From positions 32,047 to 83,151 of the forward strand of contig NZ_KE387029.1 of NCBI RefSeq assembly GCF_000430045.1: DNA of 51,105 bases, written 5' to 3'. The notes under the pieces are model-generated. The model was given only the letters and a program-made list of their open reading frames with translations, ran no database searches and had not been told where the DNA came from. Below, in pieces: positions 1-51,105 of the stretch. The DNA is from Calidithermus chliarophilus DSM 9957 (GTDB lineage Bacteria > Deinococcota > Deinococci > Deinococcales > Thermaceae). How positions within the stretch are numbered: the first letter of the stretch is position 1; each line of letters begins with the position of its first letter. The position numbers were made by a program, and so were the translations under genes.

Positions 1-1
1 G

Positions 2-2845
2 GCCCCCACCCCGGCCCCCGGCCCGACCCCCGCACCGGCCCCCGCGCCCACCTTCGCCACCCCCCTCGAGGCCGCCCACTACCACTTCCAGGGCGGCGAC
101 CTCGACGCGGCGACCAAGGCGCTGATGCAGGCCCACGGGCAGGGCTTTTTGAGCAGCGACCGGCTCAACGAGTGGATGAGCCAAATCCTCAAGGCGCGCC
201 GGGGCGAGTCGTTCAGCATCCCGGGGATCGAGGTCTACGGCCCGCCCGCCCCCGACCTGGCCGACCCCGCCACCCTCGGCATCGACCCCTCCGACCGCGA
301 GCAGATGAAGTGGTACGCCCGCTTCCGCCGCCACAGCTCCGAGGCCGAGGCCGCCCGCAGCGCGGGGCGCGAGCAGAAGGCCCAGCGCCACGAGCGCGAC
401 GCCGACGCCGCGGTGGAACAGCTCGGCAAGCTGGGCGCCAGCGTGGACCTGCTGCGCGAGGTGCTCGAGCGCCAGCGCGAGGAGGCCAAGCGCGGCCAGG
501 GGGGAGGGGGAGGGGGCGGCGACGGGCCCGCCAGCCCCCAGCCCAAGCCGCCCGAGGACAAGCCCTCCGACGAGGCCCCCAAGTGGCTCAGGGAGCTGAC
601 GGACTACTTCGGCGGGCGCGGCCTGGGCGGGCTGGGGGAGCTCGGCAACCTGTTGGGGCGTTTCGGGAAGTACCTGGGCCCCGGGGTGCTGGGCGCCGCC
701 GCGGGCGCGGGCCTGGTGAGCTGGATGGCGACCCGCGCCGACGCCAACGCCGACGGCGCGCGCAACGAGGCCCTGGCCTTCCGCGACCTCTCCCGCGCCA
801 CGGGCAACGAGCGGGGCACCTGGCAAGCCTTCCTGGGGGGCGCCGACGACGACCCCGCCACCAACGCCCTGCAAACCCGCTCCGAGATCACCGCTTTAGG
901 GCTCACCGCGCCCCAGGCCGGGCTCTTCGCCGCGCGCTACGGCATCCCCCAGGACGCGACCGGCCTGGCCGCGGACGCCATCGCGGGGCTGCGGCTGGCG
1001 AAGTACCTGGGCGCCGACGAGGGCCAAATCGCCAACCTGCTCTCCGGCGGGGTGCGCGCGGGGGCGGGCCAGGCCGGGCAGATCGAGGCCCTGAGCCGGG
1101 TGATCTTCGCCGCGGTGCGCGAGGGCACCAAGGAGGGGGTGGCCTCGAGCGAGACCTTCAGCGTCATGCAGCGCTTCTTCGAGGGCAGCGCCAGCCAGGG
1201 CGTGACCACCGGGCTGCAATCCACCGCGCTGCTGGCGGCCTACCTCGAGAACCTCAACCAGTCCGGCAGCCGCGCGCTCAAGGGCCAGGCCGGGGCCGCC
1301 GCGCTGCAAAACATCGCCCAGGGCCTGGCCGCCCCCGGCAGCGAGGGCCTGGACATCGTGGTGCTGCAAAGCCTGATGGGCGACGGCGGCCTGACCCCCG
1401 AGGCGCTGGGGCTGTCGGGGGAGGAGGCCAAGACCTTCGCCCAGCTCTCCCCCCTCATGCGCGCCCGCGTCGCCCAGGAGAAGATCAAGGCCCTCAACCC
1501 CGCGGTGATGCGCCGGGTGGGGGCGGGGATCGAGGCCATGCGGCTGCCCCCCGACCTCCAGCTCATGCTGGGCGAGCAGTTCCTGGGGCTCTCGCGCCAG
1601 CAGTCCCTCGAGATCACCGCCCAGTTCGGCGGGATCGGGGAGTTCTTGCAGTCGGCCACCCCCCAGCAGCTCCAGAAGTTCATGCAGGCCCGGCCCCAGG
1701 ACACCAAGCCCCTGGGCCCGGAGGGGGACTTTGCCGACGACCTGCTGCGCAAGCAGGTGCTCGAGGAGGAGCGCCGCCGCCTCACCGCCATCCGCGACGC
1801 CAACAGCCAGCTCGTGGGCCTGACCGAGGAGTTCCGCAAGCTGCGGCTCGAGATCGACAAGCTGCTCTCCAGCGGCTCCCTGGGCTACTTCTCCGGCTTC
1901 GGGCCGGGCGGCAGCGCCTACCGGCCCCCGCTCTTCCAGCCCCAACTGCCCCAGCCGGGCGCGACCGGCGCGCCGGGCATCCGGGTCAACCCCGGCCTAC
2001 CCCTGCCCGCCCCGGACCCGGAGCACGCCTTGGTCAGCCGGGTGCCGGTGGTGGGGGGCCTGGGCGCCCAGCTCGGGGGCACCTACATCACCGCCCGCCC
2101 CGGCGAGCCCTACGCCGACCCCGCGCTGGCGGCCCGCTACGACCGGGACGGCGACGGCCACGAGGGGCTGGACTACCGCATCGGCAGGCAGGGCGACTCG
2201 AGCGAGGTGTACAACTACTTCGGCGCCCGGCTCACCGTCAAGGACATCCGGGCGTACAGCGACGCCCAGGGCAAGCACAACGTGGACCTTCTGCTGCGCG
2301 CCCCCAACGGGGCCACCTTCTGGCTGCGCCACCTGCGCGCCGACCCCAACCAGTACCGCCTGAACCAGCAGGTCGAGGCCGGGGCCTACATGGGCCGGGA
2401 GGGGTTCGTGGGCTCGGGCTTCCACATCCACGTCGAGCCCGTCGCCCTGCCGGGCGGGGGGCGGGTGGACCCGGCCAAGGAGGATCAGGTGCAGCGGTGG
2501 GTGCAGGAGCTGGGCTTCAAGGGCTTCAACGCCGGGGGCTTCACCGGCGAGGGCCACCCGCTGGACCCCGCGGGGATCGTGCATAAGGGGGAGTTCGTGG
2601 TCAACGAGGCCGTCACCCGCCGCCACCGGCCCCTGCTCGAGGCCCTCAACTCGGGCGCCGACCCCTCCCTGGGCTCGGGCGGGGGCTCGGGCAGGCTCGA
2701 GGTGGTCTTCACCGGGCAGGGCCGGGTGGAGGTCGGCGGCGGCCACCCCGCCGCGCCGCGGCTGGAGGAGCTGCTGAGCGGGGCCCTGCGCCAGTTCGCC
2801 ACCGAGATCGTCAACCCCTACAACGAGGGCAACCGCCGCAAGTGA
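2..2845 (+). CDS. Tail tape measure protein with M23 peptidase domain (5' end outside window)
   Basis: Tape measure proteins fill the tail tube, set its length and often carry a cell-wall hydrolase. The frame is open to the left edge and begins with Ala/Pro repeats, so the true start is outside the window; the first in-frame ATG is at 125. Numbered from that ATG there is a helical, charged segment (about 60-110), a Gly/Pro linker, a Gly/Ala-rich hydrophobic stretch (about 160-205) and a long helical body. A LytM/M23-like domain follows, with HEGLD (H679, D683) and HIH (H767, H769), the zinc ligands in the expected order. The C-terminus has the AGIVHKGEFVVN block common in tape measures. The gene ends at a hairpin shared with the convergent lipoprotein gene. 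Role is sure; peptidase activity is inferred from the ligands. Confidence 0.9.
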   Translation, partial: APTPAPGPTPAPAPAPTFATPLEAAHYHFQGGDLDAATKALMQAHGQGFLSSDRLNEWMSQILKARRGESFSIPGIEVYGPPAPDLADPATLGIDPSDREQMKWYARFRRHSSEAEAARSAGREQKAQRHERDADAAVEQLGKLGASVDLLREVLERQREEAKRGQGGGGGGGDGPASPQPKPPEDKPSDEAPKWLRELTDYFGGRGLGGLGELGNLLGRFGKYLGPGVLGAAAGAGLVSWMATRADANADGARNEALAFRDLSRATGNERGTWQAFLGGADDDPATNALQTRSEITALGLTAPQAGLFAARYGIPQDATGLAADAIAGLRLAKYLGADEGQIANLLSGGVRAGAGQAGQIEALSRVIFAAVREGTKEGVASSETFSVMQRFFEGSASQGVTTGLQSTALLAAYLENLNQSGSRALKGQAGAAALQNIAQGLAAPGSEGLDIVVLQSLMGDGGLTPEALGLSGEEAKTFAQLSPLMRARVAQEKIKALNPAVMRRVGAGIEAMRLPPDLQLMLGEQFLGLSRQQSLEITAQFGGIGEFLQSATPQQLQKFMQARPQDTKPLGPEGDFADDLLRKQVLEEERRRLTAIRDANSQLVGLTEEFRKLRLEIDKLLSSGSLGYFSGFGPGGSAYRPPLFQPQLPQPGATGAPGIRVNPGLPLPAPDPEHALVSRVPVVGGLGAQLGGTYITARPGEPYADPALAARYDRDGDGHEGLDYRIGRQGDSSEVYNYFGARLTVKDIRAYSDAQGKHNVDLLLRAPNGATFWLRHLRADPNQYRLNQQVEAGAYMGREGFVGSGFHIHVEPVALPGGGRVDPAKEDQVQRWVQELGFKGFNAGGFTGEGHPLDPAGIVHKGEFVVNEAVTRRHRPLLEALNSGADPSLGSGGGSGRLEVVFTGQGRVEVGGGHPAAPRLEELLSGALRQFATEIVNPYNEGNRRK

Positions 2846-2856
2846 CCGCCCCGCGA

Positions 2857-2875
2857 CCCCCGGCTAGGCCGGGGG
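2857..2875. terminator. Bidirectional hairpin between convergent genes
   Basis: An 8-bp stem (CCCCCGGC and GCCGGGGG) with a TAG loop lies between the tape measure stop and the convergent lipoprotein gene; the lipoprotein stop codon starts inside it. There is no T-run, so termination strength is uncertain. Confidence 0.5.
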
Positions 2876-3343
2876 GTAGTAGCCCACGCAGACCCAGGGC
2901 ATGTACAGCCCCATCGCCACCCCCGCCAACCCCTTGGCGGGGTCGTTCTTGGGCCCCACGAACAGCCGCAGGCTGTAGGCGGTGGCGAGGCCGCTGTCGA
3001 GGTAGAGCTCCAGCCGCTGGCCCTGGAGGTAGTAGGGGGTGTAGCCGCTGTCGGCCAGCGCCGTCACCAGCCGCTCCTCAATCTCGAGCGAGCGATTGCC
3101 GTCGAAGTATTGGGGGTTGAGCACCCCGTAGGTCACGCAGCGCATGTTCCGGGGGCCCTTGAAGCCCAGGGGCACCCCCGCGCGGGTGTGCGCCTCGTTG
3201 ATTTCGGCCTGGCCCTTCATGAAGAAGGGCCACTCCTTGAAGTCGTAGCCCTCGGGCAGCGGCGCCACCGGCAGCGCCTCGTCGCGGCAGGCCGGGAGTG
3301 CGAGCGTCAGGCCGAGGAATAGGAGCGGTAGCAGGTAGCGCAT
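2864..3343 (-). CDS. Predicted lipoprotein, reversed inside the tail cluster (moron candidate)
   Basis: The 159-residue product starts with MR, a hydrophobic core of about 14 residues and LALPAC, a slightly irregular lipobox with Cys19, so it is probably an exported, lipid-anchored protein. No family was recognised in the mature part. It is the only minus-strand gene in 18 kb of late genes and has its own promoter: extended -10 TGC-TAAGGT ending 6 bp before the ATG, so the mRNA would be leaderless. This is typical of a moron expressed from the prophage. Phage lipoproteins known elsewhere often block superinfection or receptors; that role here is inference only. Confidence 0.7.
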   Translation of the reverse strand: MRYLLPLLFLGLTLALPACRDEALPVAPLPEGYDFKEWPFFMKGQAEINEAHTRAGVPLGFKGPRNMRCVTYGVLNPQYFDGNRSLEIEERLVTALADSGYTPYYLQGQRLELYLDSGLATAYSLRLFVGPKNDPAKGLAGVAMGLYMPWVCVGYYPPA

Positions 3344-3349
3344 GGCCCC

Positions 3350-3358
3350 ACCTTAGCA
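3350..3358 (-). promoter_or_regulatory. Extended -10 promoter of lipoprotein gene
   Basis: Minus strand reads TGC then TAAGGT (3355-3350), with 6 bp to the ATG at 3343. I see no good -35. The spacing implies a leaderless transcript independent of the divergent late element at 3380. Confidence 0.5.
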
Positions 3359-3379
3359 GATGGGGAGGGGCCGGGGCGT

Positions 3380-3403
3380 CTGACCCCCCCGGCCCGCCAC
3401 ACT
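3380..3403 (+). promoter_or_regulatory. Late element L1 (tail hub gene)
   Basis: CTGACC at 3380-3385, 12 bp, CACACT at 3398-3403, then 7 bp to the GTG start at 3411. One of ten copies with identical internal spacing in this window. Confidence 0.7.
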
Positions 3404-3410
3404 GAGGCCC

Positions 3411-4880
3411 GTGAGCCGCGCCGTCATGTCCTTGCTCAGCCTGAAGGTCCACCGGGCGGACAACACGACCCTCGACCTCTCCGACCGCGTGATCCAGTAC
3501 ACCCAGCGCGAGTCGCTCGAGGGCTTCCCCAGCTTCTCCCTCGCCCTGCCCCTGGCCCTCGACGGCGCCCCGGTGATCGAGACCTTCCGCATCGGAGACC
3601 TGCTCGAGGCGGGCTTCACCCACACCCAGGACGGCCTGAGCTACGCCTACCGCACCACGATGGTCGGGGTGATCCAGAAGATCGGCCAGCAGCAGGCCCT
3701 CACCGAGCGCGGCCTGACCCGCGTCGCCAGCGTCAGCGGGGTGGGGCTGGCCGGGTTCTTGGCCGCCGACAGCGTGAACTACTGGGTGGCGACCAACCTG
3801 GCGAGGGTCTTCAAGACCGCGGGCGAGGCCCGGCTCGAGTCCCTCGCCATGAAGCGCCTCGACCAGGCCCTGGCCGCGTTCATGGAGCAGGTGGCCTTCG
3901 ACGTGCTCAAAATCCGCCGCCCCCAGGGGGACGTGCGCCGCCTGCTGGCCTACTGCTTCAGGAGCCTGGAGGGGGTGGGGCAATACTACCTGCGCTGGGC
4001 CAACTTCGAGGGGGCCCTGTGGGGCTTCCTCGACGCCTACGCCGAGAAGCCCCTGCACGAGCTGTACAGCCTCACCCTGCCGCTGGCGGAGTTCGAGCGG
4101 CTGGAGGGGGTCAAGCCCGACCCCGCCCGGCTCGCCGCCTTCGGGCCGGACCGGGCGGTGGCCGCGGTGATCCACCGCCCCGCCCCCTTCCCCTACGCCA
4201 CCCCCGACGGCAAGCCCACCCTGGGCGAGTGGCCGCGGCTGCCCCTGCACGACCTCACCCCCGAGCACCTCGAGGCGGGCACCGACCACAGCGCCGACTG
4301 GGACGTAGCCAGCGTGCGCAACGCCTTCTTCCTCACCCCCGCCACCTTCGCCCTCGACACCACGCTGCAAAAGGCGTACATCCCCGTGGTGGTCAACGTC
4401 CCCAAGTGGGAGCGCTACGGCTACCGGCCCCTCTCCTGGCAGACCGGGCTGTGGGGCCAGGACGCGCGGGGGGAGGGGATCACCGAGTTCTTCCGGGCGC
4501 TCAACTGGCGCGTAGCCGCGCAGCACAACCGCCTGGAGGAATACTCGGGCGCCACCCTCGAGCTGCGCCTGGCCCCGTGGCTGCAACCGGGGCACCGCGC
4601 GAAGTACCGCCACTACGTGGGGGACGACACCGCGATCTTCCAGGGCTACATCACCTCCGTCACCCACACCTGGAGCCCCGGACCCCAGGGCAAGCGCAGC
4701 ACCACCGTCCAGCTCGACCGCTGCACGGGGGAGGCCATCTACACCAGGGACATCGGCTTTTTCACCTTCGGGCTCAGCGAGTACAACCCCCTGGGCGACA
4801 AGGACTTGCCCGAGGCCCAGGTGCGCGCGCGCGACGGCGGGCCCGCCAAGCGCCCCACGGGGGCGGGAGAGCAGCCATGA
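3411..4880 (+). CDS. Baseplate hub / tail protein
   Basis: A 489-residue tail protein, best assigned as the baseplate hub (T4 gp27 / Mu gp44 / P2 gpD type). Support is position directly after the tape measure and before the spike, and the C-terminal block at about residues 405-440 (FQGYITSVTHTW followed by a TTVQL strand), which resembles the end of such hubs. The N-terminus (TLDLSDRVIQYTQRESL) fits the beta-rich hub fold. The GTG at 3411 is chosen because late element L1 lies 7 bp upstream; an in-frame ATG at 3426 is the alternative. The stop overlaps the next start (ATGA). No enzymatic motif is visible. Confidence 0.7.
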   Translation: MSRAVMSLLSLKVHRADNTTLDLSDRVIQYTQRESLEGFPSFSLALPLALDGAPVIETFRIGDLLEAGFTHTQDGLSYAYRTTMVGVIQKIGQQQALTERGLTRVASVSGVGLAGFLAADSVNYWVATNLARVFKTAGEARLESLAMKRLDQALAAFMEQVAFDVLKIRRPQGDVRRLLAYCFRSLEGVGQYYLRWANFEGALWGFLDAYAEKPLHELYSLTLPLAEFERLEGVKPDPARLAAFGPDRAVAAVIHRPAPFPYATPDGKPTLGEWPRLPLHDLTPEHLEAGTDHSADWDVASVRNAFFLTPATFALDTTLQKAYIPVVVNVPKWERYGYRPLSWQTGLWGQDARGEGITEFFRALNWRVAAQHNRLEEYSGATLELRLAPWLQPGHRAKYRHYVGDDTAIFQGYITSVTHTWSPGPQGKRSTTVQLDRCTGEAIYTRDIGFFTFGLSEYNPLGDKDLPEAQVRARDGGPAKRPTGAGEQP

Positions 4881-5890
4881 AAGGACTCCGCGGCATCCAC
4901 CTGGCCCAGGTCATCAGCGTCCACCCCAGCGCCCCGGCCACCACCCGGCCCGACTCGCCCCCGCCCTACGCGGGCACCCTCAGCGTGAAGCTGGGGGACT
5001 ACTCCACCCAGGGCGGCACCGACGAGGCGCCCATGTTCCGGGTGCGGGTGCTGCGCGAGCGGGCCCAGCCCGCCGCCGGGGTCTACCGGCTGCCCCAGGA
5101 GGGCGACTGGGGCCTGGTGGCCTTCTTCGCCAACGACGGGGCCAGCGGGGTGTGGCTGGGCAGCCTCGACTCCATCACCCGCAACCTGATCCCCGAGGAG
5201 CTGTGGGCCCTCGACGAGGCCGCCGAGCTGCACCACTTCCCCTCCGACCGCTACGCCATCTACCACGGCGACGGGATGGAGGAGCACGCCTGGCCCGACG
5301 GCACGCTGCTCAAGATCACCCCCCGCAAGGACGGGCAGCCGAGCAACCCCACCTACCGCGCGCGCCGCTCGGCCCGCAAGGCCCGGCGCAAGAGCGGGGA
5401 GGGCTGGGCCACCGAGCGCCAGCCCTACTCCCCCCACCCCCAGCCCCCGGTGGACGTCGTGCTGAGCCACGCCTCGGGCGCCGAGGTGCGGCTGTCAGCC
5501 GACGGCTCGCTGTTCCTCTCCACCCCCGCGGGCCACTCCCTACGGCTGTTCGACGACACCGAGCAGGGCCGCGACCCCGCGACCGGCCAGGTCACGACCC
5601 CCCACGACCCCGCCCGCGCCCGGAGCGCCCTGGTCCTCGAGGCCGCCGGGGGCGCCTCCATCCGGCTGGAGGAGAACCCCGCCCCCCGCGTGGTCATCGA
5701 CCCCGGCCCCGGCACCGTGCAAATCGCCGGGGGGCCGATGGGGGCGGCCCGGGTGGGCGACCGGGTGAGCGTGACCATCCCCGCGGGCGCGGTGCTGGTG
5801 AACACCCCCGCAGGCCCCGGCACCAACCCCGCGCCCATCGTGGCCGAGGGGGTGATCGTGGAGGGCAGCGCCAAGGTGACGGTGGGCTGA
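4877..5890 (+). CDS. Baseplate spike protein (gpV/gp5-like)
   Basis: A 337-residue protein assigned as the central spike that tips the tail. The first 110 residues look like an OB-fold (VKLGDYSTQ, MFRVRVLRE, PQEGDWGLVAFF), as in gpV/gp5. The C-terminal third is short beta repeats rich in Gly, Val and Pro (VVIDPGPGTVQIAG, AARVGDRVSVTIP), as expected of a beta-helical spike ending in a PAAR-like tip. A basic linker (RARRSARKARRKSG) separates them. The ATG at 4877 overlaps the hub stop; the frame is open further upstream, but that part lies inside the hub gene. Order hub-spike-gp25-gpJ supports the call. Confidence 0.7.
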   Translation: MKGLRGIHLAQVISVHPSAPATTRPDSPPPYAGTLSVKLGDYSTQGGTDEAPMFRVRVLRERAQPAAGVYRLPQEGDWGLVAFFANDGASGVWLGSLDSITRNLIPEELWALDEAAELHHFPSDRYAIYHGDGMEEHAWPDGTLLKITPRKDGQPSNPTYRARRSARKARRKSGEGWATERQPYSPHPQPPVDVVLSHASGAEVRLSADGSLFLSTPAGHSLRLFDDTEQGRDPATGQVTTPHDPARARSALVLEAAGGASIRLEENPAPRVVIDPGPGTVQIAGGPMGAARVGDRVSVTIPAGAVLVNTPAGPGTNPAPIVAEGVIVEGSAKVTVG

Positions 5891-5910
5891 CCCCTGGCCG
5901 GGCTCAGGCT
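5887..5910 (+). promoter_or_regulatory. Late element L2
   Basis: CTGACC at 5887-5892 (it includes the spike stop codon), 12 bp, CAGGCT at 5905-5910, then 6 bp to the ATG at 5917. Confidence 0.65.
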
Positions 5911-5916
5911 GGGGGC

Positions 5917-6528
5917 ATGAGCCGCATCTACCTGCAACTGCTCGAGCCCTCCGGGGGCAGGCTGCACAGCCCCAACCGCGCCCAGGTGGTCAGCCGCGTC
6001 GGGGCCGACGGGCGGTGGGCCTTCCCCATCGGCGCGCAGAGCTACGTGGAGGAGCGGGGCGCGCGGGTGCAGCTGCTGGAGGTGGCGGACGGGGTGATCC
6101 CCGACACGATGGGCCTGTCCAGCCCCCGATTCCGGCTGGAGGTCACCTTCGGCAACCGCCCCAAGAACGTCGGGGGCCAGACGGTGAGCGCGATGGAGCT
6201 CGCCAACGACCTCAAGCGCTTCGTGGGCTACTACTTCAAGCGCCGCCTCGAGCAGGCCAAGGCCCGCCAGCCCCTCATCGAGATGTCCTTCCACGACACC
6301 TACCACAACCGGCACTGGATCGTGGTGCCCGCCGAAGAGCCCACCCTACGCTCGACCGCCAACGAGCCCACCCGCTCCCGGCTGAGCTTCAGCCTCATCG
6401 CCGTGCGCCCCTTCGACCGGCCCCAGCTCGCCCCCGACCGGGTGAGGGCCGCCCTCGAGCCCGCCAGCCAGACCGAGATCGGGCAGGCCGTCGTGCGCTA
6501 CTGCCCGGTCGAAGGAGCCCGCGCATGA
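5917..6528 (+). CDS. Tail/baseplate protein of unknown function
   Basis: A 203-residue product between spike and gp25-like genes, so probably a baseplate or tail-terminus part; I do not recognise the family. The centre contains MSFHDTYHNRHWIVVP followed by a Ser/Thr/Arg-rich strand (TRSRLSFSLIAVRPF), which suggests a beta-sandwich, and a helical stretch around residues 85-115 (ELANDLKRFVGYYFKRRLEQ). The ATG at 5917 is fixed by late element L2 six bp upstream. The stop overlaps the next start (ATGA), so the two are translationally coupled. Confidence 0.65.
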   Translation: MSRIYLQLLEPSGGRLHSPNRAQVVSRVGADGRWAFPIGAQSYVEERGARVQLLEVADGVIPDTMGLSSPRFRLEVTFGNRPKNVGGQTVSAMELANDLKRFVGYYFKRRLEQAKARQPLIEMSFHDTYHNRHWIVVPAEEPTLRSTANEPTRSRLSFSLIAVRPFDRPQLAPDRVRAALEPASQTEIGQAVVRYCPVEGARA

Positions 6529-7175
6529 GCGCCAGCGCCTACCAGGACGTACACGCCTTCCACGCCCGCGCCGAGGAGGGCCGCGGCAGCACGGCGCAGG
6601 CCCGCGGCGCCCTGCGCCGGGTGGAGGAGGAGGAGGGGCTGCGGGTGCTGGCGGGCGCCGAGGTGCGCGCCGCCGACGCCGCGGGCCAGCTCAACGTGGT
6701 GGGCGGGGCGGCGGGCCCGGCGGCCCAGGCCGCCCTGGGCGCCACCGCCAACCTGCTCACCCGCTTCGCCGCCGCCCTCAGCGTGCAGCTCGAGATCGGG
6801 CCGGACGGCAAGCCCACCCTCTCCCACCGGCTCGACTACATGGCCGCGCTCGAGGTGGCCCTCTCGCTCACCGGCTCGGTCAACCTGCCCCTGGGCGACA
6901 TCGCGGGCGGCTTGCAGGCCGCGGTGAGCGTGGCGATGAGCAACGGGCAGCTCTCCCTGTCGGCCTCCCTCAGCGCGATGCTCGAGCACACCCTGGCCCT
7001 GGCCGCCTCCAACCCCGGCGACCCCGCGGTGCGCTGGATGCGGGAGGTGGCCGCCTCCTTCGCGCTGGGCGTGGTGCTGGAGGCGGGGCCGGGGGGCAAG
7101 CTGGAGCTGCGCAACTACTCCCGCGCGCGCCTGTCGCTGGCGTGGGCCGCGGAAGCGATGGCGAGGTTGGCATGA
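6525..7175 (+). CDS. Tail-associated protein of unknown function
   Basis: A 216-residue Ala/Leu-rich protein, unrecognised. It has a charged helical N-terminus (about 1-50), a Gly/Ala segment, and then alternating patterns (VNLPLGDIAGGLQAAVSVAM, LSLSASLSAML) that could be amphipathic strands or helices. It is coupled to both neighbours by ATGA overlaps at 6525 and 7172, so it is part of one unit with the baseplate genes. It could be a baseplate assembly factor or a tail completion protein; the sequence alone does not decide. Confidence 0.6.
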   Translation: MSASAYQDVHAFHARAEEGRGSTAQARGALRRVEEEEGLRVLAGAEVRAADAAGQLNVVGGAAGPAAQAALGATANLLTRFAAALSVQLEIGPDGKPTLSHRLDYMAALEVALSLTGSVNLPLGDIAGGLQAAVSVAMSNGQLSLSASLSAMLEHTLALAASNPGDPAVRWMREVAASFALGVVLEAGPGGKLELRNYSRARLSLAWAAEAMARLA

Positions 7176-7771
7176 ACTACGCGAGCTTGGAGGTACAGCA
7201 GGGCGACAGCATCCACCGCCTGGCCCAGGCCCTTCTGGGCGACTTCCGCCGCTGGCGGGAGCTGGCCGAGCTCAACGGGCTCGACCACCCCTACGTCGTG
7301 GACGACCCCGCCCCCTGGCGGGCCGAGGGCAGGCGGGTGCTGGGGCCGGGGGACACCCTCTACTACCCTTCCGACGCCCTGCCCAGCCCCCGCCGCCGGG
7401 TCGGGGCCGACCTCGAGGCCCAGACCTACGGCACCGACCTGGCGATGCAGGGGGGCCATCTGGTGTGGATCGGCGGCAGCCTGAGCATGGTCTCGGGCCT
7501 GGACAACCTCAAGCAGGCCCTCACCCACCGGCTCAACACCCCCCAGGGCAACCTGCCCGCCCACCCCGGCTACGGCCACGCCCTCAAGCAGTACCTGGGC
7601 CGGGTGGGCGGGGGCGATGAGGCCGCGCTGGTCCGCCTCGAGGCCCAGCGGGTGCTCAACCAGGACCGCCGGATAGCCGCCAGCTCCGCGGCGGTGGAGT
7701 TTGCCGACTCGGCCGCGCACATCCGCGCCGAGGTCATCCCTCTGACCCCTGGCAACCGCGACACTGAGTAG
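7172..7771 (+). CDS. LysM-gp25 fusion, baseplate wedge protein
   Basis: A 199-residue protein with two recognisable halves. Residues about 5-70 form a LysM-like module (VQQGDSIHRLAQALLGD, then LAELNGLDHPYV and GPGDTLYYPS), which usually binds peptidoglycan or acts as a baseplate adaptor. Residues about 85-190 match the gpW/gp25 wedge family (DNLKQALTHRLNTPQGNLPA, then HPGYGHALKQYLGR and QRVLNQDRRI). In many myophages these are two proteins. The ATG at 7172 overlaps the previous stop. The C-terminal codons overlap late element L3, which drives the next gene. Confidence 0.8.
   Translation: MNYASLEVQQGDSIHRLAQALLGDFRRWRELAELNGLDHPYVVDDPAPWRAEGRRVLGPGDTLYYPSDALPSPRRRVGADLEAQTYGTDLAMQGGHLVWIGGSLSMVSGLDNLKQALTHRLNTPQGNLPAHPGYGHALKQYLGRVGGGDEAALVRLEAQRVLNQDRRIAASSAAVEFADSAAHIRAEVIPLTPGNRDTE
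7742..7765 (+). promoter_or_regulatory. Late element L3 (gpJ-like gene)
   Basis: CTGACC at 7742-7747, 12 bp, GACACT at 7760-7765, then 7 bp to the ATG at 7773. It lies inside the 3' end of the preceding gene. Confidence 0.7.
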
Positions 7772-7772
7772 C

Positions 7773-8837
7773 ATGAGCGCACCGTATACCTTCAAGACCC
7801 TCGACGAGGCCACCTGGGAGATGCTGGCCCTGTTCTGGGGTCTGTCGGGCATCCAGCCCGACTCCGAGCCCGGTAGCGTGTTGCGAACGCTGTTCGAGGC
7901 GGTGGGCTTCGAGGTGGAGGACTTGACATGGAGGTTCGACCAAGCCGCGCGCGCGGCCATCCCCCAGGCGGTGTTCGAGGCGTTCGGCTTCGAGCCCGAG
8001 GGCGCCCGCAGCGCCCAGGCCCAGGTGACCTTCTACCGCGCCGCGCCCCTGCCCACGCCCCTGGTGATCCCCCAGGGCTTCCGGGTGGCCCGGGTGGACG
8101 GCACCGAGTACGCCACCACCGCCGAGGCCCAGATCGGCGCGGGGTTTGCCGAGGCCACGGTGCCGGTAGCCGCGGTGATCCCCGGCGAGGCGGGCAACTG
8201 CCCCGCGGGGGCCATCGTGGTGCCCCGCGGGGCGCTGCCGGGCTTGCAGCGGATCACCAACCTGCTGCCCGCCACCGGCGGGCGCGACCAGGAGAGCCTG
8301 GAGGACCAGAAGGCCCGCTTCGCCCGCTACATCGCCCTCATCCACCGCGCCACCCCCGCCGCGCTCGAGGCCGCCGCCCTCGCCGCCGCCGGGCCCAACG
8401 GCGAGCGGGCCAAGGAGGTGCTGGTGCTCGACGCGCTCAAGGTGCCCACCATGCTCCCCGGCGACGTGGAGGTGTTCGTGGACGACGGCACCGGCAACGC
8501 CCCCGAGTCGCTGGTGCAGGCGGTACGCCTCGCCATCGCTGAGGTGCGGGCCGCGGGCACGCGGGTCACGGTGAGCCGGGTGGGGGCCAAGGCGGTGGAC
8601 GTGAGCGGCGCCGTCACCGCGCCCCCCGAGGCCCTCGAGCCCGCCCGCGAAGCGGTGCGCGCCTACTTCCGCGGCCTGCGGGTGGGCCAGAAGTTCGACA
8701 AGGACGCCCTGCTGGTGGCGATCAAGACCGCCCACCCGCTGGTGGACAACGTGAGCGTCACCCAGCCCGTGGACGACGTGCTGGCCGGGCCCACCCAGCG
8801 CATCGTGCTGGGGACGCTAGACCTGAGCCGGGTGTGA
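7773..8837 (+). CDS. Baseplate assembly protein J (gp6-like)
   Basis: A 354-residue wedge protein of the gpJ/Mu gp47 family, which builds the baseplate ring with gp25. Support: position straight after the gp25-like gene; an N-terminal segment about entering the baseplate (PDSEPGSVLRTLFEAVGFEV); the typical GEAGNCPAGAIV and TGGRDQESLEDQKARF blocks near residues 130-185; and the C-terminal HPLVDNVSVTQPVDDV. The start is set by late element L3. Together with gp25 it shows the tail is contractile even though sheath and tube genes lie outside the window. Confidence 0.88.
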   Translation: MSAPYTFKTLDEATWEMLALFWGLSGIQPDSEPGSVLRTLFEAVGFEVEDLTWRFDQAARAAIPQAVFEAFGFEPEGARSAQAQVTFYRAAPLPTPLVIPQGFRVARVDGTEYATTAEAQIGAGFAEATVPVAAVIPGEAGNCPAGAIVVPRGALPGLQRITNLLPATGGRDQESLEDQKARFARYIALIHRATPAALEAAALAAAGPNGERAKEVLVLDALKVPTMLPGDVEVFVDDGTGNAPESLVQAVRLAIAEVRAAGTRVTVSRVGAKAVDVSGAVTAPPEALEPAREAVRAYFRGLRVGQKFDKDALLVAIKTAHPLVDNVSVTQPVDDVLAGPTQRIVLGTLDLSRV

Positions 8838-8844
8838 GGTAGCC

Positions 8845-10863
8845 ATGCCGCAAGCCTCCAAGTACATCTCCGCCCCCTGGAAGGCCCACCCCACCGACGC
8901 CTACGGCGACCCCGCCGAGGTGTTCACCGCCCGGCTGCGCGAGCTGCTGGCGGTGGTGGGGGCCAAGCTGGGCACCCCCGGCGACCCCTCCGACAAGGGC
9001 TTTTTCCCCGCCGCGGCCGACCTCGACAACGGCAGCCCCAACCTGCTGGACTGGGGCGACCACAGCCTGTGGCTGGCGACGGACGCCACCGGGGGCGGGG
9101 CCACCCGCGACTACACCGGCAGCTTCGTCTACACCGAAGGGCACGAGAACAACTGGAAGCCCGCCTACTTCTACCGGGGCAACCTCGTCTTCCGCAACGT
9201 CGGGGCGACGGCGGACCTGCCCGCGGTGAGCCAGCCCGCCGGGTATCGATGCGGCAGCATCGACCTCACGCCCAACAGCGCCGACGGGCGCTACAAGGCG
9301 CAGTTCCGCCTGAAGCCCAACACCACCTACACCTTCTCCTTCTACGTGAAGAAGCTGGCCTCCGGCGCCTTCCGCTTCCGCGTCGGGACCGGGACCGACG
9401 CCGGGTTTGGCGACGGCACCTGGGGCACCGAGGCCCAGGCGTCCAACCGCGCCAACCTCCTGGTGGACGACACTTTAGCCCCTCCGAACGCCTGGACCCG
9501 AATCAGCGCCACCTTCACCACCGGCGCCAACGGATACGTCTGGGTGATGTGGGGCGGCTGGACTAGCTGGCCCAGCAGCCTGCCCCTGCGCCTGGCCTAC
9601 CCCCAGCTCGAGGAGGGCCCCGCGGCCACCCCCTGGTCCCCCCCGCGCTACTGGACCTACCACCCCCTCCCCGCGCCCCAGGCCATCGACCACACCCTCG
9701 ACTTCGCCCAGGACGACCAGGCGATGCTGGCCGTGACCTACCCCGGCTCGGCGGCGGTGCTGCGGGTGGACGTGTGCCCCGACTGGGCGCTCAGCGGGGG
9801 CACCCTCCCCCGCAGCCAGTGGTTCTACGGGGCCGACCCCACCACCGCCGAGGCCGCCACGCGGCGCAACAGCCGGGGCGACAACTGGAACCAGTACACC
9901 CCGATGTGGGAGTGGAGCCACCTCCAGCGCAACCCCCCGCTGGGGGTGCTCCAGTACGGCATCTTCCGCTACGGCACCAGCGGCACGTACCGCCTGGCGG
10001 GGGAGCTGCGCGGGGTGTGGCTGCGCCACAAGCCGCAGGGCGGGATGGTCTGGGCCGACTCGAGCGCCCTCAGCGGGCCCGGCCACGAGAAGTTCCTGGC
10101 CTTCCGCATGACCGACCTGGGCGGCAACCAGTTCCGCCTCAAGTTCGCCAGCGTGATGGCGGGGCCCGGCTTCCAGCCCTCCCGGACCGCCGAGGCCCGC
10201 TACCTGGGCAATCTGCGCGGGCTGCTCTACAACGGGGGCGACGCCACCTCGAATTGGGTCACGGCCAACGCGCCCCACGTGATGGGGCTGCACAGCGTCA
10301 CGCTCGACAAGAGCCAAGACCTGTTCATCGACGCGGTGGGCAACGAGCAGGGCTTCTGCCTCAACTTCTACCAGGGCGCGAGCTACCAGACCGCGCTGGT
10401 GGTGGGCGACTTCGTGGACAGCCCCCACCCCGCCGACGACGGCAGCGTGTACCCCCGCTGGGGGCTGATCCTCCCCAACAGCCGGGTGGGCCTCGTCGTG
10501 GCGGGCTTCGGCCCGGTCTTCCAGGACTACTGGGCGGCCTACGGCCCGGGCTTCGGCGCGGCCTCGAACTGGGGCGCGGGCCAGGGCGAGGGGCAGGGCC
10601 CGGTGGGCTACAACGAGCTGGTGCTGTTGACGCGGGGCTTCACCCGCGACTACCCGGTGCCCCTGTGGGTGGCGCGGGCCGACGAGAGCGCGGTGTCCAA
10701 CCGCGGGCGCGTCCCCAACCTCTACGTGGGGCTCGAGGGCGTGACCAGCGGGCAGGTGGGCGACAGCCCGCTGGCCCAGGACGGCACCCGCTACTACTAC
10801 GCCCTGCGCAGCGCCCACTACAACAACAGCGCCTACAACTGCCACCTGTTGATCCGCCCCTAG
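8845..10863 (+). CDS. Tail fibre / receptor-binding candidate 1
   Basis: A 672-residue protein after gpJ, where tail fibres usually begin. Residues about 120-270 look like a carbohydrate-binding jelly roll: FRLKPNTTYTFSFYVKK, then TRISATFTTGANGYVWVMWG and LAYPQLEEGPAATPW, a pattern seen in CBM-type domains of phage structural proteins. The rest is rich in Trp, Tyr, Gly and Asn. ATG at 8845 follows a modest AGGT ribosome site. No catalytic motif is seen, so binding of host surface glycans is inferred, not a depolymerase. Confidence 0.65.
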   Translation: MPQASKYISAPWKAHPTDAYGDPAEVFTARLRELLAVVGAKLGTPGDPSDKGFFPAAADLDNGSPNLLDWGDHSLWLATDATGGGATRDYTGSFVYTEGHENNWKPAYFYRGNLVFRNVGATADLPAVSQPAGYRCGSIDLTPNSADGRYKAQFRLKPNTTYTFSFYVKKLASGAFRFRVGTGTDAGFGDGTWGTEAQASNRANLLVDDTLAPPNAWTRISATFTTGANGYVWVMWGGWTSWPSSLPLRLAYPQLEEGPAATPWSPPRYWTYHPLPAPQAIDHTLDFAQDDQAMLAVTYPGSAAVLRVDVCPDWALSGGTLPRSQWFYGADPTTAEAATRRNSRGDNWNQYTPMWEWSHLQRNPPLGVLQYGIFRYGTSGTYRLAGELRGVWLRHKPQGGMVWADSSALSGPGHEKFLAFRMTDLGGNQFRLKFASVMAGPGFQPSRTAEARYLGNLRGLLYNGGDATSNWVTANAPHVMGLHSVTLDKSQDLFIDAVGNEQGFCLNFYQGASYQTALVVGDFVDSPHPADDGSVYPRWGLILPNSRVGLVVAGFGPVFQDYWAAYGPGFGAASNWGAGQGEGQGPVGYNELVLLTRGFTRDYPVPLWVARADESAVSNRGRVPNLYVGLEGVTSGQVGDSPLAQDGTRYYYALRSAHYNNSAYNCHLLIRP

Positions 10864-10893
10864 CCGGGCCTGGGAGAGGAGAGGAGACGAGAC

Positions 10894-13113
10894 ATGGCCG
10901 AGTATTCCGCAGCGCTCAACCCGACCTTCACCCTCGAGCAGGTCGCAGACCTGTACAAGACCGCCTTCGACGCGCGGGGCTGGGGCACCGGGCTGGTGTC
11001 CATCCAGGGCGGCTACCGCTTCACCGCCCAGATGGAGGCCGACACCGCCGCCAACCCCGTGCGCCTCACCCCCGACGGGGCGATCCGCGCCCCCAACTCG
11101 ATCAGCGCCTTCAAGGGGTCCAACTGGGCCGACAACGGCGACGGCACCTTCACCGCCCAGGGCATGGTGGAGTGGGTGGATAACTTCCACGGCAAGAACC
11201 TCTGCCACCCCCTCCTCGACCACAACCGCCGCTGGCGGCTTTTGTTCTGGGTGCCCGGCCTCAAGCGCTTCCGGCTCAGGTTCACCGTGGTCAAGCGGCC
11301 GGACAACGGCGCGTCCGGCCCCTTCTCCGACCTCAAGCTCGACGTGCGCGAGGCGGTGTACACGGGCAACACCGCCAACGTGTCGAACAACAACCGCAGC
11401 GCCAGCCTGAAGGACGCGGGCTGGGGGGCCAACTACGCCGTGGGCCAGCAGTACACCACGCTGTGGAGCCACGGGGCGGGCGGGGCCATCGCGGGGGTGG
11501 CCGAGGCGTGGACCTACTGCTCCATCGGGGCGGTCAACGCCCACGTGCGCATCGACGCCATCGAGTACGAGGTCACGCCCAACCGCTTCGGGGTGCAGTC
11601 TCCTAGTCAGGACTCCGGGCTGTGCGAGTTCGCCTTCGCCCAGGCGTCGGGCGCGGCCCACGGGGCGATGTTCCCCCTGCCCGTCAAAAACCCCTACAAG
11701 CCGCGGGTGCTGCTGTGCCCCCCGGAGGTCCACGACGACGCCAACGCCGCCAGCGACGCCGGGTCCACCCAGGCCCGCCGCCACTTCTACGCCCTGTGGA
11801 ACGCCTTCCGCGACGAACAGCTCTCCGCCGCCAGCGCCAACGCCGGGGTGCTGGCCCTGGCCGCCGTGTGCGCGGTGGTGAAGAACTACTCCTTCGGCTC
11901 CACCCTCAACGTCTACCTGGCCTCCAACTCCGACTTCAAGGGCTTCTTCCTGCGCTCGAGCCAGAGCGGGCGCAGCGACTACCAGATCGTCACCAGCCAG
12001 GCCGAGCGCACGAGCTACCTGCCCGCCAGCGCCGTCACCGTGCCCGAGAGCGTGGTCCGCTTCAGCCGCGTGGTCCAGGACGCGCTCTACGACAACTCGG
12101 GGGCCCACGCCGTGCCCCGGACGGGCTACCTCTTCCAGGTGCGGGGCAGCGCCCCCCGGACCCTCGACCGGGTGCGCTTCGGGGAGCTGTGGTTCCCCAG
12201 CGGGACGTACGTCGCCAAGCTCTACGCGGTGGCCGTACAGGACAGCGCCAGCGGCAAGAAGCTCACCTACCAGTCCACCGTGGCGGCCATCAGCCTGACC
12301 ACCGCGAGCGGCGTGGCGGAGGCGGGGGGCCTCAACCTCGCCCTGGCCCCGGGCTACTACCTGCTCACCCTGCCCCCCAACCTGCCCACCCGGGCGGCCC
12401 GCGGCCCCCACAGCTACCTGACCCCGGGGCGGGAGGTGCGCCACCTGGGGCAGGTCGTCTGCCGCGACCCGGCCACCGACGGCACCTGGACGCCGGGGGC
12501 CACCCAGCTCAACGTCACCGCCGACGACCTCACCCCCTGGGGCGGCAACCTGCTCTGCCAGGACAACGCCGCGCTCTCGCTGGACTTCCTGGGCTGCGAC
12601 ACCCCCTCCCAGGCCGCGGGCGCGTACGCCGAGGGCTTCGCCCTGCTCACCGGGAGCGCCCTCGACGGCGGCTACCGGGCGGAGGACTTCGAGCCGCTGC
12701 CCACGGCCCCGGCGGGCAACGACTACACCGGCCGGGTGGGGCTGGGGGTGGTGTTCCCCTTCGGCCTCGAGCTGACCGTCAACCAGCTCGAGACCCCCTA
12801 CACCCGCTGGCAGCTCAGCCCGCTGCCGGGCTATTTCGGCTCCTTCCGAAGGTACTGGGGCGACGCCTGGCCCCAGCCCGGGGCGCTGGAGTTCGAGTTC
12901 GGCCCCGGCTCCGGCCCCGCCCCCCAGACCTTCGACGCCTACGCCGACCGCCCCTACCGCCAGAGCAGCCCCCGGCTCCTCAACATCCGCCTGAGGACGG
13001 GCACCGCGCTGGCGGCGGGCCAGAAGTACGCCAACGGCGACGGCAGCTTCGACGCGGTGGTCGCGACCCACAACTACGGCAACCACCGCTCGACCGCCTT
13101 CCACAGCCGCTAG
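10894..13113 (+). CDS. Tail fibre / receptor-binding candidate 2
   Basis: A 739-residue protein, not recognised by family. Its N-terminus (ALNPTFTLEQVADLYKTAFD) is short and helical; the remainder is beta-rich with many Gly, Tyr, Asn and Asp residues. A purine-rich leader (GAGAGGAGAGGAGACGAGAC) just before the ATG at 10894 holds several overlapping ribosome sites, so translation should be strong. It lies between two other long proteins in the same strand with only 13-30 bp gaps, as in a fibre cassette. Role as fibre or adhesin is inferred from position and composition. Confidence 0.6.
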   Translation: MAEYSAALNPTFTLEQVADLYKTAFDARGWGTGLVSIQGGYRFTAQMEADTAANPVRLTPDGAIRAPNSISAFKGSNWADNGDGTFTAQGMVEWVDNFHGKNLCHPLLDHNRRWRLLFWVPGLKRFRLRFTVVKRPDNGASGPFSDLKLDVREAVYTGNTANVSNNNRSASLKDAGWGANYAVGQQYTTLWSHGAGGAIAGVAEAWTYCSIGAVNAHVRIDAIEYEVTPNRFGVQSPSQDSGLCEFAFAQASGAAHGAMFPLPVKNPYKPRVLLCPPEVHDDANAASDAGSTQARRHFYALWNAFRDEQLSAASANAGVLALAAVCAVVKNYSFGSTLNVYLASNSDFKGFFLRSSQSGRSDYQIVTSQAERTSYLPASAVTVPESVVRFSRVVQDALYDNSGAHAVPRTGYLFQVRGSAPRTLDRVRFGELWFPSGTYVAKLYAVAVQDSASGKKLTYQSTVAAISLTTASGVAEAGGLNLALAPGYYLLTLPPNLPTRAARGPHSYLTPGREVRHLGQVVCRDPATDGTWTPGATQLNVTADDLTPWGGNLLCQDNAALSLDFLGCDTPSQAAGAYAEGFALLTGSALDGGYRAEDFEPLPTAPAGNDYTGRVGLGVVFPFGLELTVNQLETPYTRWQLSPLPGYFGSFRRYWGDAWPQPGALEFEFGPGSGPAPQTFDAYADRPYRQSSPRLLNIRLRTGTALAAGQKYANGDGSFDAVVATHNYGNHRSTAFHSR

Positions 13114-13126
13114 GAGGGGTGAAGCC

Positions 13127-15355
13127 GTGCCCTACCGCAGCCCCCTGCCCACCTCGAGCGAGCGCGACGCCCTGCGCCAGTGCTCGCTGCACGCCGCCGC
13201 CCGCGCCACGGTGCGGGGCCGCCACTGGCGCTCGAGCGCGACCCCCGGCGCGCTGCGCGACGACTTCGGTGCCGACTACTCCCTGGCCTTCAAGCACGTG
13301 GCCTACCCCGCGGGCGCGGTGCCGGGCCTGGCCGCCCACCGCGCCGCGGTGCTCTCCGACCTCGCCGCCCGCGCCGCCACCCCCGGCTACCTGGCCTCCA
13401 AGAAGGTCGCCAAGACCATCTCCGTCCGGGCCGCGCTGACGCAGAGCCTCGAGCCCGCGGTCCTGGCCTTCTCGGTGGCCCCCCTCGACCCCGACACCTC
13501 CCGCGCCAGCCTCAGCCTGGACAAGCCCGCCTCGCCCACCCTCATCGTCAAGCGGCTCAACAACGGGGTGGAGGGGGCGCTCCTCACCGCCGCCGACGAC
13601 GAGGACGGCGGGGGCAAGGAGCGCACCCTCGACTTCCCCCGCCAGAGCGGAACCTACCGGGTGATCGTGCGGGTCGGGTCGCAGAAGTACTACCGCGACT
13701 ACGACGGGGATGTCCCCGTCTCGGCCCTCGCCGCCTACGCCGCCAGCGCCGAGGCCACCCTAGCGGGCACCTACGACCAGGGGGTGAGCGACGGCAGGCG
13801 GGCCTTCGCCCAGGCCATCTACCCCCTGGGCGACCCCGACGGCTTCGACAGCGAGGGGGTGCTGGCCGGGCCGGACTGGGACACCCCCGCCACCCGCCAA
13901 TCCTTCCGGGACACCATCGCCAAGAAGAACTCCATCGACGCCTCGAAGGTCTTCCTGAACCAGCTCGTGGCGGCAGGGGCCCCCGCCTACAACGGCTCGA
14001 GCCAAGACCCCGCCTACTACACGGGGCTGGCCGCGCCCTACGTGACCGCCGTGAAGCAACTGGGGGGCGTGAGCGCCTACCACAGCGTGTACGCGGCCTA
14101 CCCCGCCTTCGCCTACGACACGTCCAGCCAGGACGGGGCCTACCTCGACGGGCTCAAGGCCGCCTTCGTGGGGCAAATCCAGTCCGACGCCAGCGCCTCG
14201 GGCTACAACACCGCCTACGCCGAGGTCTGGACCGCGGCCAACGCCGAGCTCCCGGCGCTGGGCATCCCCGAGGGCTACGCCAACTGGCCCCTCGCCACGC
14301 CCAAGAACGCGGGCCAGGCCGCCAACCTCATCCGCTTCGCCTACTCCAGCGGCTACATCCGCTCGGCGCAGCTCGTCTACGACGAGGGGCTGGCCGCGGG
14401 CTTCGACTTCCGCAGCCGCACCACCACCCTCGACCCCCTGACCTCCGGGGCCTCGCGGCAGCAGTACGCCGACCTGCGGGACGACTTCCGGGCCGAGCTC
14501 CAGGCGGGCGGGCAGGCGGAGGGGCTGAAGCACTTCCTGGAGAAGTTCCGCCTCCAGTACGGCTACGCCTACGACCACGCCAACAGCGCCGGGCGGGGCG
14601 ACCTCGAGTACGTGGCCTACCTCCAGGCCCAGCGCGACCCCGCGGTGAGCCTGGCGGTGGAGGAGGAGAAGCGGGCGGCCTACCTGGACGTTTACGACGC
14701 GGCCCGCACCCTCTTCAAGTTCACCGCCTCCACCGCGGGGCTGACCTCGAGCCAGCTCGCCGCCCTCAAGGACGCCATGTTCACCGCCGTGTACTCCTAC
14801 GGCATCGTGGCCGAGCTCCAGAAGCTCTACGACCTGTCGGCGGGATCGACCTTCTTCCACTCCCTCACCAACTACCCCGCCGTGCGCGACGCCAGCTACA
14901 CCCCCCGCGACGCCTACCGCGACGCCAAGGCGCTGGCCCTGGCCGCGCTGGAGGGCGACTACTACAGCCGCGTCTACGAGGGCGGGGTGATCTACGTCTA
15001 CCGCGACCGGATGTACCCCCTGGCCGTGGAGTACGGCTTCACCTTCGACGCCGCCCAGCAGCAGGCCAGCTACTACGCGGCCAAGGAGCCGGAGTTCATC
15101 GAGGCGCTGCGCCAGGGGTACGCGGGCTCGAGCCCCGTGGCTTACGTGGACTCCTACGACCCCATCAAGCAGGAGTACACCGTGCAGGTCACGCTGTCCA
15201 AGCCCGCCAAGGTCTACGGCTGGCTCAGCCAGAGCGAGCTGCCCGTGACCTACGTGGTGGCCTCGCTCGTCCCCTCGGCCAGCCATACCCTGAGGTTCAA
15301 GGCCCCGCGGGGCCTGGGCGTGGTGCAGGCCCACATCGAGGTGTCCAATGGCTGA
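13127..15355 (+). CDS. Tyr/Ala-rich fibre-region protein with internal repeats
   Basis: A 742-residue protein of unusual composition, rich in Tyr, Ala, Ser and Asp and mostly helical by pattern. Imperfect repeats are visible: SSQDPAYYTGLAAPYV (about residue 290) and SSQDGAYLDGLKAAFV (about 332), and related GLxAGF and YAxAY units. The GTG at 13127 follows AGGAGGGG and lies after the previous stop. It overlaps the gpI-like gene by 8 bp. Position points to a fibre, fibre chaperone or baseplate-attached adhesin; the family is unknown to me. Confidence 0.55.
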   Translation: MPYRSPLPTSSERDALRQCSLHAAARATVRGRHWRSSATPGALRDDFGADYSLAFKHVAYPAGAVPGLAAHRAAVLSDLAARAATPGYLASKKVAKTISVRAALTQSLEPAVLAFSVAPLDPDTSRASLSLDKPASPTLIVKRLNNGVEGALLTAADDEDGGGKERTLDFPRQSGTYRVIVRVGSQKYYRDYDGDVPVSALAAYAASAEATLAGTYDQGVSDGRRAFAQAIYPLGDPDGFDSEGVLAGPDWDTPATRQSFRDTIAKKNSIDASKVFLNQLVAAGAPAYNGSSQDPAYYTGLAAPYVTAVKQLGGVSAYHSVYAAYPAFAYDTSSQDGAYLDGLKAAFVGQIQSDASASGYNTAYAEVWTAANAELPALGIPEGYANWPLATPKNAGQAANLIRFAYSSGYIRSAQLVYDEGLAAGFDFRSRTTTLDPLTSGASRQQYADLRDDFRAELQAGGQAEGLKHFLEKFRLQYGYAYDHANSAGRGDLEYVAYLQAQRDPAVSLAVEEEKRAAYLDVYDAARTLFKFTASTAGLTSSQLAALKDAMFTAVYSYGIVAELQKLYDLSAGSTFFHSLTNYPAVRDASYTPRDAYRDAKALALAALEGDYYSRVYEGGVIYVYRDRMYPLAVEYGFTFDAAQQQASYYAAKEPEFIEALRQGYAGSSPVAYVDSYDPIKQEYTVQVTLSKPAKVYGWLSQSELPVTYVVASLVPSASHTLRFKAPRGLGVVQAHIEVSNG

Positions 15356-15989
15356 CCATCTGGTGATCACCGCCTACATCCCCGCCGCCAGCCCCCTCGA
15401 CGGGGGCGGGGGGGCGGGGAGCGAAGCCTTCAAGCTCCCCGGCTGGTTCGCCCGCGACGGGGCCAACGCCCCGCTGCTGCAAACCCTGTGGGCCGCGCTG
15501 CAAAACACCCGCCCGGAGCACGCCCTCGCCATGACCTACCTCTCGCGCGCCACCGGGCAGTGGCTCGACCTGCACGCCAGCCTCTACGGGCTGCACCGGG
15601 AGTTTGGCGAGGGCGACGCCGCGCTGCGCAGCCGCATCCTGGCCGAGGTGCAGAACCCGCGCTCGACCCCCCAGGCCCTCGAGAACGCCCTGCTCCAGGG
15701 CTACGGGCTCGAGGCCAACGTCTGGGACTTGTCCGCCCCGGCCCCCTACGAGGAGTCCATCCGCTACTACGACGGCAGCCTCCTCTACGACGGCAGCGAG
15801 ACCTATGGCTCGGGCACCGTGTTCGGCCCCTTCCCTAACCCCTTCGGGGTCTTCGTGGTGGACGTGACGGGCGACGCCGCCGACGCGCAGCGGGCGCGGG
15901 AGGTGGTGCTGCGCCTGCGGGCGGCGGGGATGGTGCCGGTGGTTCGCTACTCCCCCACCGGCGCGCCCCCCTACACCCAGCTCCCCTAG
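15348..15989 (+). CDS. Tail protein I-like baseplate/fibre adaptor
   Basis: A 213-residue protein resembling the gpI/YmfQ (DUF2313-like) group that links fibres to the baseplate. Features: ATGQWLDLHASLYGLHREFGE followed by AALRSRILAEVQ near residues 65-100, the pattern of an early helix-loop segment in these proteins, and a C-terminal valine-rich domain (FGVFVVDVTGD, VVLRLRAAGMVPVVRYSP). In P2 and Mu the homologue sits after gpJ; here three long proteins are inserted between them. ATG at 15348 overlaps the previous gene. Confidence 0.65.
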   Translation: MADHLVITAYIPAASPLDGGGGAGSEAFKLPGWFARDGANAPLLQTLWAALQNTRPEHALAMTYLSRATGQWLDLHASLYGLHREFGEGDAALRSRILAEVQNPRSTPQALENALLQGYGLEANVWDLSAPAPYEESIRYYDGSLLYDGSETYGSGTVFGPFPNPFGVFVVDVTGDAADAQRAREVVLRLRAAGMVPVVRYSPTGAPPYTQLP

Positions 15990-16007
15990 CCCTTAGCCCG
16001 CCCCCGT

Positions 16008-16031
16008 CTGACCCCTGGGGGGCGCGACCCT
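16008..16031 (+). promoter_or_regulatory. Late element L4
   Basis: CTGACC at 16008-16013, 12 bp, GACCCT at 16026-16031, then 6 bp to the ATG at 16038. Confidence 0.7.
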
Positions 16032-16037
16032 CGGGCT

Positions 16038-16964
16038 ATGGCGACGATCCTCGAAGGCAACCCCGGCGTGGGGTACAAAAACAGCGTGCGCGGGATCGAG
16101 ACCACCGATCCCGTCCACCCGGTGGTCAACAACCCGGTCTTCCAAGACCTGCTCAACAACGACGCCAACCTCAACCAGCGGGTGGGGGTGGTCGAGGGGC
16201 AGAACCTCGACCAGCGCCTGCGCAACCTGGAGGCCGTCAACCCCGCCGCCCAGCTCGCCGCGCTGGACAACCGCCTGGACGTGCTCGAGGGGCACAACCT
16301 CGACCCCCGGCTCGACGCCCTGGAGGCTTTGGACATCGCCAGCCGCCTGCAAGCGCTGGAGGACAGCTCGCAGGTCTACTCCTACGGCCCCGCCGAGACG
16401 CCCCCCGCCGACGCCCCGCTGGGGGCGGTGTGGGTGCGCGGCCGCGGGCTGACCCTGCGCAAGATCGGCTTCGACGGGGGCGCCAACCGCAGCGTGTGGG
16501 TCACCATGCAGCCCACCACCCTCAAGGTGGTCTGTGACGCGGTGGGCAACGAGTACCGCAAGTCCTCCCGGCTGGACTTCCCCAACACCGTGGACGGCCT
16601 GCCGGTGGTCCGCGGCTGGCCGCTGAGCGCGCAGGGCTGGGCCTACCACCTGGGCTTCGGCTTCCCCCGGATGTCGGCGTGGTACAACCTCAGTTCGGCC
16701 ACCTCCCTCATCGACCCCGACGGCACCACCCCCGCCGACACCTCGGGCTCGGTGGCGCTGCTGGACTCCACCGAGGCCCGCGCCAGCGTCGCCTACGCCA
16801 ACGCCGACCCCCTGACCCTGCCCGCCATGACCCCCGGGCGCTGCCTCTTCGCCCGGGCCACCCTGGACTTCACCGACGGCGACGGGCCCGGCCAGCGCTA
16901 CCCCTCCATGACCCACGTCGAGCTGGCCGTCAGCTTCGCCCTCGAGCTCGCCCTCCAGCACTAG
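16038..16964 (+). CDS. Coiled-coil tail fibre or collar protein
   Basis: A 308-residue protein. Residues about 40-110 are repeated heptad-like units (GQNLDQRLRNLEAVN, AQLAALDNRLDVLEGHN, DPRLDALEALD), a trimeric coiled coil of the fibre type. The C-terminal 190 residues are beta-rich and contain a likely head domain (GRGLTLRKIGFDGGANRSVW). The start is fixed by late element L4. It ends just before the lysis cassette. Distal fibre or neck appendage is the inferred role. Confidence 0.65.
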   Translation: MATILEGNPGVGYKNSVRGIETTDPVHPVVNNPVFQDLLNNDANLNQRVGVVEGQNLDQRLRNLEAVNPAAQLAALDNRLDVLEGHNLDPRLDALEALDIASRLQALEDSSQVYSYGPAETPPADAPLGAVWVRGRGLTLRKIGFDGGANRSVWVTMQPTTLKVVCDAVGNEYRKSSRLDFPNTVDGLPVVRGWPLSAQGWAYHLGFGFPRMSAWYNLSSATSLIDPDGTTPADTSGSVALLDSTEARASVAYANADPLTLPAMTPGRCLFARATLDFTDGDGPGQRYPSMTHVELAVSFALELALQH

Positions 16965-16996
16965 CCCACCGGCCCGGGCGCCGGGGCGCCAGGGCT

Positions 16997-17020
16997 CTGA
17001 CCCCTGGCGCCCCCCACCCT
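16997..17020 (+). promoter_or_regulatory. Late element L5 (lysis genes)
   Basis: CTGACC at 16997-17002, 12 bp, CACCCT at 17015-17020, then 6 bp to the holin ATG at 17027. Confidence 0.7.
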
Positions 17021-17026
17021 GGGGGC

Positions 17027-17494
17027 ATGAACCGCGAGGCCCCCCACAGCCCGCTCGAGGCGTTCGCGCAGCGCGCCCTCGAGCTGTTGATCGCCTGGTG
17101 GCCCGCGAAGGCGGTGGGGGGGCTGCTCCTCACCCTCTTCGGGCCCTGGAACGAACAGTACACCACCCTGCTGGCCCTCAACGCCCTCGACTTCGCGCTG
17201 GGCGTGGCGGTGGGGGTCAAGACCGGGCGGCTGCGCTCGTACGCCGCCAGCCACGGCCTGTTCTACAAGACCTTGCAGTGGGTGGCGGTGCTGGTGGCCT
17301 ACCGCATCGACAAGGGGCTGGGGGTGAGCCTAGTCCACACCCTGATGGTCGGCGGCCTGATCGTGGCCGAGGCCATCAGCGTGCTGGAGAACCTGCAAAT
17401 CCTCTCGGGCAACCGCATCCCCGTGCTGGGGAGAATCCTGGGCGACCTCAAGGACAAGCAGAACAAGTACCTCAAGGGGGGCGATAAGCAGTGA
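17027..17494 (+). CDS. Holin (phage holin family 4 / TcdE-like)
   Basis: A 155-residue membrane protein that would form the lesion releasing the endolysin. The pattern is typical of family 4 holins: a hydrophobic segment near residues 25-40, LNALDFALGVAVGVKTGRL, then FYKTLQWVAVLVAYRI and VGGLIVAEAISVLENL, with a charged C-terminal tail (KDKQNKYLKGG). About three membrane segments are visible. The GTGA overlap couples it to the endolysin. Late element L5 gives a leaderless start. Confidence 0.85.
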   Translation: MNREAPHSPLEAFAQRALELLIAWWPAKAVGGLLLTLFGPWNEQYTTLLALNALDFALGVAVGVKTGRLRSYAASHGLFYKTLQWVAVLVAYRIDKGLGVSLVHTLMVGGLIVAEAISVLENLQILSGNRIPVLGRILGDLKDKQNKYLKGGDKQ

Positions 17495-18192
17495 GCGTGC
17501 AGCTCGTCTTCGCCTACCCCATCCGCCCCTGGAAGGACGTGAAGCTCGACGCCGCGTTCCTCGACCCCGCCTACCGCGCGCGCTTCGGCGCCCACCACCC
17601 CGGCGTGGACTGGAACCTGCGCAGCGGGGGCGACAGCGACCTGGGCAAGCCCGTCTACAGCCTCTTCCCCGGCACCGTGGTCGGGGTGGGCTGGTACAGG
17701 GTGTGGGGCAACAACGTGCTGGTGAGGGCGGAGGACTGGGTGCGCGACCTGGTGGCCGCGCGGATGAGGCGCAGCATCAAGAGCCTCGAGCTGCTCTACG
17801 CCCACCTGCACCACGTGGACGTGGAGCAGGGCCAGACCGTGCAGGCGGGGGAGTGCCTGGGCAGCATCGGCAAGGGCGACCCCGCCGCGGGGATGGCCGC
17901 CCACCTGCACTTCGAGGCCCGCACCCTGAGCCTGCCCATCAACGACTGGCCCGGCGGCAGCCCCGCCGCCGAGCGGCGCATCCGGGACACCCGGCTCAAC
18001 CCCCACGAGCTCATCACCTGCCTGACCTACGGCGACCGGCCCAACCTCCAGCCCTCCGGCCAGGTCGTCGCCCCCGCGGGGCTGTTCACCTTCGAGGGGG
18101 CGGTGATGGACAACCGCGCGGGACTGGTGCTCAACCGCGCGGGCACCAAGCTCTGGCTGCGCTGCGAGAAGGACGAGCCGAGGGGCAACTAG
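17491..18192 (+). CDS. M23 peptidase endolysin
   Basis: A 233-residue LytM/M23-type metalloendopeptidase predicted to cut peptidoglycan cross-links at lysis. Zinc ligands H36 and D40 lie in HHPGVD, and H138 and H140 in HLHFE; the intervening LGKPVYSLFPGTVVGVG and YAHLHHVDVEQGQTVQAG blocks are family hallmarks. No signal peptide is seen, so export depends on the holin just upstream. Start GTG 17491 overlaps the holin stop. The C-terminal 45 residues after the catalytic core may bind the wall but match nothing I know. Confidence 0.88.
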   Translation: MSVQLVFAYPIRPWKDVKLDAAFLDPAYRARFGAHHPGVDWNLRSGGDSDLGKPVYSLFPGTVVGVGWYRVWGNNVLVRAEDWVRDLVAARMRRSIKSLELLYAHLHHVDVEQGQTVQAGECLGSIGKGDPAAGMAAHLHFEARTLSLPINDWPGGSPAAERRIRDTRLNPHELITCLTYGDRPNLQPSGQVVAPAGLFTFEGAVMDNRAGLVLNRAGTKLWLRCEKDEPRGN

Positions 18193-18210
18193 AGGGGCGA
18201 GGGGCGGGCT

Positions 18211-18234
18211 CTGACCCCTGCCCGCGGCGACACT
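18211..18234 (+). promoter_or_regulatory. Late element L6 (with ribosome site downstream)
   Basis: CTGACC at 18211-18216, 12 bp, GACACT at 18229-18234. Unlike L1-L5 the start is 18 bp downstream and is preceded by GGAGGTG (18242-18248), so this transcript would have a short leader with a Shine-Dalgarno site. Confidence 0.65.
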
Positions 18235-18252
18235 CGGGGCTGGAGGTGCGTG

Positions 18253-18591
18253 ATGAAAGCGGTGATCGATACGGTACAGAAGATTTTGGCGGTGGTGGTC
18301 GCGGCGGTGAACGTGGTCGAGCTCGTCAGCGAGGCCACCGGCGAGAAGGGGGCGCAGAAGAAGGCCGAGGCCAAACGGATCATCAAGGAGCTGCTGCCCG
18401 CCGAGGCCCTGCCCCTGCTGATGCGGCCCTTCTACGACCCCATCCTCGACTTCCTGATCGACGCGGTGGTGAGCTACTGCAACGCCAAGGGCATCTTCGC
18501 CAAGGGCGAGGGGGCGGGTGCGGCCAAGGCCGAGCTGCCCGACCTCAAGAGCCTGAGCGTGCAGGACGTCCTCGAGGCCCGCCGCAAGTGA
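18253..18591 (+). CDS. Small lysis-region membrane-associated protein
   Basis: A 112-residue protein, unrecognised. The first 30 residues are hydrophobic (ILAVVVAAVNVVELVSEATG), followed by a basic stretch (KKAEAKRIIKE) and a second hydrophobic helix (FYDPILDFLIDAVVSYC). The ATG at 18253 is preferred over the adjacent GTG at 18250 because GGAGG is then 6 bp upstream. It is the last gene of the late run and is followed by a strong terminator. It could be a second holin, antiholin or spanin-like part, but nothing proves this. Confidence 0.65.
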   Translation: MKAVIDTVQKILAVVVAAVNVVELVSEATGEKGAQKKAEAKRIIKELLPAEALPLLMRPFYDPILDFLIDAVVSYCNAKGIFAKGEGAGAAKAELPDLKSLSVQDVLEARRK

Positions 18592-18594
18592 ACC

Positions 18595-18615
18595 AAGGCC
18601 CCCGCGGGGGCCTTT
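18595..18615 (+). terminator. Intrinsic terminator at end of late tail/lysis run
   Basis: A near-perfect palindrome (AAGGCCCCC, GC, GGGGGCCTT) four bp after the stop, followed by T and C residues. It separates the late genes from the metallophosphoesterase gene. Confidence 0.8.
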
Positions 18616-18637
18616 CCCCTACCCCCACCCCCTGCCC

Positions 18638-20095
18638 ATGCTGCAACGCCCGAAGTGGCTAACCAACGCGCTCCTCGAGCGCATCCGCGACCTGCGCGCG
18701 CAGGGCCTGGGCCGCCCCAGCATCGCCCGAGCCCTCGGCCTCACCGCCTACCGCGCCGAGACCGCGCTCAGCTACCTCAAGCACCTGGAGCAGGCCGCGC
18801 CCGCGCCCGCCGACCCGGACCCCGCCGAGGCCGCGCCCGCCCCCGTGCCCCTGCCCCTACCCCCGAAGCCCGCGCTGAGCGTCACCCAGGAGGGCCAGAC
18901 CGCCACCGTGAGCAGCGGCAAGGGCCCCCGCGTCCGCACCCTCGAGGAGCTGCTGGCGGGGGCCCAGGTGGACCGCAGCCTGTGGGAGGTCGAGCGCTAC
19001 AAGGTCAACGCCTACGAGGTGGCGACCAAGGTGCGCCGCGCCCGCGCCGACCTCTTGGGCGAGCTGCGCCGGGCCGTCGAGGAGGCGCTGGCGGGCGGGC
19101 ACGAGGACGTGGCGGAGCACCTGGCGAGGGTGCTGCTGTCGGGCTTCCTGGAGGAGCAGGTGCAGGTACACCCCCTCTACCAGACCTCGGCTGTCCTCCG
19201 GCCCCTGAGCCAGGGGGCCGAGCTGAAGGCGCTCAAGGAGGAGGTGCTCGAGGCCATGCGCGCCCACGCCCCCCGCGGCTACGCCCCCCTGTCGCGCCGG
19301 GGCGGGGGCGGGCACGTGCTGGTGCTCTCCCTGCCCGACGCCCACCTCGCCAAGCTGGTGGACCCCGCCGAGACCGGCGAGACCTGGAGCCCCGAGGAGG
19401 CGCGGCGGGTCTTCCTGGAGAGCTGGCGGGGGCTGCTGGAGCTCGCCAGCCACCGGGCCGACCTCGAGCGCATCCTCATCCCCCTGGGCAACGACTTCCT
19501 GCACACCGACTCCCCGGCCAACGCCACCAGCGCGGGCACCCCCCAGGACGCCAGCCTGCGCTACCGCCAGGCCAAGCGGCTGGGCCGGGAGCTGCTGGTC
19601 GAGGCGCTGGACATGGCCCGCGCCTACGCCCCCCTCGACGTGTTCGGGGTGCCCGGCAACCACGCCCGCGAGGCCGAGCTCGACCTCGTGGAGCTGCTGG
19701 CCGCCTGGTATCGTCACGACCCCGAGGTGAGCGTGGACGACGCCCCCACCACCCGCAAGTACCGGCGCTACGGGGTCAACCTCTTCGGCTTCACCCACGG
19801 CGACCAGGAGAACCCCGCCGACCTGCCGCAGCTCATGGCGCTGGAGGCCGAGGCGCTGTGGGCGGGGGCCAGGGTGCGGGAGTGGTTCACCGGTCACTTC
19901 CACCGCAAGGGCGAGCGCTCCTTCCTGCCTCTGCGCGAGCGGGGCGGGGTGCTGGTGCGGGTGCTGCCTGCCCTCACCGCCGCCGACGCCTACCACGCGC
20001 GCAAGGGCTACGTGGGCAACGTCCGGCGCGCCGAGGCGTACCTCTACCACCTCTCCCGGGGCTACGCCGGGCACGTGGCCTACGACCCCTTCTGA
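18638..20095 (+). CDS. Calcineurin-like metallophosphoesterase with N-terminal HTH
   Basis: A 485-residue protein. Residues 1-50 look like a helix-turn-helix (LERIRDLRAQGLGRPSIARA), then a Pro/Ala linker (about 53-75). The C-terminal half has the metal-binding set of calcineurin-type phosphoesterases in order: D234xH236, GN285D286, GN341H342, H387 in THGD and GH420FH422. Phage members of this family are often annotated as DNA repair exonucleases or phosphatases; substrate here is unknown. It is the first gene after the late terminator and no strong ribosome site precedes ATG 18638, so the mRNA may be leaderless. Confidence 0.8.
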   Translation: MLQRPKWLTNALLERIRDLRAQGLGRPSIARALGLTAYRAETALSYLKHLEQAAPAPADPDPAEAAPAPVPLPLPPKPALSVTQEGQTATVSSGKGPRVRTLEELLAGAQVDRSLWEVERYKVNAYEVATKVRRARADLLGELRRAVEEALAGGHEDVAEHLARVLLSGFLEEQVQVHPLYQTSAVLRPLSQGAELKALKEEVLEAMRAHAPRGYAPLSRRGGGGHVLVLSLPDAHLAKLVDPAETGETWSPEEARRVFLESWRGLLELASHRADLERILIPLGNDFLHTDSPANATSAGTPQDASLRYRQAKRLGRELLVEALDMARAYAPLDVFGVPGNHAREAELDLVELLAAWYRHDPEVSVDDAPTTRKYRRYGVNLFGFTHGDQENPADLPQLMALEAEALWAGARVREWFTGHFHRKGERSFLPLRERGGVLVRVLPALTAADAYHARKGYVGNVRRAEAYLYHLSRGYAGHVAYDPF

Positions 20096-20127
20096 GCCGG
20101 GCGAGAAAACCCGTCCAGGGTGGGCTT

Positions 20128-20156
20128 TTGCGTTTCAAGCTTCCGTGTCCTATACT
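20128..20156 (+). promoter_or_regulatory. Housekeeping-type promoter P20.1
   Basis: TTGCGT (20128-20133), 17 bp, TATACT (20151-20156). This is the expected sigma-A spacing. The -10 sits between the arms of operator O1. A ribosome site AGGAGGG follows before the ATG at 20175. Confidence 0.75.
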
Positions 20157-20164
20157 CGGGACAC
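20145..20164. promoter_or_regulatory. Operator O1: GTGTCC, 8 bp, GGACAC
   Basis: Perfect inverted repeat with the -10 hexamer of P20.1 in its spacer, so a bound protein would block RNA polymerase. Same arms and spacing as O2, O3 and (one mismatch) O4. Confidence 0.7.
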
Positions 20165-20174
20165 AGGAGGGACC

Positions 20175-20747
20175 ATGTTCGCACTCGACCTAGACGGGAC
20201 CGTCTCCGACACCCTCGGCAGCCTGGGGGCCTACCTCAGCCGCGCGCTGGGGGTCGCGGTGGGCCTCGACCGCGCCACCAACTACCACGCCCTCGAGGAG
20301 GCCCTGCCCCCCGAACTGCGGGAGCGGGGCCGCGCCCTGATCGAGCGGGCCTTCAGGGACAACGCGGGCAACGTGTACGGCCAGGCGGAGGCGGTCCCCG
20401 GCGCCCTCGAGGGCGCGCGGCTGCTCGAGGCGCGCGGCAAGCTGGCGGGCTACATCACCCGCCGCCCCGCCATCCACGGCGCGATCACCCTCGGCTGGCT
20501 GGGCGTTCACGGCTTCCCGGACGCGCCCCTGCTGCACGCCCGGCCCCGCATCTCCAAGGCGGTGTACATGCGGCAGCTCGGCGCGCGGGTGCTGGTCGAG
20601 GACAGCGCCCACGAGCTCGAGGCCGTGCTCACCGAGGGCCTGGGCGGGGTGCTGCTCGAGCGCCCCTACAACCGCGGCTACGCCCACGAGCGGCTGGTGC
20701 GGCTGGGGGGCTGGGCCGCCCTCGCCGGGCTGCTGGAGGCGGCGTGA
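20175..20747 (+). CDS. HAD-family phosphatase (5'-nucleotidase-like)
   Basis: A 190-residue HAD hydrolase. All four motifs are visible: DLDGT with D5 and D7, T95 in YITRRP, K128 in RISKAVY, and E142-D143 in VEDSAHE. The small cap between motifs I and II and the size match phage 5'(3')-deoxynucleotidase-type proteins, so a role in nucleotide metabolism is likely, in line with the dNMP kinase downstream. The ATG has a good ribosome site (AGGAGGG). It heads an operon from a repressible promoter, P20.1/O1. Confidence 0.8.
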   Translation: MFALDLDGTVSDTLGSLGAYLSRALGVAVGLDRATNYHALEEALPPELRERGRALIERAFRDNAGNVYGQAEAVPGALEGARLLEARGKLAGYITRRPAIHGAITLGWLGVHGFPDAPLLHARPRISKAVYMRQLGARVLVEDSAHELEAVLTEGLGGVLLERPYNRGYAHERLVRLGGWAALAGLLEAA

Positions 20748-21211
20748 GGGGCCCCGAGCACCCCATCGAGCGGGCCGGGCTGATCCTCTCGGGGGCCATC
20801 GAGGTCTACGGCGGCAGCCCCCAGCCCGCGCTGCTGTTGTACCCGGGCGAGGTGTGGCCGGGGGAGCGGGCCCTGCCGCCCTACCTCGCCGCGCTGCCCC
20901 AGGCCGGGCTGGACGTGCGCCCCCTGCCCCTGGACCCCGACAGCCTCGAGCGCATCGCGCGGGGCCTGGCGCGCCGGGCCGCGGGCGCGCGCCCGCTCCG
21001 GGAGCGCGTCCTGCTCAGCCTGCACCTCGACGGCGACGCCGAGGGCCAGGGGGTCTTGGCCGCGCGGCTGGGCGCCGCCCGGGAGAGCGTCACCAAGGAG
21101 GTCGGCATCCTGGCCGCCAAAGGCTGGGTGGAGAAGGGCTACCGCAGGGTAGCCCTTACCGAGCGGGGCAGGGCCCAGGCCCTGCGGCTGCTCGAGGAGG
21201 GAGACAGATGA
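20744..21211 (+). CDS. CRP/FNR-like regulator with shortened N-terminal domain
   Basis: A 155-residue protein starting at GTG 20744, which overlaps the HAD stop (GTGA). Residues 10-40 (LILSGAIEVYGG, LLLYPGEVWPGE) resemble the last strands of a cyclic-nucleotide-type jelly roll, and residues about 85-150 form a winged helix (LAARLGAARESVTKEVGIL, KGWVEKGYRRVALTERG) as in CRP/FNR factors. Usual family length is 200-230 residues, so most of the sensor domain is missing. It may act as a constitutive DNA-binding factor; as an activator of a phage promoter class it is only a candidate. Confidence 0.65.
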   Translation: MRGPEHPIERAGLILSGAIEVYGGSPQPALLLYPGEVWPGERALPPYLAALPQAGLDVRPLPLDPDSLERIARGLARRAAGARPLRERVLLSLHLDGDAEGQGVLAARLGAARESVTKEVGILAAKGWVEKGYRRVALTERGRAQALRLLEEGDR

Positions 21212-21405
21212 ACCCGTACCGCAGCAAGCTCGTCCCCAAGGCCGTCTTCGCCGCCGCCCTCGCCCGGCTCCTCGGCCTGCGCGAGGCCCTGGGCCCTGCC
21301 CCCGCGAAGCCCTGGCGGGGCTGCGGGGAGGCCCACCGCAGGAGGCGCAAGCTCGAGCGCCAGCGCAGGCGGCTGGGCCGCTACCACGCCCGGAGGCGCC
21401 GGTGA
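21208..21405 (+). CDS. Small basic protein
   Basis: A 65-residue, strongly basic protein (RRRRKLERQRRRLGRYHARRRR is spread over its last 25 residues). Start ATG 21208 overlaps the previous stop and follows GGAGGGA; it is itself overlapped by the next gene (GTGA at 21402). It probably binds nucleic acid. No family recognised. Confidence 0.6.
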   Translation: MNPYRSKLVPKAVFAAALARLLGLREALGPAPAKPWRGCGEAHRRRRKLERQRRRLGRYHARRRR

Positions 21406-22163
21406 GCCGGGACGCCGCCATCATCGGCATCACCGGCAAGGCCGGGCACGGCAAGGACACGCTGTACAAGCTGCTCCTGGCCGCCCACGGCTACGAGCGC
21501 ATCGCCCTGGCCGATCCCGTCAAGGGCGTGACCCTGGCGCTGGAGTACGCCCGTCTGGTGGGCAGCGCCCCCGCCCGCGCGACCGTCGTCGCCAGCGCCT
21601 ACTACTGGTGGTTCGGGCGCAAGAAGCACCCCGAGGTGCGGGCCCGCCTGCAAGAGGTGGGGACCGAGATCGTGCGCGACGGGGTGGACCCCAATTTCTG
21701 GGTGTGGATGGCCCTGAAAGAAATCAAGGCCATCGTCGAGGACGGGGGGCGCGCCGCCGTGACCGACGTGCGGTTCCCCAACGAGGCCGCCGCGCTGCGG
21801 GGGGACAAGGGCTGGATGGCGGGCTACTACGCGCACCTCGAGGCCAGCCAGCGGCCCTTCCTCGAGCCCCTGCGCCACGACCTCACCCGCACCTGGGAGG
21901 AGGGCGGGGTGCTGCCCCCGGCGGGCGCCGCCCTGATCGTGAAGGTGGTGCGCGAGGGCGCCCCCGACCCCGGCGAGGCCGGGCGGCACGCCAGCGAAGT
22001 GGGGGTGGACACCATCACCCCTGACGTGCTGGTGAAGGCTGCCAGCGCGCACGAGCTGGTCCACGCCGCCTACCGTGCGCTGCGCCCGCGTCTGCCGGTC
22101 ATGCCCTGGGCCTTCGTGTGGTTTGACGACCCCAAGACCCTCTACCCCGCCCCCGCCCTATGA
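21402..22163 (+). CDS. Deoxynucleoside monophosphate kinase-like protein
   Basis: A 253-residue P-loop kinase. Walker A is at residues 12-20 (GKAGHGKDT), followed by a base-binding region (ALADPVKG, about 34-41) and a later VTDVRFPNEA block typical of phage dNMP kinases. It would phosphorylate dNMPs to dNDPs to feed phage DNA synthesis. T4 gene 1 product is the familiar distant relative, of similar length. GTG start 21402 overlaps the upstream stop; the end overlaps the 29-codon gene after it. Confidence 0.8.
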   Translation: MSRDAAIIGITGKAGHGKDTLYKLLLAAHGYERIALADPVKGVTLALEYARLVGSAPARATVVASAYYWWFGRKKHPEVRARLQEVGTEIVRDGVDPNFWVWMALKEIKAIVEDGGRAAVTDVRFPNEAAALRGDKGWMAGYYAHLEASQRPFLEPLRHDLTRTWEEGGVLPPAGAALIVKVVREGAPDPGEAGRHASEVGVDTITPDVLVKAASAHELVHAAYRALRPRLPVMPWAFVWFDDPKTLYPAPAL

Positions 22164-22249
22164 GCTGGCCCGAAGCCCTCTACCACACCGCCTTCCTGCT
22201 GGCGATGGTCTGCATCGCGCTGGGCCGCTGGCCCTGGCAAAGGAAGTGA
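22160..22249 (+). CDS. 29-residue membrane peptide
   Basis: Start ATG 22160 overlaps the kinase stop (ATGA) and the frame ends at 22249, five bp before the next gene. The product has a single hydrophobic segment (HTAFLLAMVCIALGRW) with a basic end. Tight coupling on both sides supports it as real; function is unknown. Confidence 0.5.
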   Translation: MSWPEALYHTAFLLAMVCIALGRWPWQRK

Positions 22250-22253
22250 GCAT

Positions 22254-22526
22254 ATGAGCATGGACGAAGCCAAGCCCCACACCCCCGCCGACGCCGAGGC
22301 GCACGCCCGCAGGGAGGCGGAGGAGCACAGCCCCACCGTCAAGCGGCTCAAGGCCCAAATCCTGAACCTGGAGGCCGATTACGAGGAGCTGCGCAGGCTG
22401 TACGAGCGCAGCGTCCTCGAGCGGGTCGAGTTGCAGGCGGCGCTCAAGGCGGAGCGCGAGCGGGCGGAGGAGCTGGAGCGCCTGCTGAACCTGATGGACG
22501 GCCCGGCCTCGCCCCCGGAGGGATGA
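22254..22526 (+). CDS. Coiled-coil protein
   Basis: A 90-residue, highly charged protein. Residues about 28-82 form one continuous coiled coil (KRLKAQILNLEADYEELRRL onward). ATG 22254 has AGGAAG seven bp upstream; a second in-frame ATG lies at 22260. The stop overlaps the next ATG (22523). Probably a dimeric accessory factor; unrecognised. Confidence 0.65.
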   Translation: MSMDEAKPHTPADAEAHARREAEEHSPTVKRLKAQILNLEADYEELRRLYERSVLERVELQAALKAERERAEELERLLNLMDGPASPPEG

Positions 22527-22942
22527 GCGTGGAGCCCGTCAGGCCGACCCCCGAGGAGGCCGCCGCCCGACGCGCGCCCGGTGGCCGGTCCCTGGCGACC
22601 GGGGCGGGGACGCTGGCCGAGGAGCTGGTGCTCGAGCGGCTGGGCGTGACCGCGGTGGAGGCGTGGGACTGGATCCCCGAGTGCAGCGCGCGGCAGGTGC
22701 AGTGGCGCAGGCCGCGCAGCAAGAAAAAGCGCATCCGCAAGAAGTGGGCCAAGAACCCGCTCAACTGGAGGACCGAGCGCCGACGCCTGGTCTACCTGCA
22801 CGGCAACACCGCCTACATGCACCCCAACACCCTCGAGGCCCTGCTGCACGAGGCCGAGGCCGAGCGGCGCCGGGTGCTGCGCGCGGTGAAGTGGGCGTGG
22901 GCGGCGGGCAAGGTCGCCCGGCTGCTGGGGGTGGGCGCGTGA
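22523..22942 (+). CDS. Hypothetical basic protein
   Basis: A 139-residue protein with a highly basic middle (RRPRSKKKRIRKKWAKNPLN, residues about 66-85) and helical C-terminus (EALLHEAEAERRRVLRAVKW). It starts within the previous gene's stop (ATGA at 22523). DNA or RNA binding is likely from the charge; no family is recognised. It is followed by a damaged reading frame at 22968. Confidence 0.6.
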   Translation: MSVEPVRPTPEEAAARRAPGGRSLATGAGTLAEELVLERLGVTAVEAWDWIPECSARQVQWRRPRSKKKRIRKKWAKNPLNWRTERRRLVYLHGNTAYMHPNTLEALLHEAEAERRRVLRAVKWAWAAGKVARLLGVGA

Positions 22943-22967
22943 CCCCCCGACGCCGCAAGGAGGCAAC

Positions 22968-23169
22968 ATGCCCGACCACGAAGAAATCCGGAGTTTTTCG
23001 ACGAGATGTTCGAACTAGGCCACAGGCTCATCATGGAGTCCGTTCGCGACATATGGGAGGGGGCACGTTCGAAAGCATCGAGAAAATGATGGCCCGCCAA
23101 GCAGGGTACACGCTGGACCCCTCCGACCCCCGGCTCGAGCTGGCCCTCGAGCTCCTCGAGCACCGCTGA
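22968..23169 (+). pseudogene. Small gene broken by two apparent single-base deletions
   Basis: A strong ribosome site (AAGGAGG) precedes ATG 22968, but that frame stops at codon 17. One base lost near 22989 shifts the sensible reading to the frame of FFDEMFELGHRLIMESVRD, and a second loss near 23060 in a G-run shifts it to ESIEKMMARQAGYTLDPSD, which ends at 23169. Restoring one base at each point would give one 67-residue acidic helical protein with GC-rich third positions throughout. It is either a decayed gene or two sequencing errors at G-runs. The last 27 codons could also be read from ATG 23086. Confidence 0.55.
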
Positions 23170-23200
23170 CCCCCGCCCCCGACACCCCGCCCGCCCCGTG

Positions 23201-23219
23201 AGCCCCCTTCCAGGGGGCT
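23201..23219 (+). terminator. Hairpin terminator 1 after early operon
   Basis: Stem AGCCCCCT / AGGGGGCT with TCC loop, no clear T-run directly after. It works in tandem with the hairpin at 23242. Confidence 0.6.
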
Positions 23220-23241
23220 TACGCTGTTTGGCGGCCTTTGT

Positions 23242-23261
23242 CCCATCCTGGATGGGGTTTT
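23242..23261 (+). terminator. Hairpin terminator 2 with T-run
   Basis: Stem CCCATC / GATGGG with CTG loop, then GTTTTC. A standard intrinsic terminator ending the 20.1 kb operon. Confidence 0.65.
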
Positions 23262-23276
23262 CTGGGTATGCGCGGT

Positions 23277-23290
23277 ATAAGGCTCCTTAT
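23277..23290. promoter_or_regulatory. Palindrome ATAAGG-CT-CCTTAT
   Basis: Perfect 6-bp arms just upstream of the -35 of P23.3; a plausible activator or repressor site, not found elsewhere in the window. Confidence 0.4.
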
Positions 23291-23293
23291 CCC

Positions 23294-23323
23294 TTGATTT
23301 TTCGGGGCCCGCCTATGTAAGAT
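23294..23323 (+). promoter_or_regulatory. Promoter P23.3
   Basis: TTGATT (23294-23299), 18 bp, TAAGAT (23318-23323). It drives the 23.4-28.9 kb genes. Operator O2 covers the predicted transcription start. Confidence 0.65.
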
Positions 23324-23326
23324 GAG

Positions 23327-23346
23327 TTGTCCTCTCCAAAGGACAA
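23327..23346. promoter_or_regulatory. Operator O2: TTGTCC, 8 bp, GGACAA
   Basis: Perfect inverted repeat directly downstream of the P23.3 -10, same arms and 8-bp spacer as O1 and O3. Confidence 0.7.
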
Positions 23347-23373
23347 GAGTTGCTACAGGAAAGGAGCAGCCAC

Positions 23374-24528
23374 ATGACCGAAGTCCTCCGTAAGCTCCAG
23401 ACCCAGGCCGCGCAAGAGGCCGAGGCCCTGGCCCGCCGCAGGCAGCACGAGCAGCAAAAGGCCGTCGAGCAAGCCCTTGCCGAGCACGGCAAGGCCGTCG
23501 AGTACCTGACCGGCCTCTTCGGGTGCGCCGTCAGCGACCTCCAGCCCACGCCGAACCTCCGGGGCGAGCTGTGGCTGCGCCTGCCCGTCGAGGTGGGCCC
23601 CCTCCGGGGCGTGTCGGTGAAGCTCGGGCCCACGACCTGGGGGAGCTACACGGTGCGGTGGGACATCGGGCACTTCAGCGCCCACCAGAGCATCCGCGAG
23701 GACGCCCCGGCCACCGGCTGGAAGGCTTTCCTCGCGCAGGTCACCAGCCCCGAGGCGGTCCAGGCCGCCGCCGCGTGGGTGGCCGAGCAGATGTTCCGGG
23801 AGTGGAAGGAGGCCCACAGCGCCGAGCTCGAGGCCCTGACCGACGAGGGGGAGGTGGACGCCTGGCTCGAGGGCCAGGAGGTCCACGCGCTCATCCAGGA
23901 GCGCGTGGCCCAGGCCGTCGAAGCCCGCAAGGAGGCCATCCGCAAGGCCCGCGAGCAGGAGCGCCGCCACCGGCGGGCCGAGGAGCTGGCCGCTAAGGTC
24001 GAAGCCCTCCAGGGCCGCCTGGCCCAAAGCCAGGGGCCGGAGGAGTGGCGGGCCATCCTGGAGGAGGCCCAAGCCCTGCGGGAGGGCTACAGGGAGGCCA
24101 TGTACCTGGATAGCTGGCGCTCCCTGACTTCGGTGCTCGAGGCGGTAGAGGACCAGCTCGAGCGCCACGAGCAGCGCCTGGCCCGGCAGCGCCTCGAGGC
24201 CGAGGCTGACGCCCTTTTCCACCCCTTCCGGGTCTACCGGCTCGACCACGCGGTGCCCGCCGACCGCGGCGACGAGGACGGCGAGGTCTGGCACACCGGG
24301 ACCGAGATTGCCCTCGACGACACCCCCGACGAGCGGGGCTACTACCGGGTGCTCGAGAGCGGCCGGGTGCGCCGGGTCAAGCTCCCCCGCGTCTACCGCG
24401 TCGAGGTCATCGACGTGCTCACCCGCCATCAGGCCACCTCGCGCGACATCATCCGAATGGCCTGCAAGTACGAGTACGCCGACGGGGTGTACCTCATCCA
24501 CCCCCCCGAAGGGGCGGAGCGCCTTTGA
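23374..24528 (+). CDS. Long coiled-coil early protein of unknown function
   Basis: A 384-residue protein with three parts: a charged helical N-terminus (1-40); a middle domain (about 45-130, with LWLRLPVEVGP and TVRWDIGHFSAHQS); and a long coiled coil (about 150-275, KARKEQERRHRRAEELA-like heptads), then a beta-rich C-terminal domain (DERGYYRVLESGRVRRVKL). ATG 23374 is chosen over a TTG at 23350 because AAAGGAG lies ahead of it. First gene under P23.3/O2, so an early protein repressed in the lysogen. Family not recognised. Confidence 0.65.
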   Translation: MTEVLRKLQTQAAQEAEALARRRQHEQQKAVEQALAEHGKAVEYLTGLFGCAVSDLQPTPNLRGELWLRLPVEVGPLRGVSVKLGPTTWGSYTVRWDIGHFSAHQSIREDAPATGWKAFLAQVTSPEAVQAAAAWVAEQMFREWKEAHSAELEALTDEGEVDAWLEGQEVHALIQERVAQAVEARKEAIRKAREQERRHRRAEELAAKVEALQGRLAQSQGPEEWRAILEEAQALREGYREAMYLDSWRSLTSVLEAVEDQLERHEQRLARQRLEAEADALFHPFRVYRLDHAVPADRGDEDGEVWHTGTEIALDDTPDERGYYRVLESGRVRRVKLPRVYRVEVIDVLTRHQATSRDIIRMACKYEYADGVYLIHPPEGAERL

Positions 24529-24535
24529 GTCCCCG

Positions 24536-24560
24536 ACCCCCGGCCCCGTGGGCCGGGGGT
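24536..24560 (+). terminator. Strong hairpin after early gene
   Basis: Perfect 11-bp stem (ACCCCCGGCCC / GGGCCGGGGGT) with a CGT loop, eight bp after the stop. Little T-run follows, so it may be a partial terminator or attenuator before the recombinase genes. Confidence 0.65.
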
Positions 24561-24577
24561 TATCAGGAGGTAACGCC

Positions 24578-24670
24578 ATGAAGATGAGGCTCTTCATTGC
24601 CGACGTGACCGACATCATTGCCGACGTGACCGACATCGAACAGGCCCCGAAGAGGGAGGGGACCGAGTGA
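24578..24670 (+). CDS. 30-residue protein with tandem heptapeptide
   Basis: Start ATG 24578 follows AGGAGG at good spacing; ends with a GTGA overlap into the next gene. The product is MKMRLF, then IADVTDI twice, then a charged tail. The heptapeptide comes from a 21-bp exact tandem duplication. Function unknown; the ribosome site and coupling support expression. Confidence 0.5.
   Translation: MKMRLFIADVTDIIADVTDIEQAPKREGTE
24596..24637 (+). repeat. 21-bp exact tandem repeat, two copies
   Basis: Copies at 24596-24616 and 24617-24637, both starting ATTGCCGACGTG. It keeps the frame of the 30-codon gene, adding seven residues per copy; a slippage product. Confidence 0.9.
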
Positions 24671-24909
24671 CGCCCCCGCCCCGGCACATCCTCACCCTGG
24701 TCCCCCCGGTGGGGACCAGGGTGCGCCTGGCGCGGCTGCCCGCGCCCCTGGACCCCAAGTACGCCGCCCTGCGCGACCGCGAGGGCGCCACCGGCACCGT
24801 GCGCCTGGCGAGCGACCTGGCGCGCCAGGTGTGGGTGGAGCTCGACGCCCCGCAGTCCCCCGGCGAGGGCTACTGGATCGACGTGGGGGCGCTCGAGGTG
24901 CTGCCGTGA
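24667..24909 (+). CDS. Small beta-rich protein upstream of recombinase
   Basis: An 80-residue protein from GTG 24667, coupled by GTGA overlaps to both neighbours. The pattern (TLVPPVGTRVRLARL, GATGTVRLASD, QVWVELDAP, GYWIDVGALEVLP) suggests a small SH3-like beta barrel. No function can be named. It might assist the recombinase it is coupled to, such as an excision factor, but it lacks a visible HTH. Confidence 0.6.
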   Translation: MTPPPRHILTLVPPVGTRVRLARLPAPLDPKYAALRDREGATGTVRLASDLARQVWVELDAPQSPGEGYWIDVGALEVLP

Positions 24910-25859
24910 GCCGCGGCGGATACCGCCCCCAAGCCTACCCCTGGGGCCAGGTGCTCCCCGAGCGGCGGGCCGAGCGGGTGCGGGCCTTCCTGGAGGCCGA
25001 CGACCGCGCCGCGCTGTGGGCGCTGCTCAGGCACCACCTCACCACCTGGGGGCGCGCGGGCGAGCGCACCAGCCGGGCCACGCTCAAGACCTACCGCTCG
25101 GGCCTCGAGGCGTTCTTCGGCTTCCTGCTGGCCCAGGGGCTGACCGACCCCGCCCGCCGCGCCCAGGCCGTGCTCGAGCCCCCCGAGGACTTCGGGGCCC
25201 AGTTCGTGCGCTGGCTCGAGCGCCGCCACCGCCCGGCCACCGTCAACGCCCGCCGGGCCGCGGTGCGGGCCTTCTACCGCGCGCTGCGCTGGGCCAGGGC
25301 GACCCAGGCCGACCCGCTGGCCGACGTGCCCAGCGTGCGCGACCCCATCCCCCCCGAGGCCAAGCGCCACCCCTACACCCCCGCCGAGGTCGAGCGGCTG
25401 CTCGAGCGGGCCACCCCCCACGAGCGGGCGATGGTGCTGCTGGGCGCCCACGGCGGGCTGCGCGCCAGCGAGATCATGGGGCTGGAGTGGGCGGCGGTGG
25501 ACCTCGAGGGCGAGGCCCTGCGGGTGCGGGGCAAGGGCTCCAAGGTGCGCCTGGTGCCCCTGTCCGACGCGCTGAGGGGGGCGCTGGAGGCCCTGCCGCG
25601 CGGGGAGGGCCGGGTGCTGCCCTGGCGCCAGACCGACAGCCTGCGCCGCCGCCTGCGCCGGTTGTGCGAGCGCGCCGGGGTGGAGTACAAGGGCGCCCAC
25701 AGCCTGCGCCACCACGCCGGGACCAGGGTCTACCGCGCGACCCGCGACCTCAGGCTGGCCCAGGAGTTCCTGGGCCACTCGGCCATCGCCACCACCGCCA
25801 TCTACGCCAAGATGGACCGCGAACACCTCACCAACGCGGTGAAAGAGGCTTTCCGATGA
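24906..25859 (+). CDS. int: Tyrosine recombinase (XerC/D-like integrase)
   Basis: A 317-residue site-specific recombinase. It has an N-terminal core-binding domain (about 20-125: LKTYRSGLEAFFGFLLAQG, TVNARRAAVRAFYRAL) and a full catalytic set: R186 (GGLRASE), K213 (GSKVRL), H265 and R268 (HSLRHH), H291 (LGHSAIATT) and Y300. The compact size and HSLRHH/LGHS motifs look Xer-like. GTG start 24906 overlaps the previous stop. No attP-like site lies beside it; two inverted repeats with 6-bp centres at 30.27 and 37.45 kb resemble dif geometry. It may integrate the phage or resolve plasmid dimers. Confidence 0.92.
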   Translation: MSRGGYRPQAYPWGQVLPERRAERVRAFLEADDRAALWALLRHHLTTWGRAGERTSRATLKTYRSGLEAFFGFLLAQGLTDPARRAQAVLEPPEDFGAQFVRWLERRHRPATVNARRAAVRAFYRALRWARATQADPLADVPSVRDPIPPEAKRHPYTPAEVERLLERATPHERAMVLLGAHGGLRASEIMGLEWAAVDLEGEALRVRGKGSKVRLVPLSDALRGALEALPRGEGRVLPWRQTDSLRRRLRRLCERAGVEYKGAHSLRHHAGTRVYRATRDLRLAQEFLGHSAIATTAIYAKMDREHLTNAVKEAFR

Positions 25860-26461
25860 CTCAGACCGACTTCCAGACCGGACAAAAGGTGATCCTCGAG
25901 TGGCACGAGGGGCGGGTCTACCGCTGGGCCCTGGCCCAGGTGCAGCTCGTCACCCCCAACGGCAACCTCCGCCTCGAGCCCCCCCATGACCGGGCGGTCT
26001 TCGACCGCTTCGGGCGGGGCACCGGCCCCTACGCCCACCACAACCTGCGCCCCTGGAGCGCCGAGCTGGAGGCCCGCCTGCTCGAGGCCGACCGCCTGGC
26101 AGCCCTCGAGCGGGAGCGGGCCGAGAGGGAGCGGGTCGAGCGGCTGGAGGCCCGCCGCCGCGAGGTGCTGGGGGCCAACGCGGGCCTGGCGTGGCAGCGC
26201 CAGGAGATGCCCGACGGCAGCGCGGTCTACACCTCCCTGGTCAAGCTTCAGCGCGGGGGGCACGCTTTCGCGGTGGTCCACGTCCGGCCCGACCCGGTGA
26301 TAGCGGGCGGCCTGCTGGCCTCCCACACGCTGCTGGGCGCCGCTGGCAGGCTCCTGAACGGGAGCGACGTGGAGACCCGGAGCGTGGAGGAGGCGCTCGA
26401 GGACGCCATCGAGAGCGCCTACCACAGCCTCACGGCGGGCATGACGCCCCGGAAGGAGTGA
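25856..26461 (+). CDS. Hypothetical protein downstream of recombinase
   Basis: A 201-residue protein coupled to the recombinase by ATGA. N-terminal 60 residues have a beta pattern (KVILEWHEGRVYRWALAQVQ), then a charged helix (residues about 75-105, LERERAERERVERLEARR) and a C-terminal alpha/beta part (GGHAFAVVHVRPDPVIAGG). No motif is recognised. Position in the early operon suggests an accessory role. Confidence 0.6.
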   Translation: MTQTDFQTGQKVILEWHEGRVYRWALAQVQLVTPNGNLRLEPPHDRAVFDRFGRGTGPYAHHNLRPWSAELEARLLEADRLAALERERAERERVERLEARRREVLGANAGLAWQRQEMPDGSAVYTSLVKLQRGGHAFAVVHVRPDPVIAGGLLASHTLLGAAGRLLNGSDVETRSVEEALEDAIESAYHSLTAGMTPRKE

Positions 26462-26463
26462 GT

Positions 26464-27390
26464 ATGCCGGGCAAAACCGCGATCGAATGGACCGACCGCA
26501 CGTGGAACCCCGTCGTGGGCTGTACCAAGGTCAGCCAGGGGTGCAAGTTCTGTTACGCCAAGACCCTCCACGACATGCGCCACCGGGCGAAGCTCGCGGG
26601 CAAGCCTTTGCCCGAGCAGTACGCCCTGCCCTTCGAGCGCGTGCAGCTCAAGCCCGAGCGCCTCGAGCTGCCCCTGCGCTGGAAGAGACCGGCCCGAATC
26701 TTCGTCAACAGCGTCTCCGACCTCTTCCACGAGGACGTGCCGTTCACCTACGTCGCCGCGGTGTTCGGGGTGATGGCCGCCACGCCCCGCCACACCTATC
26801 AGGTGCTCACCAAACGGCCCCAGCGGATGCTCGAGTTCTTCCGCTGGGTGCGCAAGGCAGTGCCGGGGGTATACCCCACCAGCCTGGCAATGGGGCTGGC
26901 CGAGCCCTACACCAACGGGCGGACCGGGCCGAGGTACGTCAGCAGTGCGGTGCCCTGGCCCCTGCCCAACGTCTGGCTGGGGGTGACGGTCGAGGACCAG
27001 CGGGCCGCCGACGAGCGCGTCCCGCTGCTGCTCGCCGCCCCCGCCGCCGTGCGCTTCCTCTCCTGCGAGCCGCTGTTGGGCCCGCTGGACATCGCCAAGT
27101 ACCTGCCCGACCGCCCGGAGGGCGACCGCGACCGCCTGGTGAGCTGGGTGATCGTGGGCGGCGAAACCGGCACGGCCAGCCAGCCCGTGCGCCCGATGCA
27201 CCCGGACTGGGCGCGGTCCCTGCGCGAGCAGTGCAGGGAGGCAGGCGTGCCCTTCTTTTTCAAGCAGTGGGGCGACCACATCACCGACGGCCTCGGGAAC
27301 CCGGTACGGGTCGGGGCCAAGCGCGCGGGTCGCCAGCTCGACGGCCGGGAGTGGGGTGAGTTCCCCCTCGAGGCGGTTTCCAATGATTGA
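26464..27390 (+). CDS. DUF5131 / phage Gp37-Gp68 family protein
   Basis: A 308-residue member of the Gp37/Gp68 family, recognised by the start (IEWTDRTWNPVVGC) and the cysteine cluster C20, C27 and C30 (CTKVSQGCKFCYA). Later blocks FVNSVSDLFHEDVP, QVLTKRPQRML, WLGVTVEDQ, FLSCEPLLGP and WVIVGGETG are also typical. The cluster recalls a radical-SAM-type iron-sulfur site, but the spacing is CX6CX2C and activity is unproven. Such proteins are widespread in phages and mobile elements. ATG 26464 follows AAGGAGTGA. Confidence 0.88.
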   Translation: MPGKTAIEWTDRTWNPVVGCTKVSQGCKFCYAKTLHDMRHRAKLAGKPLPEQYALPFERVQLKPERLELPLRWKRPARIFVNSVSDLFHEDVPFTYVAAVFGVMAATPRHTYQVLTKRPQRMLEFFRWVRKAVPGVYPTSLAMGLAEPYTNGRTGPRYVSSAVPWPLPNVWLGVTVEDQRAADERVPLLLAAPAAVRFLSCEPLLGPLDIAKYLPDRPEGDRDRLVSWVIVGGETGTASQPVRPMHPDWARSLREQCREAGVPFFFKQWGDHITDGLGNPVRVGAKRAGRQLDGREWGEFPLEAVSND

Positions 27391-27925
27391 AAGAATGAAC
27401 GTCCCTACTGCCAGACAGAGCCGCCTCGCCCCCGCCCTCCCCTGGCTGGGCCGCAACCTCAGCCTGGGGCTCGACCCCAAGTACCGCTTCGCCGCCCCAG
27501 GGTGGGTGTACGCCAAGGACGGCGACCCGATCCTCGGCGTGCTCTACCGCTCCCACTACAGCGGGCAGGGCCGCCTGCCGCGCGTCTCCCTGTGCGTGGG
27601 GCCTGGGGAAAAGCTGGTGCTGCTGCACTACACGGGCCACGCCGCCTTCGTGTGGCGTAAGTTCAAAGACCGCAGCGGGCAGCAAGGCGTCAACAACGCG
27701 CTGTTCGTCAACCACCGCGCGGGGCTGGCCTCCGAGCTGATCCTCCAGGCCGAGCAAATCGCCTGGAGGCACTGGCCGGGCCAGCGGCTGTACACCTACG
27801 TGGACCCGCGGCGGGTGCGCTCGAGCAACCCCGGCTACTGCTACCTCCGGGCGGGGTGGCGCAGGTGCGGCACCACCAAGGGCGGGCTGATCGTGCTCGA
27901 GAAGCACCCCCCACGGCAGGGATAA
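27383..27925 (+). CDS. Phage protein with conserved C-terminal WPGQRLYTYVDP block
   Basis: A 180-residue protein that overlaps the DUF5131 gene by 8 bp. The C-terminal half (NNALFVNHRAGLASELILQA, then WPGQRLYTYVDPRRVRSSNP and YCYLRAGWRRCGTTKGGL) resembles phage proteins annotated as hypothetical or acetyltransferase-like, with an alpha/beta fold of the GNAT kind. ATG 27395 is an alternative start. No acetyl-CoA motif is certain, so the function is left open. Confidence 0.6.
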   Translation: MIERMNVPTARQSRLAPALPWLGRNLSLGLDPKYRFAAPGWVYAKDGDPILGVLYRSHYSGQGRLPRVSLCVGPGEKLVLLHYTGHAAFVWRKFKDRSGQQGVNNALFVNHRAGLASELILQAEQIAWRHWPGQRLYTYVDPRRVRSSNPGYCYLRAGWRRCGTTKGGLIVLEKHPPRQG

Positions 27926-27946
27926 CGCCCATGATCGGAGGGCCGA

Positions 27947-28330
27947 ATGCGACTGGTGGAGCTTGAAATGGCCGTCGCCCCCGACGCCCAAGAAGCGCTC
28001 AGGGGCAAAAAGGGGGATGACTTGCTGCGGGCCTGGCTAGAGCTGCCCGTCGGCGCCAGGCCCGAGCTGGTTTGGCGCCTTCAACACCCGCGCCAGCTCA
28101 TCGACATCATGCGCGGCTTCTACTACGGCCTGTACGCGCGGAATGTCGGACCCATGCGGCAGTTGCAGGACGCGAACATCTGCGAGGATTGGCCGGGGGC
28201 GGTGGGCGCTTTGGACGACCTCGAGCGCCACCTCGAGCAGTGGCTGGACTGCATCCGGCAGGCGAAAGCCTCGCTGCGCAAGGATTTGCGGGTGGCGGGG
28301 GGTTCGACGGGGAAGGGGGCGGGGGGCTGA
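27947..28330 (+). CDS. Helical hypothetical protein
   Basis: A 127-residue mostly helical protein from ATG 27947 with GGAGGG upstream. The middle (IDIMRGFYYGLYARNVGPMR, then DDLERHLEQWLDCIRQAKAS) looks like a helical bundle. The stop overlaps the next ATG (28330). Family not recognised. Confidence 0.6.
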   Translation: MRLVELEMAVAPDAQEALRGKKGDDLLRAWLELPVGARPELVWRLQHPRQLIDIMRGFYYGLYARNVGPMRQLQDANICEDWPGAVGALDDLERHLEQWLDCIRQAKASLRKDLRVAGGSTGKGAGG

Positions 28331-28641
28331 TGCCTCGAGTGCGAGCCTTCGCGGTGGTTGACCGCCCCCTGAAGCTGATCGGGGACTCGTGGGACGACGT
28401 GGTAGGCGCTCTGGTGTTCGCCCGCGACGAGCGCGAGGCCCGCAAGCTGGCCCTCGAGAAAGACTTCGCGGGCTTGCGCCTCCTGGACCATGACCGCTCG
28501 GCTTACACCTCCATCGCCGCCCTGCGGGCCCCCGAGTACGACCCGTATGCCGGGGACGTGCCCAGGGCGGCCACGCCCGAGGAGATGGCGGCCTGGGGGT
28601 TCTGGGGAGAGGAGGGGCAGGGGGGTTATGGGGATTTATGA
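28330..28641 (+). CDS. Hypothetical small protein
   Basis: A 103-residue acidic protein. It starts inside the previous stop (ATGA) and overlaps the zinc-ribbon gene after it. The N-terminal part (GDSWDDVVGALVFARDEREA) is alpha/beta; nothing is recognised. Coupling to both neighbours supports it. Confidence 0.55.
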   Translation: MPRVRAFAVVDRPLKLIGDSWDDVVGALVFARDEREARKLALEKDFAGLRLLDHDRSAYTSIAALRAPEYDPYAGDVPRAATPEEMAAWGFWGEEGQGGYGDL

Positions 28642-28864
28642 CCTTCCCGACGAGCTGAAGGAGCAGGTGGTCGGCCTGCTCGAGGGCACCTACGGCGACG
28701 AAGGGGCCGTGGCCGAGCGCTTCGGCCTCAGCCTCGAGCAGGCCGAGGACATCATGCTCGAGGCCAACTACGAGCGCTGCCCCGAGTGCGGGCACTGGGT
28801 CGAGTGCTGGGAGCTGGTGGACGAAGACCTCGAGGAGGTGCCCTGCCTGAGCTGCCGCGAGTGA
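28628..28864 (+). CDS. Small zinc-ribbon protein
   Basis: A 78-residue protein: an N-terminal helix-turn-helix-like segment (GDEGAVAERFGLSLEQAEDI, residues 23-42) and a C-terminal zinc ribbon with C51, C54, C73 and C76. AGGAGG lies before ATG 28628. It probably binds DNA or a partner protein. It is the last gene before a terminator at 28886. Confidence 0.65.
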   Translation: MGIYDLPDELKEQVVGLLEGTYGDEGAVAERFGLSLEQAEDIMLEANYERCPECGHWVECWELVDEDLEEVPCLSCRE

Positions 28865-28885
28865 GCGCCCGGACCCACGCGCCCA

Positions 28886-28908
28886 AGGCCCCGCCCCGTG
28901 CGGGGCCT
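28886..28908 (+). terminator. Terminator of the 23.4-28.9 kb operon
   Basis: Stem AGGCCCCG / CGGGGCCT with a 7-nt loop, about 20 bp after the stop, followed by AATCC. Confidence 0.6.
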
Positions 28909-28924
28909 AATCCTGGCCGGGGTG

Positions 28925-28953
28925 TTGCAAACTACTATTATGTTTGCTAGGCT
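28925..28953 (+). promoter_or_regulatory. Promoter P28.9 with built-in operator
   Basis: TTGCAA (28925-28930), 17 bp, TAGGCT (28948-28953) with TGC before it (extended -10). The spacer holds a perfect inverted repeat, GCAAAC, 9 bp, GTTTGC (28927-28947), so a bound regulator would sit between -35 and -10. This palindrome differs from O1-O5. Confidence 0.7.
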
Positions 28954-29004
28954 ATGGGCAGCGGGGGACTACCAGAATCCCAGCCCCCGCGCGAGGAGCA
29001 GACG

Positions 29005-29388
29005 ATGCAAGCATCTGGGGTAACCCGAGGCGAAGTCTCAACCCGGCTCATAGGCCGCGCCTTCCAGGTCAAGAGCTGGGACATGGCTTTCCACTTCAGA
29101 GGGGACGGTATCCAACAGCAGCGCTTCTGGGCGCAGTGGGACTACCGCGCCCTGGAACGGGTCGAGCCCGACCCCGCCCTGCACCCCGAGGCGTACCGCC
29201 GGGGGGACCGCTGGACGATCGTGCGGGCCAAGAGCATGGATGTGGTGCTGGAGCTCTCGAGCGGCGAGCGCTGGGTGCTCAGCGAACGGGCCAGCGGCGG
29301 CCAGGCGGTCTACGACCTGACGCCCTTCGAGGCGTGGGAGGCGGCCCGGCGAATCGGGCTTGGGTGGAGCGGGGACTGGAGGGGCTGA
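29005..29388 (+). CDS. Hypothetical protein under P28.9
   Basis: A 127-residue protein. An ATG at 28954 is in frame but lies before the predicted transcription start; ATG 29005 has GAGGAG upstream and is chosen. The fold looks alpha/beta (SWDMAFHFRG, RWTIVRAKSMDVVLELSSG). No family is recognised. It is followed by a hairpin, so it may be expressed alone or with the next HTH gene. Confidence 0.6.
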   Translation: MQASGVTRGEVSTRLIGRAFQVKSWDMAFHFRGDGIQQQRFWAQWDYRALERVEPDPALHPEAYRRGDRWTIVRAKSMDVVLELSSGERWVLSERASGGQAVYDLTPFEAWEAARRIGLGWSGDWRG

Positions 29389-29401
29389 CCCAACGGCGAG
29401 C

Positions 29402-29425
29402 GCCCCCGCCTACCAGAGCGGGGGC
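29402..29425 (+). terminator. Hairpin after the 29.0 kb gene
   Basis: Stem GCCCCCGC / GCGGGGGC, 8-nt loop, followed by CTCTCTAC. Possible partial terminator. Confidence 0.5.
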
Positions 29426-29462
29426 CTCTCTACCCCTACGGGGGGCATCAGGGAGCAGACCG

Positions 29463-29753
29463 ATGCGCAAAAATGATAGCACCGACAAAGAGGCTTCCCT
29501 CCAGGGCAGGCGCGACCTGCCCTGGCACGACCGGGACTGGCTCACGCGGGAGCTCGTGCGGCTGGGCACCGTGGCCGCAGTCTGCCGGGCCCACGGGATC
29601 AAGCCCTCGACCCTCTACGGGTACATGAGCCGCCACAAGCTGAGGGCCCCCCACCGGCCCTCCGAGTTCGGCAGGCCGCTCAAAGACCCCCAGCGCCCCA
29701 GCCGCACCACGCTGTGGCGCCGGAGGCGCCAGGGCGGGAGGGGTCATGGCTGA
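29463..29753 (+). CDS. Small HTH DNA-binding protein
   Basis: A 96-residue basic protein with a clear helix-turn-helix (LGTVAAVCRAHGIKPSTLYG, residues about 34-53) and a basic C-terminus (RRRRQGGRGHG). ATG 29463 follows GGGAGCAG. It overlaps the ParB-domain gene by 8 bp. The HTH resembles small phage regulators; it is one candidate for the activator of the late element, without direct evidence. Confidence 0.65.
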   Translation: MRKNDSTDKEASLQGRRDLPWHDRDWLTRELVRLGTVAAVCRAHGIKPSTLYGYMSRHKLRAPHRPSEFGRPLKDPQRPSRTTLWRRRRQGGRGHG

Positions 29754-30237
29754 GCTGAAGCTCGAGTGGTATCACTGCGCCTGGCTCGAGGGCCCCGAGC
29801 CCGAGCGCCTGTGGGGGTGGTACGTCAACCTGGCCTGGTATCTGGCGCGCGGCGAGCCCGCCCAGCCCTTCCCGGTGGCCGAGCTGCTGGAGGCCAGGGG
29901 GCCGCAGCACGCGCTCGAGGCCGCCAAGCTGACCCGCGCCGACCCCGACCGCCCGGTGCTGCTGGCCCCCCTGCCCCTGGAGTACACCGCGCCCTACTCC
30001 CCCGCCGAGGTGCTGTTCATGATCGACGGCCACCACACCCTGACCCGCGCGGCCCAGCTCGGGCGGCGGACGGTGCGGGGGGTGGTGCTCAGCCAGGAGC
30101 AGTCCAAGGCCGCGATGCTGACGCGGGAGGAGCTGGAGGCCCTGATCGGCGGGGCCGAGCCCTGGAGCGTGCTCAAGCGCTTCCACGTGGAGGGGGGATA
30201 CCCGCTGGTCCAGCTCCGGCACCACCACGGGCGCTAG
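29746..30237 (+). CDS. ParB/sulfiredoxin-fold protein
   Basis: A 163-residue protein with the ParB N-terminal domain signature MIDGHHTLTRAAQLG (residues about 92-106). ParB-type domains bind CTP or cut DNA, or act as DNA adaptors; this one lacks the usual HTH, so it is a single-domain member. Directly after its stop lie five tandem GTGATC units and an inverted repeat, which may be its binding site. Ends before a bidirectional terminator. Confidence 0.7.
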   Translation: MAELKLEWYHCAWLEGPEPERLWGWYVNLAWYLARGEPAQPFPVAELLEARGPQHALEAAKLTRADPDRPVLLAPLPLEYTAPYSPAEVLFMIDGHHTLTRAAQLGRRTVRGVVLSQEQSKAAMLTREELEALIGGAEPWSVLKRFHVEGGYPLVQLRHHHGR

Positions 30238-30239
30238 CC

Positions 30240-30269
30240 GTGATCGTGATCGTGATCGTGATCGTGATC
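30240..30269. repeat. Tandem GTGATC hexamer, five copies
   Basis: Five exact, directly adjacent hexamers in non-coding DNA right after the ParB-domain gene. Contains five GATC sites at 6-bp intervals. Candidate protein-binding array. Confidence 0.9.
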
Positions 30270-30270
30270 G

Positions 30271-30292
30271 GGGTGTAATGCCCCTTACACCC
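30271..30292. repeat. Inverted repeat GGGTGTAA, 6 bp, TTACACCC
   Basis: Perfect 8-bp arms around a TGCCCC centre. Same inner arms (GGTGTAA / TTACACC) and same 6-bp spacing as the site at 37451; the geometry resembles a Xer/dif core. Confidence 0.75.
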
Positions 30293-30306
30293 GCACCCCG
30301 CCCGAT

Positions 30307-30330
30307 GCCCGCCCCCGCCTGGGGGCGGGC
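30307..30330. terminator. Bidirectional terminator between convergent operons
   Basis: Perfect 10-bp stem (GCCCGCCCCC / GGGGGCGGGC) with a GCCT loop between the plus-strand ParB-domain gene and the minus-strand structural gene. Confidence 0.75.
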
Positions 30331-30331
30331 G

Positions 30332-32314
30332 TCACGTGGGCAGCTCGCCCGCGCCCGGCAGCTCGGCCTGGGCGCTCCAGGAGTCGATGCGGCCCTCCCC
30401 CGAGTCCCCGTCGCGCGCCACAAAGCCCGCCGTGTCCAACACCGCCGGGCCGAAGCCCTGGGCGCTGCGGCTGCCGCAGAGGACGGGCTCGCCGTCGATC
30501 CACACCGTGAAGCGGTCGCCGTCGCTCAGCAGGCCCAGGGCGTAGCTCTGGCCCGCCTTGATCCGGTCCCGCAGGTTCTGGCGGTAGCGGATCGGCCCCG
30601 AGTCGCCAAAGGTCACCTCGACCTCGGTGCTCTCGGGGCCCTGGCCCGCGTCGGGGTTGCCCCCCTGCTCGGTGCCCTGGGCGAAGAGGAAGGCGGTGAC
30701 GGCGTTCGCCAGGTCGAGGCCCTGGAAGAAGGAGTTATCGGGGTCGAAGGTGGAGGGTCCGGGGGTGAAGTGGCCCTCGAGCAGCGCCCGGCGGGTGAAG
30801 GCGGGCAGCGGCTGGGCGTAGCGCAGGCTCACCAGGCCGTTGACGGGGCCGGAGGGCTGGCCCTCGCCCCCCGATTGCACGTACTCCACCCCCACCGGCC
30901 CGCTCACCCGCTGCCAGGGCGCCCCCAGCGGCCCGCTGCCCTCGAAGCCCTCGTACAGGCTCGAGGACGTGGACAGCCCCTGGAAGGGCTCCGCCGGGTC
31001 GATCCCCGCCCGCTGCACCATCGGGCCGCACCAGGCGGCGAAGTCGCGCACGTAGGAGTACGAGCCGGTGGGCCCGGCCATGTACAGGGTCAGGCCGGGG
31101 GTGTTGAAGGCGGGGTGGAGCTGGGGGAGGACGTGGCGCAGGATGCGCTCGCCGTCGCGGTAGAGCTCGAGGCCGTAGGCCGTGACCACCGCCTCGAAGG
31201 TGTTGGCGCCCCCCTGCTGGGGCGCGTAGGGGCCCGCGGTCACGAAGTCGGTCTGCTGGCCGTTCTCGTAGAGCGCCAGGTAGATGCGCGGCCACTCGGG
31301 GTCGAGCTCCAGCACCGCCATGTTGCCGCCGAAGCGGTCCCCGATGAGCCACTGCACCGCGCGCCCCGGCGTCCCGTTTTCCTGGGTGAAGCGCAGCAGG
31401 CGCACCGGGTCGGGGGTGGCGAAGTCCATCCGGGCCCAGCCCTGGCCCGGCGCGGCCACCCGCAGGCCCAGCGGGTCGCGCACCCAGGGCTCGGACAGCG
31501 ACCCCGGCACCTCCTCCCCCTGCCCGGTGAAGGGGTCGTGGAGCTGGGCGAAGGGGGCGGCCAGCCACCCCGCCTGCTGCGCCTCGACCGCCGACACCGC
31601 GGCCCGCCAGACCTGCCCGGCGCCCCGCCCCCCCGAGCGCACCACCAGGTAGCCCCCGCCCTGGCTCTGGGGGTCGTAGGCGATGGGCTGGAGGCGGGGC
31701 AGGGGCTCGAGGTACTTCGCCCCCTGCAAGCCCCCGGCCAGGATCAGGTGGCCGCCGCCGGGCAGCAGCACGAACATGAAGCCCACCTCGAGCTGGTTGT
31801 GCTCGAACTCCATCCCCACCAGCGCGCCCCCGCGCGTGACCCGCCAGGTGTGGGCGGGGCCGGAGGGGGTCAGCTCGACGCTGGCGATGCCTGGGTCGTC
31901 GGGCGCGGGGTCGGGAGTGGCGAAGAAGCCCAGCTTGACCGGGTTGCCCTGGGGGTCGGGCGCGGTGAGCTGGAGGTAGCCCACCAGCAGCTTGTCGGCG
32001 GGCCGGGCGAAGGGCGAGCCGTCGGGCAGGGCCCAGGCCACCGACTGGTGGCCCGTGACCTCCTCGGGCAGGGGGCGCAGGATCAGGCTCGAGTGCGCGA
32101 CCTCGGTCGAGGGCAGCGGCTCGGAGACCAGCCGCAGGGCCAAGGGGGCGCTCAGCCCGTCCCCGGCGACGCTGCCGCCGACCCCGCCCAGGGGCACGCC
32201 CTGGCCGAAGGCGTCGAAGGCCAGCAGGGGGCCTTGGTAGGGGCCCGAGCCCCCGCCGGTCCCCCTCGAGCGCCCCAGCCCGTCCAGCGTGCGCAGGTCG
32301 GGCAGCTCGCGCAT
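30332..32314 (-). CDS. Large structural protein with LamG/concanavalin-like regions
   Basis: A 660-residue protein likely to be a virion appendage. Several segments have jelly-roll character: WLIGDRFGGNMAVLELD, AYGLELYRDGERILRHVL, FTVWIDGEPVLCGSRSAQG, and a final strand (GEGRIDSWSAQAELPG) as in LamG-type domains. No hydrolase motif is seen. It is coupled by TGATG to the 110-residue gene upstream, and both are under late element L7, so they are late and probably assembled in the particle (capsid fibre, decoration or receptor-binding). Confidence 0.65.
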   Translation of the reverse strand: MRELPDLRTLDGLGRSRGTGGGSGPYQGPLLAFDAFGQGVPLGGVGGSVAGDGLSAPLALRLVSEPLPSTEVAHSSLILRPLPEEVTGHQSVAWALPDGSPFARPADKLLVGYLQLTAPDPQGNPVKLGFFATPDPAPDDPGIASVELTPSGPAHTWRVTRGGALVGMEFEHNQLEVGFMFVLLPGGGHLILAGGLQGAKYLEPLPRLQPIAYDPQSQGGGYLVVRSGGRGAGQVWRAAVSAVEAQQAGWLAAPFAQLHDPFTGQGEEVPGSLSEPWVRDPLGLRVAAPGQGWARMDFATPDPVRLLRFTQENGTPGRAVQWLIGDRFGGNMAVLELDPEWPRIYLALYENGQQTDFVTAGPYAPQQGGANTFEAVVTAYGLELYRDGERILRHVLPQLHPAFNTPGLTLYMAGPTGSYSYVRDFAAWCGPMVQRAGIDPAEPFQGLSTSSSLYEGFEGSGPLGAPWQRVSGPVGVEYVQSGGEGQPSGPVNGLVSLRYAQPLPAFTRRALLEGHFTPGPSTFDPDNSFFQGLDLANAVTAFLFAQGTEQGGNPDAGQGPESTEVEVTFGDSGPIRYRQNLRDRIKAGQSYALGLLSDGDRFTVWIDGEPVLCGSRSAQGFGPAVLDTAGFVARDGDSGEGRIDSWSAQAELPGAGELPT

Positions 32315-32646
32315 CAGCGCCCCCAGTAGGAGAGGTAGACCGGGCCTTCGGAGTAGACGGCGACGTGGGTGGTGCCGGGGCGCAGGGCGATCATCAGGCT
32401 CTGGCCCGCCCCCACCCGGCGCGGGGCGCTGCCGTCGGTCACGTTATATCCGGGCTCGACGGCCTCGACGGTGCGGTCGCCCAGGGCCACCACCGCGGGG
32501 CTGTCGGTGGTGGTCACCTCGATGAAGCGGGTGTGGGGGGGCAGCTCGAGGGGGCCGCCGTCGGGGGAGACGTAGAAGTTGGTGCCGCTGGGCGGGAAGG
32601 CTACGGGCACGGGGATGCCGTTGGCGTTGGTAGGGAGCAGGCTCAT
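32314..32646 (-). CDS. Small structural protein (decoration/fibre adaptor candidate)
   Basis: A 110-residue beta-rich protein (HTRFIEVTTTDSPAVVALGD, VGAGQSLMIALRPGTTHVAV) with no charged helices, similar in style to small decoration or head-fibre base proteins. ATG 32646 lies 6 bp after late element L7, so the mRNA would be leaderless. It is translationally coupled to the 660-residue protein and may anchor it. Family not recognised. Confidence 0.6.
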   Translation of the reverse strand: MSLLPTNANGIPVPVAFPPSGTNFYVSPDGGPLELPPHTRFIEVTTTDSPAVVALGDRTVEAVEPGYNVTDGSAPRRVGAGQSLMIALRPGTTHVAVYSEGPVYLSYWGR

Positions 32647-32652
32647 AGCCCC

Positions 32653-32676
32653 AGTGTGGGCGCGGCCAGGGGTCAG
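32653..32676 (-). promoter_or_regulatory. Late element L7 on minus strand
   Basis: Minus strand: CTGACC (32676-32671), 12 bp, CACACT (32658-32653), 6 bp, ATG at 32646. A second CTGACC (32683-32678) lies 7 bp upstream as a tandem half-copy. Confidence 0.75.
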
Positions 32677-32700
32677 GGGTCAGGGCCCCAAACCCCAAAC

Positions 32701-32718
32701 CCCCGCCGGGGGGCGGGG
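32701..32718 (-). terminator. Terminator of the MazG operon
   Basis: Minus strand: CCCCGCC, short loop, GGCGGGG, then TTTGGGG. A weaker hairpin (GGCGGC / GCCGCC) precedes it near 32746-32763. Confidence 0.55.
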
Positions 32719-32779
32719 GCGGGCCGAGGGCGTCGGAGGGGTTGCGGGCGGCTGTCTGCCGCCAAGGACCATATTACAT

Positions 32780-32799
32780 GAAATCAAGCGAAATCAAGC
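32780..32799. repeat. Tandem GAAATCAAGC, two copies
   Basis: Exact 10-bp direct duplication across the stop codon of the last MazG-operon gene. Confidence 0.85.
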
Positions 32800-33090
32800 C
32801 TCGAGGCCCGGCCCGCCCTCGCCCAGCTCCTCCCTCAGCTCGGCGTTCTCGGCCTGCTCCTCGGCCAGCTCCCGCCGCACCGTCCGCAGCCGCTCGAGCA
32901 CGCCGCCCAGGGCGCTGATGAGGGCCTGGGCCGGGGTGGAGCCCACGCCCAGGACGGTGAGGGAGTGGTCCCCGTAGCCCTCGTCGCGGTCGATGGCGCA
33001 GCGCAGGGAGCCGCTCGAGCCCAGCGGCTCGAACGCCACCGTGAAGCCGCGGCTGCCCAGCTCCTGAATGACGGCCTCGAGCGTGAGCAT
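32794..33090 (-). CDS. Hypothetical protein with C-terminal coiled coil
   Basis: A 98-residue protein. N-terminal alpha/beta domain (MLTLEAVIQELGSRGFTVAF, HSLTVLGVGSTPAQALI) and a coiled coil (residues about 62-92). ATG 33090 overlaps the stop of the tiny membrane gene before it. Last gene of the early minus operon. Function unknown. Confidence 0.6.
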   Translation of the reverse strand: MLTLEAVIQELGSRGFTVAFEPLGSSGSLRCAIDRDEGYGDHSLTVLGVGSTPAQALISALGGVLERLRTVRRELAEEQAENAELREELGEGGPGLEA

Positions 33091-33197
33091 CAGCGGTCCC
33101 CCGGCGGGGCCGAACGCCGCTCGAGCCGCTCGCAGAAGGCCCACAGCCGCCCGGCGATCAGCGCCAGCAGCACGGCGGGATAGAGGAAGGGGGTCAC
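33090..33197 (-). CDS. 35-residue membrane peptide
   Basis: GTG start at 33197 overlaps the previous stop (GTGA), and the stop overlaps the next ATG. One hydrophobic helix (FLYPAVLLALIAGRLWAF) followed by a charged tail. Coupling on both ends supports it; function unknown. Confidence 0.5.
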   Translation of the reverse strand: MTPFLYPAVLLALIAGRLWAFCERLERRSAPPGDR

Positions 33198-33487
33198 GCC
33201 TCGCCCCCCTCGCCGCGCTCAGGGGCATCGAACATCCCCCCCAGCCGCCGCCGCTCCTGCTCGGGCAGCTCGGCGGCGCGCAGGGCCGCCAGGTGCTCCT
33301 CGAGGGTTCCGATGAGCTGCTCGAGGCCCTTGACGTTGACGACGGCGCGGCACTCCTGCTGGTTGCGCAGCCCGCGGGTGAGGGGGTCGTAGCCCTCGAA
33401 GGTGTGCAGGATCAGCTCGAGCAGCGGCGCGCCGTCCTTGTCGCGCAGGTAGTTGGCCGAGAGTCCCTGTAGGCTTCGCACGGCCAC
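33194..33487 (-). CDS. Hypothetical early protein
   Basis: A 97-residue protein from GTG 33487, just after the MazG stop. Charged and helical in its C-terminal half (GLEQLIGTLEEHLAALRAAE). The N-terminal part (PLLELILHTFEGYDPLTRG) looks globular. No family recognised. Confidence 0.55.
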   Translation of the reverse strand: MAVRSLQGLSANYLRDKDGAPLLELILHTFEGYDPLTRGLRNQQECRAVVNVKGLEQLIGTLEEHLAALRAAELPEQERRRLGGMFDAPERGEGGEA

Positions 33488-33490
33488 CCC

Positions 33491-33892
33491 CTAGAAGCGC
33501 TTGCCGCCGTGACGCCAGCCGCGGGCGCGGTTGGCCTCGAGCTTCGCCATCAGCGCCCCGGCCACGTCGTAGCCGAAGGTCTGAGCCATGTCCAGGATGC
33601 GGATGACGGCATCGGCCAGCTCGACCTCGACCGCGCGGAAGTTGGGGCACTTGCCGTCGGGGGCGTCGGGGTCGGTGCGCAGCGCCTCGAGCGCCTCCGA
33701 CAGCTCGGAGTGGATCAGGGCGATGAGGGTTCCCGGCTCGCGGTTGCCGGTCCAGCCCCGGTTCACCGCCCCGATCACGTCTTGCAGCCGGTTGAAGGCC
33801 GCGGTGATGTCGAGCTGTTCGCCCGCGGTGAGCAGGGGAAGGGGGGCAGGGGCGGGGTTGGCGTTGGCCTGGGGGTCTTGGGTCGGGGGCAT
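33491..33892 (-). CDS. mazG: MazG-like nucleotide pyrophosphohydrolase
   Basis: A 133-residue all-alpha NTP pyrophosphohydrolase. Metal-binding pattern ExxE (E63, E66 in HSELSEALE) and ExxD (E91, D94 in ELADAVIRILD) is intact, and the C-terminus (LMAKLEANRARGWRHGGK) is typical. Such phage enzymes hydrolyse NTPs or dNTPs, or lower alarmone levels; the substrate is not clear here. ATG 33892 has AAGGAGAAG upstream. Middle of the early operon from P35.2/O4. Confidence 0.85.
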   Translation of the reverse strand: MPPTQDPQANANPAPAPLPLLTAGEQLDITAAFNRLQDVIGAVNRGWTGNREPGTLIALIHSELSEALEALRTDPDAPDGKCPNFRAVEVELADAVIRILDMAQTFGYDVAGALMAKLEANRARGWRHGGKRF

Positions 33893-33935
33893 GGTCGCTT
33901 CTCCTTTTCCTTTGTTGGCGGTGCGCGCCGCGGGC

Positions 33936-34199
33936 TTATGCCGGGCGGTAGAGGTAGACCGTGCGGGTGTCCTCCCGCACGTAGTAGGCCCAGCCGTTCT
34001 CCACCGGGATCAGCTCGGTCTCGAATACGCCCGGCTCCACCGGGCGGGAGTCCCAGGGGGCCACCCCGCGCAGGTCGGGCGCGAAGCGCAGCAGCAGGCG
34101 GGGCTCGGGGAGCTCGTGCACCGCGTAGCCCTTCGCCCGCAGCTCGGCCAGGAAGGTGGCGAAGGTGGCGGTGTCCACGGCGGCGGGGGCCGGGCTCAC
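33936..34199 (-). CDS. Hypothetical early protein
   Basis: An 87-residue protein from GTG 34199, overlapping the previous stop (GTGA). N-terminal helix (TFATFLAELRAKGYAVHELP) then beta strands (VFETELIPVENGWAYYV, TRTVYLYRP). Unrecognised; perhaps a small alpha/beta inhibitor-like fold. Confidence 0.55.
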   Translation of the reverse strand: MSPAPAAVDTATFATFLAELRAKGYAVHELPEPRLLLRFAPDLRGVAPWDSRPVEPGVFETELIPVENGWAYYVREDTRTVYLYRPA

Positions 34200-34726
34200 G
34201 GGATGACCGACCCCCTCCCCCATGCGGCCTTGCGCCAGGCGTTTAGCGCGGCCTCGGCCTCGGCCTGTCCCTGGCGGCTGAGCAGGTAGCGGCTGCGGGG
34301 CCAGCGCCCCTGGCGCATCAGCCCGTCGGAGCGGGCCAGCCCCGCCAGCACCAGCCACGCCAGCACCCGGCTGACCCCGGCGTGGCGGGCGACCTGGGCG
34401 AGGGTGGCCCACGCCCGGCGGGCGCGCAGCTCGAGCAAAGCCTCGAGCACCGCGTACAGGGGCGAGCGGGGCAGCGCGGCGCCCCGCCCAGGCGCCCGCG
34501 GGCGCGCGGCCTGGGGCCGGGCCGGGGCCGGGGCAGGGGCCGGGCAGGGTACGTAGGTGTAGACCACCGTGCCGTCGTGCTCGATCAGCGCGGTGCGGTG
34601 GTAAGTGAGCTCGGGGCCGAAGGCCGTGACGATGGTCTCGGGCGCGCCCCCTACGTAGCCGCTCGCCCCGTCGTAGAGCCCGCCCGAAAGGCGGTACTTG
34701 GTCATTTTCGGGTCCATCGGGTTCAT
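34196..34726 (-). CDS. Winged-helix protein with N-terminal beta domain
   Basis: A 176-residue protein. Residues 8-55 form a small beta region (SGGLYDGASGYVGGAPETIV, then HDGTVVYTYVP). After a Pro/Ala linker comes a winged helix (LAQVARHAGVSRVLAWLVLA, RYLLSRQGQAEAEAALNAW). ATG 34726 is preferred because AAGGAGG is well placed; an in-frame GTG at 34777 that overlaps a 9-codon frame is an alternative. Likely a DNA-binding regulator. Confidence 0.6.
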   Translation of the reverse strand: MNPMDPKMTKYRLSGGLYDGASGYVGGAPETIVTAFGPELTYHRTALIEHDGTVVYTYVPCPAPAPAPARPQAARPRAPGRGAALPRSPLYAVLEALLELRARRAWATLAQVARHAGVSRVLAWLVLAGLARSDGLMRQGRWPRSRYLLSRQGQAEAEAALNAWRKAAWGRGSVIP

Positions 34727-34802
34727 TCCCCTCCTCCTTCCGCGGGACACCCCGTCGAACCGCACGTACCGTTTCACGGGGCCACCTCCCACAGCGCCAC
34801 CA

Positions 34803-34943
34803 TCAAAGCCCGCACATCCCATAGCACTCGTCGGCCATCCCGTCGAACAGCGGCTCCATGTCATCGGTCGGCAACTCGAGTCGGGCTTCTCGCAGGGGGA
34901 TGGCCTGCCGGTACACATACACCTCGTCATTGATCCGGGCCAT
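34803..34943 (-). CDS. 46-residue acidic protein
   Basis: Reads MARINDEVYVYRQAIPLREA followed by an acidic, Cys-containing tail (MADECYGMCGL). The frame is open upstream and looks protein-like (EEWAEAVEFDEAIRR) but has no ATG, GTG or TTG there, so ATG 34943 is used although its ribosome site is weak. Either the start is unusual or the 5' end is damaged. Followed immediately by ATG of a 9-codon frame. Confidence 0.45.
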   Translation of the reverse strand: MARINDEVYVYRQAIPLREARLELPTDDMEPLFDGMADECYGMCGL

Positions 34944-34995
34944 CCGCCGGATGGCCTCGTCGAACTCGACCGCTTCGGCCCACTCCTCCCGCCCC

Positions 34996-35082
34996 CTAAC
35001 GCCGCGCGTAGGCCCGCGCGATCAGGGCCAGCAGCAGGGCCACGGCGTAAGCCAGGAAGAACTCGAGGCTCAGCACGTTCAC
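34996..35082 (-). CDS. 28-residue membrane peptide
   Basis: GTG 35082 overlaps the previous gene's stop (GTGA). One membrane helix (LEFFLAYAVALLLALIARAY) and basic C-terminus. Function unknown; paired with the next membrane protein. Confidence 0.5.
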   Translation of the reverse strand: MNVLSLEFFLAYAVALLLALIARAYARR

Positions 35083-35204
35083 GCCGCGACCCCGAAGCGC
35101 AGGTAGTAGACCCCGCCCCAGGCCAGGGCCGCGATCAGGGCCAGGCCCACGAAGACGATGGCGAAGGCCAGCCAGTCGAACTTGGGTTCGGATGTGTCTC
35201 GCAT
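35079..35204 (-). CDS. 41-residue membrane protein, first gene of early minus operon
   Basis: Soluble start (MRDTSEPKFDW), one membrane helix (LAFAIVFVGLALIAALAWGG) and short tail. ATG 35204 is 7 bp after the -10 of P35.2, so it is leaderless and its start codon lies inside operator O4. Being the first product after derepression, a role in membrane takeover or exclusion is possible but unproven. Confidence 0.6.
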   Translation of the reverse strand: MRDTSEPKFDWLAFAIVFVGLALIAALAWGGVYYLRFGVAA

Positions 35205-35213
35205 ATGGGACAG
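35194..35213. promoter_or_regulatory. Operator O4: GTGTCT, 8 bp, GGACAG
   Basis: Same geometry as O1-O3 with one mismatched position in the left arm. It spans the start codon at 35204 and the region downstream of the P35.2 -10. Confidence 0.6.
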
Positions 35214-35240
35214 GATATATTGAAATACATCGTGGCGCAA
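35212..35240 (-). promoter_or_regulatory. Promoter P35.2 (leaderless)
   Basis: Minus strand: TTGCGC (35240-35235), 17 bp, TATCCT (35217-35212), then 7 bp to ATG 35204. Confidence 0.65.
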
Positions 35241-35307
35241 ATCGGGACGGGAGGCGGGGAACGCCCTTCCTGTCCCACGCTTCGGATGTGTTTGCTTGAA
35301 ATAACGC

Positions 35308-37353
35308 TCAGGGACGGGCCTTCCAGCGCGCGCAGTTGGTGGTGGCGGGGGCGGTGCGCACGGGGGGGTGGGCGCCCAGGGACAGGGCCACCGCCGCATT
35401 CTCGCACCAGCCCAGGGCCTCGCCCTCGCCGGGGGGCTTGAAGTAGGCACAGCCCCGGCACTGGCGGCGGGGGCGGGCCTCGGCCAGGGCGCTGGGCCGG
35501 ATGACCTCGGGCAGTTGGTCCTGGTAGCCGCTGTAGGGGCGCTCGGGCTGGGGCTTGGCGTAGGCGAGCTGGGTCGAGCCCCGGACCCGCATCAGCCCGG
35601 CCACCGCGTAGCCGAAGGCGTGGACAAAGTGGGGGTCGAGGCCCAGGTGCCGGAAGGTGTACTGGTACTCGCCCTCGTCCACCACCTCGCCGCTGCCCTG
35701 GATGCGCCGGGTCTTGGGGATTTGGGTGCGGGCGACGTGCTTGAAGTGCTCGCGCATCTCCTCGAGCAGGGCCACCGGCTTGAGCCGCCCGCCCCGGCGC
35801 AGCTCGCGCACCAGGGTGTAGCCGTCCTTGGGCAGCAGCACCCGGCGGTTGGTGAACAGGGTCATGGCCTGGAGCAGGTGGCGGTAGCGGTGCAGGTCCA
35901 CCAGAAACTCCCACTTGGCCTCGCCGCTGGAGCGCTCGAGGCTCTTCTTCTCCCGCTGGTCGGCCCACTCGATGGGCTGATCCTGGGTGAGGTTGTAGTC
36001 GGCCAGCCAGACCATGCCGCGGGGCATCTCGCTGGCGACGGCCTTGGCGTAGTCGTAGGCGGGCTCGGCGTCGCAGACGACGACGTTGACCGCCCAGCGC
36101 CGCAGCAAATCCGTGGTGCGGGCGACGGCCTCGAGCCCGCTGGCCTCGAGCACCTCCAGCCGCACCAGCCGCACCAGGCCCCCCGGCGCCCACTCCAGGA
36201 TCACCACGTGCTTCTCCACCCCGCGCTGGTCGATGCCCGCCGCGCGCCAGGGGGAGTCGGGGGAGGGGCCCTCGGGGGGCCAGGCCCAGCCGTGCATCGC
36301 GCCCAGCTCGAGCGCGGCCTGCCACACGGTGTCGCCCACCAGGATGGCGTCGGGGTCGGCGTGGGGCAGGCCGAGGTAGGAGTTGTAGAACTCGCTGGGG
36401 TTCTTGCCCTCGACCACCATGCGCTGGTAGGCGCCCCAGAGGTTGGGCAGGTCGCCCGCGCCCTTGAGCACCTGGGAGAAGCTGTAGCCCAGCCACTCGG
36501 CGTCCTCGGGGCCCACGGCGTGAAAGAAGCCGTCCTGCACGTCGTGGATCAGGTGGCCGCAGCGGGGGCAGACGTACTCCATGCGCGCGGCGTCCACGCA
36601 GGAGAGCCAGGTCTCGAGGCTGTCGTACATGACGAACCCGGCGCGGTTGGGGCAGAGGGGGTTGGGGCAGCGGGTGTGCCACCAGTGCTGGGTCGAGCGC
36701 TGGAAGTAGTAATCCACGTCGGCGTTCGGCATCCCGGCGGTGGAGCCCATCATGTGCATCCCGCGCTCCCCGCGGGGGCCGACGAAGGCGCTCTCGGAGG
36801 TGCGCAGGAAGGTGCGCTCGATGGTCGCCACGTCCATCAGGCGCACCTCGTCGAACTGGAGGGCGTCGGTGGGGAAGGAGTCCACGCTCACCCCGCTGCG
36901 CATCCCGCGGAAGCGCATGTTGGAGACGCCGAAGCGCACCGCCTCCATGCTGTCCACCCCGCCCGTGCCCACGAGCTCGAGCATCCGGGGGCTGGAGTGC
37001 ATCATGGGGCGGAAGCGGGTCTTGTGCAGCTCGTACACCGCGTCCTGGGTGGGGAACATCAGCGCCACGTTGATCTGCTGGCGGGTGTCGGCGGTGAGCC
37101 AGGCCGCGCGGTAGATGAAGTGCAGGGTGAGGCCGAGCTGGGCGGCCTTGCGCACCACCAGGCGGTGGTAGAAGCGCCCGCGCTCCTCGCCGTAGAGGGG
37201 ATCGAGGTAGCGACGGCGCTCGAGGCTGAACTCCCGCGAGCCCTCGGGCCGGATGCCCGAGGCCAGGGCGAAGCGGCGCAGGGTGGACAGCTCCTCGGGG
37301 CTGAACACCGGGGGCGGCAGCCGCAGGGAGTCGAGGAAGGCTTTTTCAAACAT
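35308..37353 (-). CDS. terL: Terminase large subunit
   Basis: A 681-residue packaging ATPase-nuclease, GpA-like. A variant Walker A region lies around K69-T76 (KAAQLGLT), Walker B at D168-E169 (DALQFDEV), and a zinc ribbon has C229, C234, C262 and C265. The nuclease half begins at AAGIDQRGVEKHVVILEW and includes VVVCDAEPAYDYAKAVASE. C-terminal cysteines (CRGCAYFKPPGEGEALGWCE) add a second metal site. The P-loop lacks the classic GKT, which is common in this branch. It lies after the small subunit and a 130-bp gap with an inverted repeat. Confidence 0.9.
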   Translation of the reverse strand: MFEKAFLDSLRLPPPVFSPEELSTLRRFALASGIRPEGSREFSLERRRYLDPLYGEERGRFYHRLVVRKAAQLGLTLHFIYRAAWLTADTRQQINVALMFPTQDAVYELHKTRFRPMMHSSPRMLELVGTGGVDSMEAVRFGVSNMRFRGMRSGVSVDSFPTDALQFDEVRLMDVATIERTFLRTSESAFVGPRGERGMHMMGSTAGMPNADVDYYFQRSTQHWWHTRCPNPLCPNRAGFVMYDSLETWLSCVDAARMEYVCPRCGHLIHDVQDGFFHAVGPEDAEWLGYSFSQVLKGAGDLPNLWGAYQRMVVEGKNPSEFYNSYLGLPHADPDAILVGDTVWQAALELGAMHGWAWPPEGPSPDSPWRAAGIDQRGVEKHVVILEWAPGGLVRLVRLEVLEASGLEAVARTTDLLRRWAVNVVVCDAEPAYDYAKAVASEMPRGMVWLADYNLTQDQPIEWADQREKKSLERSSGEAKWEFLVDLHRYRHLLQAMTLFTNRRVLLPKDGYTLVRELRRGGRLKPVALLEEMREHFKHVARTQIPKTRRIQGSGEVVDEGEYQYTFRHLGLDPHFVHAFGYAVAGLMRVRGSTQLAYAKPQPERPYSGYQDQLPEVIRPSALAEARPRRQCRGCAYFKPPGEGEALGWCENAAVALSLGAHPPVRTAPATTNCARWKARP

Positions 37354-37450
37354 TATGCGCCCTCTCTGGAGCCATTCGGACGAAACCCCCGAGATTGGGG
37401 CGCCCGGTCTGAGGGTTTATGCAAGGTGTCGGTATGCTTATGCGGATCAT

Positions 37451-37470
37451 GGTGTAAGCAGTCTTACACC
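37451..37470. repeat. Inverted repeat GGTGTAA, 6 bp, TTACACC
   Basis: Perfect 7-bp arms with GCAGTC centre, in the gap between the two terminase genes. Arms match the site at 30271; centres differ. Confidence 0.75.
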
Positions 37471-37483
37471 CCGCCCCGCCGGG

Positions 37484-38215
37484 CTAGCCGACCCGGCTGG
37501 GCGAGACCTTGGGGAGCACGCGGGCCTCGAGCGCGGCGTGGACGCGCTCGTACTGCTCGAGGCTCAGCACCTCGAGCATGACCTCCTTGAGGGTTTCGGT
37601 GAGCGCCAAGAACGCCTCGAGCGCCTTGGCCTCGGCGTTCTTGGCGCGGGTCTCGGCGCGGGTCTTGATGGCGGCTACCACCCGGTAGGCGTGGTCGGAG
37701 ACCTCGCGGGTGTACCCGCTGACGAAGGCGTGCGAGCGGTTGAGCTCGCCCAGGGTGCGCCCGATCTTCTCCAGCAGGTAGGGGTCGGGGGCGTCCTTGA
37801 GCATTTCGGCGTACTCCTGCACCCGCTTGTGGGCGGCCTCGAGGCTCTCCAGGGCCCCCTGGAACTGCTCCTCCTTCTCCAGCAGCGCCCACACCACGGC
37901 CTTGAGGGTCGCCAGCTCCTCGTCGGAGTCGTCGAGGGCGCGCCCGCTGGCGTGCACGAGCTCACGCAGCTCCTGGATTTTGCTCTTGCCGCTCCTGGAG
38001 TACAGCCCGTGGGTCAGGCGGGCGGTGGTGGGGTCGGCCCTCGAGCCCTCCTTGACCCGCTTGGCGCTGCCGGGCCCGTGCTTCCAGCACTTGTCGAAGC
38101 CCTTGCGGGCGGGCTGGGAGCACTGCTTGCCGCCCCGGACCGCCTGGCAGCGGGGCATCCGCTTGCCCATGCGGCTGAGGAAGGGCTCGAGGGGCGGGTC
38201 ACGGTCTTTGGACAT
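37484..38215 (-). CDS. Terminase small subunit candidate with Cys/His motif
   Basis: A 243-residue protein directly before terL. The N-terminus has C23, C32, C43 and H46 (CQAVRGGKQC, CWKHGPGS), a small zinc module found in phage packaging and related proteins. The rest is a long helical, oligomer-forming body (LKAVVWALLEKEEQFQGALE, LEKIGRTLGELNRSHAFV). ATG 38215 is preferred over ATG 38221 because GGAG is then 6 bp upstream. Repeats upstream may be its binding sites. Assignment rests on position and fold pattern. Confidence 0.7.
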   Translation of the reverse strand: MSKDRDPPLEPFLSRMGKRMPRCQAVRGGKQCSQPARKGFDKCWKHGPGSAKRVKEGSRADPTTARLTHGLYSRSGKSKIQELRELVHASGRALDDSDEELATLKAVVWALLEKEEQFQGALESLEAAHKRVQEYAEMLKDAPDPYLLEKIGRTLGELNRSHAFVSGYTREVSDHAYRVVAAIKTRAETRAKNAEAKALEAFLALTETLKEVMLEVLSLEQYERVHAALEARVLPKVSPSRVG

Positions 38216-38232
38216 GGGCATCTCCGAACGGC

Positions 38233-38254
38233 GCGGGCACACGGGGATGCCCGC
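38233..38254. promoter_or_regulatory. Inverted repeat in terminase leader
   Basis: GCGGGCA and TGCCCGC arms, 8-nt centre, inside the predicted 5' leader between late element L8 and the small-subunit ATG. May be an RNA hairpin that tunes translation or a protein site. Confidence 0.5.
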
Positions 38255-38263
38255 CCCCCTTAG

Positions 38264-38287
38264 AGGCTGCCACGCTCCAAGGGTCAG
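38264..38287 (-). promoter_or_regulatory. Late element L8 (terminase genes)
   Basis: Minus strand: CTGACC (38287-38282), 12 bp, CAGCCT (38269-38264). The start codon is about 48 bp further, so this copy has a leader. Confidence 0.6.
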
Positions 38288-38369
38288 GGCCTCGAGTCCC
38301 CCCTTGGAGGGGCTTGGAGGGGCTTGGAGCAGCAAGGGCCCCCTGGAAGCTCCAAGGGGCTCTAAGGGG
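38274..38369. repeat. Cluster of GCTCCAAGGG-type repeats; candidate packaging site
   Basis: Six copies of GCTCCAAGGG(G) or its complement: 38274-38283 direct, three inverted copies in a 10-bp tandem (about 38301-38329), 38349-38359 direct, and a variant with CTAAGGGG at 38360-38369. Non-coding, next to the terminase small-subunit gene. Fits small-terminase recognition (pac/cos R-site) geometry. The 265-bp gap 38222-38487 holds this cluster, L8 and a terminator. Confidence 0.6.
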
Positions 38370-38443
38370 ACGGGCGGGGCTAGGGGGCGCCCTGGGCGGC
38401 CAGCTCCCCGGCCAGCTCCACCGAGGCGTTGACGCAACGCCAA

Positions 38444-38470
38444 GAGCCCTCCGGGGGTGCCGGAGGGCTC
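38444..38470 (-). terminator. Terminator of replication operon
   Basis: Perfect 11-bp stem (GAGCCCTCCGG / CCGGAGGGCTC) with a 5-nt loop, just after the last gene of the minus-strand operon; TTGG follows on the minus strand. Confidence 0.75.
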
Positions 38471-38487
38471 CTCGTGTCGGGGCGCGG

Positions 38488-38721
38488 CTACCCCTCGGGC
38501 CAGACCCGCACCTCCAGGGTGCCGTCGCCCCTGGCGGTGACCTCCACGCCGCACCCCCGGCCCTGCGAGCCCAGCAGGCGGTCCAACTCCGCCCGAGCGG
38601 AGTCGCGCACCTGGGTGAGGACGTCCGGGGTGGCGAGTCGGCCTCCGTAGCGGCGCAGCAGGAAGCCCTCGAGGTGGGCCGCGAGGGCCTCGAGGGTTGG
38701 GCGGGATTCGCTCTGTGACAT
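38488..38721 (-). CDS. Small hypothetical protein
   Basis: A 77-residue protein with an N-terminal helical part (LEALAAHLEGFLLRRYGG, LTQVRDSARAELDRLLGSQ) and a C-terminal strand pair (VEVTARGDGTLEVRVWPEG). ATG 38721 follows GGAGGT. Last gene of the replication operon; family unknown. Confidence 0.6.
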   Translation of the reverse strand: MSQSESRPTLEALAAHLEGFLLRRYGGRLATPDVLTQVRDSARAELDRLLGSQGRGCGVEVTARGDGTLEVRVWPEG

Positions 38722-38724
38722 GCT

Positions 38725-38883
38725 CTACCTCCGTGACCGGGGCGGCCGGTTGAGGACCACCCCGGACACCGCCTGCGACTCGGCGGCAGAGAAGGCAGGG
38801 GCGATGGCGGTGCGGGTGATCCTGTGGACCGGGGGGGTGGGGGTGGGGGCGGGGATGGGGTTGGTAGCGCCGTCAACTTCCAT
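38725..38883 (-). CDS. 52-residue Pro/Ala-rich protein
   Basis: ATG 38883 has a consensus AAGGAGG. The product is proline-rich near the start (ATNPIPAPTPTPPVHRI) and basic at the end (RPPRSRR), probably disordered. It lies between the nuclease and the 77-residue gene with short gaps. Function unknown. Confidence 0.5.
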   Translation of the reverse strand: MEVDGATNPIPAPTPTPPVHRITRTAIAPAFSAAESQAVSGVVLNRPPRSRR

Positions 38884-38893
38884 ACGGACCTCC

Positions 38894-39373
38894 TTAGGGC
38901 TCCCCCTGGTCGTAGCCGGGGGGTATCTCGCCCTTGAGATAGGCTTCGGTGAGCTCCTTGGCCTTCTGCCAGTCGTCGAGGACCACCGCCAGGTTGCCGT
39001 GCTCCCGCAGGAGCCGGATTTTGCGCGCCTGCTCGGGGCTGGGCTTACCGCCCGGGCGCTTGAACTCGATGTAGAGGCTGGCGTAGCCCCCCCGGGGCAC
39101 CGGCAAATGCGTGTCGGGGATGCCCTCACGCAGCCCGTCCAGAACGGCGTTCCGCGCGCGTATCATCCGGCGGCGGGCGGTGGGGGAGTAGGCGCGGCCC
39201 GTGGCGGCCCTGGACTCGGCCAGCTCCCGGCGTTCCTGCTGCCAGTCGCCCATGTAGGCGCCGTTGGGGATGGCGTGGAAGAGCTCGAGCTCGGGGTAGC
39301 GGGCGGTCGCCAGCGCGACCCACTGGAAGAAGGTGCGCTGGATGTCGCGCTCGCTGGGGGCGGGAGGCTTCAC
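38894..39373 (-). CDS. VRR-NUC domain nuclease
   Basis: A 159-residue nuclease of the VRR-NUC (PD-D/ExK) group. Active-site pattern is seen in GIPDTHLPVP and LYIEFKRPGGKPSPEQ, followed by a helix and NLAVVLDDWQKAKELTEAY. Phage relatives cut branched DNA such as Holliday junctions or assist replication. GTG 39373 overlaps the previous stop. Position beside the clamp and SSB genes supports a replication/recombination role. Confidence 0.85.
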   Translation of the reverse strand: MKPPAPSERDIQRTFFQWVALATARYPELELFHAIPNGAYMGDWQQERRELAESRAATGRAYSPTARRRMIRARNAVLDGLREGIPDTHLPVPRGGYASLYIEFKRPGGKPSPEQARKIRLLREHGNLAVVLDDWQKAKELTEAYLKGEIPPGYDQGEP

Positions 39374-40125
39374 GGGCGGCCTCCGGCGTCGGGGCCGGGC
39401 CGGGCGTCGGAGGCCAGCTCGGGGGGCACGTAGCCCATCACCCTCCCCCCCCGGCGCACCAGGGCCAGGCGGCCCGCGCGGTGGGCGCGGCGGCGCACGC
39501 GCTCCTGGTCGCGCTCGGTGGGCAGGGACTTGAGGGGTATCCAGCCCGCGGGGGGGCGGGGGGCGAAGCGGCGGGCGTGCCAGTCGGCCACCCGCCGGGC
39601 GGCCTCGGGCTCGAAGAGCAGGCGGCCCAGGCGCCCCTGAAGGCGGGGGACAGCCTGCACGCGGGCGGCCAGGGAGCCGGGGGCGGGGTCTTGCTGGCGC
39701 ACCAGATCGTTGAGGCTGCGGCGGTTGCGCAGGCCCAGCAGCGCGGCGAACCGGGCGCTGTCGAGCCAGTGGGCGTGGGCGCGCTCGGCCTCGAGGCGCT
39801 GCTGGCTGCGGGCGATGTAGGCCGCGGCCCAGGCTTTGGGCACCACCGCCACGCCGGGGCGGGGGCGGGAGATCACCCCCGCGTCCTTGGCGGCCTCCCA
39901 CACCGCGCGCTTGCTCAGGCCCGACTCGAGCACCACCTCCTCCAGGCGCACGGTGTTGCGCGAGCGCGAGGGGAGGTGGGCGCCGAGCTTGTAGGCGCGG
40001 GCGCGCACGCCGCTGAGGGTGCGCCCGGGCAGGCGCTCGAGGCAGTAGCGCGCGCCGCGGCTGGCGTAGAAGCGGCGGATGATGGCCTCCTCGGCCTCGG
40101 TCCAGTGGGGGGCCCGCGCGCTCAT
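39370..40125 (-). CDS. Myb/SANT-like and HTH DNA-binding protein
   Basis: A 251-residue protein. Residues 5-50 match a SANT/Myb-like domain (HWTEAEEAIIRRFYASRG, GRTLSGVRARAYKLGAHLP), followed by a likely HTH (VRLEEVVLESGLSKRAVWEA) and further basic helical segments. ATG 40125 overlaps the dnaN stop. It would bind DNA; a regulator or nucleoprotein factor at replication is likely. No exact family known. Confidence 0.65.
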   Translation of the reverse strand: MSARAPHWTEAEEAIIRRFYASRGARYCLERLPGRTLSGVRARAYKLGAHLPSRSRNTVRLEEVVLESGLSKRAVWEAAKDAGVISRPRPGVAVVPKAWAAAYIARSQQRLEAERAHAHWLDSARFAALLGLRNRRSLNDLVRQQDPAPGSLAARVQAVPRLQGRLGRLLFEPEAARRVADWHARRFAPRPPAGWIPLKSLPTERDQERVRRRAHRAGRLALVRRGGRVMGYVPPELASDARPGPDAGGRP

Positions 40126-41234
40126 ACCCGCAGCGGCACCACGACCGCGACCGCCGAGGCTTCGCGCAGCGCGCTGGGGGCGAGGCCGTTCCACTCCCAC
40201 TCCAGGGTGTCGGCGCCGAGGTGGGCGAGGGCCTCGAGGACGTACTCGCCGTTCATGGGCGCCAGCGTCGCCTCGGGGTTGAGCTGGGCCACCGTCACCG
40301 CGATCTGGTCCACGCCCTGCCCGTACTCGTTCCGGCAGGAGATCACCAGGGTGTTCTCCTCGGGGTTGAGCTGGAAGTCGAGCCGCCTGTAAAGGCCCTC
40401 GGCCAGGGGCATCAGGCGCCGGATCACCGCCATCAGCTCGGCGCGGGGCACCTCGAGGACCGTGGTGGCCGCGCCGCGGGCCGGGATGATGCGGTGGTAG
40501 TCGGGGAACTCGCCCTCCAGCAGCTTGAAGGTGGCGGTGTAGTCCTTGCCGTGGGCGCGCACCTTGCCCCGCCCCAGCTCCAGGCGCGCCTCGCCCTCGC
40601 CCTTGCCCAGCAGCCCCTTGAGCAGGGTGGAGGAGCGGTAGGGCAGCACGAAGGGCGCGGCCTCGCCGCTGGCCTCGCCCTCGACGTAGGCCAGGCGGTA
40701 GCCGTCGGAGGCCACCAGCCGCAGCCTGGCGGGCCCGCCGGGGGCCGCCGGGCGCACCTCGAACTGGATGCCCTGGAAGATGCCGCGGTAGGCCTCGCGG
40801 CTGGCGGCGTACTCGACCTCCAGCAGCTCGGCCAGCCGCGCCGCCTGCACGCGCAGCTCGCCCCTGGGGTCGATGGGCTCGAGCAGGTCGGGGTAGTCCT
40901 CGGCCCCGATGAGGCTGAAGGTGGCGCGGATTTTGCCCGAGCGCACCTCCAGGCCCTCGCTCGCGCGGGAGAGGTCGATGGCGTCGGGCCCCAGGTTGGC
41001 GAGGAACTGCCCGAAGGTGGCGAAGGGCAGGCAGAAGGCGGCCTCGTCGCCGCCCAGGTCGAGCCGGGGGAGGGAGAACACCAGATCGTGCTCGCCGTCG
41101 GTGCCACCGACGAGCACCTTCTCGGCCCGCGGCTGCACCCACAGGTGGGTGAGCAGGGGGTTGGACTGGCGGGGCCGGATCACCCGGCCCAGGGCCTGCA
41201 CCGCGTTCTGAAGGGGTTTGCTGGGTACTTGCAT
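40122..41234 (-). CDS. dnaN: DNA polymerase III beta sliding clamp
   Basis: A 370-residue protein of full bacterial clamp length. The start (FQ-equivalent region QNAVQALGRVIRPRQSNPLL), GTDGEHDLVFSLP, LPFATFGQFLANL, LVASDGYRLAYVEG, EVPRAELMAVIRRLMPLAEG and the C-terminal NGEYVLEALAHLGAD are clear clamp landmarks over three similar domains. It would tether a polymerase to DNA. No phage polymerase is in the window, so it probably serves the host Pol III or one encoded outside. ATG 41234 has AGGAGG. A sliding clamp of this bacterial type is uncommon in phages. Confidence 0.9.
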   Translation of the reverse strand: MQVPSKPLQNAVQALGRVIRPRQSNPLLTHLWVQPRAEKVLVGGTDGEHDLVFSLPRLDLGGDEAAFCLPFATFGQFLANLGPDAIDLSRASEGLEVRSGKIRATFSLIGAEDYPDLLEPIDPRGELRVQAARLAELLEVEYAASREAYRGIFQGIQFEVRPAAPGGPARLRLVASDGYRLAYVEGEASGEAAPFVLPYRSSTLLKGLLGKGEGEARLELGRGKVRAHGKDYTATFKLLEGEFPDYHRIIPARGAATTVLEVPRAELMAVIRRLMPLAEGLYRRLDFQLNPEENTLVISCRNEYGQGVDQIAVTVAQLNPEATLAPMNGEYVLEALAHLGADTLEWEWNGLAPSALREASAVAVVVPLRV

Positions 41235-41269
41235 GGCTCCTCCTATGGGGGTTGGCTGGGTTCGAAGGG

Positions 41270-42025
41270 CTAAAAGGGCAGGTCTTCCTCGGGGGGGAAG
41301 CCCTCATCCTCGAGGCCCTCGTCGATGTCGGGGGCGGGTTTTTTCTCCCGGGGCTGACCCTGGCCCTGGCCCCTAGCGCCGACGCCGTGCAGGGGGGTGA
41401 GGGCGTCCACCTCCAGGCGGGTGACGTAGCGCTTCTGGCCGTCCTGCTCCCAGGAGTCGGTCTTGAGGGCCCCGGCCACCTGGAGGGGCTGGCCCTTGCG
41501 GGCTTCGGCCAGGCGCGCGGCCACCTCGTGCCAGGCTTCGAGCTCGAAGAAGTGGCCCACGCTCTCCTTGCGGGCGCTGTTGTAGACGTTGACGGCCAGC
41601 GCCGCGCGGGTCACGGCGTTGCCCTGGGGGGTGTGGCGCGCCTCGGGGTCGCGGGCGAGGTTGCCGATGAGGAAGGCGCGGTTGACGCAGCCCTCGAGCA
41701 GCGGGCCGTACTGGCCCTCGGCCACCCTGGGGGCCTCGAGGCGGTAGACCTCGCTGAACACCGCGTCCACCCGCGAGCGCTTCTGGCCGTCCTGCTCCCA
41801 GGAGCGGTACTCGAGGGCGCCCGCGCAGTACAGCGCGTCGCCGTCGCGTAGGGCCTCGCTCAGCGCCTCGGCGCGCTTGCCCAGCACCTTGCCGCGCACC
41901 AGCGAGAACAGCTCCCGCCCCCCCGCGCTGCGCCTGCCCGCGAGGGTCAGCTCGAGGATCGGCGTCCCCTGGGGGGTGTAGCGCAGCTCGACCTTGGCAC
42001 AGCCACTTGCGACGAATAGGTTCAC
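41270..42025 (-). CDS. ssb: Single-stranded DNA-binding protein, two OB folds
   Basis: A 251-residue SSB with two OB folds in one chain. The first (residues about 1-110) contains GTPILELTLAGRR and YRSWEQDGQKRS; the second (about 115-225) contains NRAFLIGNLARDPEARHTPQ and DSWEQDGQKRYVTRLEVDA. The tail is acidic and ends DLPF, as in bacterial SSB partner-binding tips. Two-OB SSBs are known in Thermus and Deinococcus, which supports the host call. GTG 42025 follows AAAAAGGAGG. Confidence 0.93.
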   Translation of the reverse strand: MNLFVASGCAKVELRYTPQGTPILELTLAGRRSAGGRELFSLVRGKVLGKRAEALSEALRDGDALYCAGALEYRSWEQDGQKRSRVDAVFSEVYRLEAPRVAEGQYGPLLEGCVNRAFLIGNLARDPEARHTPQGNAVTRAALAVNVYNSARKESVGHFFELEAWHEVAARLAEARKGQPLQVAGALKTDSWEQDGQKRYVTRLEVDALTPLHGVGARGQGQGQPREKKPAPDIDEGLEDEGFPPEEDLPF

Positions 42026-42054
42026 TTTGTCCTCCTTTTTAGACGTGCTTTATT

Positions 42055-42900
42055 TCAAGAAAGCCCGTGATGGTCCACGCAGCGCGGCCCCTTGAGGTCT
42101 TTGTGCCCCAGCCCGCAGCCGCCCAGGGCGGGGTCGTAGAACACGCATTGGCAGGGGTTGAGGGCGTCGCGGCCCCGCGCCACCGCCTCACGCCCGAAGA
42201 CCTCCTCGAGCAGCCGCTCGGGGATGAGCCATTCCCCCTCGAGGCGGGGGTGGGGCAGCACCTGGAGCCCGCGCGCGCGGCCCACCTGCCGCAGCAGGGG
42301 CACTAGGTCCGAGCGCAGCCGGTTGACCCCGGCGTGGCGCGCGATGCGCACCGCGTGGGAGCCCAGCACCACCGGGCCCGGGTCGTCGAGGGCGATCCAG
42401 GAGCCCCAGCCCGTCAGCCGCACCCGCAGGCGCAGCCCGGCGGGGGTGGTCAGCCAGTAGCCGCCCGCGGCGTGGCTCAGCTCGCCCTCGTACACCGCCA
42501 GGTGGCCCTGGGCGCTCTCCTTGGGGGCGGGCAGGGCCAGGAAGCGGACGCCCCAGTCCTTGAGCAGGTGGTAGAGCTGGGAGGGCGAGAAGCCCAGCTC
42601 GGCCTCGACCTCGGCCACCGAGCCTGCGCGCGCCAGCAGGCCGTAGAGGGTCAGCCCCTTGTGCTGGGCCCACCACGCGGTGGCCTCACGGCTGTTGGCC
42701 TCGCCGCGGGGACGCCCGGCCCGCACCGCGCGCACGGCCAGGTCGGGGGGCATCCGGCGGGCGGCCTCGAGCACCGCGCCGACCAGCGCGGGGTGGTCGG
42801 CGGCGTTCAGCCACTCGGGCCAGCGGATCAGGTGCTCCCACAGCAGGCCGCACGCCCAAGCCGGGGCCGACGCCGAGGCCGGGGCCAGCGCCCCCCTCAC
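42055..42900 (-). CDS. HTH and zinc-motif protein in replication operon
   Basis: A 281-residue protein. Features: a helical N-terminal part; an HTH-like region (GSVAEVEAELGFSPSQLYHL, residues about 94-113); a beta segment; and a C-terminal Cys/His cluster (CQCVFYDPALGGCGLGHKD, then CVDHH). GTG 42900 overlaps the previous stop. It may be a replication or transcription factor that binds DNA; family not recognised. Confidence 0.6.
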   Translation of the reverse strand: MRGALAPASASAPAWACGLLWEHLIRWPEWLNAADHPALVGAVLEAARRMPPDLAVRAVRAGRPRGEANSREATAWWAQHKGLTLYGLLARAGSVAEVEAELGFSPSQLYHLLKDWGVRFLALPAPKESAQGHLAVYEGELSHAAGGYWLTTPAGLRLRVRLTGWGSWIALDDPGPVVLGSHAVRIARHAGVNRLRSDLVPLLRQVGRARGLQVLPHPRLEGEWLIPERLLEEVFGREAVARGRDALNPCQCVFYDPALGGCGLGHKDLKGPRCVDHHGLS

Positions 42901-43259
42901 GCCTCCCCCCAGTCCCACCGGAAGCGGGGCCGCAGCACCCCCAGCGCGTAGGCGCGGGGGTCGCGGCACTCCTGCTGCCACAGTGCGCGCACCTCGAGGG
43001 CGGCGCCGAGCAGGGCGAAGTCGTGGATCACGACCTCGTACAGCCCCCTTTCGTCGCGCTCGGGGCGCCAGCGGGCCTCGATGCCGTCGTCGCGCAGCCA
43101 CAGCGCCAGGCTGACCGCCTGCCAGACGCTGTGGGCGCGGTACACCAGCACCCGCCCCGCGCCCCGGGAGCGGGGCTTCTTGACGCGGGGGCGGCGGGGG
43201 CGCTCGCGCCGCATGGGTTCGTGCGGCGGCAGGGACTCCAGGCGCTCGAGGGGGGTCAC
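42897..43259 (-). CDS. Hypothetical basic protein
   Basis: A 120-residue protein with a basic N-terminus (RRERPRRPRVKKPRSRGAG) and an alpha/beta rest (WQAVSLALWLRDDGIEARWR, YEVVIHDFALLGAALEVRAL). The C-terminal 80 residues could be a small RNase H-like or resolvase-like fold, but no catalytic set is visible. GTG 43259 overlaps the upstream stop. Confidence 0.55.
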   Translation of the reverse strand: MTPLERLESLPPHEPMRRERPRRPRVKKPRSRGAGRVLVYRAHSVWQAVSLALWLRDDGIEARWRPERDERGLYEVVIHDFALLGAALEVRALWQQECRDPRAYALGVLRPRFRWDWGEA

Positions 43260-43678
43260 GGCGCCACCTCGAGCGCGCCCAGCACCCGCCGTTGTACGGG
43301 CCCGCCCTTCCAGCCCGCCCAGTCGGGGCCCACCAGCTCGACCCTCGAGCCCCGCACCCGGCAGGCGTAGGCCCGCATGTCCCCGCCTTGGCTGAAGCGC
43401 AGCATGGCCTGGCCGCAGGCGTTCATGTACGCCACGCTGGGGCGCTCCTCGACCCTGACCCGCCCCCTGGGTAGGGCCAGGGGCTCGGGCGCGGTTTTAG
43501 GGGCATCCTGGAGCCCCAGGAGGTAGCCCGCGCTCAAGCCCGACGCCGCGCCCAGGGCCCAGAGGAGTGCGGCGAGGCGCGCCCAGGTGGTAGAGTGGGC
43601 GCGGGATGTGGCTGCATCCCCTTTCCTGAGCCCCAGGCCGACGCCTGGGGTTTCGCCTTCGCTTCGGGCCGGGTTCAT
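43256..43678 (-). CDS. Membrane-anchored early protein
   Basis: A 140-residue protein: soluble start, one membrane helix (RLAALLWALGAASGLSAGYL, residues about 33-52) and a C-terminal extracytoplasmic or cytoplasmic part. ATG 43678 lies 7 bp after the -10 of P43.7, so it is leaderless; it heads the replication operon. Function unknown. Confidence 0.6.
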   Translation of the reverse strand: MNPARSEGETPGVGLGLRKGDAATSRAHSTTWARLAALLWALGAASGLSAGYLLGLQDAPKTAPEPLALPRGRVRVEERPSVAYMNACGQAMLRFSQGGDMRAYACRVRGSRVELVGPDWAGWKGGPVQRRVLGALEVAP

Positions 43679-43679
43679 G

Positions 43680-43699
43680 CTGTCCAATCTACAGGACAA
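43680..43699. promoter_or_regulatory. Operator O3: CTGTCC, 8 bp, GGACAA
   Basis: Perfect inner arms; its spacer contains the -10 (TAGATT on the minus strand) of P43.7. About 95 bp from the divergent promoter of the initiator operon. Confidence 0.75.
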
Positions 43700-43715
43700 A
43701 ATAACTTGAAGTCAA
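43686..43715 (-). promoter_or_regulatory. Promoter P43.7 of replication operon (leaderless)
   Basis: Minus strand: TTGACT (43715-43710), 18 bp, TAGATT (43691-43686), 7 bp to ATG 43678. Confidence 0.75.
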
Positions 43716-43795
43716 TAATCCCTTCGACATCAGCCCGCAGAGGCCAGGATGCCGCCCCCGCCCGCCGTCCGGGGGCGGCTCGAGGACAGCTCCCC

Positions 43796-43824
43796 TTGAC
43801 TGGCTTTCCGGGAAACAGTACGTT
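43796..43824 (+). promoter_or_regulatory. Promoter P43.8 of initiator operon
   Basis: TTGACT (43796-43801), 17 bp, TACGTT (43819-43824), 9 bp to ATG 43834, so nearly leaderless. Divergent from P43.7. Confidence 0.7.
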
Positions 43825-43833
43825 TAGGGGGCT

Positions 43834-44085
43834 ATGGACATCGAGCGGATGCGGGCCCTGGGGCCCTTCGGCTTTTTCGTCCTCGAGGCCCTCAAGCGGC
43901 TCGAGGCGCAGTCCCACAACGGCTTCATCACCCTGGGCGGGCGCGACATCGCCCGGATGATCGGGCTGGGCAACGGCACGGTCTATCAGGAGCTCCAGAA
44001 GCTCGAGCGGCTGGGGCTGCTCGAGCGGGTCCAGCGGGGGCGGCGGATTTGGTATCGGCTCATCCCGCAGCAGAGGGCCGCATGA
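43834..44085 (+). CDS. Winged-helix regulator
   Basis: An 83-residue winged-helix protein (LGGRDIARMIGLGNGTVYQE, then LLERVQRGRRIWYRLIP) close in pattern to ArsR/PadR/MarR-type minimal domains. It is transcribed from P43.8 ahead of the initiator, and its stop overlaps the initiator ATG. It may control its own operon or replication timing. Confidence is high for DNA binding, low for target. Confidence 0.75.
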   Translation: MDIERMRALGPFGFFVLEALKRLEAQSHNGFITLGGRDIARMIGLGNGTVYQELQKLERLGLLERVQRGRRIWYRLIPQQRAA

Positions 44086-45041
44086 GCGCCCAGCGCTTCA
44101 CCACCATCCGGCGCTCGAGGCCGGAGCGGGATTTTTTCCTGATGCGCAACAGCGTCGCCCAGGACAAATCACTCACCCCCGAGGCCCTGGGCGTCCTGGT
44201 GTACCTGCTGTCGCAGCCGTGCGACTGGCGGGTGAAGCTCGAGGACATCACGGGCTTCCGCGCCACCGGGCGCGACCGGGCCTACCGCATCCTGCGCGAG
44301 CTGCTCGAGGCCCGCTACATCGTGCGCGAGACCCTGCGCGCCGAGGGCGGGCAGATCGTGGGCGTGGAGTACGTGGTCTACGACGAGCGCCAGCCGGTTA
44401 CGGAAAATCAGGAAGAAGTGACGGAGACACTTCTTCCTGAAAAGCCGGACACGGCAAAGCCGCATACGGCAAACCCGGACACGGCTGAGCCGGACACGGC
44501 AAACCCGGACGCATACAAAGACAGAGTTAAACAAAGCACGAAAATTACAAAGACGGATGATGATGGTGTCGCGCGCGCGCGCGAAGAAAAACCGGAGGTA
44601 ACCCCCCCGCCCCCCGCCGGGCGCGCTGGCGAGGGGAGTGAGCCGCCCCCGCAAGCCCAAGAACCGCCCGCCGACCCCTTCAAGTCTTCCCCGGCCACTC
44701 GTGACGAGTTTCACTTGTTGCGGGAGCTCGAGGCCCTGGGTCTGACCCGCGAGGGCAACCCCATGTCGCAGTGGGCCTGGCACTGCCACGGCACCGGCAT
44801 GAGCCGCGCCACCCGCCAGCAGCTCATGAGCGACTTCGCCGCCCTCACCCGGCGGCACGGGCTGGCGGCGGTGGCCGAGGCGGTGCGCGACACCATCCGC
44901 GCGGGGTCGAAGAGCTGGCGCTACCTGCTGCGCGTCCTCGAGGGGCAGGGCCAGCCCCAGCCCCAAGCCCAGCCCCGGCGCCCCCAGCCGGGCCGCGCCC
45001 ACGACATGAGCCCCGAAGCCTACGAGAGGGAGAGCCTATGA
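44082..45041 (+). CDS. Replication initiator (lambda O-like) with internal origin
   Basis: A 319-residue protein. The N-terminal 110 residues form a winged helix typical of phage/plasmid replication proteins (TPEALGVLVYLLSQPCDWRV, RAYRILRELLEARYIVRET). A low-complexity linker (PDTAKPHTANPDTAEPDTAN) is encoded by four 15-bp iterons. The C-terminal domain (SQWAWHCHGTGMSRATRQQL, about 240-300) is helical, as in DnaD/O partners of helicase loaders. The DnaC-like gene follows with an overlapping start, matching the lambda O-P order. Binding of its own iterons is inferred. Confidence 0.8.
   Translation: MSAQRFTTIRRSRPERDFFLMRNSVAQDKSLTPEALGVLVYLLSQPCDWRVKLEDITGFRATGRDRAYRILRELLEARYIVRETLRAEGGQIVGVEYVVYDERQPVTENQEEVTETLLPEKPDTAKPHTANPDTAEPDTANPDAYKDRVKQSTKITKTDDDGVARAREEKPEVTPPPPAGRAGEGSEPPPQAQEPPADPFKSSPATRDEFHLLRELEALGLTREGNPMSQWAWHCHGTGMSRATRQQLMSDFAALTRRHGLAAVAEAVRDTIRAGSKSWRYLLRVLEGQGQPQPQAQPRRPQPGRAHDMSPEAYERESL
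44408..44440. repeat. Long inverted repeat in initiator gene
   Basis: Perfect 13-bp arms (TCAGGAAGAAGTG and its complement) separated by 7 nt, placed 5 bp before the first iteron. Confidence 0.9.
44445..44512 (+). repeat. Iteron array, 15-bp unit, four copies plus partial
   Basis: Units at 44445, 44460, 44475 and 44490 with consensus CCGGACACGGCAAAN, plus a partial copy at 44505. In phase with the codons, encoding a PDTAx-type repeat. Confidence 0.85.
44513..44570. other. AT-rich stretch; candidate DNA unwinding element
   Basis: 37 of 58 bases are A or T by my count, far above the surrounding sequence. It follows the iterons directly, as in lambda and plasmid origins. A (GC)n run at 44571-44583 follows. 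Confidence 0.65.
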
Positions 45042-45850
45042 GCCTCAAACCCGCCAGACCCGCCCTCGCCAAGGCCGCCCGCGCCGCGCTCGAGGCCATG
45101 CGCCCCGCGCTCACCGGCGGCCAGGCCCAGCCCCAGGCCCCGGCCCGGGAGCCCGAGTGCCCCAACCCCGAATGCACCGACGGCTGGGACTTGCGCCGCG
45201 ACCGCGAGTGCGAGCAGTGCCGCAGCCGCAAACAGCTCGTTCGCCTGCGCGACGAGCTGCTGGGCGCGGGGGTCGAGCCGAGGTATCTGGAGGTGGAATG
45301 GGAACACCTCCAGATGGACGACAACCTCGAGCGCATCCGCAAGGGCTGCGCGGTGATCGAACGGGTGATCCGTGAAGGCCGTAACCTGGCCCTGCACGGC
45401 ATCCCCGGCGCGGGGAAGACCCAGGCCGCGACGCTGATGGTCAAGGCCGCGATCCGCAAGGGGTTCGCCGCGCGCATCTACGCCATGAGCGCCCTGGTCA
45501 CGCAGGCCCGGGCCGCCTGGACCGCGCGCGAGGAGGAGGAACGGCTGTTCGAACGCAACCTGCCCGAGCACATGGCCCGGTTCCGGCTGCTGGTGCTCGA
45601 CGGGGTGGGCGACTTCGAGGCCGCGGGCAAGGCCGACGCCCAGCACAACACCCTCGAGTTCCGCCTGCTGTACGCCGTCCTCAACGCCCGCCAGGGCGCG
45701 GGTCTGCGCACGGTGATCACCACCAACCTCACCCAGAAGCGCTTTGCCGAGCACTTCGGGCCCCAGGTGGTCAGCCGCCTCAAGCCCTTCAGCGCGCTCA
45801 ACATGGTGGCCCGCGACTGGCGCGAGCGGGAGACCCCCCTCGACTGGTGA
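45038..45850 (+). CDS. DnaC-like helicase loader
   Basis: A 270-residue AAA+ protein. N-terminal zinc-type cysteines (CPNPECTDG, CEQC) around residues 43-66, Walker A GIPGAGKT at 121-128, and Walker B ending at D188 (LLVLDGVGD), where the usual second acidic residue is Gly. ITTNLTQKRFAEHFG and RLKPFSALNMV near the end are DnaC/IstB hallmarks. It would load a replicative helicase at the origin in the preceding gene. ATG 45038 overlaps the initiator stop. Confidence 0.88.
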   Translation: MSLKPARPALAKAARAALEAMRPALTGGQAQPQAPAREPECPNPECTDGWDLRRDRECEQCRSRKQLVRLRDELLGAGVEPRYLEVEWEHLQMDDNLERIRKGCAVIERVIREGRNLALHGIPGAGKTQAATLMVKAAIRKGFAARIYAMSALVTQARAAWTAREEEERLFERNLPEHMARFRLLVLDGVGDFEAAGKADAQHNTLEFRLLYAVLNARQGAGLRTVITTNLTQKRFAEHFGPQVVSRLKPFSALNMVARDWRERETPLDW

Positions 45851-45866
45851 GGGGGGTCAAGTGCAA

Positions 45867-45977
45867 ATGACCGCGCCTGCCGTTACCGGAGCCGTTATCA
45901 TCTCCGGCGTAACGGTGGGGATTACAAAAATCGTGACAATCCGTGACATGGAGCAATACAAATGGCGACTACTGTAG
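45867..45977 (+). CDS. 36-residue hydrophobic peptide
   Basis: ATG 45867 follows the DnaC-like stop by 16 bp. Val/Ile/Thr-rich (GAVIISGVTVGITKIVTI) with a short charged tail. The ribosome site is weak and the segment also contains an imperfect inverted repeat (CCGTTAC..GTAACGG, about 45881-45916), so it may be regulatory rather than coding. Confidence 0.35.
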   Translation: MTAPAVTGAVIISGVTVGITKIVTIRDMEQYKWRLL

Positions 45978-46213
45978 ATAACAACCCGGCGCTCGAGGCC
46001 CTGCTGAACGAACTGGACACCACCGACGACCCGCAGGAGGAGGGCGAGCTGATGGAGCTGGCCCACCTCGCCCACCTCGCCTTCACCCGGCTCGGCGGGC
46101 CCAAAGCGGCCCGCCAGCCGCTCGAGCGGCTGGCGGGGGTGCTGACGGGCGGGCCCACGCCCGGGCTACTCGAGCGCCTTCAGGCCCTCTTCGATGGCGT
46201 AGATCACCAGTGA
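45962..46213 (+). CDS. Small acidic protein
   Basis: An 83-residue acidic protein (LEALLNELDTTDDPQEEGEL) with a helical C-terminus. GGAG lies 8 bp before ATG 45962. Its end overlaps the 3' end of the convergent ribbon-helix-helix gene by 48 bp, so transcripts would be antisense to each other. Could act as a partner or DNA mimic; unproven. Confidence 0.55.
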   Translation: MATTVDNNPALEALLNELDTTDDPQEEGELMELAHLAHLAFTRLGGPKAARQPLERLAGVLTGGPTPGLLERLQALFDGVDHQ

Positions 46214-46558
46214 GGACTGGGTGACGCGGGTCGGGTGCCGCTCCTTGGACAGGGCGGCGGCCGCCTCCTTGAGGCTTTCCTGGAGCTCGGGCCGCAGCCG
46301 GTTGGAGAGGGTGGGGTCGGAGGGGTGGGCCATCGGGAAGTACTCGGGCAGGGTCTCGGGCGCCGTGCGCCAGACCCGCAAAAACTCCGAGATGAAGCTG
46401 TCGAGCAGGTCGCCCACGTAGGTGCGGTGGCGCACGGCGGCCTCCTTGAGGCGGTTCTTGAGGTGCTGGGGCACCACCACCGTGAAGGGGGTGCGCACCG
46501 TCACCTCCTCGGGGCTGGGGCCGCGCATCAGCCCGGCGTAGACCTCGCGGTTAGGCAT
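46166..46558 (-). CDS. Ribbon-helix-helix partition partner (ParB-like)
   Basis: A 130-residue protein. The centre (TPFTVVVPQHLKNRLKEAAV, residues about 23-42) has the strand-helix pattern of a ribbon-helix-helix, and the C-terminus has a second such motif (HPTRVTQSSLVIYAIEEGL). It follows parA with overlapping stop/start, the arrangement of type Ib partition systems. It would bind a centromere site and stimulate ParA; the site is not identified. Confidence 0.7.
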   Translation of the reverse strand: MPNREVYAGLMRGPSPEEVTVRTPFTVVVPQHLKNRLKEAAVRHRTYVGDLLDSFISEFLRVWRTAPETLPEYFPMAHPSDPTLSNRLRPELQESLKEAAAALSKERHPTRVTQSSLVIYAIEEGLKALE

Positions 46559-47336
46559 GGGCCGTCACCCCCTCGAGCTTCTCCAGCAGCCGCTCCCCGA
46601 AGGCTTCGTAGTCCTTGGCCCCCCGGCTGCGGGGCTTGTACTCGAAGGCGGTCTGGCCTTTGGTCGAGCACTCGGCCAGGGCGGTGTTGCGGTGGATGAC
46701 CCCGAGGTTGCGCGGGCCCAGGCCCTCCAGCTCCTCGAGCAGCTCGCCCGCGATCTTCTCCCGCCGGTTGACCAGGGTGCCCAGCATCCCCAGCACCGCC
46801 GGGGCGGTGCCCAGCTCGGCCTTCATGGCCTCCAGCCGCCGGGTGAGGCCCCGGGCGCCGCTCTTGCCCGACCCGGGGGCCATCGGGACCACCACGAGGT
46901 CGGAGGCGTACAGAGCCACCAGGCTCACGAGGTTGACGGTGGGCCCCACGTCCACCACGCAGAAGTCGTAGCCCTTGAGCTCGGCCAGCCGCCGGGCGAG
47001 CGCCGGGTAGGGCCGGGGGCGGCGGGAGAGCTGGATTTCGACCTCGGCAATGCGCGGGTCGTTGGGGATGAGGTCCAGCCCCGGGCGCACGTCGAGCATC
47101 ACCAGCTCGGAGGCGCGCCGGAAGTGGCGCAGGGCCGGGTCGTCGTGGAGCAGCAGCTCGTACATCCCCGCCCTGGGCTCGTCGGGCAGGCCCAGAAACT
47201 CCCCGGCCTGGCCCTGTGAGTCGATGTCGATGAGGAGCACGCGCTTGCCCTGCTGGGCCAGGAAGTGCGCCAGGTGGACCGCGGTGGTGGTCTTGCCCAC
47301 CCCCCCTTTCTCGGCCGCTACTGCGATTGTTCTCAT
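46551..47336 (-). CDS. parA: ParA partition ATPase
   Basis: A 261-residue ParA/MinD-type ATPase. Deviant Walker A KGGVGKTT at residues 10-17 with both lysines, Walker A' LLIDIDSQGQ, Walker B-like FCVVDVGPTVN and VVPMAPGSGKSGARGL. It lacks the N-terminal HTH of type Ia ParA. ATG 47336 has AAGGAGG. Next to a ribbon-helix-helix gene and downstream of the repressor, it would be expressed in the lysogen and keep an extrachromosomal prophage. Confidence 0.92.
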   Translation of the reverse strand: MRTIAVAAEKGGVGKTTTAVHLAHFLAQQGKRVLLIDIDSQGQAGEFLGLPDEPRAGMYELLLHDDPALRHFRRASELVMLDVRPGLDLIPNDPRIAEVEIQLSRRPRPYPALARRLAELKGYDFCVVDVGPTVNLVSLVALYASDLVVVPMAPGSGKSGARGLTRRLEAMKAELGTAPAVLGMLGTLVNRREKIAGELLEELEGLGPRNLGVIHRNTALAECSTKGQTAFEYKPRSRGAKDYEAFGERLLEKLEGVTAHA

Positions 47337-47379
47337 GTCCCTCCTTCGGCCAGTGGCCGGACAGCGCGACGTGAGGGCC

Positions 47380-48033
47380 CTACAGCCCGACCCCCAGCCT
47401 GGGAATCGCCCAGGTGACCACCCCGTAAACCCGCTCGCCGCCCGCGAGCCGGAAGCTCTCGCCCTCGAGGGCGGGGCGCTGGCGGTAGTCGCCGTTGCCC
47501 AGGTAGAACGCCAGCTCCAGGCCGCGCTCGCGCAGCAGCACGACCAGCTCGCCGGGCACGGGGCTCTCCTCCAGGCGGCAGCCCACGTTCTGCCCCGGCC
47601 ACAGCAGCGGGGCGTAGCGCTCGGTGCGCACCTGGAACATGAAGTCGGCCCCCGGCAGGTCGGGGGTGGCGCGGCGGGCCACGGTCGCCCGCGGGCGCTC
47701 GCCCTCGAGGTACAGCGGCACCTCGGCGGCGGGCGTGATGGGGTCGCCCAGGCCGTCGGCGGGGCTGAGCAGGGGCAGCTCGAGCCCGGTGTCCCTGCGG
47801 AAGCGCGCCGCGTCGCCGTCCCAGAGCAGGTGGATGATGGTGCGCAGCTTCCCGGCGCTGATGGTGCGGCGCAGGAAGTAGTCCGGGTCTTTCTCCATCG
47901 ACCAGAACCAGTTGCGCGTGACCGCCTCGTAGAGCGGGTTGTTCTCGGCCAGCTTACGGGAGGACTCCTCGAGCTTGCGGTAGGTGAGTTTGCGTTCGAG
48001 CCGTTTGCGGGCAATGGCCTGTCCGTGGTTCAT
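47380..48033 (-). CDS. CI/LexA-like repressor (S24-fold, catalytic serine not seen)
   Basis: A 217-residue protein. N-terminal 60 residues fit an XRE-type DNA-binding domain (GQAIARKRLERKLTYRKLEE). The C-terminal half has the S24 pattern (APLLWPGQNVGCRLEESPVP, VVLLRERGLELAFYLGNGDY, RVYGVVTWAIP) but where a Ser-Met pair is expected there is ERYAP, so self-cleavage may be lost. It is the only long repressor-like gene, sits in the divergent region, and is followed by parA. It is the obvious candidate for operators O1-O5. Confidence 0.75.
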   Translation of the reverse strand: MNHGQAIARKRLERKLTYRKLEESSRKLAENNPLYEAVTRNWFWSMEKDPDYFLRRTISAGKLRTIIHLLWDGDAARFRRDTGLELPLLSPADGLGDPITPAAEVPLYLEGERPRATVARRATPDLPGADFMFQVRTERYAPLLWPGQNVGCRLEESPVPGELVVLLRERGLELAFYLGNGDYRQRPALEGESFRLAGGERVYGVVTWAIPRLGVGL

Positions 48034-48102
48034 AGATGCATACCCCCGTGAATGTGGCTGCTGGCTGTCGGTCTCGCCTCCCTTTCCCTCAAGGATGCCG
48101 TG

Positions 48103-48113
48103 GTGACGGTCAC
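48103..48113. promoter_or_regulatory. Palindrome GTGAC-G-GTCAC between direct repeats
   Basis: The palindrome lies between two exact GCCGTGGT copies (48097-48104 and 48114-48121) in the repressor leader region. Possible autoregulatory site. Confidence 0.4.
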
Positions 48114-48180
48114 GCCGTGGTCCCCCTGACTCCCTGTCGCTTTAATCCTACCACATGAAACACATTGCTTGAAATATAAC

Positions 48181-48200
48181 TTGTCCCGTATCATGAACAT
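48181..48200. promoter_or_regulatory. Operator O5 (degenerate): TTGTCC, 8 bp, GAACAT
   Basis: Same geometry as O1-O4 with a mismatch in the right arm; in the divergent immunity region. Confidence 0.5.
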
Positions 48201-48209
48201 TACTCACGG

Positions 48210-48233
48210 TTGACCCCTGCCCTGTGGATAAGT
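48210..48233 (+). promoter_or_regulatory. Late element L9 (variant)
   Basis: TTGACC (48210-48215), 12 bp, ATAAGT (48228-48233), 6 bp to ATG 48240. The most AT-rich -10 of the ten copies. Confidence 0.6.
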
Positions 48234-48239
48234 GGGGTC

Positions 48240-48470
48240 ATGAGCCTCGACCTCGACACCCTGCACGCGCGCTTCAGCGCCCTCACCGGCGCGCAAATCG
48301 CCCGCGTCTCCGCCCGAACGGGCATCAGCCGCAACACGCTCTACCAGCTCAAGGACCGCCGCCGCCTCGAGCGGGCCAAGCTCGCCACCGTGCTCGGCGC
48401 CCTCCAGGCCCTCGAAGGGCCCCAAGACCCCCCGCCCCCCGCCTCTGACCCCTCGGGGGCGGGAGCCTGA
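48240..48470 (+). CDS. Small HTH protein (Cro-like position)
   Basis: A 76-residue protein with an HTH (IARVSARTGISRNTLYQLKD, residues about 20-39). It faces the repressor gene as Cro does in lambdoid phages, but its start is linked to a late-type element (L9), and it is followed at once by the portal. A TTG start at 48210 is in frame but lies inside L9; ATG 48240 is chosen. Confidence 0.7.
   Translation: MSLDLDTLHARFSALTGAQIARVSARTGISRNTLYQLKDRRRLERAKLATVLGALQALEGPQDPPPPASDPSGAGA
48445..48468 (+). promoter_or_regulatory. Late element L10 (portal)
   Basis: CTGACC (48445-48450), 12 bp, GAGCCT (48463-48468), 6 bp to ATG 48475. Confidence 0.7.
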
Positions 48471-48474
48471 AGCC

Positions 48475-50229
48475 ATGAGCGACGTGGACCCCCAAGCGCT
48501 GAAGGCGGCCCGGACCGCCATGCAGCCCGACGCCCCGCCCGACGAGCGCCAGGACGCGGCCCTCGAGGTGGCCCGGGGCGTCAAGGGCGCGGTGCCGGTG
48601 TTCTCCAAGGCCGACCTGTTCAAGGCCGCGGCCTACGGCTACGCCGTGGCCCAGCGCCGGGCGGGGCAGGCCAAGAGCGACACCGCCGACCCCTTCCGCA
48701 TCTTCCGGCCCTCGCCGGTGCTCTCGGGCAGGCCCGCGCCGCTGGGGTTCGCCCAACTGCGCTCGCTGGCGACGCACGACGTGATCCTGGCCTCCATCGT
48801 GCTCACCCGCCAGCGCCAGGTGGCGTCGCTGGCCCAGGCCGCCCAGATGGACCGCGACCCGGGGTTCCGGGTCAAGCTGCGGGGGCTGAAGGACTCGGAG
48901 ATGACCGACGGGGCGCGCCAGCGCATCGAGTGGCTGACGCGCTACGTCGAGAACTGCGGGGCGGAGTTCAGCCCCTTCGCCCGCAAGAAGCTCAAGCGCG
49001 ACGACTTCTCGACCTTCCTCAAGAAGGCGGTGATGGACACGCTGCTCATGGACGCCATGCCGGTGGAGATCGTGCGCACCCACTCGGGGCGCCCCCACGG
49101 GTTCAAGAGCGTGGACGGGGCCACGGTCTACGTGGCCCCGCCGGAGGGCTTCGAGGACACCCTGCCCGAGCCCGTCGCCGCGACCTACGAGCTGCCCGAC
49201 CTGGGGGACGTGGACGGGATCATGGTGGTGGACTCGCAGGTGCAGCACTGGTTCCGCTACGACGAGCTGCTGTACCCGCTGCGCAACCCCCGCACCGACC
49301 TCTACGGCGCGGGCTACGGCCTGGCCGAGACCGAGCTGATGCTCAGGGTGATGACCGGGCTCGTCAACGTCCTCTCCTACAACCAGAAAGCCTACTCGGA
49401 GAACCACGTGCCCCAGGGCTTCCTCACCGTGTTCGGGGACTTCAGCGACGAGGACGTTGAGGTCTTCAAGAACGAGTGGGCCAGCTACGTGGCGGGGGTG
49501 AGCAACGCCTTCCGGCTGCCGGTGCTGGTGTCGAAGGACAAGGAGAGCGGGGCGGTGTTCACCAAGACCGGGGTGGAGGTCACCGAGATGGCCTTCGTGA
49601 AGCTCATCACCCTCTACATCGCCATCGAGGCCGCGCTCTACGGCATCGACCCCAACGAGATCGGCTTCGAGAGCTTCACGTCCAAGTCCTCCAGCCTCTC
49701 CGACGGCTCGGTGGAGAGCCGCCTGGCCGCCAGCCAGGACAAGGGGCTCAGGCCGCTGTTGCAGCACCTGCAAAGCCCCTTGCAGGCCATCCTCGAGGAC
49801 GTGGACCCCGACGCGGTGTTCACCTGGACCGGCTTCCAAGACCCCAAGGAGGCCGCCGAGTTCGACAAGCTGGTACTGACCTTTGGCGAGGCCCGCGAGC
49901 GGGCGGGCCTGCCGCTGACCGGCGACGCGATGCTGGACAACGCCCCCCTCAACCCCGCCATGCAGAGCGTGTACCTCCAGGCGCAGGGCATGGCCCAGAT
50001 GGGTACAGAGGCCGGGGGCGAGGGCGAGGGCGAGGAGGGCTGGCCGCCCCAGGAAGGCGAGGAGGGCGAGGGGGGCCAGCACCAGGGCCAGGACCGGCAG
50101 GAGGCGGACGGCGGGGATGAGGGTGCGGACGGGGGCGAGGAGGGGGCGCAGCCCCAGAATCTGGTGGCGCAGCTCATACGCCGCTTCGGCAAGGGCAAGG
50201 TGAGGGGCGGGGCCGGAGGTGGGGCGTGA
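48475..50229 (+). CDS. Portal protein
   Basis: A 584-residue portal, the dodecameric ring through which DNA enters the head. Recognisable parts: SLATHDVILASIVLTRQRQV, WFRYDELLYPLRNPRTDLYG, GYGLAETELMLRVMTGLVNV and YNQKAYSENHVPQGFLTV, then a TAIEAALYGIDPNEIG-like segment and a SSLSDGS loop. The last 75 residues are Gly/Glu-rich and low complexity. The start is set by L10. The gene is coupled (GTGA) to a 2H phosphoesterase gene. Confidence 0.88.
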   Translation: MSDVDPQALKAARTAMQPDAPPDERQDAALEVARGVKGAVPVFSKADLFKAAAYGYAVAQRRAGQAKSDTADPFRIFRPSPVLSGRPAPLGFAQLRSLATHDVILASIVLTRQRQVASLAQAAQMDRDPGFRVKLRGLKDSEMTDGARQRIEWLTRYVENCGAEFSPFARKKLKRDDFSTFLKKAVMDTLLMDAMPVEIVRTHSGRPHGFKSVDGATVYVAPPEGFEDTLPEPVAATYELPDLGDVDGIMVVDSQVQHWFRYDELLYPLRNPRTDLYGAGYGLAETELMLRVMTGLVNVLSYNQKAYSENHVPQGFLTVFGDFSDEDVEVFKNEWASYVAGVSNAFRLPVLVSKDKESGAVFTKTGVEVTEMAFVKLITLYIAIEAALYGIDPNEIGFESFTSKSSSLSDGSVESRLAASQDKGLRPLLQHLQSPLQAILEDVDPDAVFTWTGFQDPKEAAEFDKLVLTFGEARERAGLPLTGDAMLDNAPLNPAMQSVYLQAQGMAQMGTEAGGEGEGEEGWPPQEGEEGEGGQHQGQDRQEADGGDEGADGGEEGAQPQNLVAQLIRRFGKGKVRGGAGGGA

Positions 50230-50762
50230 GGGCCGTGCTGCGCGTGGCTAAGGCCGACGCCCCCAAGGAGGCGGGGCGGGGGGTGATGCTGTGCCTGGTG
50301 CCCCCGCTCGAGGTGGCCCAGGCCCTGGCCCTGCCGGGGGGCCTGCCGCCCAGGGAGCTGCACCTCACCCTGGCCTACCTGGGCAAGCTGGGGGAGGGGG
50401 TGACGCCGGAGGCGCTGGCGCGCCTGATGCCCGCCGCGCGCTTCCTCGCCGCGATGATGCCGCCCCTCGAGGCCCGCGTCTCGGGCCTGGGGCGCTTCTC
50501 CCTCCCAGGGGGGGACGCCTTTTACGCCAGCGTGGACCACCCGAGGCTGCCGGAGTTCCGCCGCGTCTGGGTCGAGCTGTGCCAGCGCCTCGGGGCGCCC
50601 CCGGTGCTCAACCACGGCTTCACCCCCCACATCACCCTGTCCTACCTGACCCCCGCCGCCCCCCAACCCCTGCAACGCCTCGAGCCCCTGGCCTGCCGCT
50701 TCGACAGCGTGCAGCTCTGGGCGGGGGAGGGGCGGGAGGTGTTTTGGCTGGGGAGGGGCTGA
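50226..50762 (+). CDS. 2H phosphoesterase (2'-5' RNA ligase family)
   Basis: A 178-residue protein with both HxT motifs of the 2H family: H46-L-T48 (HLTLAYLG) and H135-I-T137 (HITLSYL). Family members hydrolyse 2',5' or cyclic phosphodiesters in RNA or nucleotides. In phages such enzymes can destroy cyclic-nucleotide alarm signals of host defences (CBASS, Thoeris-like); here that is inference. Location among head genes is common. GTG 50226 overlaps the portal stop. Confidence 0.88.
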   Translation: MRAVLRVAKADAPKEAGRGVMLCLVPPLEVAQALALPGGLPPRELHLTLAYLGKLGEGVTPEALARLMPAARFLAAMMPPLEARVSGLGRFSLPGGDAFYASVDHPRLPEFRRVWVELCQRLGAPPVLNHGFTPHITLSYLTPAAPQPLQRLEPLACRFDSVQLWAGEGREVFWLGRG

Positions 50763-50763
50763 G

Positions 50764-51105
50764 GTGGAGCACGACATCTGGCAGCCCGACCCCGACCCCC
50801 TCAAGGCGCGCCTCGAGGCGGCCTTCTACGCCCTGGGCCAGCGCTACCTGATCGAGGTGCACCAGGCCGTACACCGCGCGCTGGGGCTGCCGCAGGTGCC
50901 GCGCCTGAGCGTGGCGAAAGCCTACCGCCTGCCCCTGCCCCTGCTGCTCCTCGCCAAGGCCCAGCGCCGGGGGCTGGGCCGGGTGGGGGAGGAGCTCGAG
51001 CAGCGCTGGGAGCGCAGCCGGGTGGAGTGGGGCAGCGCGGTGCGGCGCTTCGTGGACCTGCTCAGCCGCAAGGACGGCGCCCTGGCCCGCGAGCTGGCCG
51101 GGGCC
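50764..51105 (+). CDS. Partial gene after the portal (3' end outside window)
   Basis: Begins at GTG 50764 after GGGAGGGG and stays open to the right edge (114 codons). The visible part is helical (ARLEAAFYALGQRYLIEVHQ, ELEQRWERSRVEWGSAVRRF). By position it may be a head morphogenesis or minor capsid protein. Family not recognised. Confidence 0.55.
   Translation, partial: MEHDIWQPDPDPLKARLEAAFYALGQRYLIEVHQAVHRALGLPQVPRLSVAKAYRLPLPLLLLAKAQRRGLGRVGEELEQRWERSRVEWGSAVRRFVDLLSRKDGALARELAGA

Follow-up and report, generated by a model that had tools for sequence, protein, structure and literature searches.

The window, by which we mean the whole analysed stretch of 51,105 nucleotides from Calidithermus chliarophilus DSM 9957 (G000:C9:32047-83151), is the end part of a scaffold of 83,151 bases that contains 200 N, and it lies after the second gap. 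The host is a heat-loving bacterium, and its genome falls in the same family as Thermus sp. 2.9. Among the genes of the window are those for a large terminase subunit and for portal, single-strand-binding, sliding-clamp, ParA, integrase, replication-initiator and tail-like proteins. The element may persist as a plasmid or integrate, as indicated by the ParA locus and the integrase gene (24906-25859). CTCGAG-containing words are strongly over-represented in the window (CCTCGAGC, 98 found vs 14 expected) and CTAG is avoided (21 found vs 124 expected). Tandem CGTGAT repeats (30239-30270) directly follow gene 29746-30237 in an intergenic region between convergent genes.

A cluster of short repeats lies between gene 38488-38721 and gene 37484-38215, both on the minus strand. 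The features of this region are:

35308-37353, minus strand: large terminase subunit (phrog_675, E 8e-49; 58% to the Thermus phages Cumys and phiMa)
37484-38215, minus strand: probable small terminase subunit, 243 amino acids, with a Cys/His N-terminal motif followed by long helices; GGAG 6 nt before the ATG
38250-38375, no strand: entire array, 71% G+C, non-coding; its edges form an imperfect inverted repeat (38250-38266 / 38359-38375)
38259-38287, minus strand: weak sigma-A-like promoter candidate CTGACC-N17-TCTAAG (8/12), inferred, with transcription expected to start near 38252
38259-38265, minus strand: heptad CTCTAAG, nearest to the gene, coinciding with the -10 box of the promoter candidate and lying outside the interval of the initial annotation
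38275-38281, plus strand: heptad CTCCAAG, in the spacer of the promoter candidate
38303-38309, minus strand: heptad CTCCAAG, first of three with 10-bp spacing
38313-38319, minus strand: heptad CTCCAAG, second of three with 10-bp spacing
38323-38329, minus strand: heptad CTCCAAG, third of three with 10-bp spacing
38350-38356, plus strand: heptad CTCCAAG, first of two with 10-bp spacing
38360-38366, plus strand: heptad CTCTAAG, second of two with 10-bp spacing
38437-38477, minus strand: G+C-rich hairpin between the upstream gene and the array, a possible terminator; it has no T-run and is absent from the terminator scan

The array comprises seven copies of the heptad CTCYAAG at 38259-38366 on both strands (five CTCCAAG and two CTCTAAG), with start-to-start spacings of 16, 28, 10, 10, 27 and 10 bp. 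The three-nucleotide spacers within the tandem blocks of either orientation read GGG on the plus strand. The initial annotation had described six units in both orientations within 38274-38369. All six are present (38275+, 38303-, 38313-, 38323-, 38350+ and 38360+), but the count was one short, since a seventh copy lies at 38259-38265(-). This confirms the repeat cluster and makes it slightly larger than described.

Counted on both strands, CTCYAAG occurs 13 times in the window, seven times within the array and six times outside it, and 17 times on the 83-kb scaffold. Compared with the density outside, the density in the array corresponds to a Poisson P of about 1e-17 for a motif that was picked after looking. 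The shuffle and simulated-window controls were motif-free, i.e. any 7-mer was counted. One 7-mer in five copies, as in the array, was reached in none of 5000 dinucleotide shuffles of the 127-bp array stretch and in 8 of 5000 when the 266-bp intergenic region was shuffled; five copies within 120 bp occurred in none of 60 simulated 51-kb windows. Over the whole window CTCCAAG is not enriched (11 found vs 7.7 expected), and neither is GCTCCAAGGG with up to one mismatch (9 found vs 9.5 expected). It is only the clustering of the heptads that is unusual, not the frequency of the word. Chance is ruled out for the existence of the array, not for a function.

That the repeats lie in non-coding DNA, as had been stated, agrees with the coding scores. 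The six reading frames of the array score between -0.55 and -0.88 per codon, compared with +0.43 for the neighbouring gene 37484-38215 and +0.08 for the weakest gene in our own gene prediction. We therefore call the array non-coding, despite the frame of the neighbouring gene being open through it (113 codons). Between the array and the ATG of this gene there are 43 nt, and the array does not extend into the coding start. No GATC is present in the array, and the 266-bp region is free of A/T runs of four or more.

The product of gene 37484-38215 is probably the small terminase subunit, judging from the gene neighbourhood in part of its relatives. In the window the large terminase gene starts 130 bp past this gene. 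In two viral contigs from distant lineages (L042 and L043) it overlaps the end of the homologous gene, and in L043 a portal gene follows the large terminase. In the nearest relative (G004), whose protein is about 40% identical, the large subunit starts 1.4 kb downstream of the homologue. The homologues of Cumys, phiMa, Lalka and Thermus sp. 2.9 are not adjacent to the large terminase gene, and in L031-L035 the large subunit was not found in the flanks fetched around the homologue.

Homologues are present in 9 of 111 genomes of the phylum when searched with the single sequence and in 8 of 111 with a profile, own genome included in both counts, as well as in five Thermus phages and seven viral contigs. 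All homologues in two alignments (10 of 10 and 7 of 7) share C23, C32, C43 and H46. Curated small-terminase models gave no match to the window protein, and the G004 homologue matched the NCBIfam model HGG_STG below the model cut-off. Weak matches of the relatives to small-terminase models were phrog_9231 (E 0.0075, one of seven) and phrog_10899 (E 0.12-0.61, three of seven); phrog_3678, of unknown function, was listed for all seven, with E below 1e-6 in six. A search with Pfam found no helix-turn-helix in the protein. Its predicted structure consists of long helices (mean pLDDT 74, pTM 0.45), and Foldseek searches of two libraries with this model gave no match at E 0.001 or better; the best hit among solved structures (E 0.0042) was discarded as coiled-coil-like noise. 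Neither family models nor the fold identify the protein as a small terminase with a good score. The proposed position next to a small-terminase gene thus draws on gene order in some relatives and is not backed by a strong family model. No close relatives of the window proteins were confirmed in viral contigs, and a scan of genome contigs yielded a single relative, Thermus sp. 2.9. A literature search on HGG-type small terminases or P1 hexanucleotides found nothing on point.

Across the 111 genomes of the phylum the array pattern was seen at a single place. It is absent from the 14 other upstream regions of the gene among the 15 compared, including that of G004. The outer inverted repeat raised the possibility of a mobile inverted-repeat element, which we rejected. 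The host genome has the core pattern at a single place, and the phage collection contains no match. Matches occur in 29 of 111 genomes, counting the host's own, but are otherwise short (22-60 bases, 75-95% identical). Two viral contigs with a triple CTTGGAG pattern (L054 and L055) were likewise set aside, as their near-identical flanks are A+T-rich, unlike the array region.

Repeats of a different sequence are found at the same place in related lineages. Exact direct repeats of at least 13 nt that touch the start of the gene (zone from -150 to +50, 13-nt cut-off set after looking) are present in 4 of 13 lineages, namely the window, Cumys, Thermus sp. 2.9 and L041, where 0.26 would be expected (P 7e-5). 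Without the window the result is 3 of 12 lineages (P 0.001); these three share one motif and so amount to little more than one independent case. The other nine of the 13 lineages have no such repeat. Each lineage entered the test as one row, with the start in Cumys placed 42 nt inside the annotated start; phiMa and L039 were represented by Cumys, L030 and L040 by L038, L033 by L032 and L044 by L043, and two Lalka phages were left out. The shared motif GGRAACCYCAYGG is present twice in direct orientation, 28-29 bp apart, at the gene start in three Thermus phage lineages:

L036:42023-42063, L037:867-907, L038:7951-7994, L039:7944-7984 and L041:96-146: GGRAACCYCAYGG pair at the start of the probable small-terminase gene

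GGRAACCYCAYG is present twice at the gene start, and these are its only copies in L036 (50 kb of Cumys), L038, L039 and L041; a third copy lies away from the gene start in phiMa (L037), and Lalka27a (L003) has a single copy, also elsewhere. Among the 111 genomes the AACCYCAYGG pair is found in two, G042 (at this gene) and G002. In viral contigs it is found in 39 stretches, three of which are on contigs of known relatives (L091, L095 and L101). The GGRAACCYCAYGG pairs are candidate packaging sites of these Thermus phages.

In G029, G009 and G037 the stretch just ahead of the same gene has a further conserved, inverted-repeat-like sequence, CCCTATGGAYGTTAGTGCTAGGG:

L032:7600-7622, L033:7764-7786 and L034:8724-8746: CCCTATGGAYGTTAGTGCTAGGG in three prophage-like loci

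When 16 loci from Thermaceae genomes and Thermus phages, the window's included, were tiled for clusters of at least five copies, four other places were obtained: iterons in the initiator genes of Cumys and phiMa (one place each), a phiMa gene with an internal repeat, and a place in L031. CGTTACC is present five times in about 120 bp at L031:9781-9907 (G065 locus).

The initial annotation had placed a late element, L8, over the first repeat unit and had taken it as a possible link between packaging and terminase expression. We rejected L8 as a phage late element. It shares only the CTGACCCYTGG box with the real repeated element, its full-element score is -1.0, with 15 scaffold sites at 18.0 to 40.8, and its distance of 35 or 41 nt to the start codon (two possible starts) is wrong. 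Sites that score as well as L8 number 172 in the real scaffold and 136-153 in each of five simulated scaffolds, so that L8 is at background and the link through it is unsupported. The matrix was built from 13 sites chosen by eye from the CTGACCC list, L8 excluded, and 13 of the 15 sites with a score of at least 18 are these training sites. The real element, CTGACCCCTnGCCGCGCCCACACTGRGGCYA, has eight of the 15 sites in the window:

3380, 5887, 7742, 16008, 16997, 18211 and 48445, plus strand, and 32646, minus strand: real element (a further seven precede the window on the scaffold)

These eight end at, or at most 8 nt from, a predicted start codon, which would suit a leaderless late promoter or an element controlling translation.

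A different sequence, the weak sigma-A-like candidate at 38259-38287(-), overlaps two heptads, and the other heptads lie upstream of it. The terminase transcript might start near 38252 from this candidate. Sites with at least four of six matches per box at the same spacing number 13 on both strands of the window, and a stricter scan listed no promoter between 37300 and 38900.

Taken together, we see about even chances that the array is a recognition site of the small terminase subunit, of the pac type (pac and cos are indistinguishable here), overlapping a putative terminase promoter. The initial annotation had proposed a candidate packaging site. Its position, its uniqueness, the probable identity of the gene and the repeats in three related lineages speak for this proposal, whereas none of the 14 other upstream regions has the array. 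Sites of this kind are known, and the array at 38259-38366 is a new candidate.

The strongest rival is that the heptads are an operator alone, bound by a phage or host regulator or by a self-repressing small subunit that controls the terminase genes with no role in packaging. We consider this possible, though clearly less probable than a recognition site; most of the evidence is common to both. Two heptads overlap the promoter candidate with the rest upstream, and short words in both orientations at a spacing of one helical turn are usual for operators. The phage also encodes further DNA-binding proteins, e.g. by the helix-turn-helix-like genes 43834-44085 and 48240-48470. However, regulators often bind at their own gene too, and no second array is present at any other promoter on the 83-kb scaffold. 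The promoter candidate is itself weak and was not recovered in the stricter scan.

It is unlikely that the array is a by-product without a protein partner, either repeats made by slippage or a stretch that folds as RNA or DNA. The core is indeed a 10-bp tandem repeat as slippage would leave, and the stretch folds somewhat better than shuffled sequences (z -2.1 for RNA and -2.4 for DNA). Slippage does not invert copies, however, and the heptads are found in both orientations. In addition, the tandem blocks show no clean pairing, because their spacers are GGG on the plus strand in either orientation.

A replication origin with iterons is very improbable. Clustered short repeats near replication genes would suit it, and the only clusters of at least five copies that can be placed in a replication context (Cumys, phiMa and L039) are iterons within initiator genes. 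The phage, however, has its own initiator gene at 44082-45041 (matching phrog_428 and others) with a gene for a DnaC-like loader behind it, and the array is 6 kb away. Repeats of the CCGGACACGG type are located within this initiator gene at 44441-44510, and CCGGATACGG repeats within that of G004. With CCGGAYACGG-type iterons inside the initiator gene both here and in G004, an origin at the array becomes less likely. Such repeats in the orthologous initiator genes mark a probable origin:

44441-44510 in the window and L013:4998-5120: CCGGAYACGG-type repeats

A partition centromere is just as improbable: proteins of the ribbon-helix-helix kind can bind sets of short repeats, both direct and inverted, and ParA (46551-47300) and a ribbon-helix-helix-like protein (46166-46558) are encoded, but the match of the latter is below its cut-off, an inverted repeat CCGTTAC/GTAACGG sits right beside the par genes (about 45879-45915), and the distance of about 8 kb from these genes to the array makes such a role unlikely.

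For the array as a recognition site we propose the following mechanism. The reading builds on the array, its rarity, the neighbouring genes and the same-place repeats in three related lineages, from which we infer binding by an oligomeric ring, cutting, the start of packaging and autoregulation. Subunits of a small-terminase oligomer would grip the heptads, several of which are one helical turn apart, and thereby mark the phage DNA. The large subunit, encoded by the next gene, would then be recruited and cut nearby, and packaging would start. Since the two gene-proximal heptads cover the likely promoter, binding there would also turn down terminase expression. If functional, the array should work by its sequence, as it is 71% G+C and has no A/T run of four. 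More tentatively, a small-terminase family with a Cys/His (probably zinc-binding) N-terminus, not a helix-turn-helix, may read lineage-specific repeats beside its own gene; the seven-heptad array may both start packaging and shut the terminase promoter, and the protein and the repeat word may have changed together among Thermaceae phages.

Outside a handful of model phages, few packaging start sites are known to have been mapped. With the 108-bp candidate and the second candidate motif in Cumys and phiMa, the roles of repeat sequence and DNA shape in small-terminase recognition become testable. Cumys and phiMa grow on Thermus thermophilus HB8, which makes the question approachable in these phages.

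The pac site of SPP1 contains direct repeats and spans the promoters of the small terminase (PMC6316719, PMC4737164). Like the array, the pac sites of SPP1 and SF6 have repeats beside the small-terminase gene; theirs overlap its promoters, those of the array a weak promoter candidate. SPP1 pac has direct repeats in three sets and extends into the gene, whereas the array lies entirely upstream, uses one word in both orientations and is G+C-rich. Binding and cutting have been measured for SPP1 pac and are predicted for the array. Bendable pac DNA with A/T runs has been proposed for SPP1-like phages (PMC4737164), and the array, at 71% G+C and with no A/T runs, is unlike this model.

For the Lalka phages, redundant termini have been inferred, with a comparison to P1 (PMC11437467); the word 'terminase' is absent from the main text of that paper. 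The pac site of P1 has seven hexamers in 161 bp inside pacA (PMC10028697). It resembles the array, where seven copies of a short word are found in little over 100 bp. The P1 hexamers lie within a gene and hold GATC methylation sites, whereas the array is intergenic and has no GATC. Other P1-like traits are a plasmid-type ParA in a phage and a DarB-like gene on the scaffold. Closest at hand are the GGRAACCYCAYGG pairs of Cumys, phiMa, the Thermus sp. 2.9 prophage and L041. They differ from the array in the word, in having two copies and in their direct orientation, and the packaging role is putative in both; in common with the array they have the gene family, the place and short repeats that are nearly confined to it.

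Follow-up and report, generated by a model that had tools for sequence, protein, structure and literature searches.

An 83,151-bp scaffold (C9) in a 4.69-Mb Thermaceae genome of nine contigs carries what appears to be a temperate phage whose prophage is probably maintained as a low-copy, partitioned plasmid. We assign this reading, drawn from sequence comparison, a probability of about 0.78, since its relatives with an integrase lack ParA, whereas the three elements that carry ParA lack an integrase. An initial annotation of the window, the 51,105-bp stretch analysed here (bases 32,047–83,151 of the scaffold, reaching its end), had proposed a phage-plasmid; the proposal stands as the best explanation, supported by this mutual exclusivity and not by the replication genes. 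What is known of phage-plasmids comes mainly from Enterobacterales and a small number of other groups, and our literature search found no description of one in Thermus or its relatives. It is about an even call whether the element stands for a new phage-plasmid lineage of Thermaceae and related hosts, combining a Soj-like ParA, a covalent pseudo-dimer ribbon–helix–helix (RHH) protein and a peptidase-less repressor in a partition module not described before and swapped with repressor–integrase cassettes; in that case, one operon would determine whether lysogeny proceeds by integration or as a partitioned plasmid.

Phage genes extend over the full length of the scaffold, which is separate from the 3.08-Mb contig; the remaining large contigs measure 928, 261, 168 and 156 kb. 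Its 83,151 bp showed no recognisable host DNA, tRNA fragment or integrase, and ARAGORN predicted no tRNA on it. The scaffold probably belongs to the present host, because its tetranucleotide usage matches that of the host (r=0.978, with 0.977 for another Thermaceae chromosome). Its virion genes are syntenic with those of the Thermus phages phiMa, Cumys and Lalka8/27b and of a prophage in genome G004 (Table 1). The virion and packaging set comprises homologues of terminase, portal, MCP, sheath, baseplate and tail proteins, with one head gene cut at the scaffold end. The terminase is 58% identical to those of Cumys and phiMa, 46–47% to those of Lalka8/27b and about 50% to that of G004. The Thermus phages also share a repressor/switch module with the scaffold, and the Lalka phages an Xer-like recombinase, an SSB and a clamp. 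These similarities point to a temperate, contractile-tailed phage of the phiMa/Lalka type.

Table 1. Features located in the window (positions counted from its first base).
Feature	Position	Strand	Basis or remarks
Candidate recombination site	24693..24723	.	Repeat search; 13-bp-arm inverted repeat upstream of recombinase
Xer-like tyrosine recombinase	24939..25859	+	XerC/XerA/XerD profiles; start codon uncertain
Terminase large subunit	35308..37353	-	58% to Cumys
Sliding clamp, DnaN-like	40122..41234	-	Pfam, PHROG
SSB	41270..42025	-	Profile match
Replication initiator, O/DnaD-like	44082..45041	+	PHROG; 35% to G004 initiator
Probable lambda-type origin within initiator gene	44408..44510	.	13-bp-arm inverted repeat and 4.7 iterons of 15 bp
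DnaC/IstB-like helicase loader	45038..45850	+	Pfam, PHROG
Candidate parS/operator	45851..45961	.	CCGTTA pair (12 bp apart) and CGTGACA pair (10 bp apart)
Small ORF, convergent, overlapping 3' end of RHH gene	45962..46213	+	ORF list
28-bp perfect palindrome beside end of RHH gene	46110..46137	.	Repeat search
Predicted centromere-binding partner, 130 aa	46166..46558	-	N-terminal tail disordered; single chain with two RHH units
ParA partition ATPase, 261 aa	46551..47336	-	Walker A of deviant type (KGGVGKTT); N-terminal HTH absent
Putative prophage repressor, 217 aa	47380..48033	-	Position; LexA/S24 peptidase domain not recognisable
Cro-like HTH gene, divergent from repressor	48210..48470	+	Weak HTH matches; G116 relative about 40%
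Portal protein	48475..50229	+	Homology; 56% to G004 portal

The relatives divide according to what follows the repressor. A LexA-like repressor precedes a tyrosine integrase in Cumys and phiMa, and Lalka8 shows the same arrangement with one gene in between; in G004, the order is tRNA-Ser (cga), integrase, repressor. The G004 prophage, 77.8 kb long, lies in the chromosome (G004:C2, about 197.4–275.2 kb) between attL and attR copies of about 61 nt, a duplicated tRNA segment, located 17.40 and 95.18 kb into the chromosomal segment analysed; restriction-modification-like genes occur near its right end. Unlike our scaffold, phiMa, Cumys, Lalka8 and the G004 prophage have no ParA, the ParA matches of G004 falling outside the prophage. 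Lalka27b, an isolated phage, has neither integrase nor ParA, and a P1-like plasmid state is only suggested for it by its authors (PMC11437467). ParA was found in two further elements, the metagenomic IMG/VR contigs G116 (79,030 bp) and G117 (80,753 bp), which were retrieved with a five-sequence terminase alignment after a single-sequence terminase search returned nothing. Both carry ParA (53–55% identical to that of the window), with an Xer-like recombinase only, and their repressor–ParA–RHH operon adjoins the initiator/loader block and a Cro-like gene. G117 has a terminal direct repeat of 127 bp, as circular assemblies typically do, and the record holding the G116 element is a Polyangiaceae MAG into which it was binned.

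Thus, none of the relatives examined combines ParA with an integrase, although the par-bearing elements known number three and two of them, G116 and G117, are close mutual relatives. The par genes lie directly downstream of the repressor, the position of the integrase in relatives, but the whole lysogeny module is oriented differently with respect to the portal and initiator genes and is not strictly colinear. The linear maps of our scaffold and of G116/G117 open at different places among virion genes, never at the repressor locus, whereas G004 is opened by integration at that locus. The initial annotation had pointed to att sites and host junctions as the features to look for. The attL/attR pair at tRNA-Ser of G004 was the only one found, with none at our element, and 59 distinct host tRNAs yielded no fragment longer than 15 nt on the scaffold as an att site; nor were host junctions recognised anywhere on it, including the recombinase flanks and the lysogeny region. 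Such close relatives, differing in integrase versus partition genes, offer a natural comparison for the switch of lysogeny mode in temperate phages.

The scaffold itself contains two 100-N gaps, and its ends do not overlap. Both ends fall within head genes, away from the lysogeny module. The minor-head gene (50764–51105) loses its conserved C-terminal part at the scaffold end; this part was not detected elsewhere in the genome by similarity, and the other contigs hold no second full copy of the end sequences. Joining the two ends in frame gives a 1347-aa ORF, which we rejected as a sign of circularity: about 80 N-terminal residues match the minor head protein, the C-terminal part is absent past the join and sequence is therefore missing at the closure. 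A separate scaffold with unclosed ends would equally be obtained from free phage DNA, packaged or replicating, in the culture. It is thus conceivable, though unlikely, that the scaffold represents lytic or carrier-state phage DNA, or an excised prophage, in which ParA and the RHH protein are present and stable plasmid inheritance is not; Lalka27b, isolated with neither integrase nor ParA, fits such a lifestyle. Against it, conservation of the repressor/Cro switch and of the operon in three divergent genomes implies selection during lysogeny, and a ParA would presumably be of little use in a purely lytic cycle.

The repressor, parA and RHH genes had been described as co-directional and close, and they do form a tight minus-strand operon. 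The repressor stop codon is followed after 43 nt by ParA, which has its own GGAGG Shine–Dalgarno sequence, and the RHH start overlaps the ParA stop by 8 nt. ParA matches, over most of its length, Pfam AAA_31 (1.2e-32) and PHROG_164 ‘ParA-like partition protein’ (2.7e-49); together with its match to Soj of T. thermophilus (2.3e-29), these hits rule out a chance ORF. An alignment of the three ParA homologues showed invariant K10, K15, D37, D39 and D129, so that the Walker motifs are intact, including the Walker A' and B aspartates. A small ORF occupies the same spot beyond the RHH gene in G116 and G117, with no detectable sequence similarity to that of the window.

The protein encoded downstream of ParA is hard to place by sequence, its RHH_5 match (E 0.0018) lying below the cut-off. 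Its two relatives in G116 and G117 are 30–32% identical over the whole length, and all three share a strongly conserved motif, MPN(K/R)xxYxGLM, at the N-terminus. Apart from one marginal match in a Thermaceae genome (E 4.9e-4, 39% over 63 aa), no close relatives were found in 111 genomes of the phylum or in phage and plasmid collections. An AlphaFold model built from the three sequences (mean pLDDT 81.5) shows an 18-residue disordered N-terminal tail followed by two successive strand–helix–helix units, which predicts a tandem, single-chain RHH protein. In Foldseek searches of the PDB, the model ranked first with F-plasmid TraY (E 0.003), followed by DndE and then by VirC2 (E 0.22) and single-chain Arc, and weak sequence matches in the PDB include omega repressor and ParG, both RHH proteins of partition systems. 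To our knowledge, the RHH partition proteins described so far are homodimers of one RHH unit, and the single-chain tandem form modelled here would seem to be a new variant. Coming from a thermophile, a centromere-binding protein with its RHH units in a single chain could be useful as a structural model. The protruding N-terminal domains of omega are thought to contact ParA (PMC9499535), and by analogy the conserved N-terminal motif may do the same.

Tandem RHH chains have structural precedents in TraY and VirC2, and VirC1/VirC2 constitute a Par-like pair that does not partition DNA (PMC8406263). The ParA–RHH pair could accordingly be VirC-like, positioning DNA for packaging, for instance, with no partition system involved. 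We regard this as the least probable of the readings considered: the closest kin of the ParA are Soj and plasmid ParA proteins, with only a weak match to the VirC1 profile (1.4e-6), and the operon sits with the repressor, in the place of the integrase and away from the packaging genes. VirC and TraY share the tandem RHH fold with our protein, and VirC alone the ParA-like partner, but both operate in conjugation or T-DNA transfer. Neither relaxase nor type IV secretion genes were seen among the Pfam- and PHROGs-annotated genes of the element.

The first gene of the operon is a putative repressor, identified by its position, its divergent orientation with respect to the Cro-like gene and a helical N-terminus predicted with confidence; the model of its C-terminal domain was too uncertain for use. 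PHROG and NCBIfam gave no match to it and Pfam none that was significant; its homologues in G116 and G117 are 37–39% identical. Peptidase_S24 is matched by the repressors of Cumys, Lalka8 and Lalka27b but not by those of the three par-bearing elements. The difference between the two lysogeny types therefore extends to the entire operon, including its repressor.

An initiator, a loader, an SSB and a clamp of its own had also been put forward as a reason to consider the element a plasmid. All four genes are real; however, the replication genes do not discriminate a plasmid from an integrated prophage, because the G004 prophage, integrated at tRNA-Ser, carries the initiator with iterons of the same type, the loader and the clamp. 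The initiator genes of G116 and G117 hold other iterons, spaced by 22 bp. Two separate stretches of the SSB match the SSB profile, which suggests that one chain holds two OB folds.

The only tyrosine recombinase recognised on the scaffold is 52% identical to the Xer-like recombinase of the Lalka phages, 56% to those of G116/G117 and 29% to the phiMa integrase. Its R-H-R-Y catalytic residues are in place, all aligned members conserving R, HxLRH, H and Y. Inverted repeats lie upstream of the recombinase gene in both our scaffold and Lalka, but their sequence is not conserved, and a lox/dif-like site common to the recombinase genes was rejected. Resolution of dimers by this protein, as first suggested, is possible; circularisation of the infecting DNA is an equal alternative, because an Xer-like protein (52%) is also present in the integrating phage Lalka8. 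Integrative elements that use Xer recombinases exist. The recombinase could likewise insert the element at a non-tRNA site such as dif, ParA–RHH being accessory, and its identity to that of Lalka is compatible with this. We nevertheless hold such integration to be very improbable, since there is no host DNA at either scaffold end and no host join at the recombinase flanks or in the lysogeny region. Moreover, Lalka8 has, besides its Xer-like recombinase, a separate integrase adjoining a tRNA fragment (PMC11437467).

For the partitioned plasmid that we favour, a candidate parS or operator lies in the gap between the loader gene and the small ORF. The two CGTGACA copies in this gap are the only ones on the scaffold, and CCGTTA occurs three times in the whole scaffold. 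The matching gaps of G116 and G117 contain GTTA direct repeats 11–14 bp apart, so that short repeats with 10–14 bp spacing occupy the same gap in the three genomes. An equal number of short repeats is reached by about 1–3% of shuffled gaps. These are short repeats only, and no parS array was found.

From these features, we infer a plasmid state with a parS, a partition activity and a role for the recombinase, as follows. In the lysogen, the repressor promoter would also transcribe parA and the tandem-RHH gene, the operon taking the place that repressor and integrase hold in integrating relatives. The RHH protein would bind a centromere close to the operon and, through its free N-terminal tail, stimulate nucleoid-bound ParA–ATP, distributing the plasmid copies. 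Replication would be driven by the phage initiator and loader, acting at the iterons inside the initiator gene, and the Xer-like recombinase would circularise incoming DNA, resolve dimers or both. T. thermophilus is described as polyploid, with megaplasmid par genes that are conditionally essential (PMC10085754), and the element would test partition in the family of this polyploid species.

P1 and P7 are contractile-tailed temperate phage-plasmids with ParA and Cre. Compared by features, they resemble our element in the contractile tail, temperate lifestyle, ParA and a tyrosine recombinase, which in our case could act like Cre. P1 differs in its HTH-ParB and RepA-type initiation, the element having an RHH protein and lambda-type initiation. 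The closest functional precedent comes from the actinobacteriophages of cluster A: about 20% of the temperate phages there have parABS where the integration cassette would otherwise be, and their prophages are kept outside the chromosome (PMC7157519). As in RedRock and the others, a partition cassette replaces the integration cassette within a related temperate group (PMC7157519). However, ours is an unrelated Thermaceae myovirus, with par genes after the repressor, a tandem-RHH partner and an initiator with internal iterons that is common to its integrating relatives. The delta/omega system of pSM19035 and ParF/ParG of TP228 also combine, in the same locus, a ParA without N-terminal HTH and a small RHH protein whose N-terminal tail is disordered. 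Yet omega and ParG are single-RHH homodimers, whereas two RHH units per chain are predicted here; the ParA is longer, of Soj-like size, and no heptad-type parS array was found. New with respect to these systems would be a probable Thermaceae phage-plasmid lineage, the exchange of par for integrase and the tandem-RHH partner.

Some further genes were noted in passing. The first gene of the scaffold (C9:34-3702) encodes a large polyvalent protein, one stretch of which is methylase-like. Between the portal and minor-head genes, a 2'-5' RNA ligase/2H phosphoesterase-like gene (50226–50762) could encode an anti-defence enzyme. A DUF5131 protein (26191–27390; PHROG 2045) also matches the PADLOC candidate defence models PDC-M41B and M30B. 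On the host chromosome, a dense cluster of many low-scoring tRNA genes (G000:C3:780700-784500) resembles a mobile-element tRNA array.
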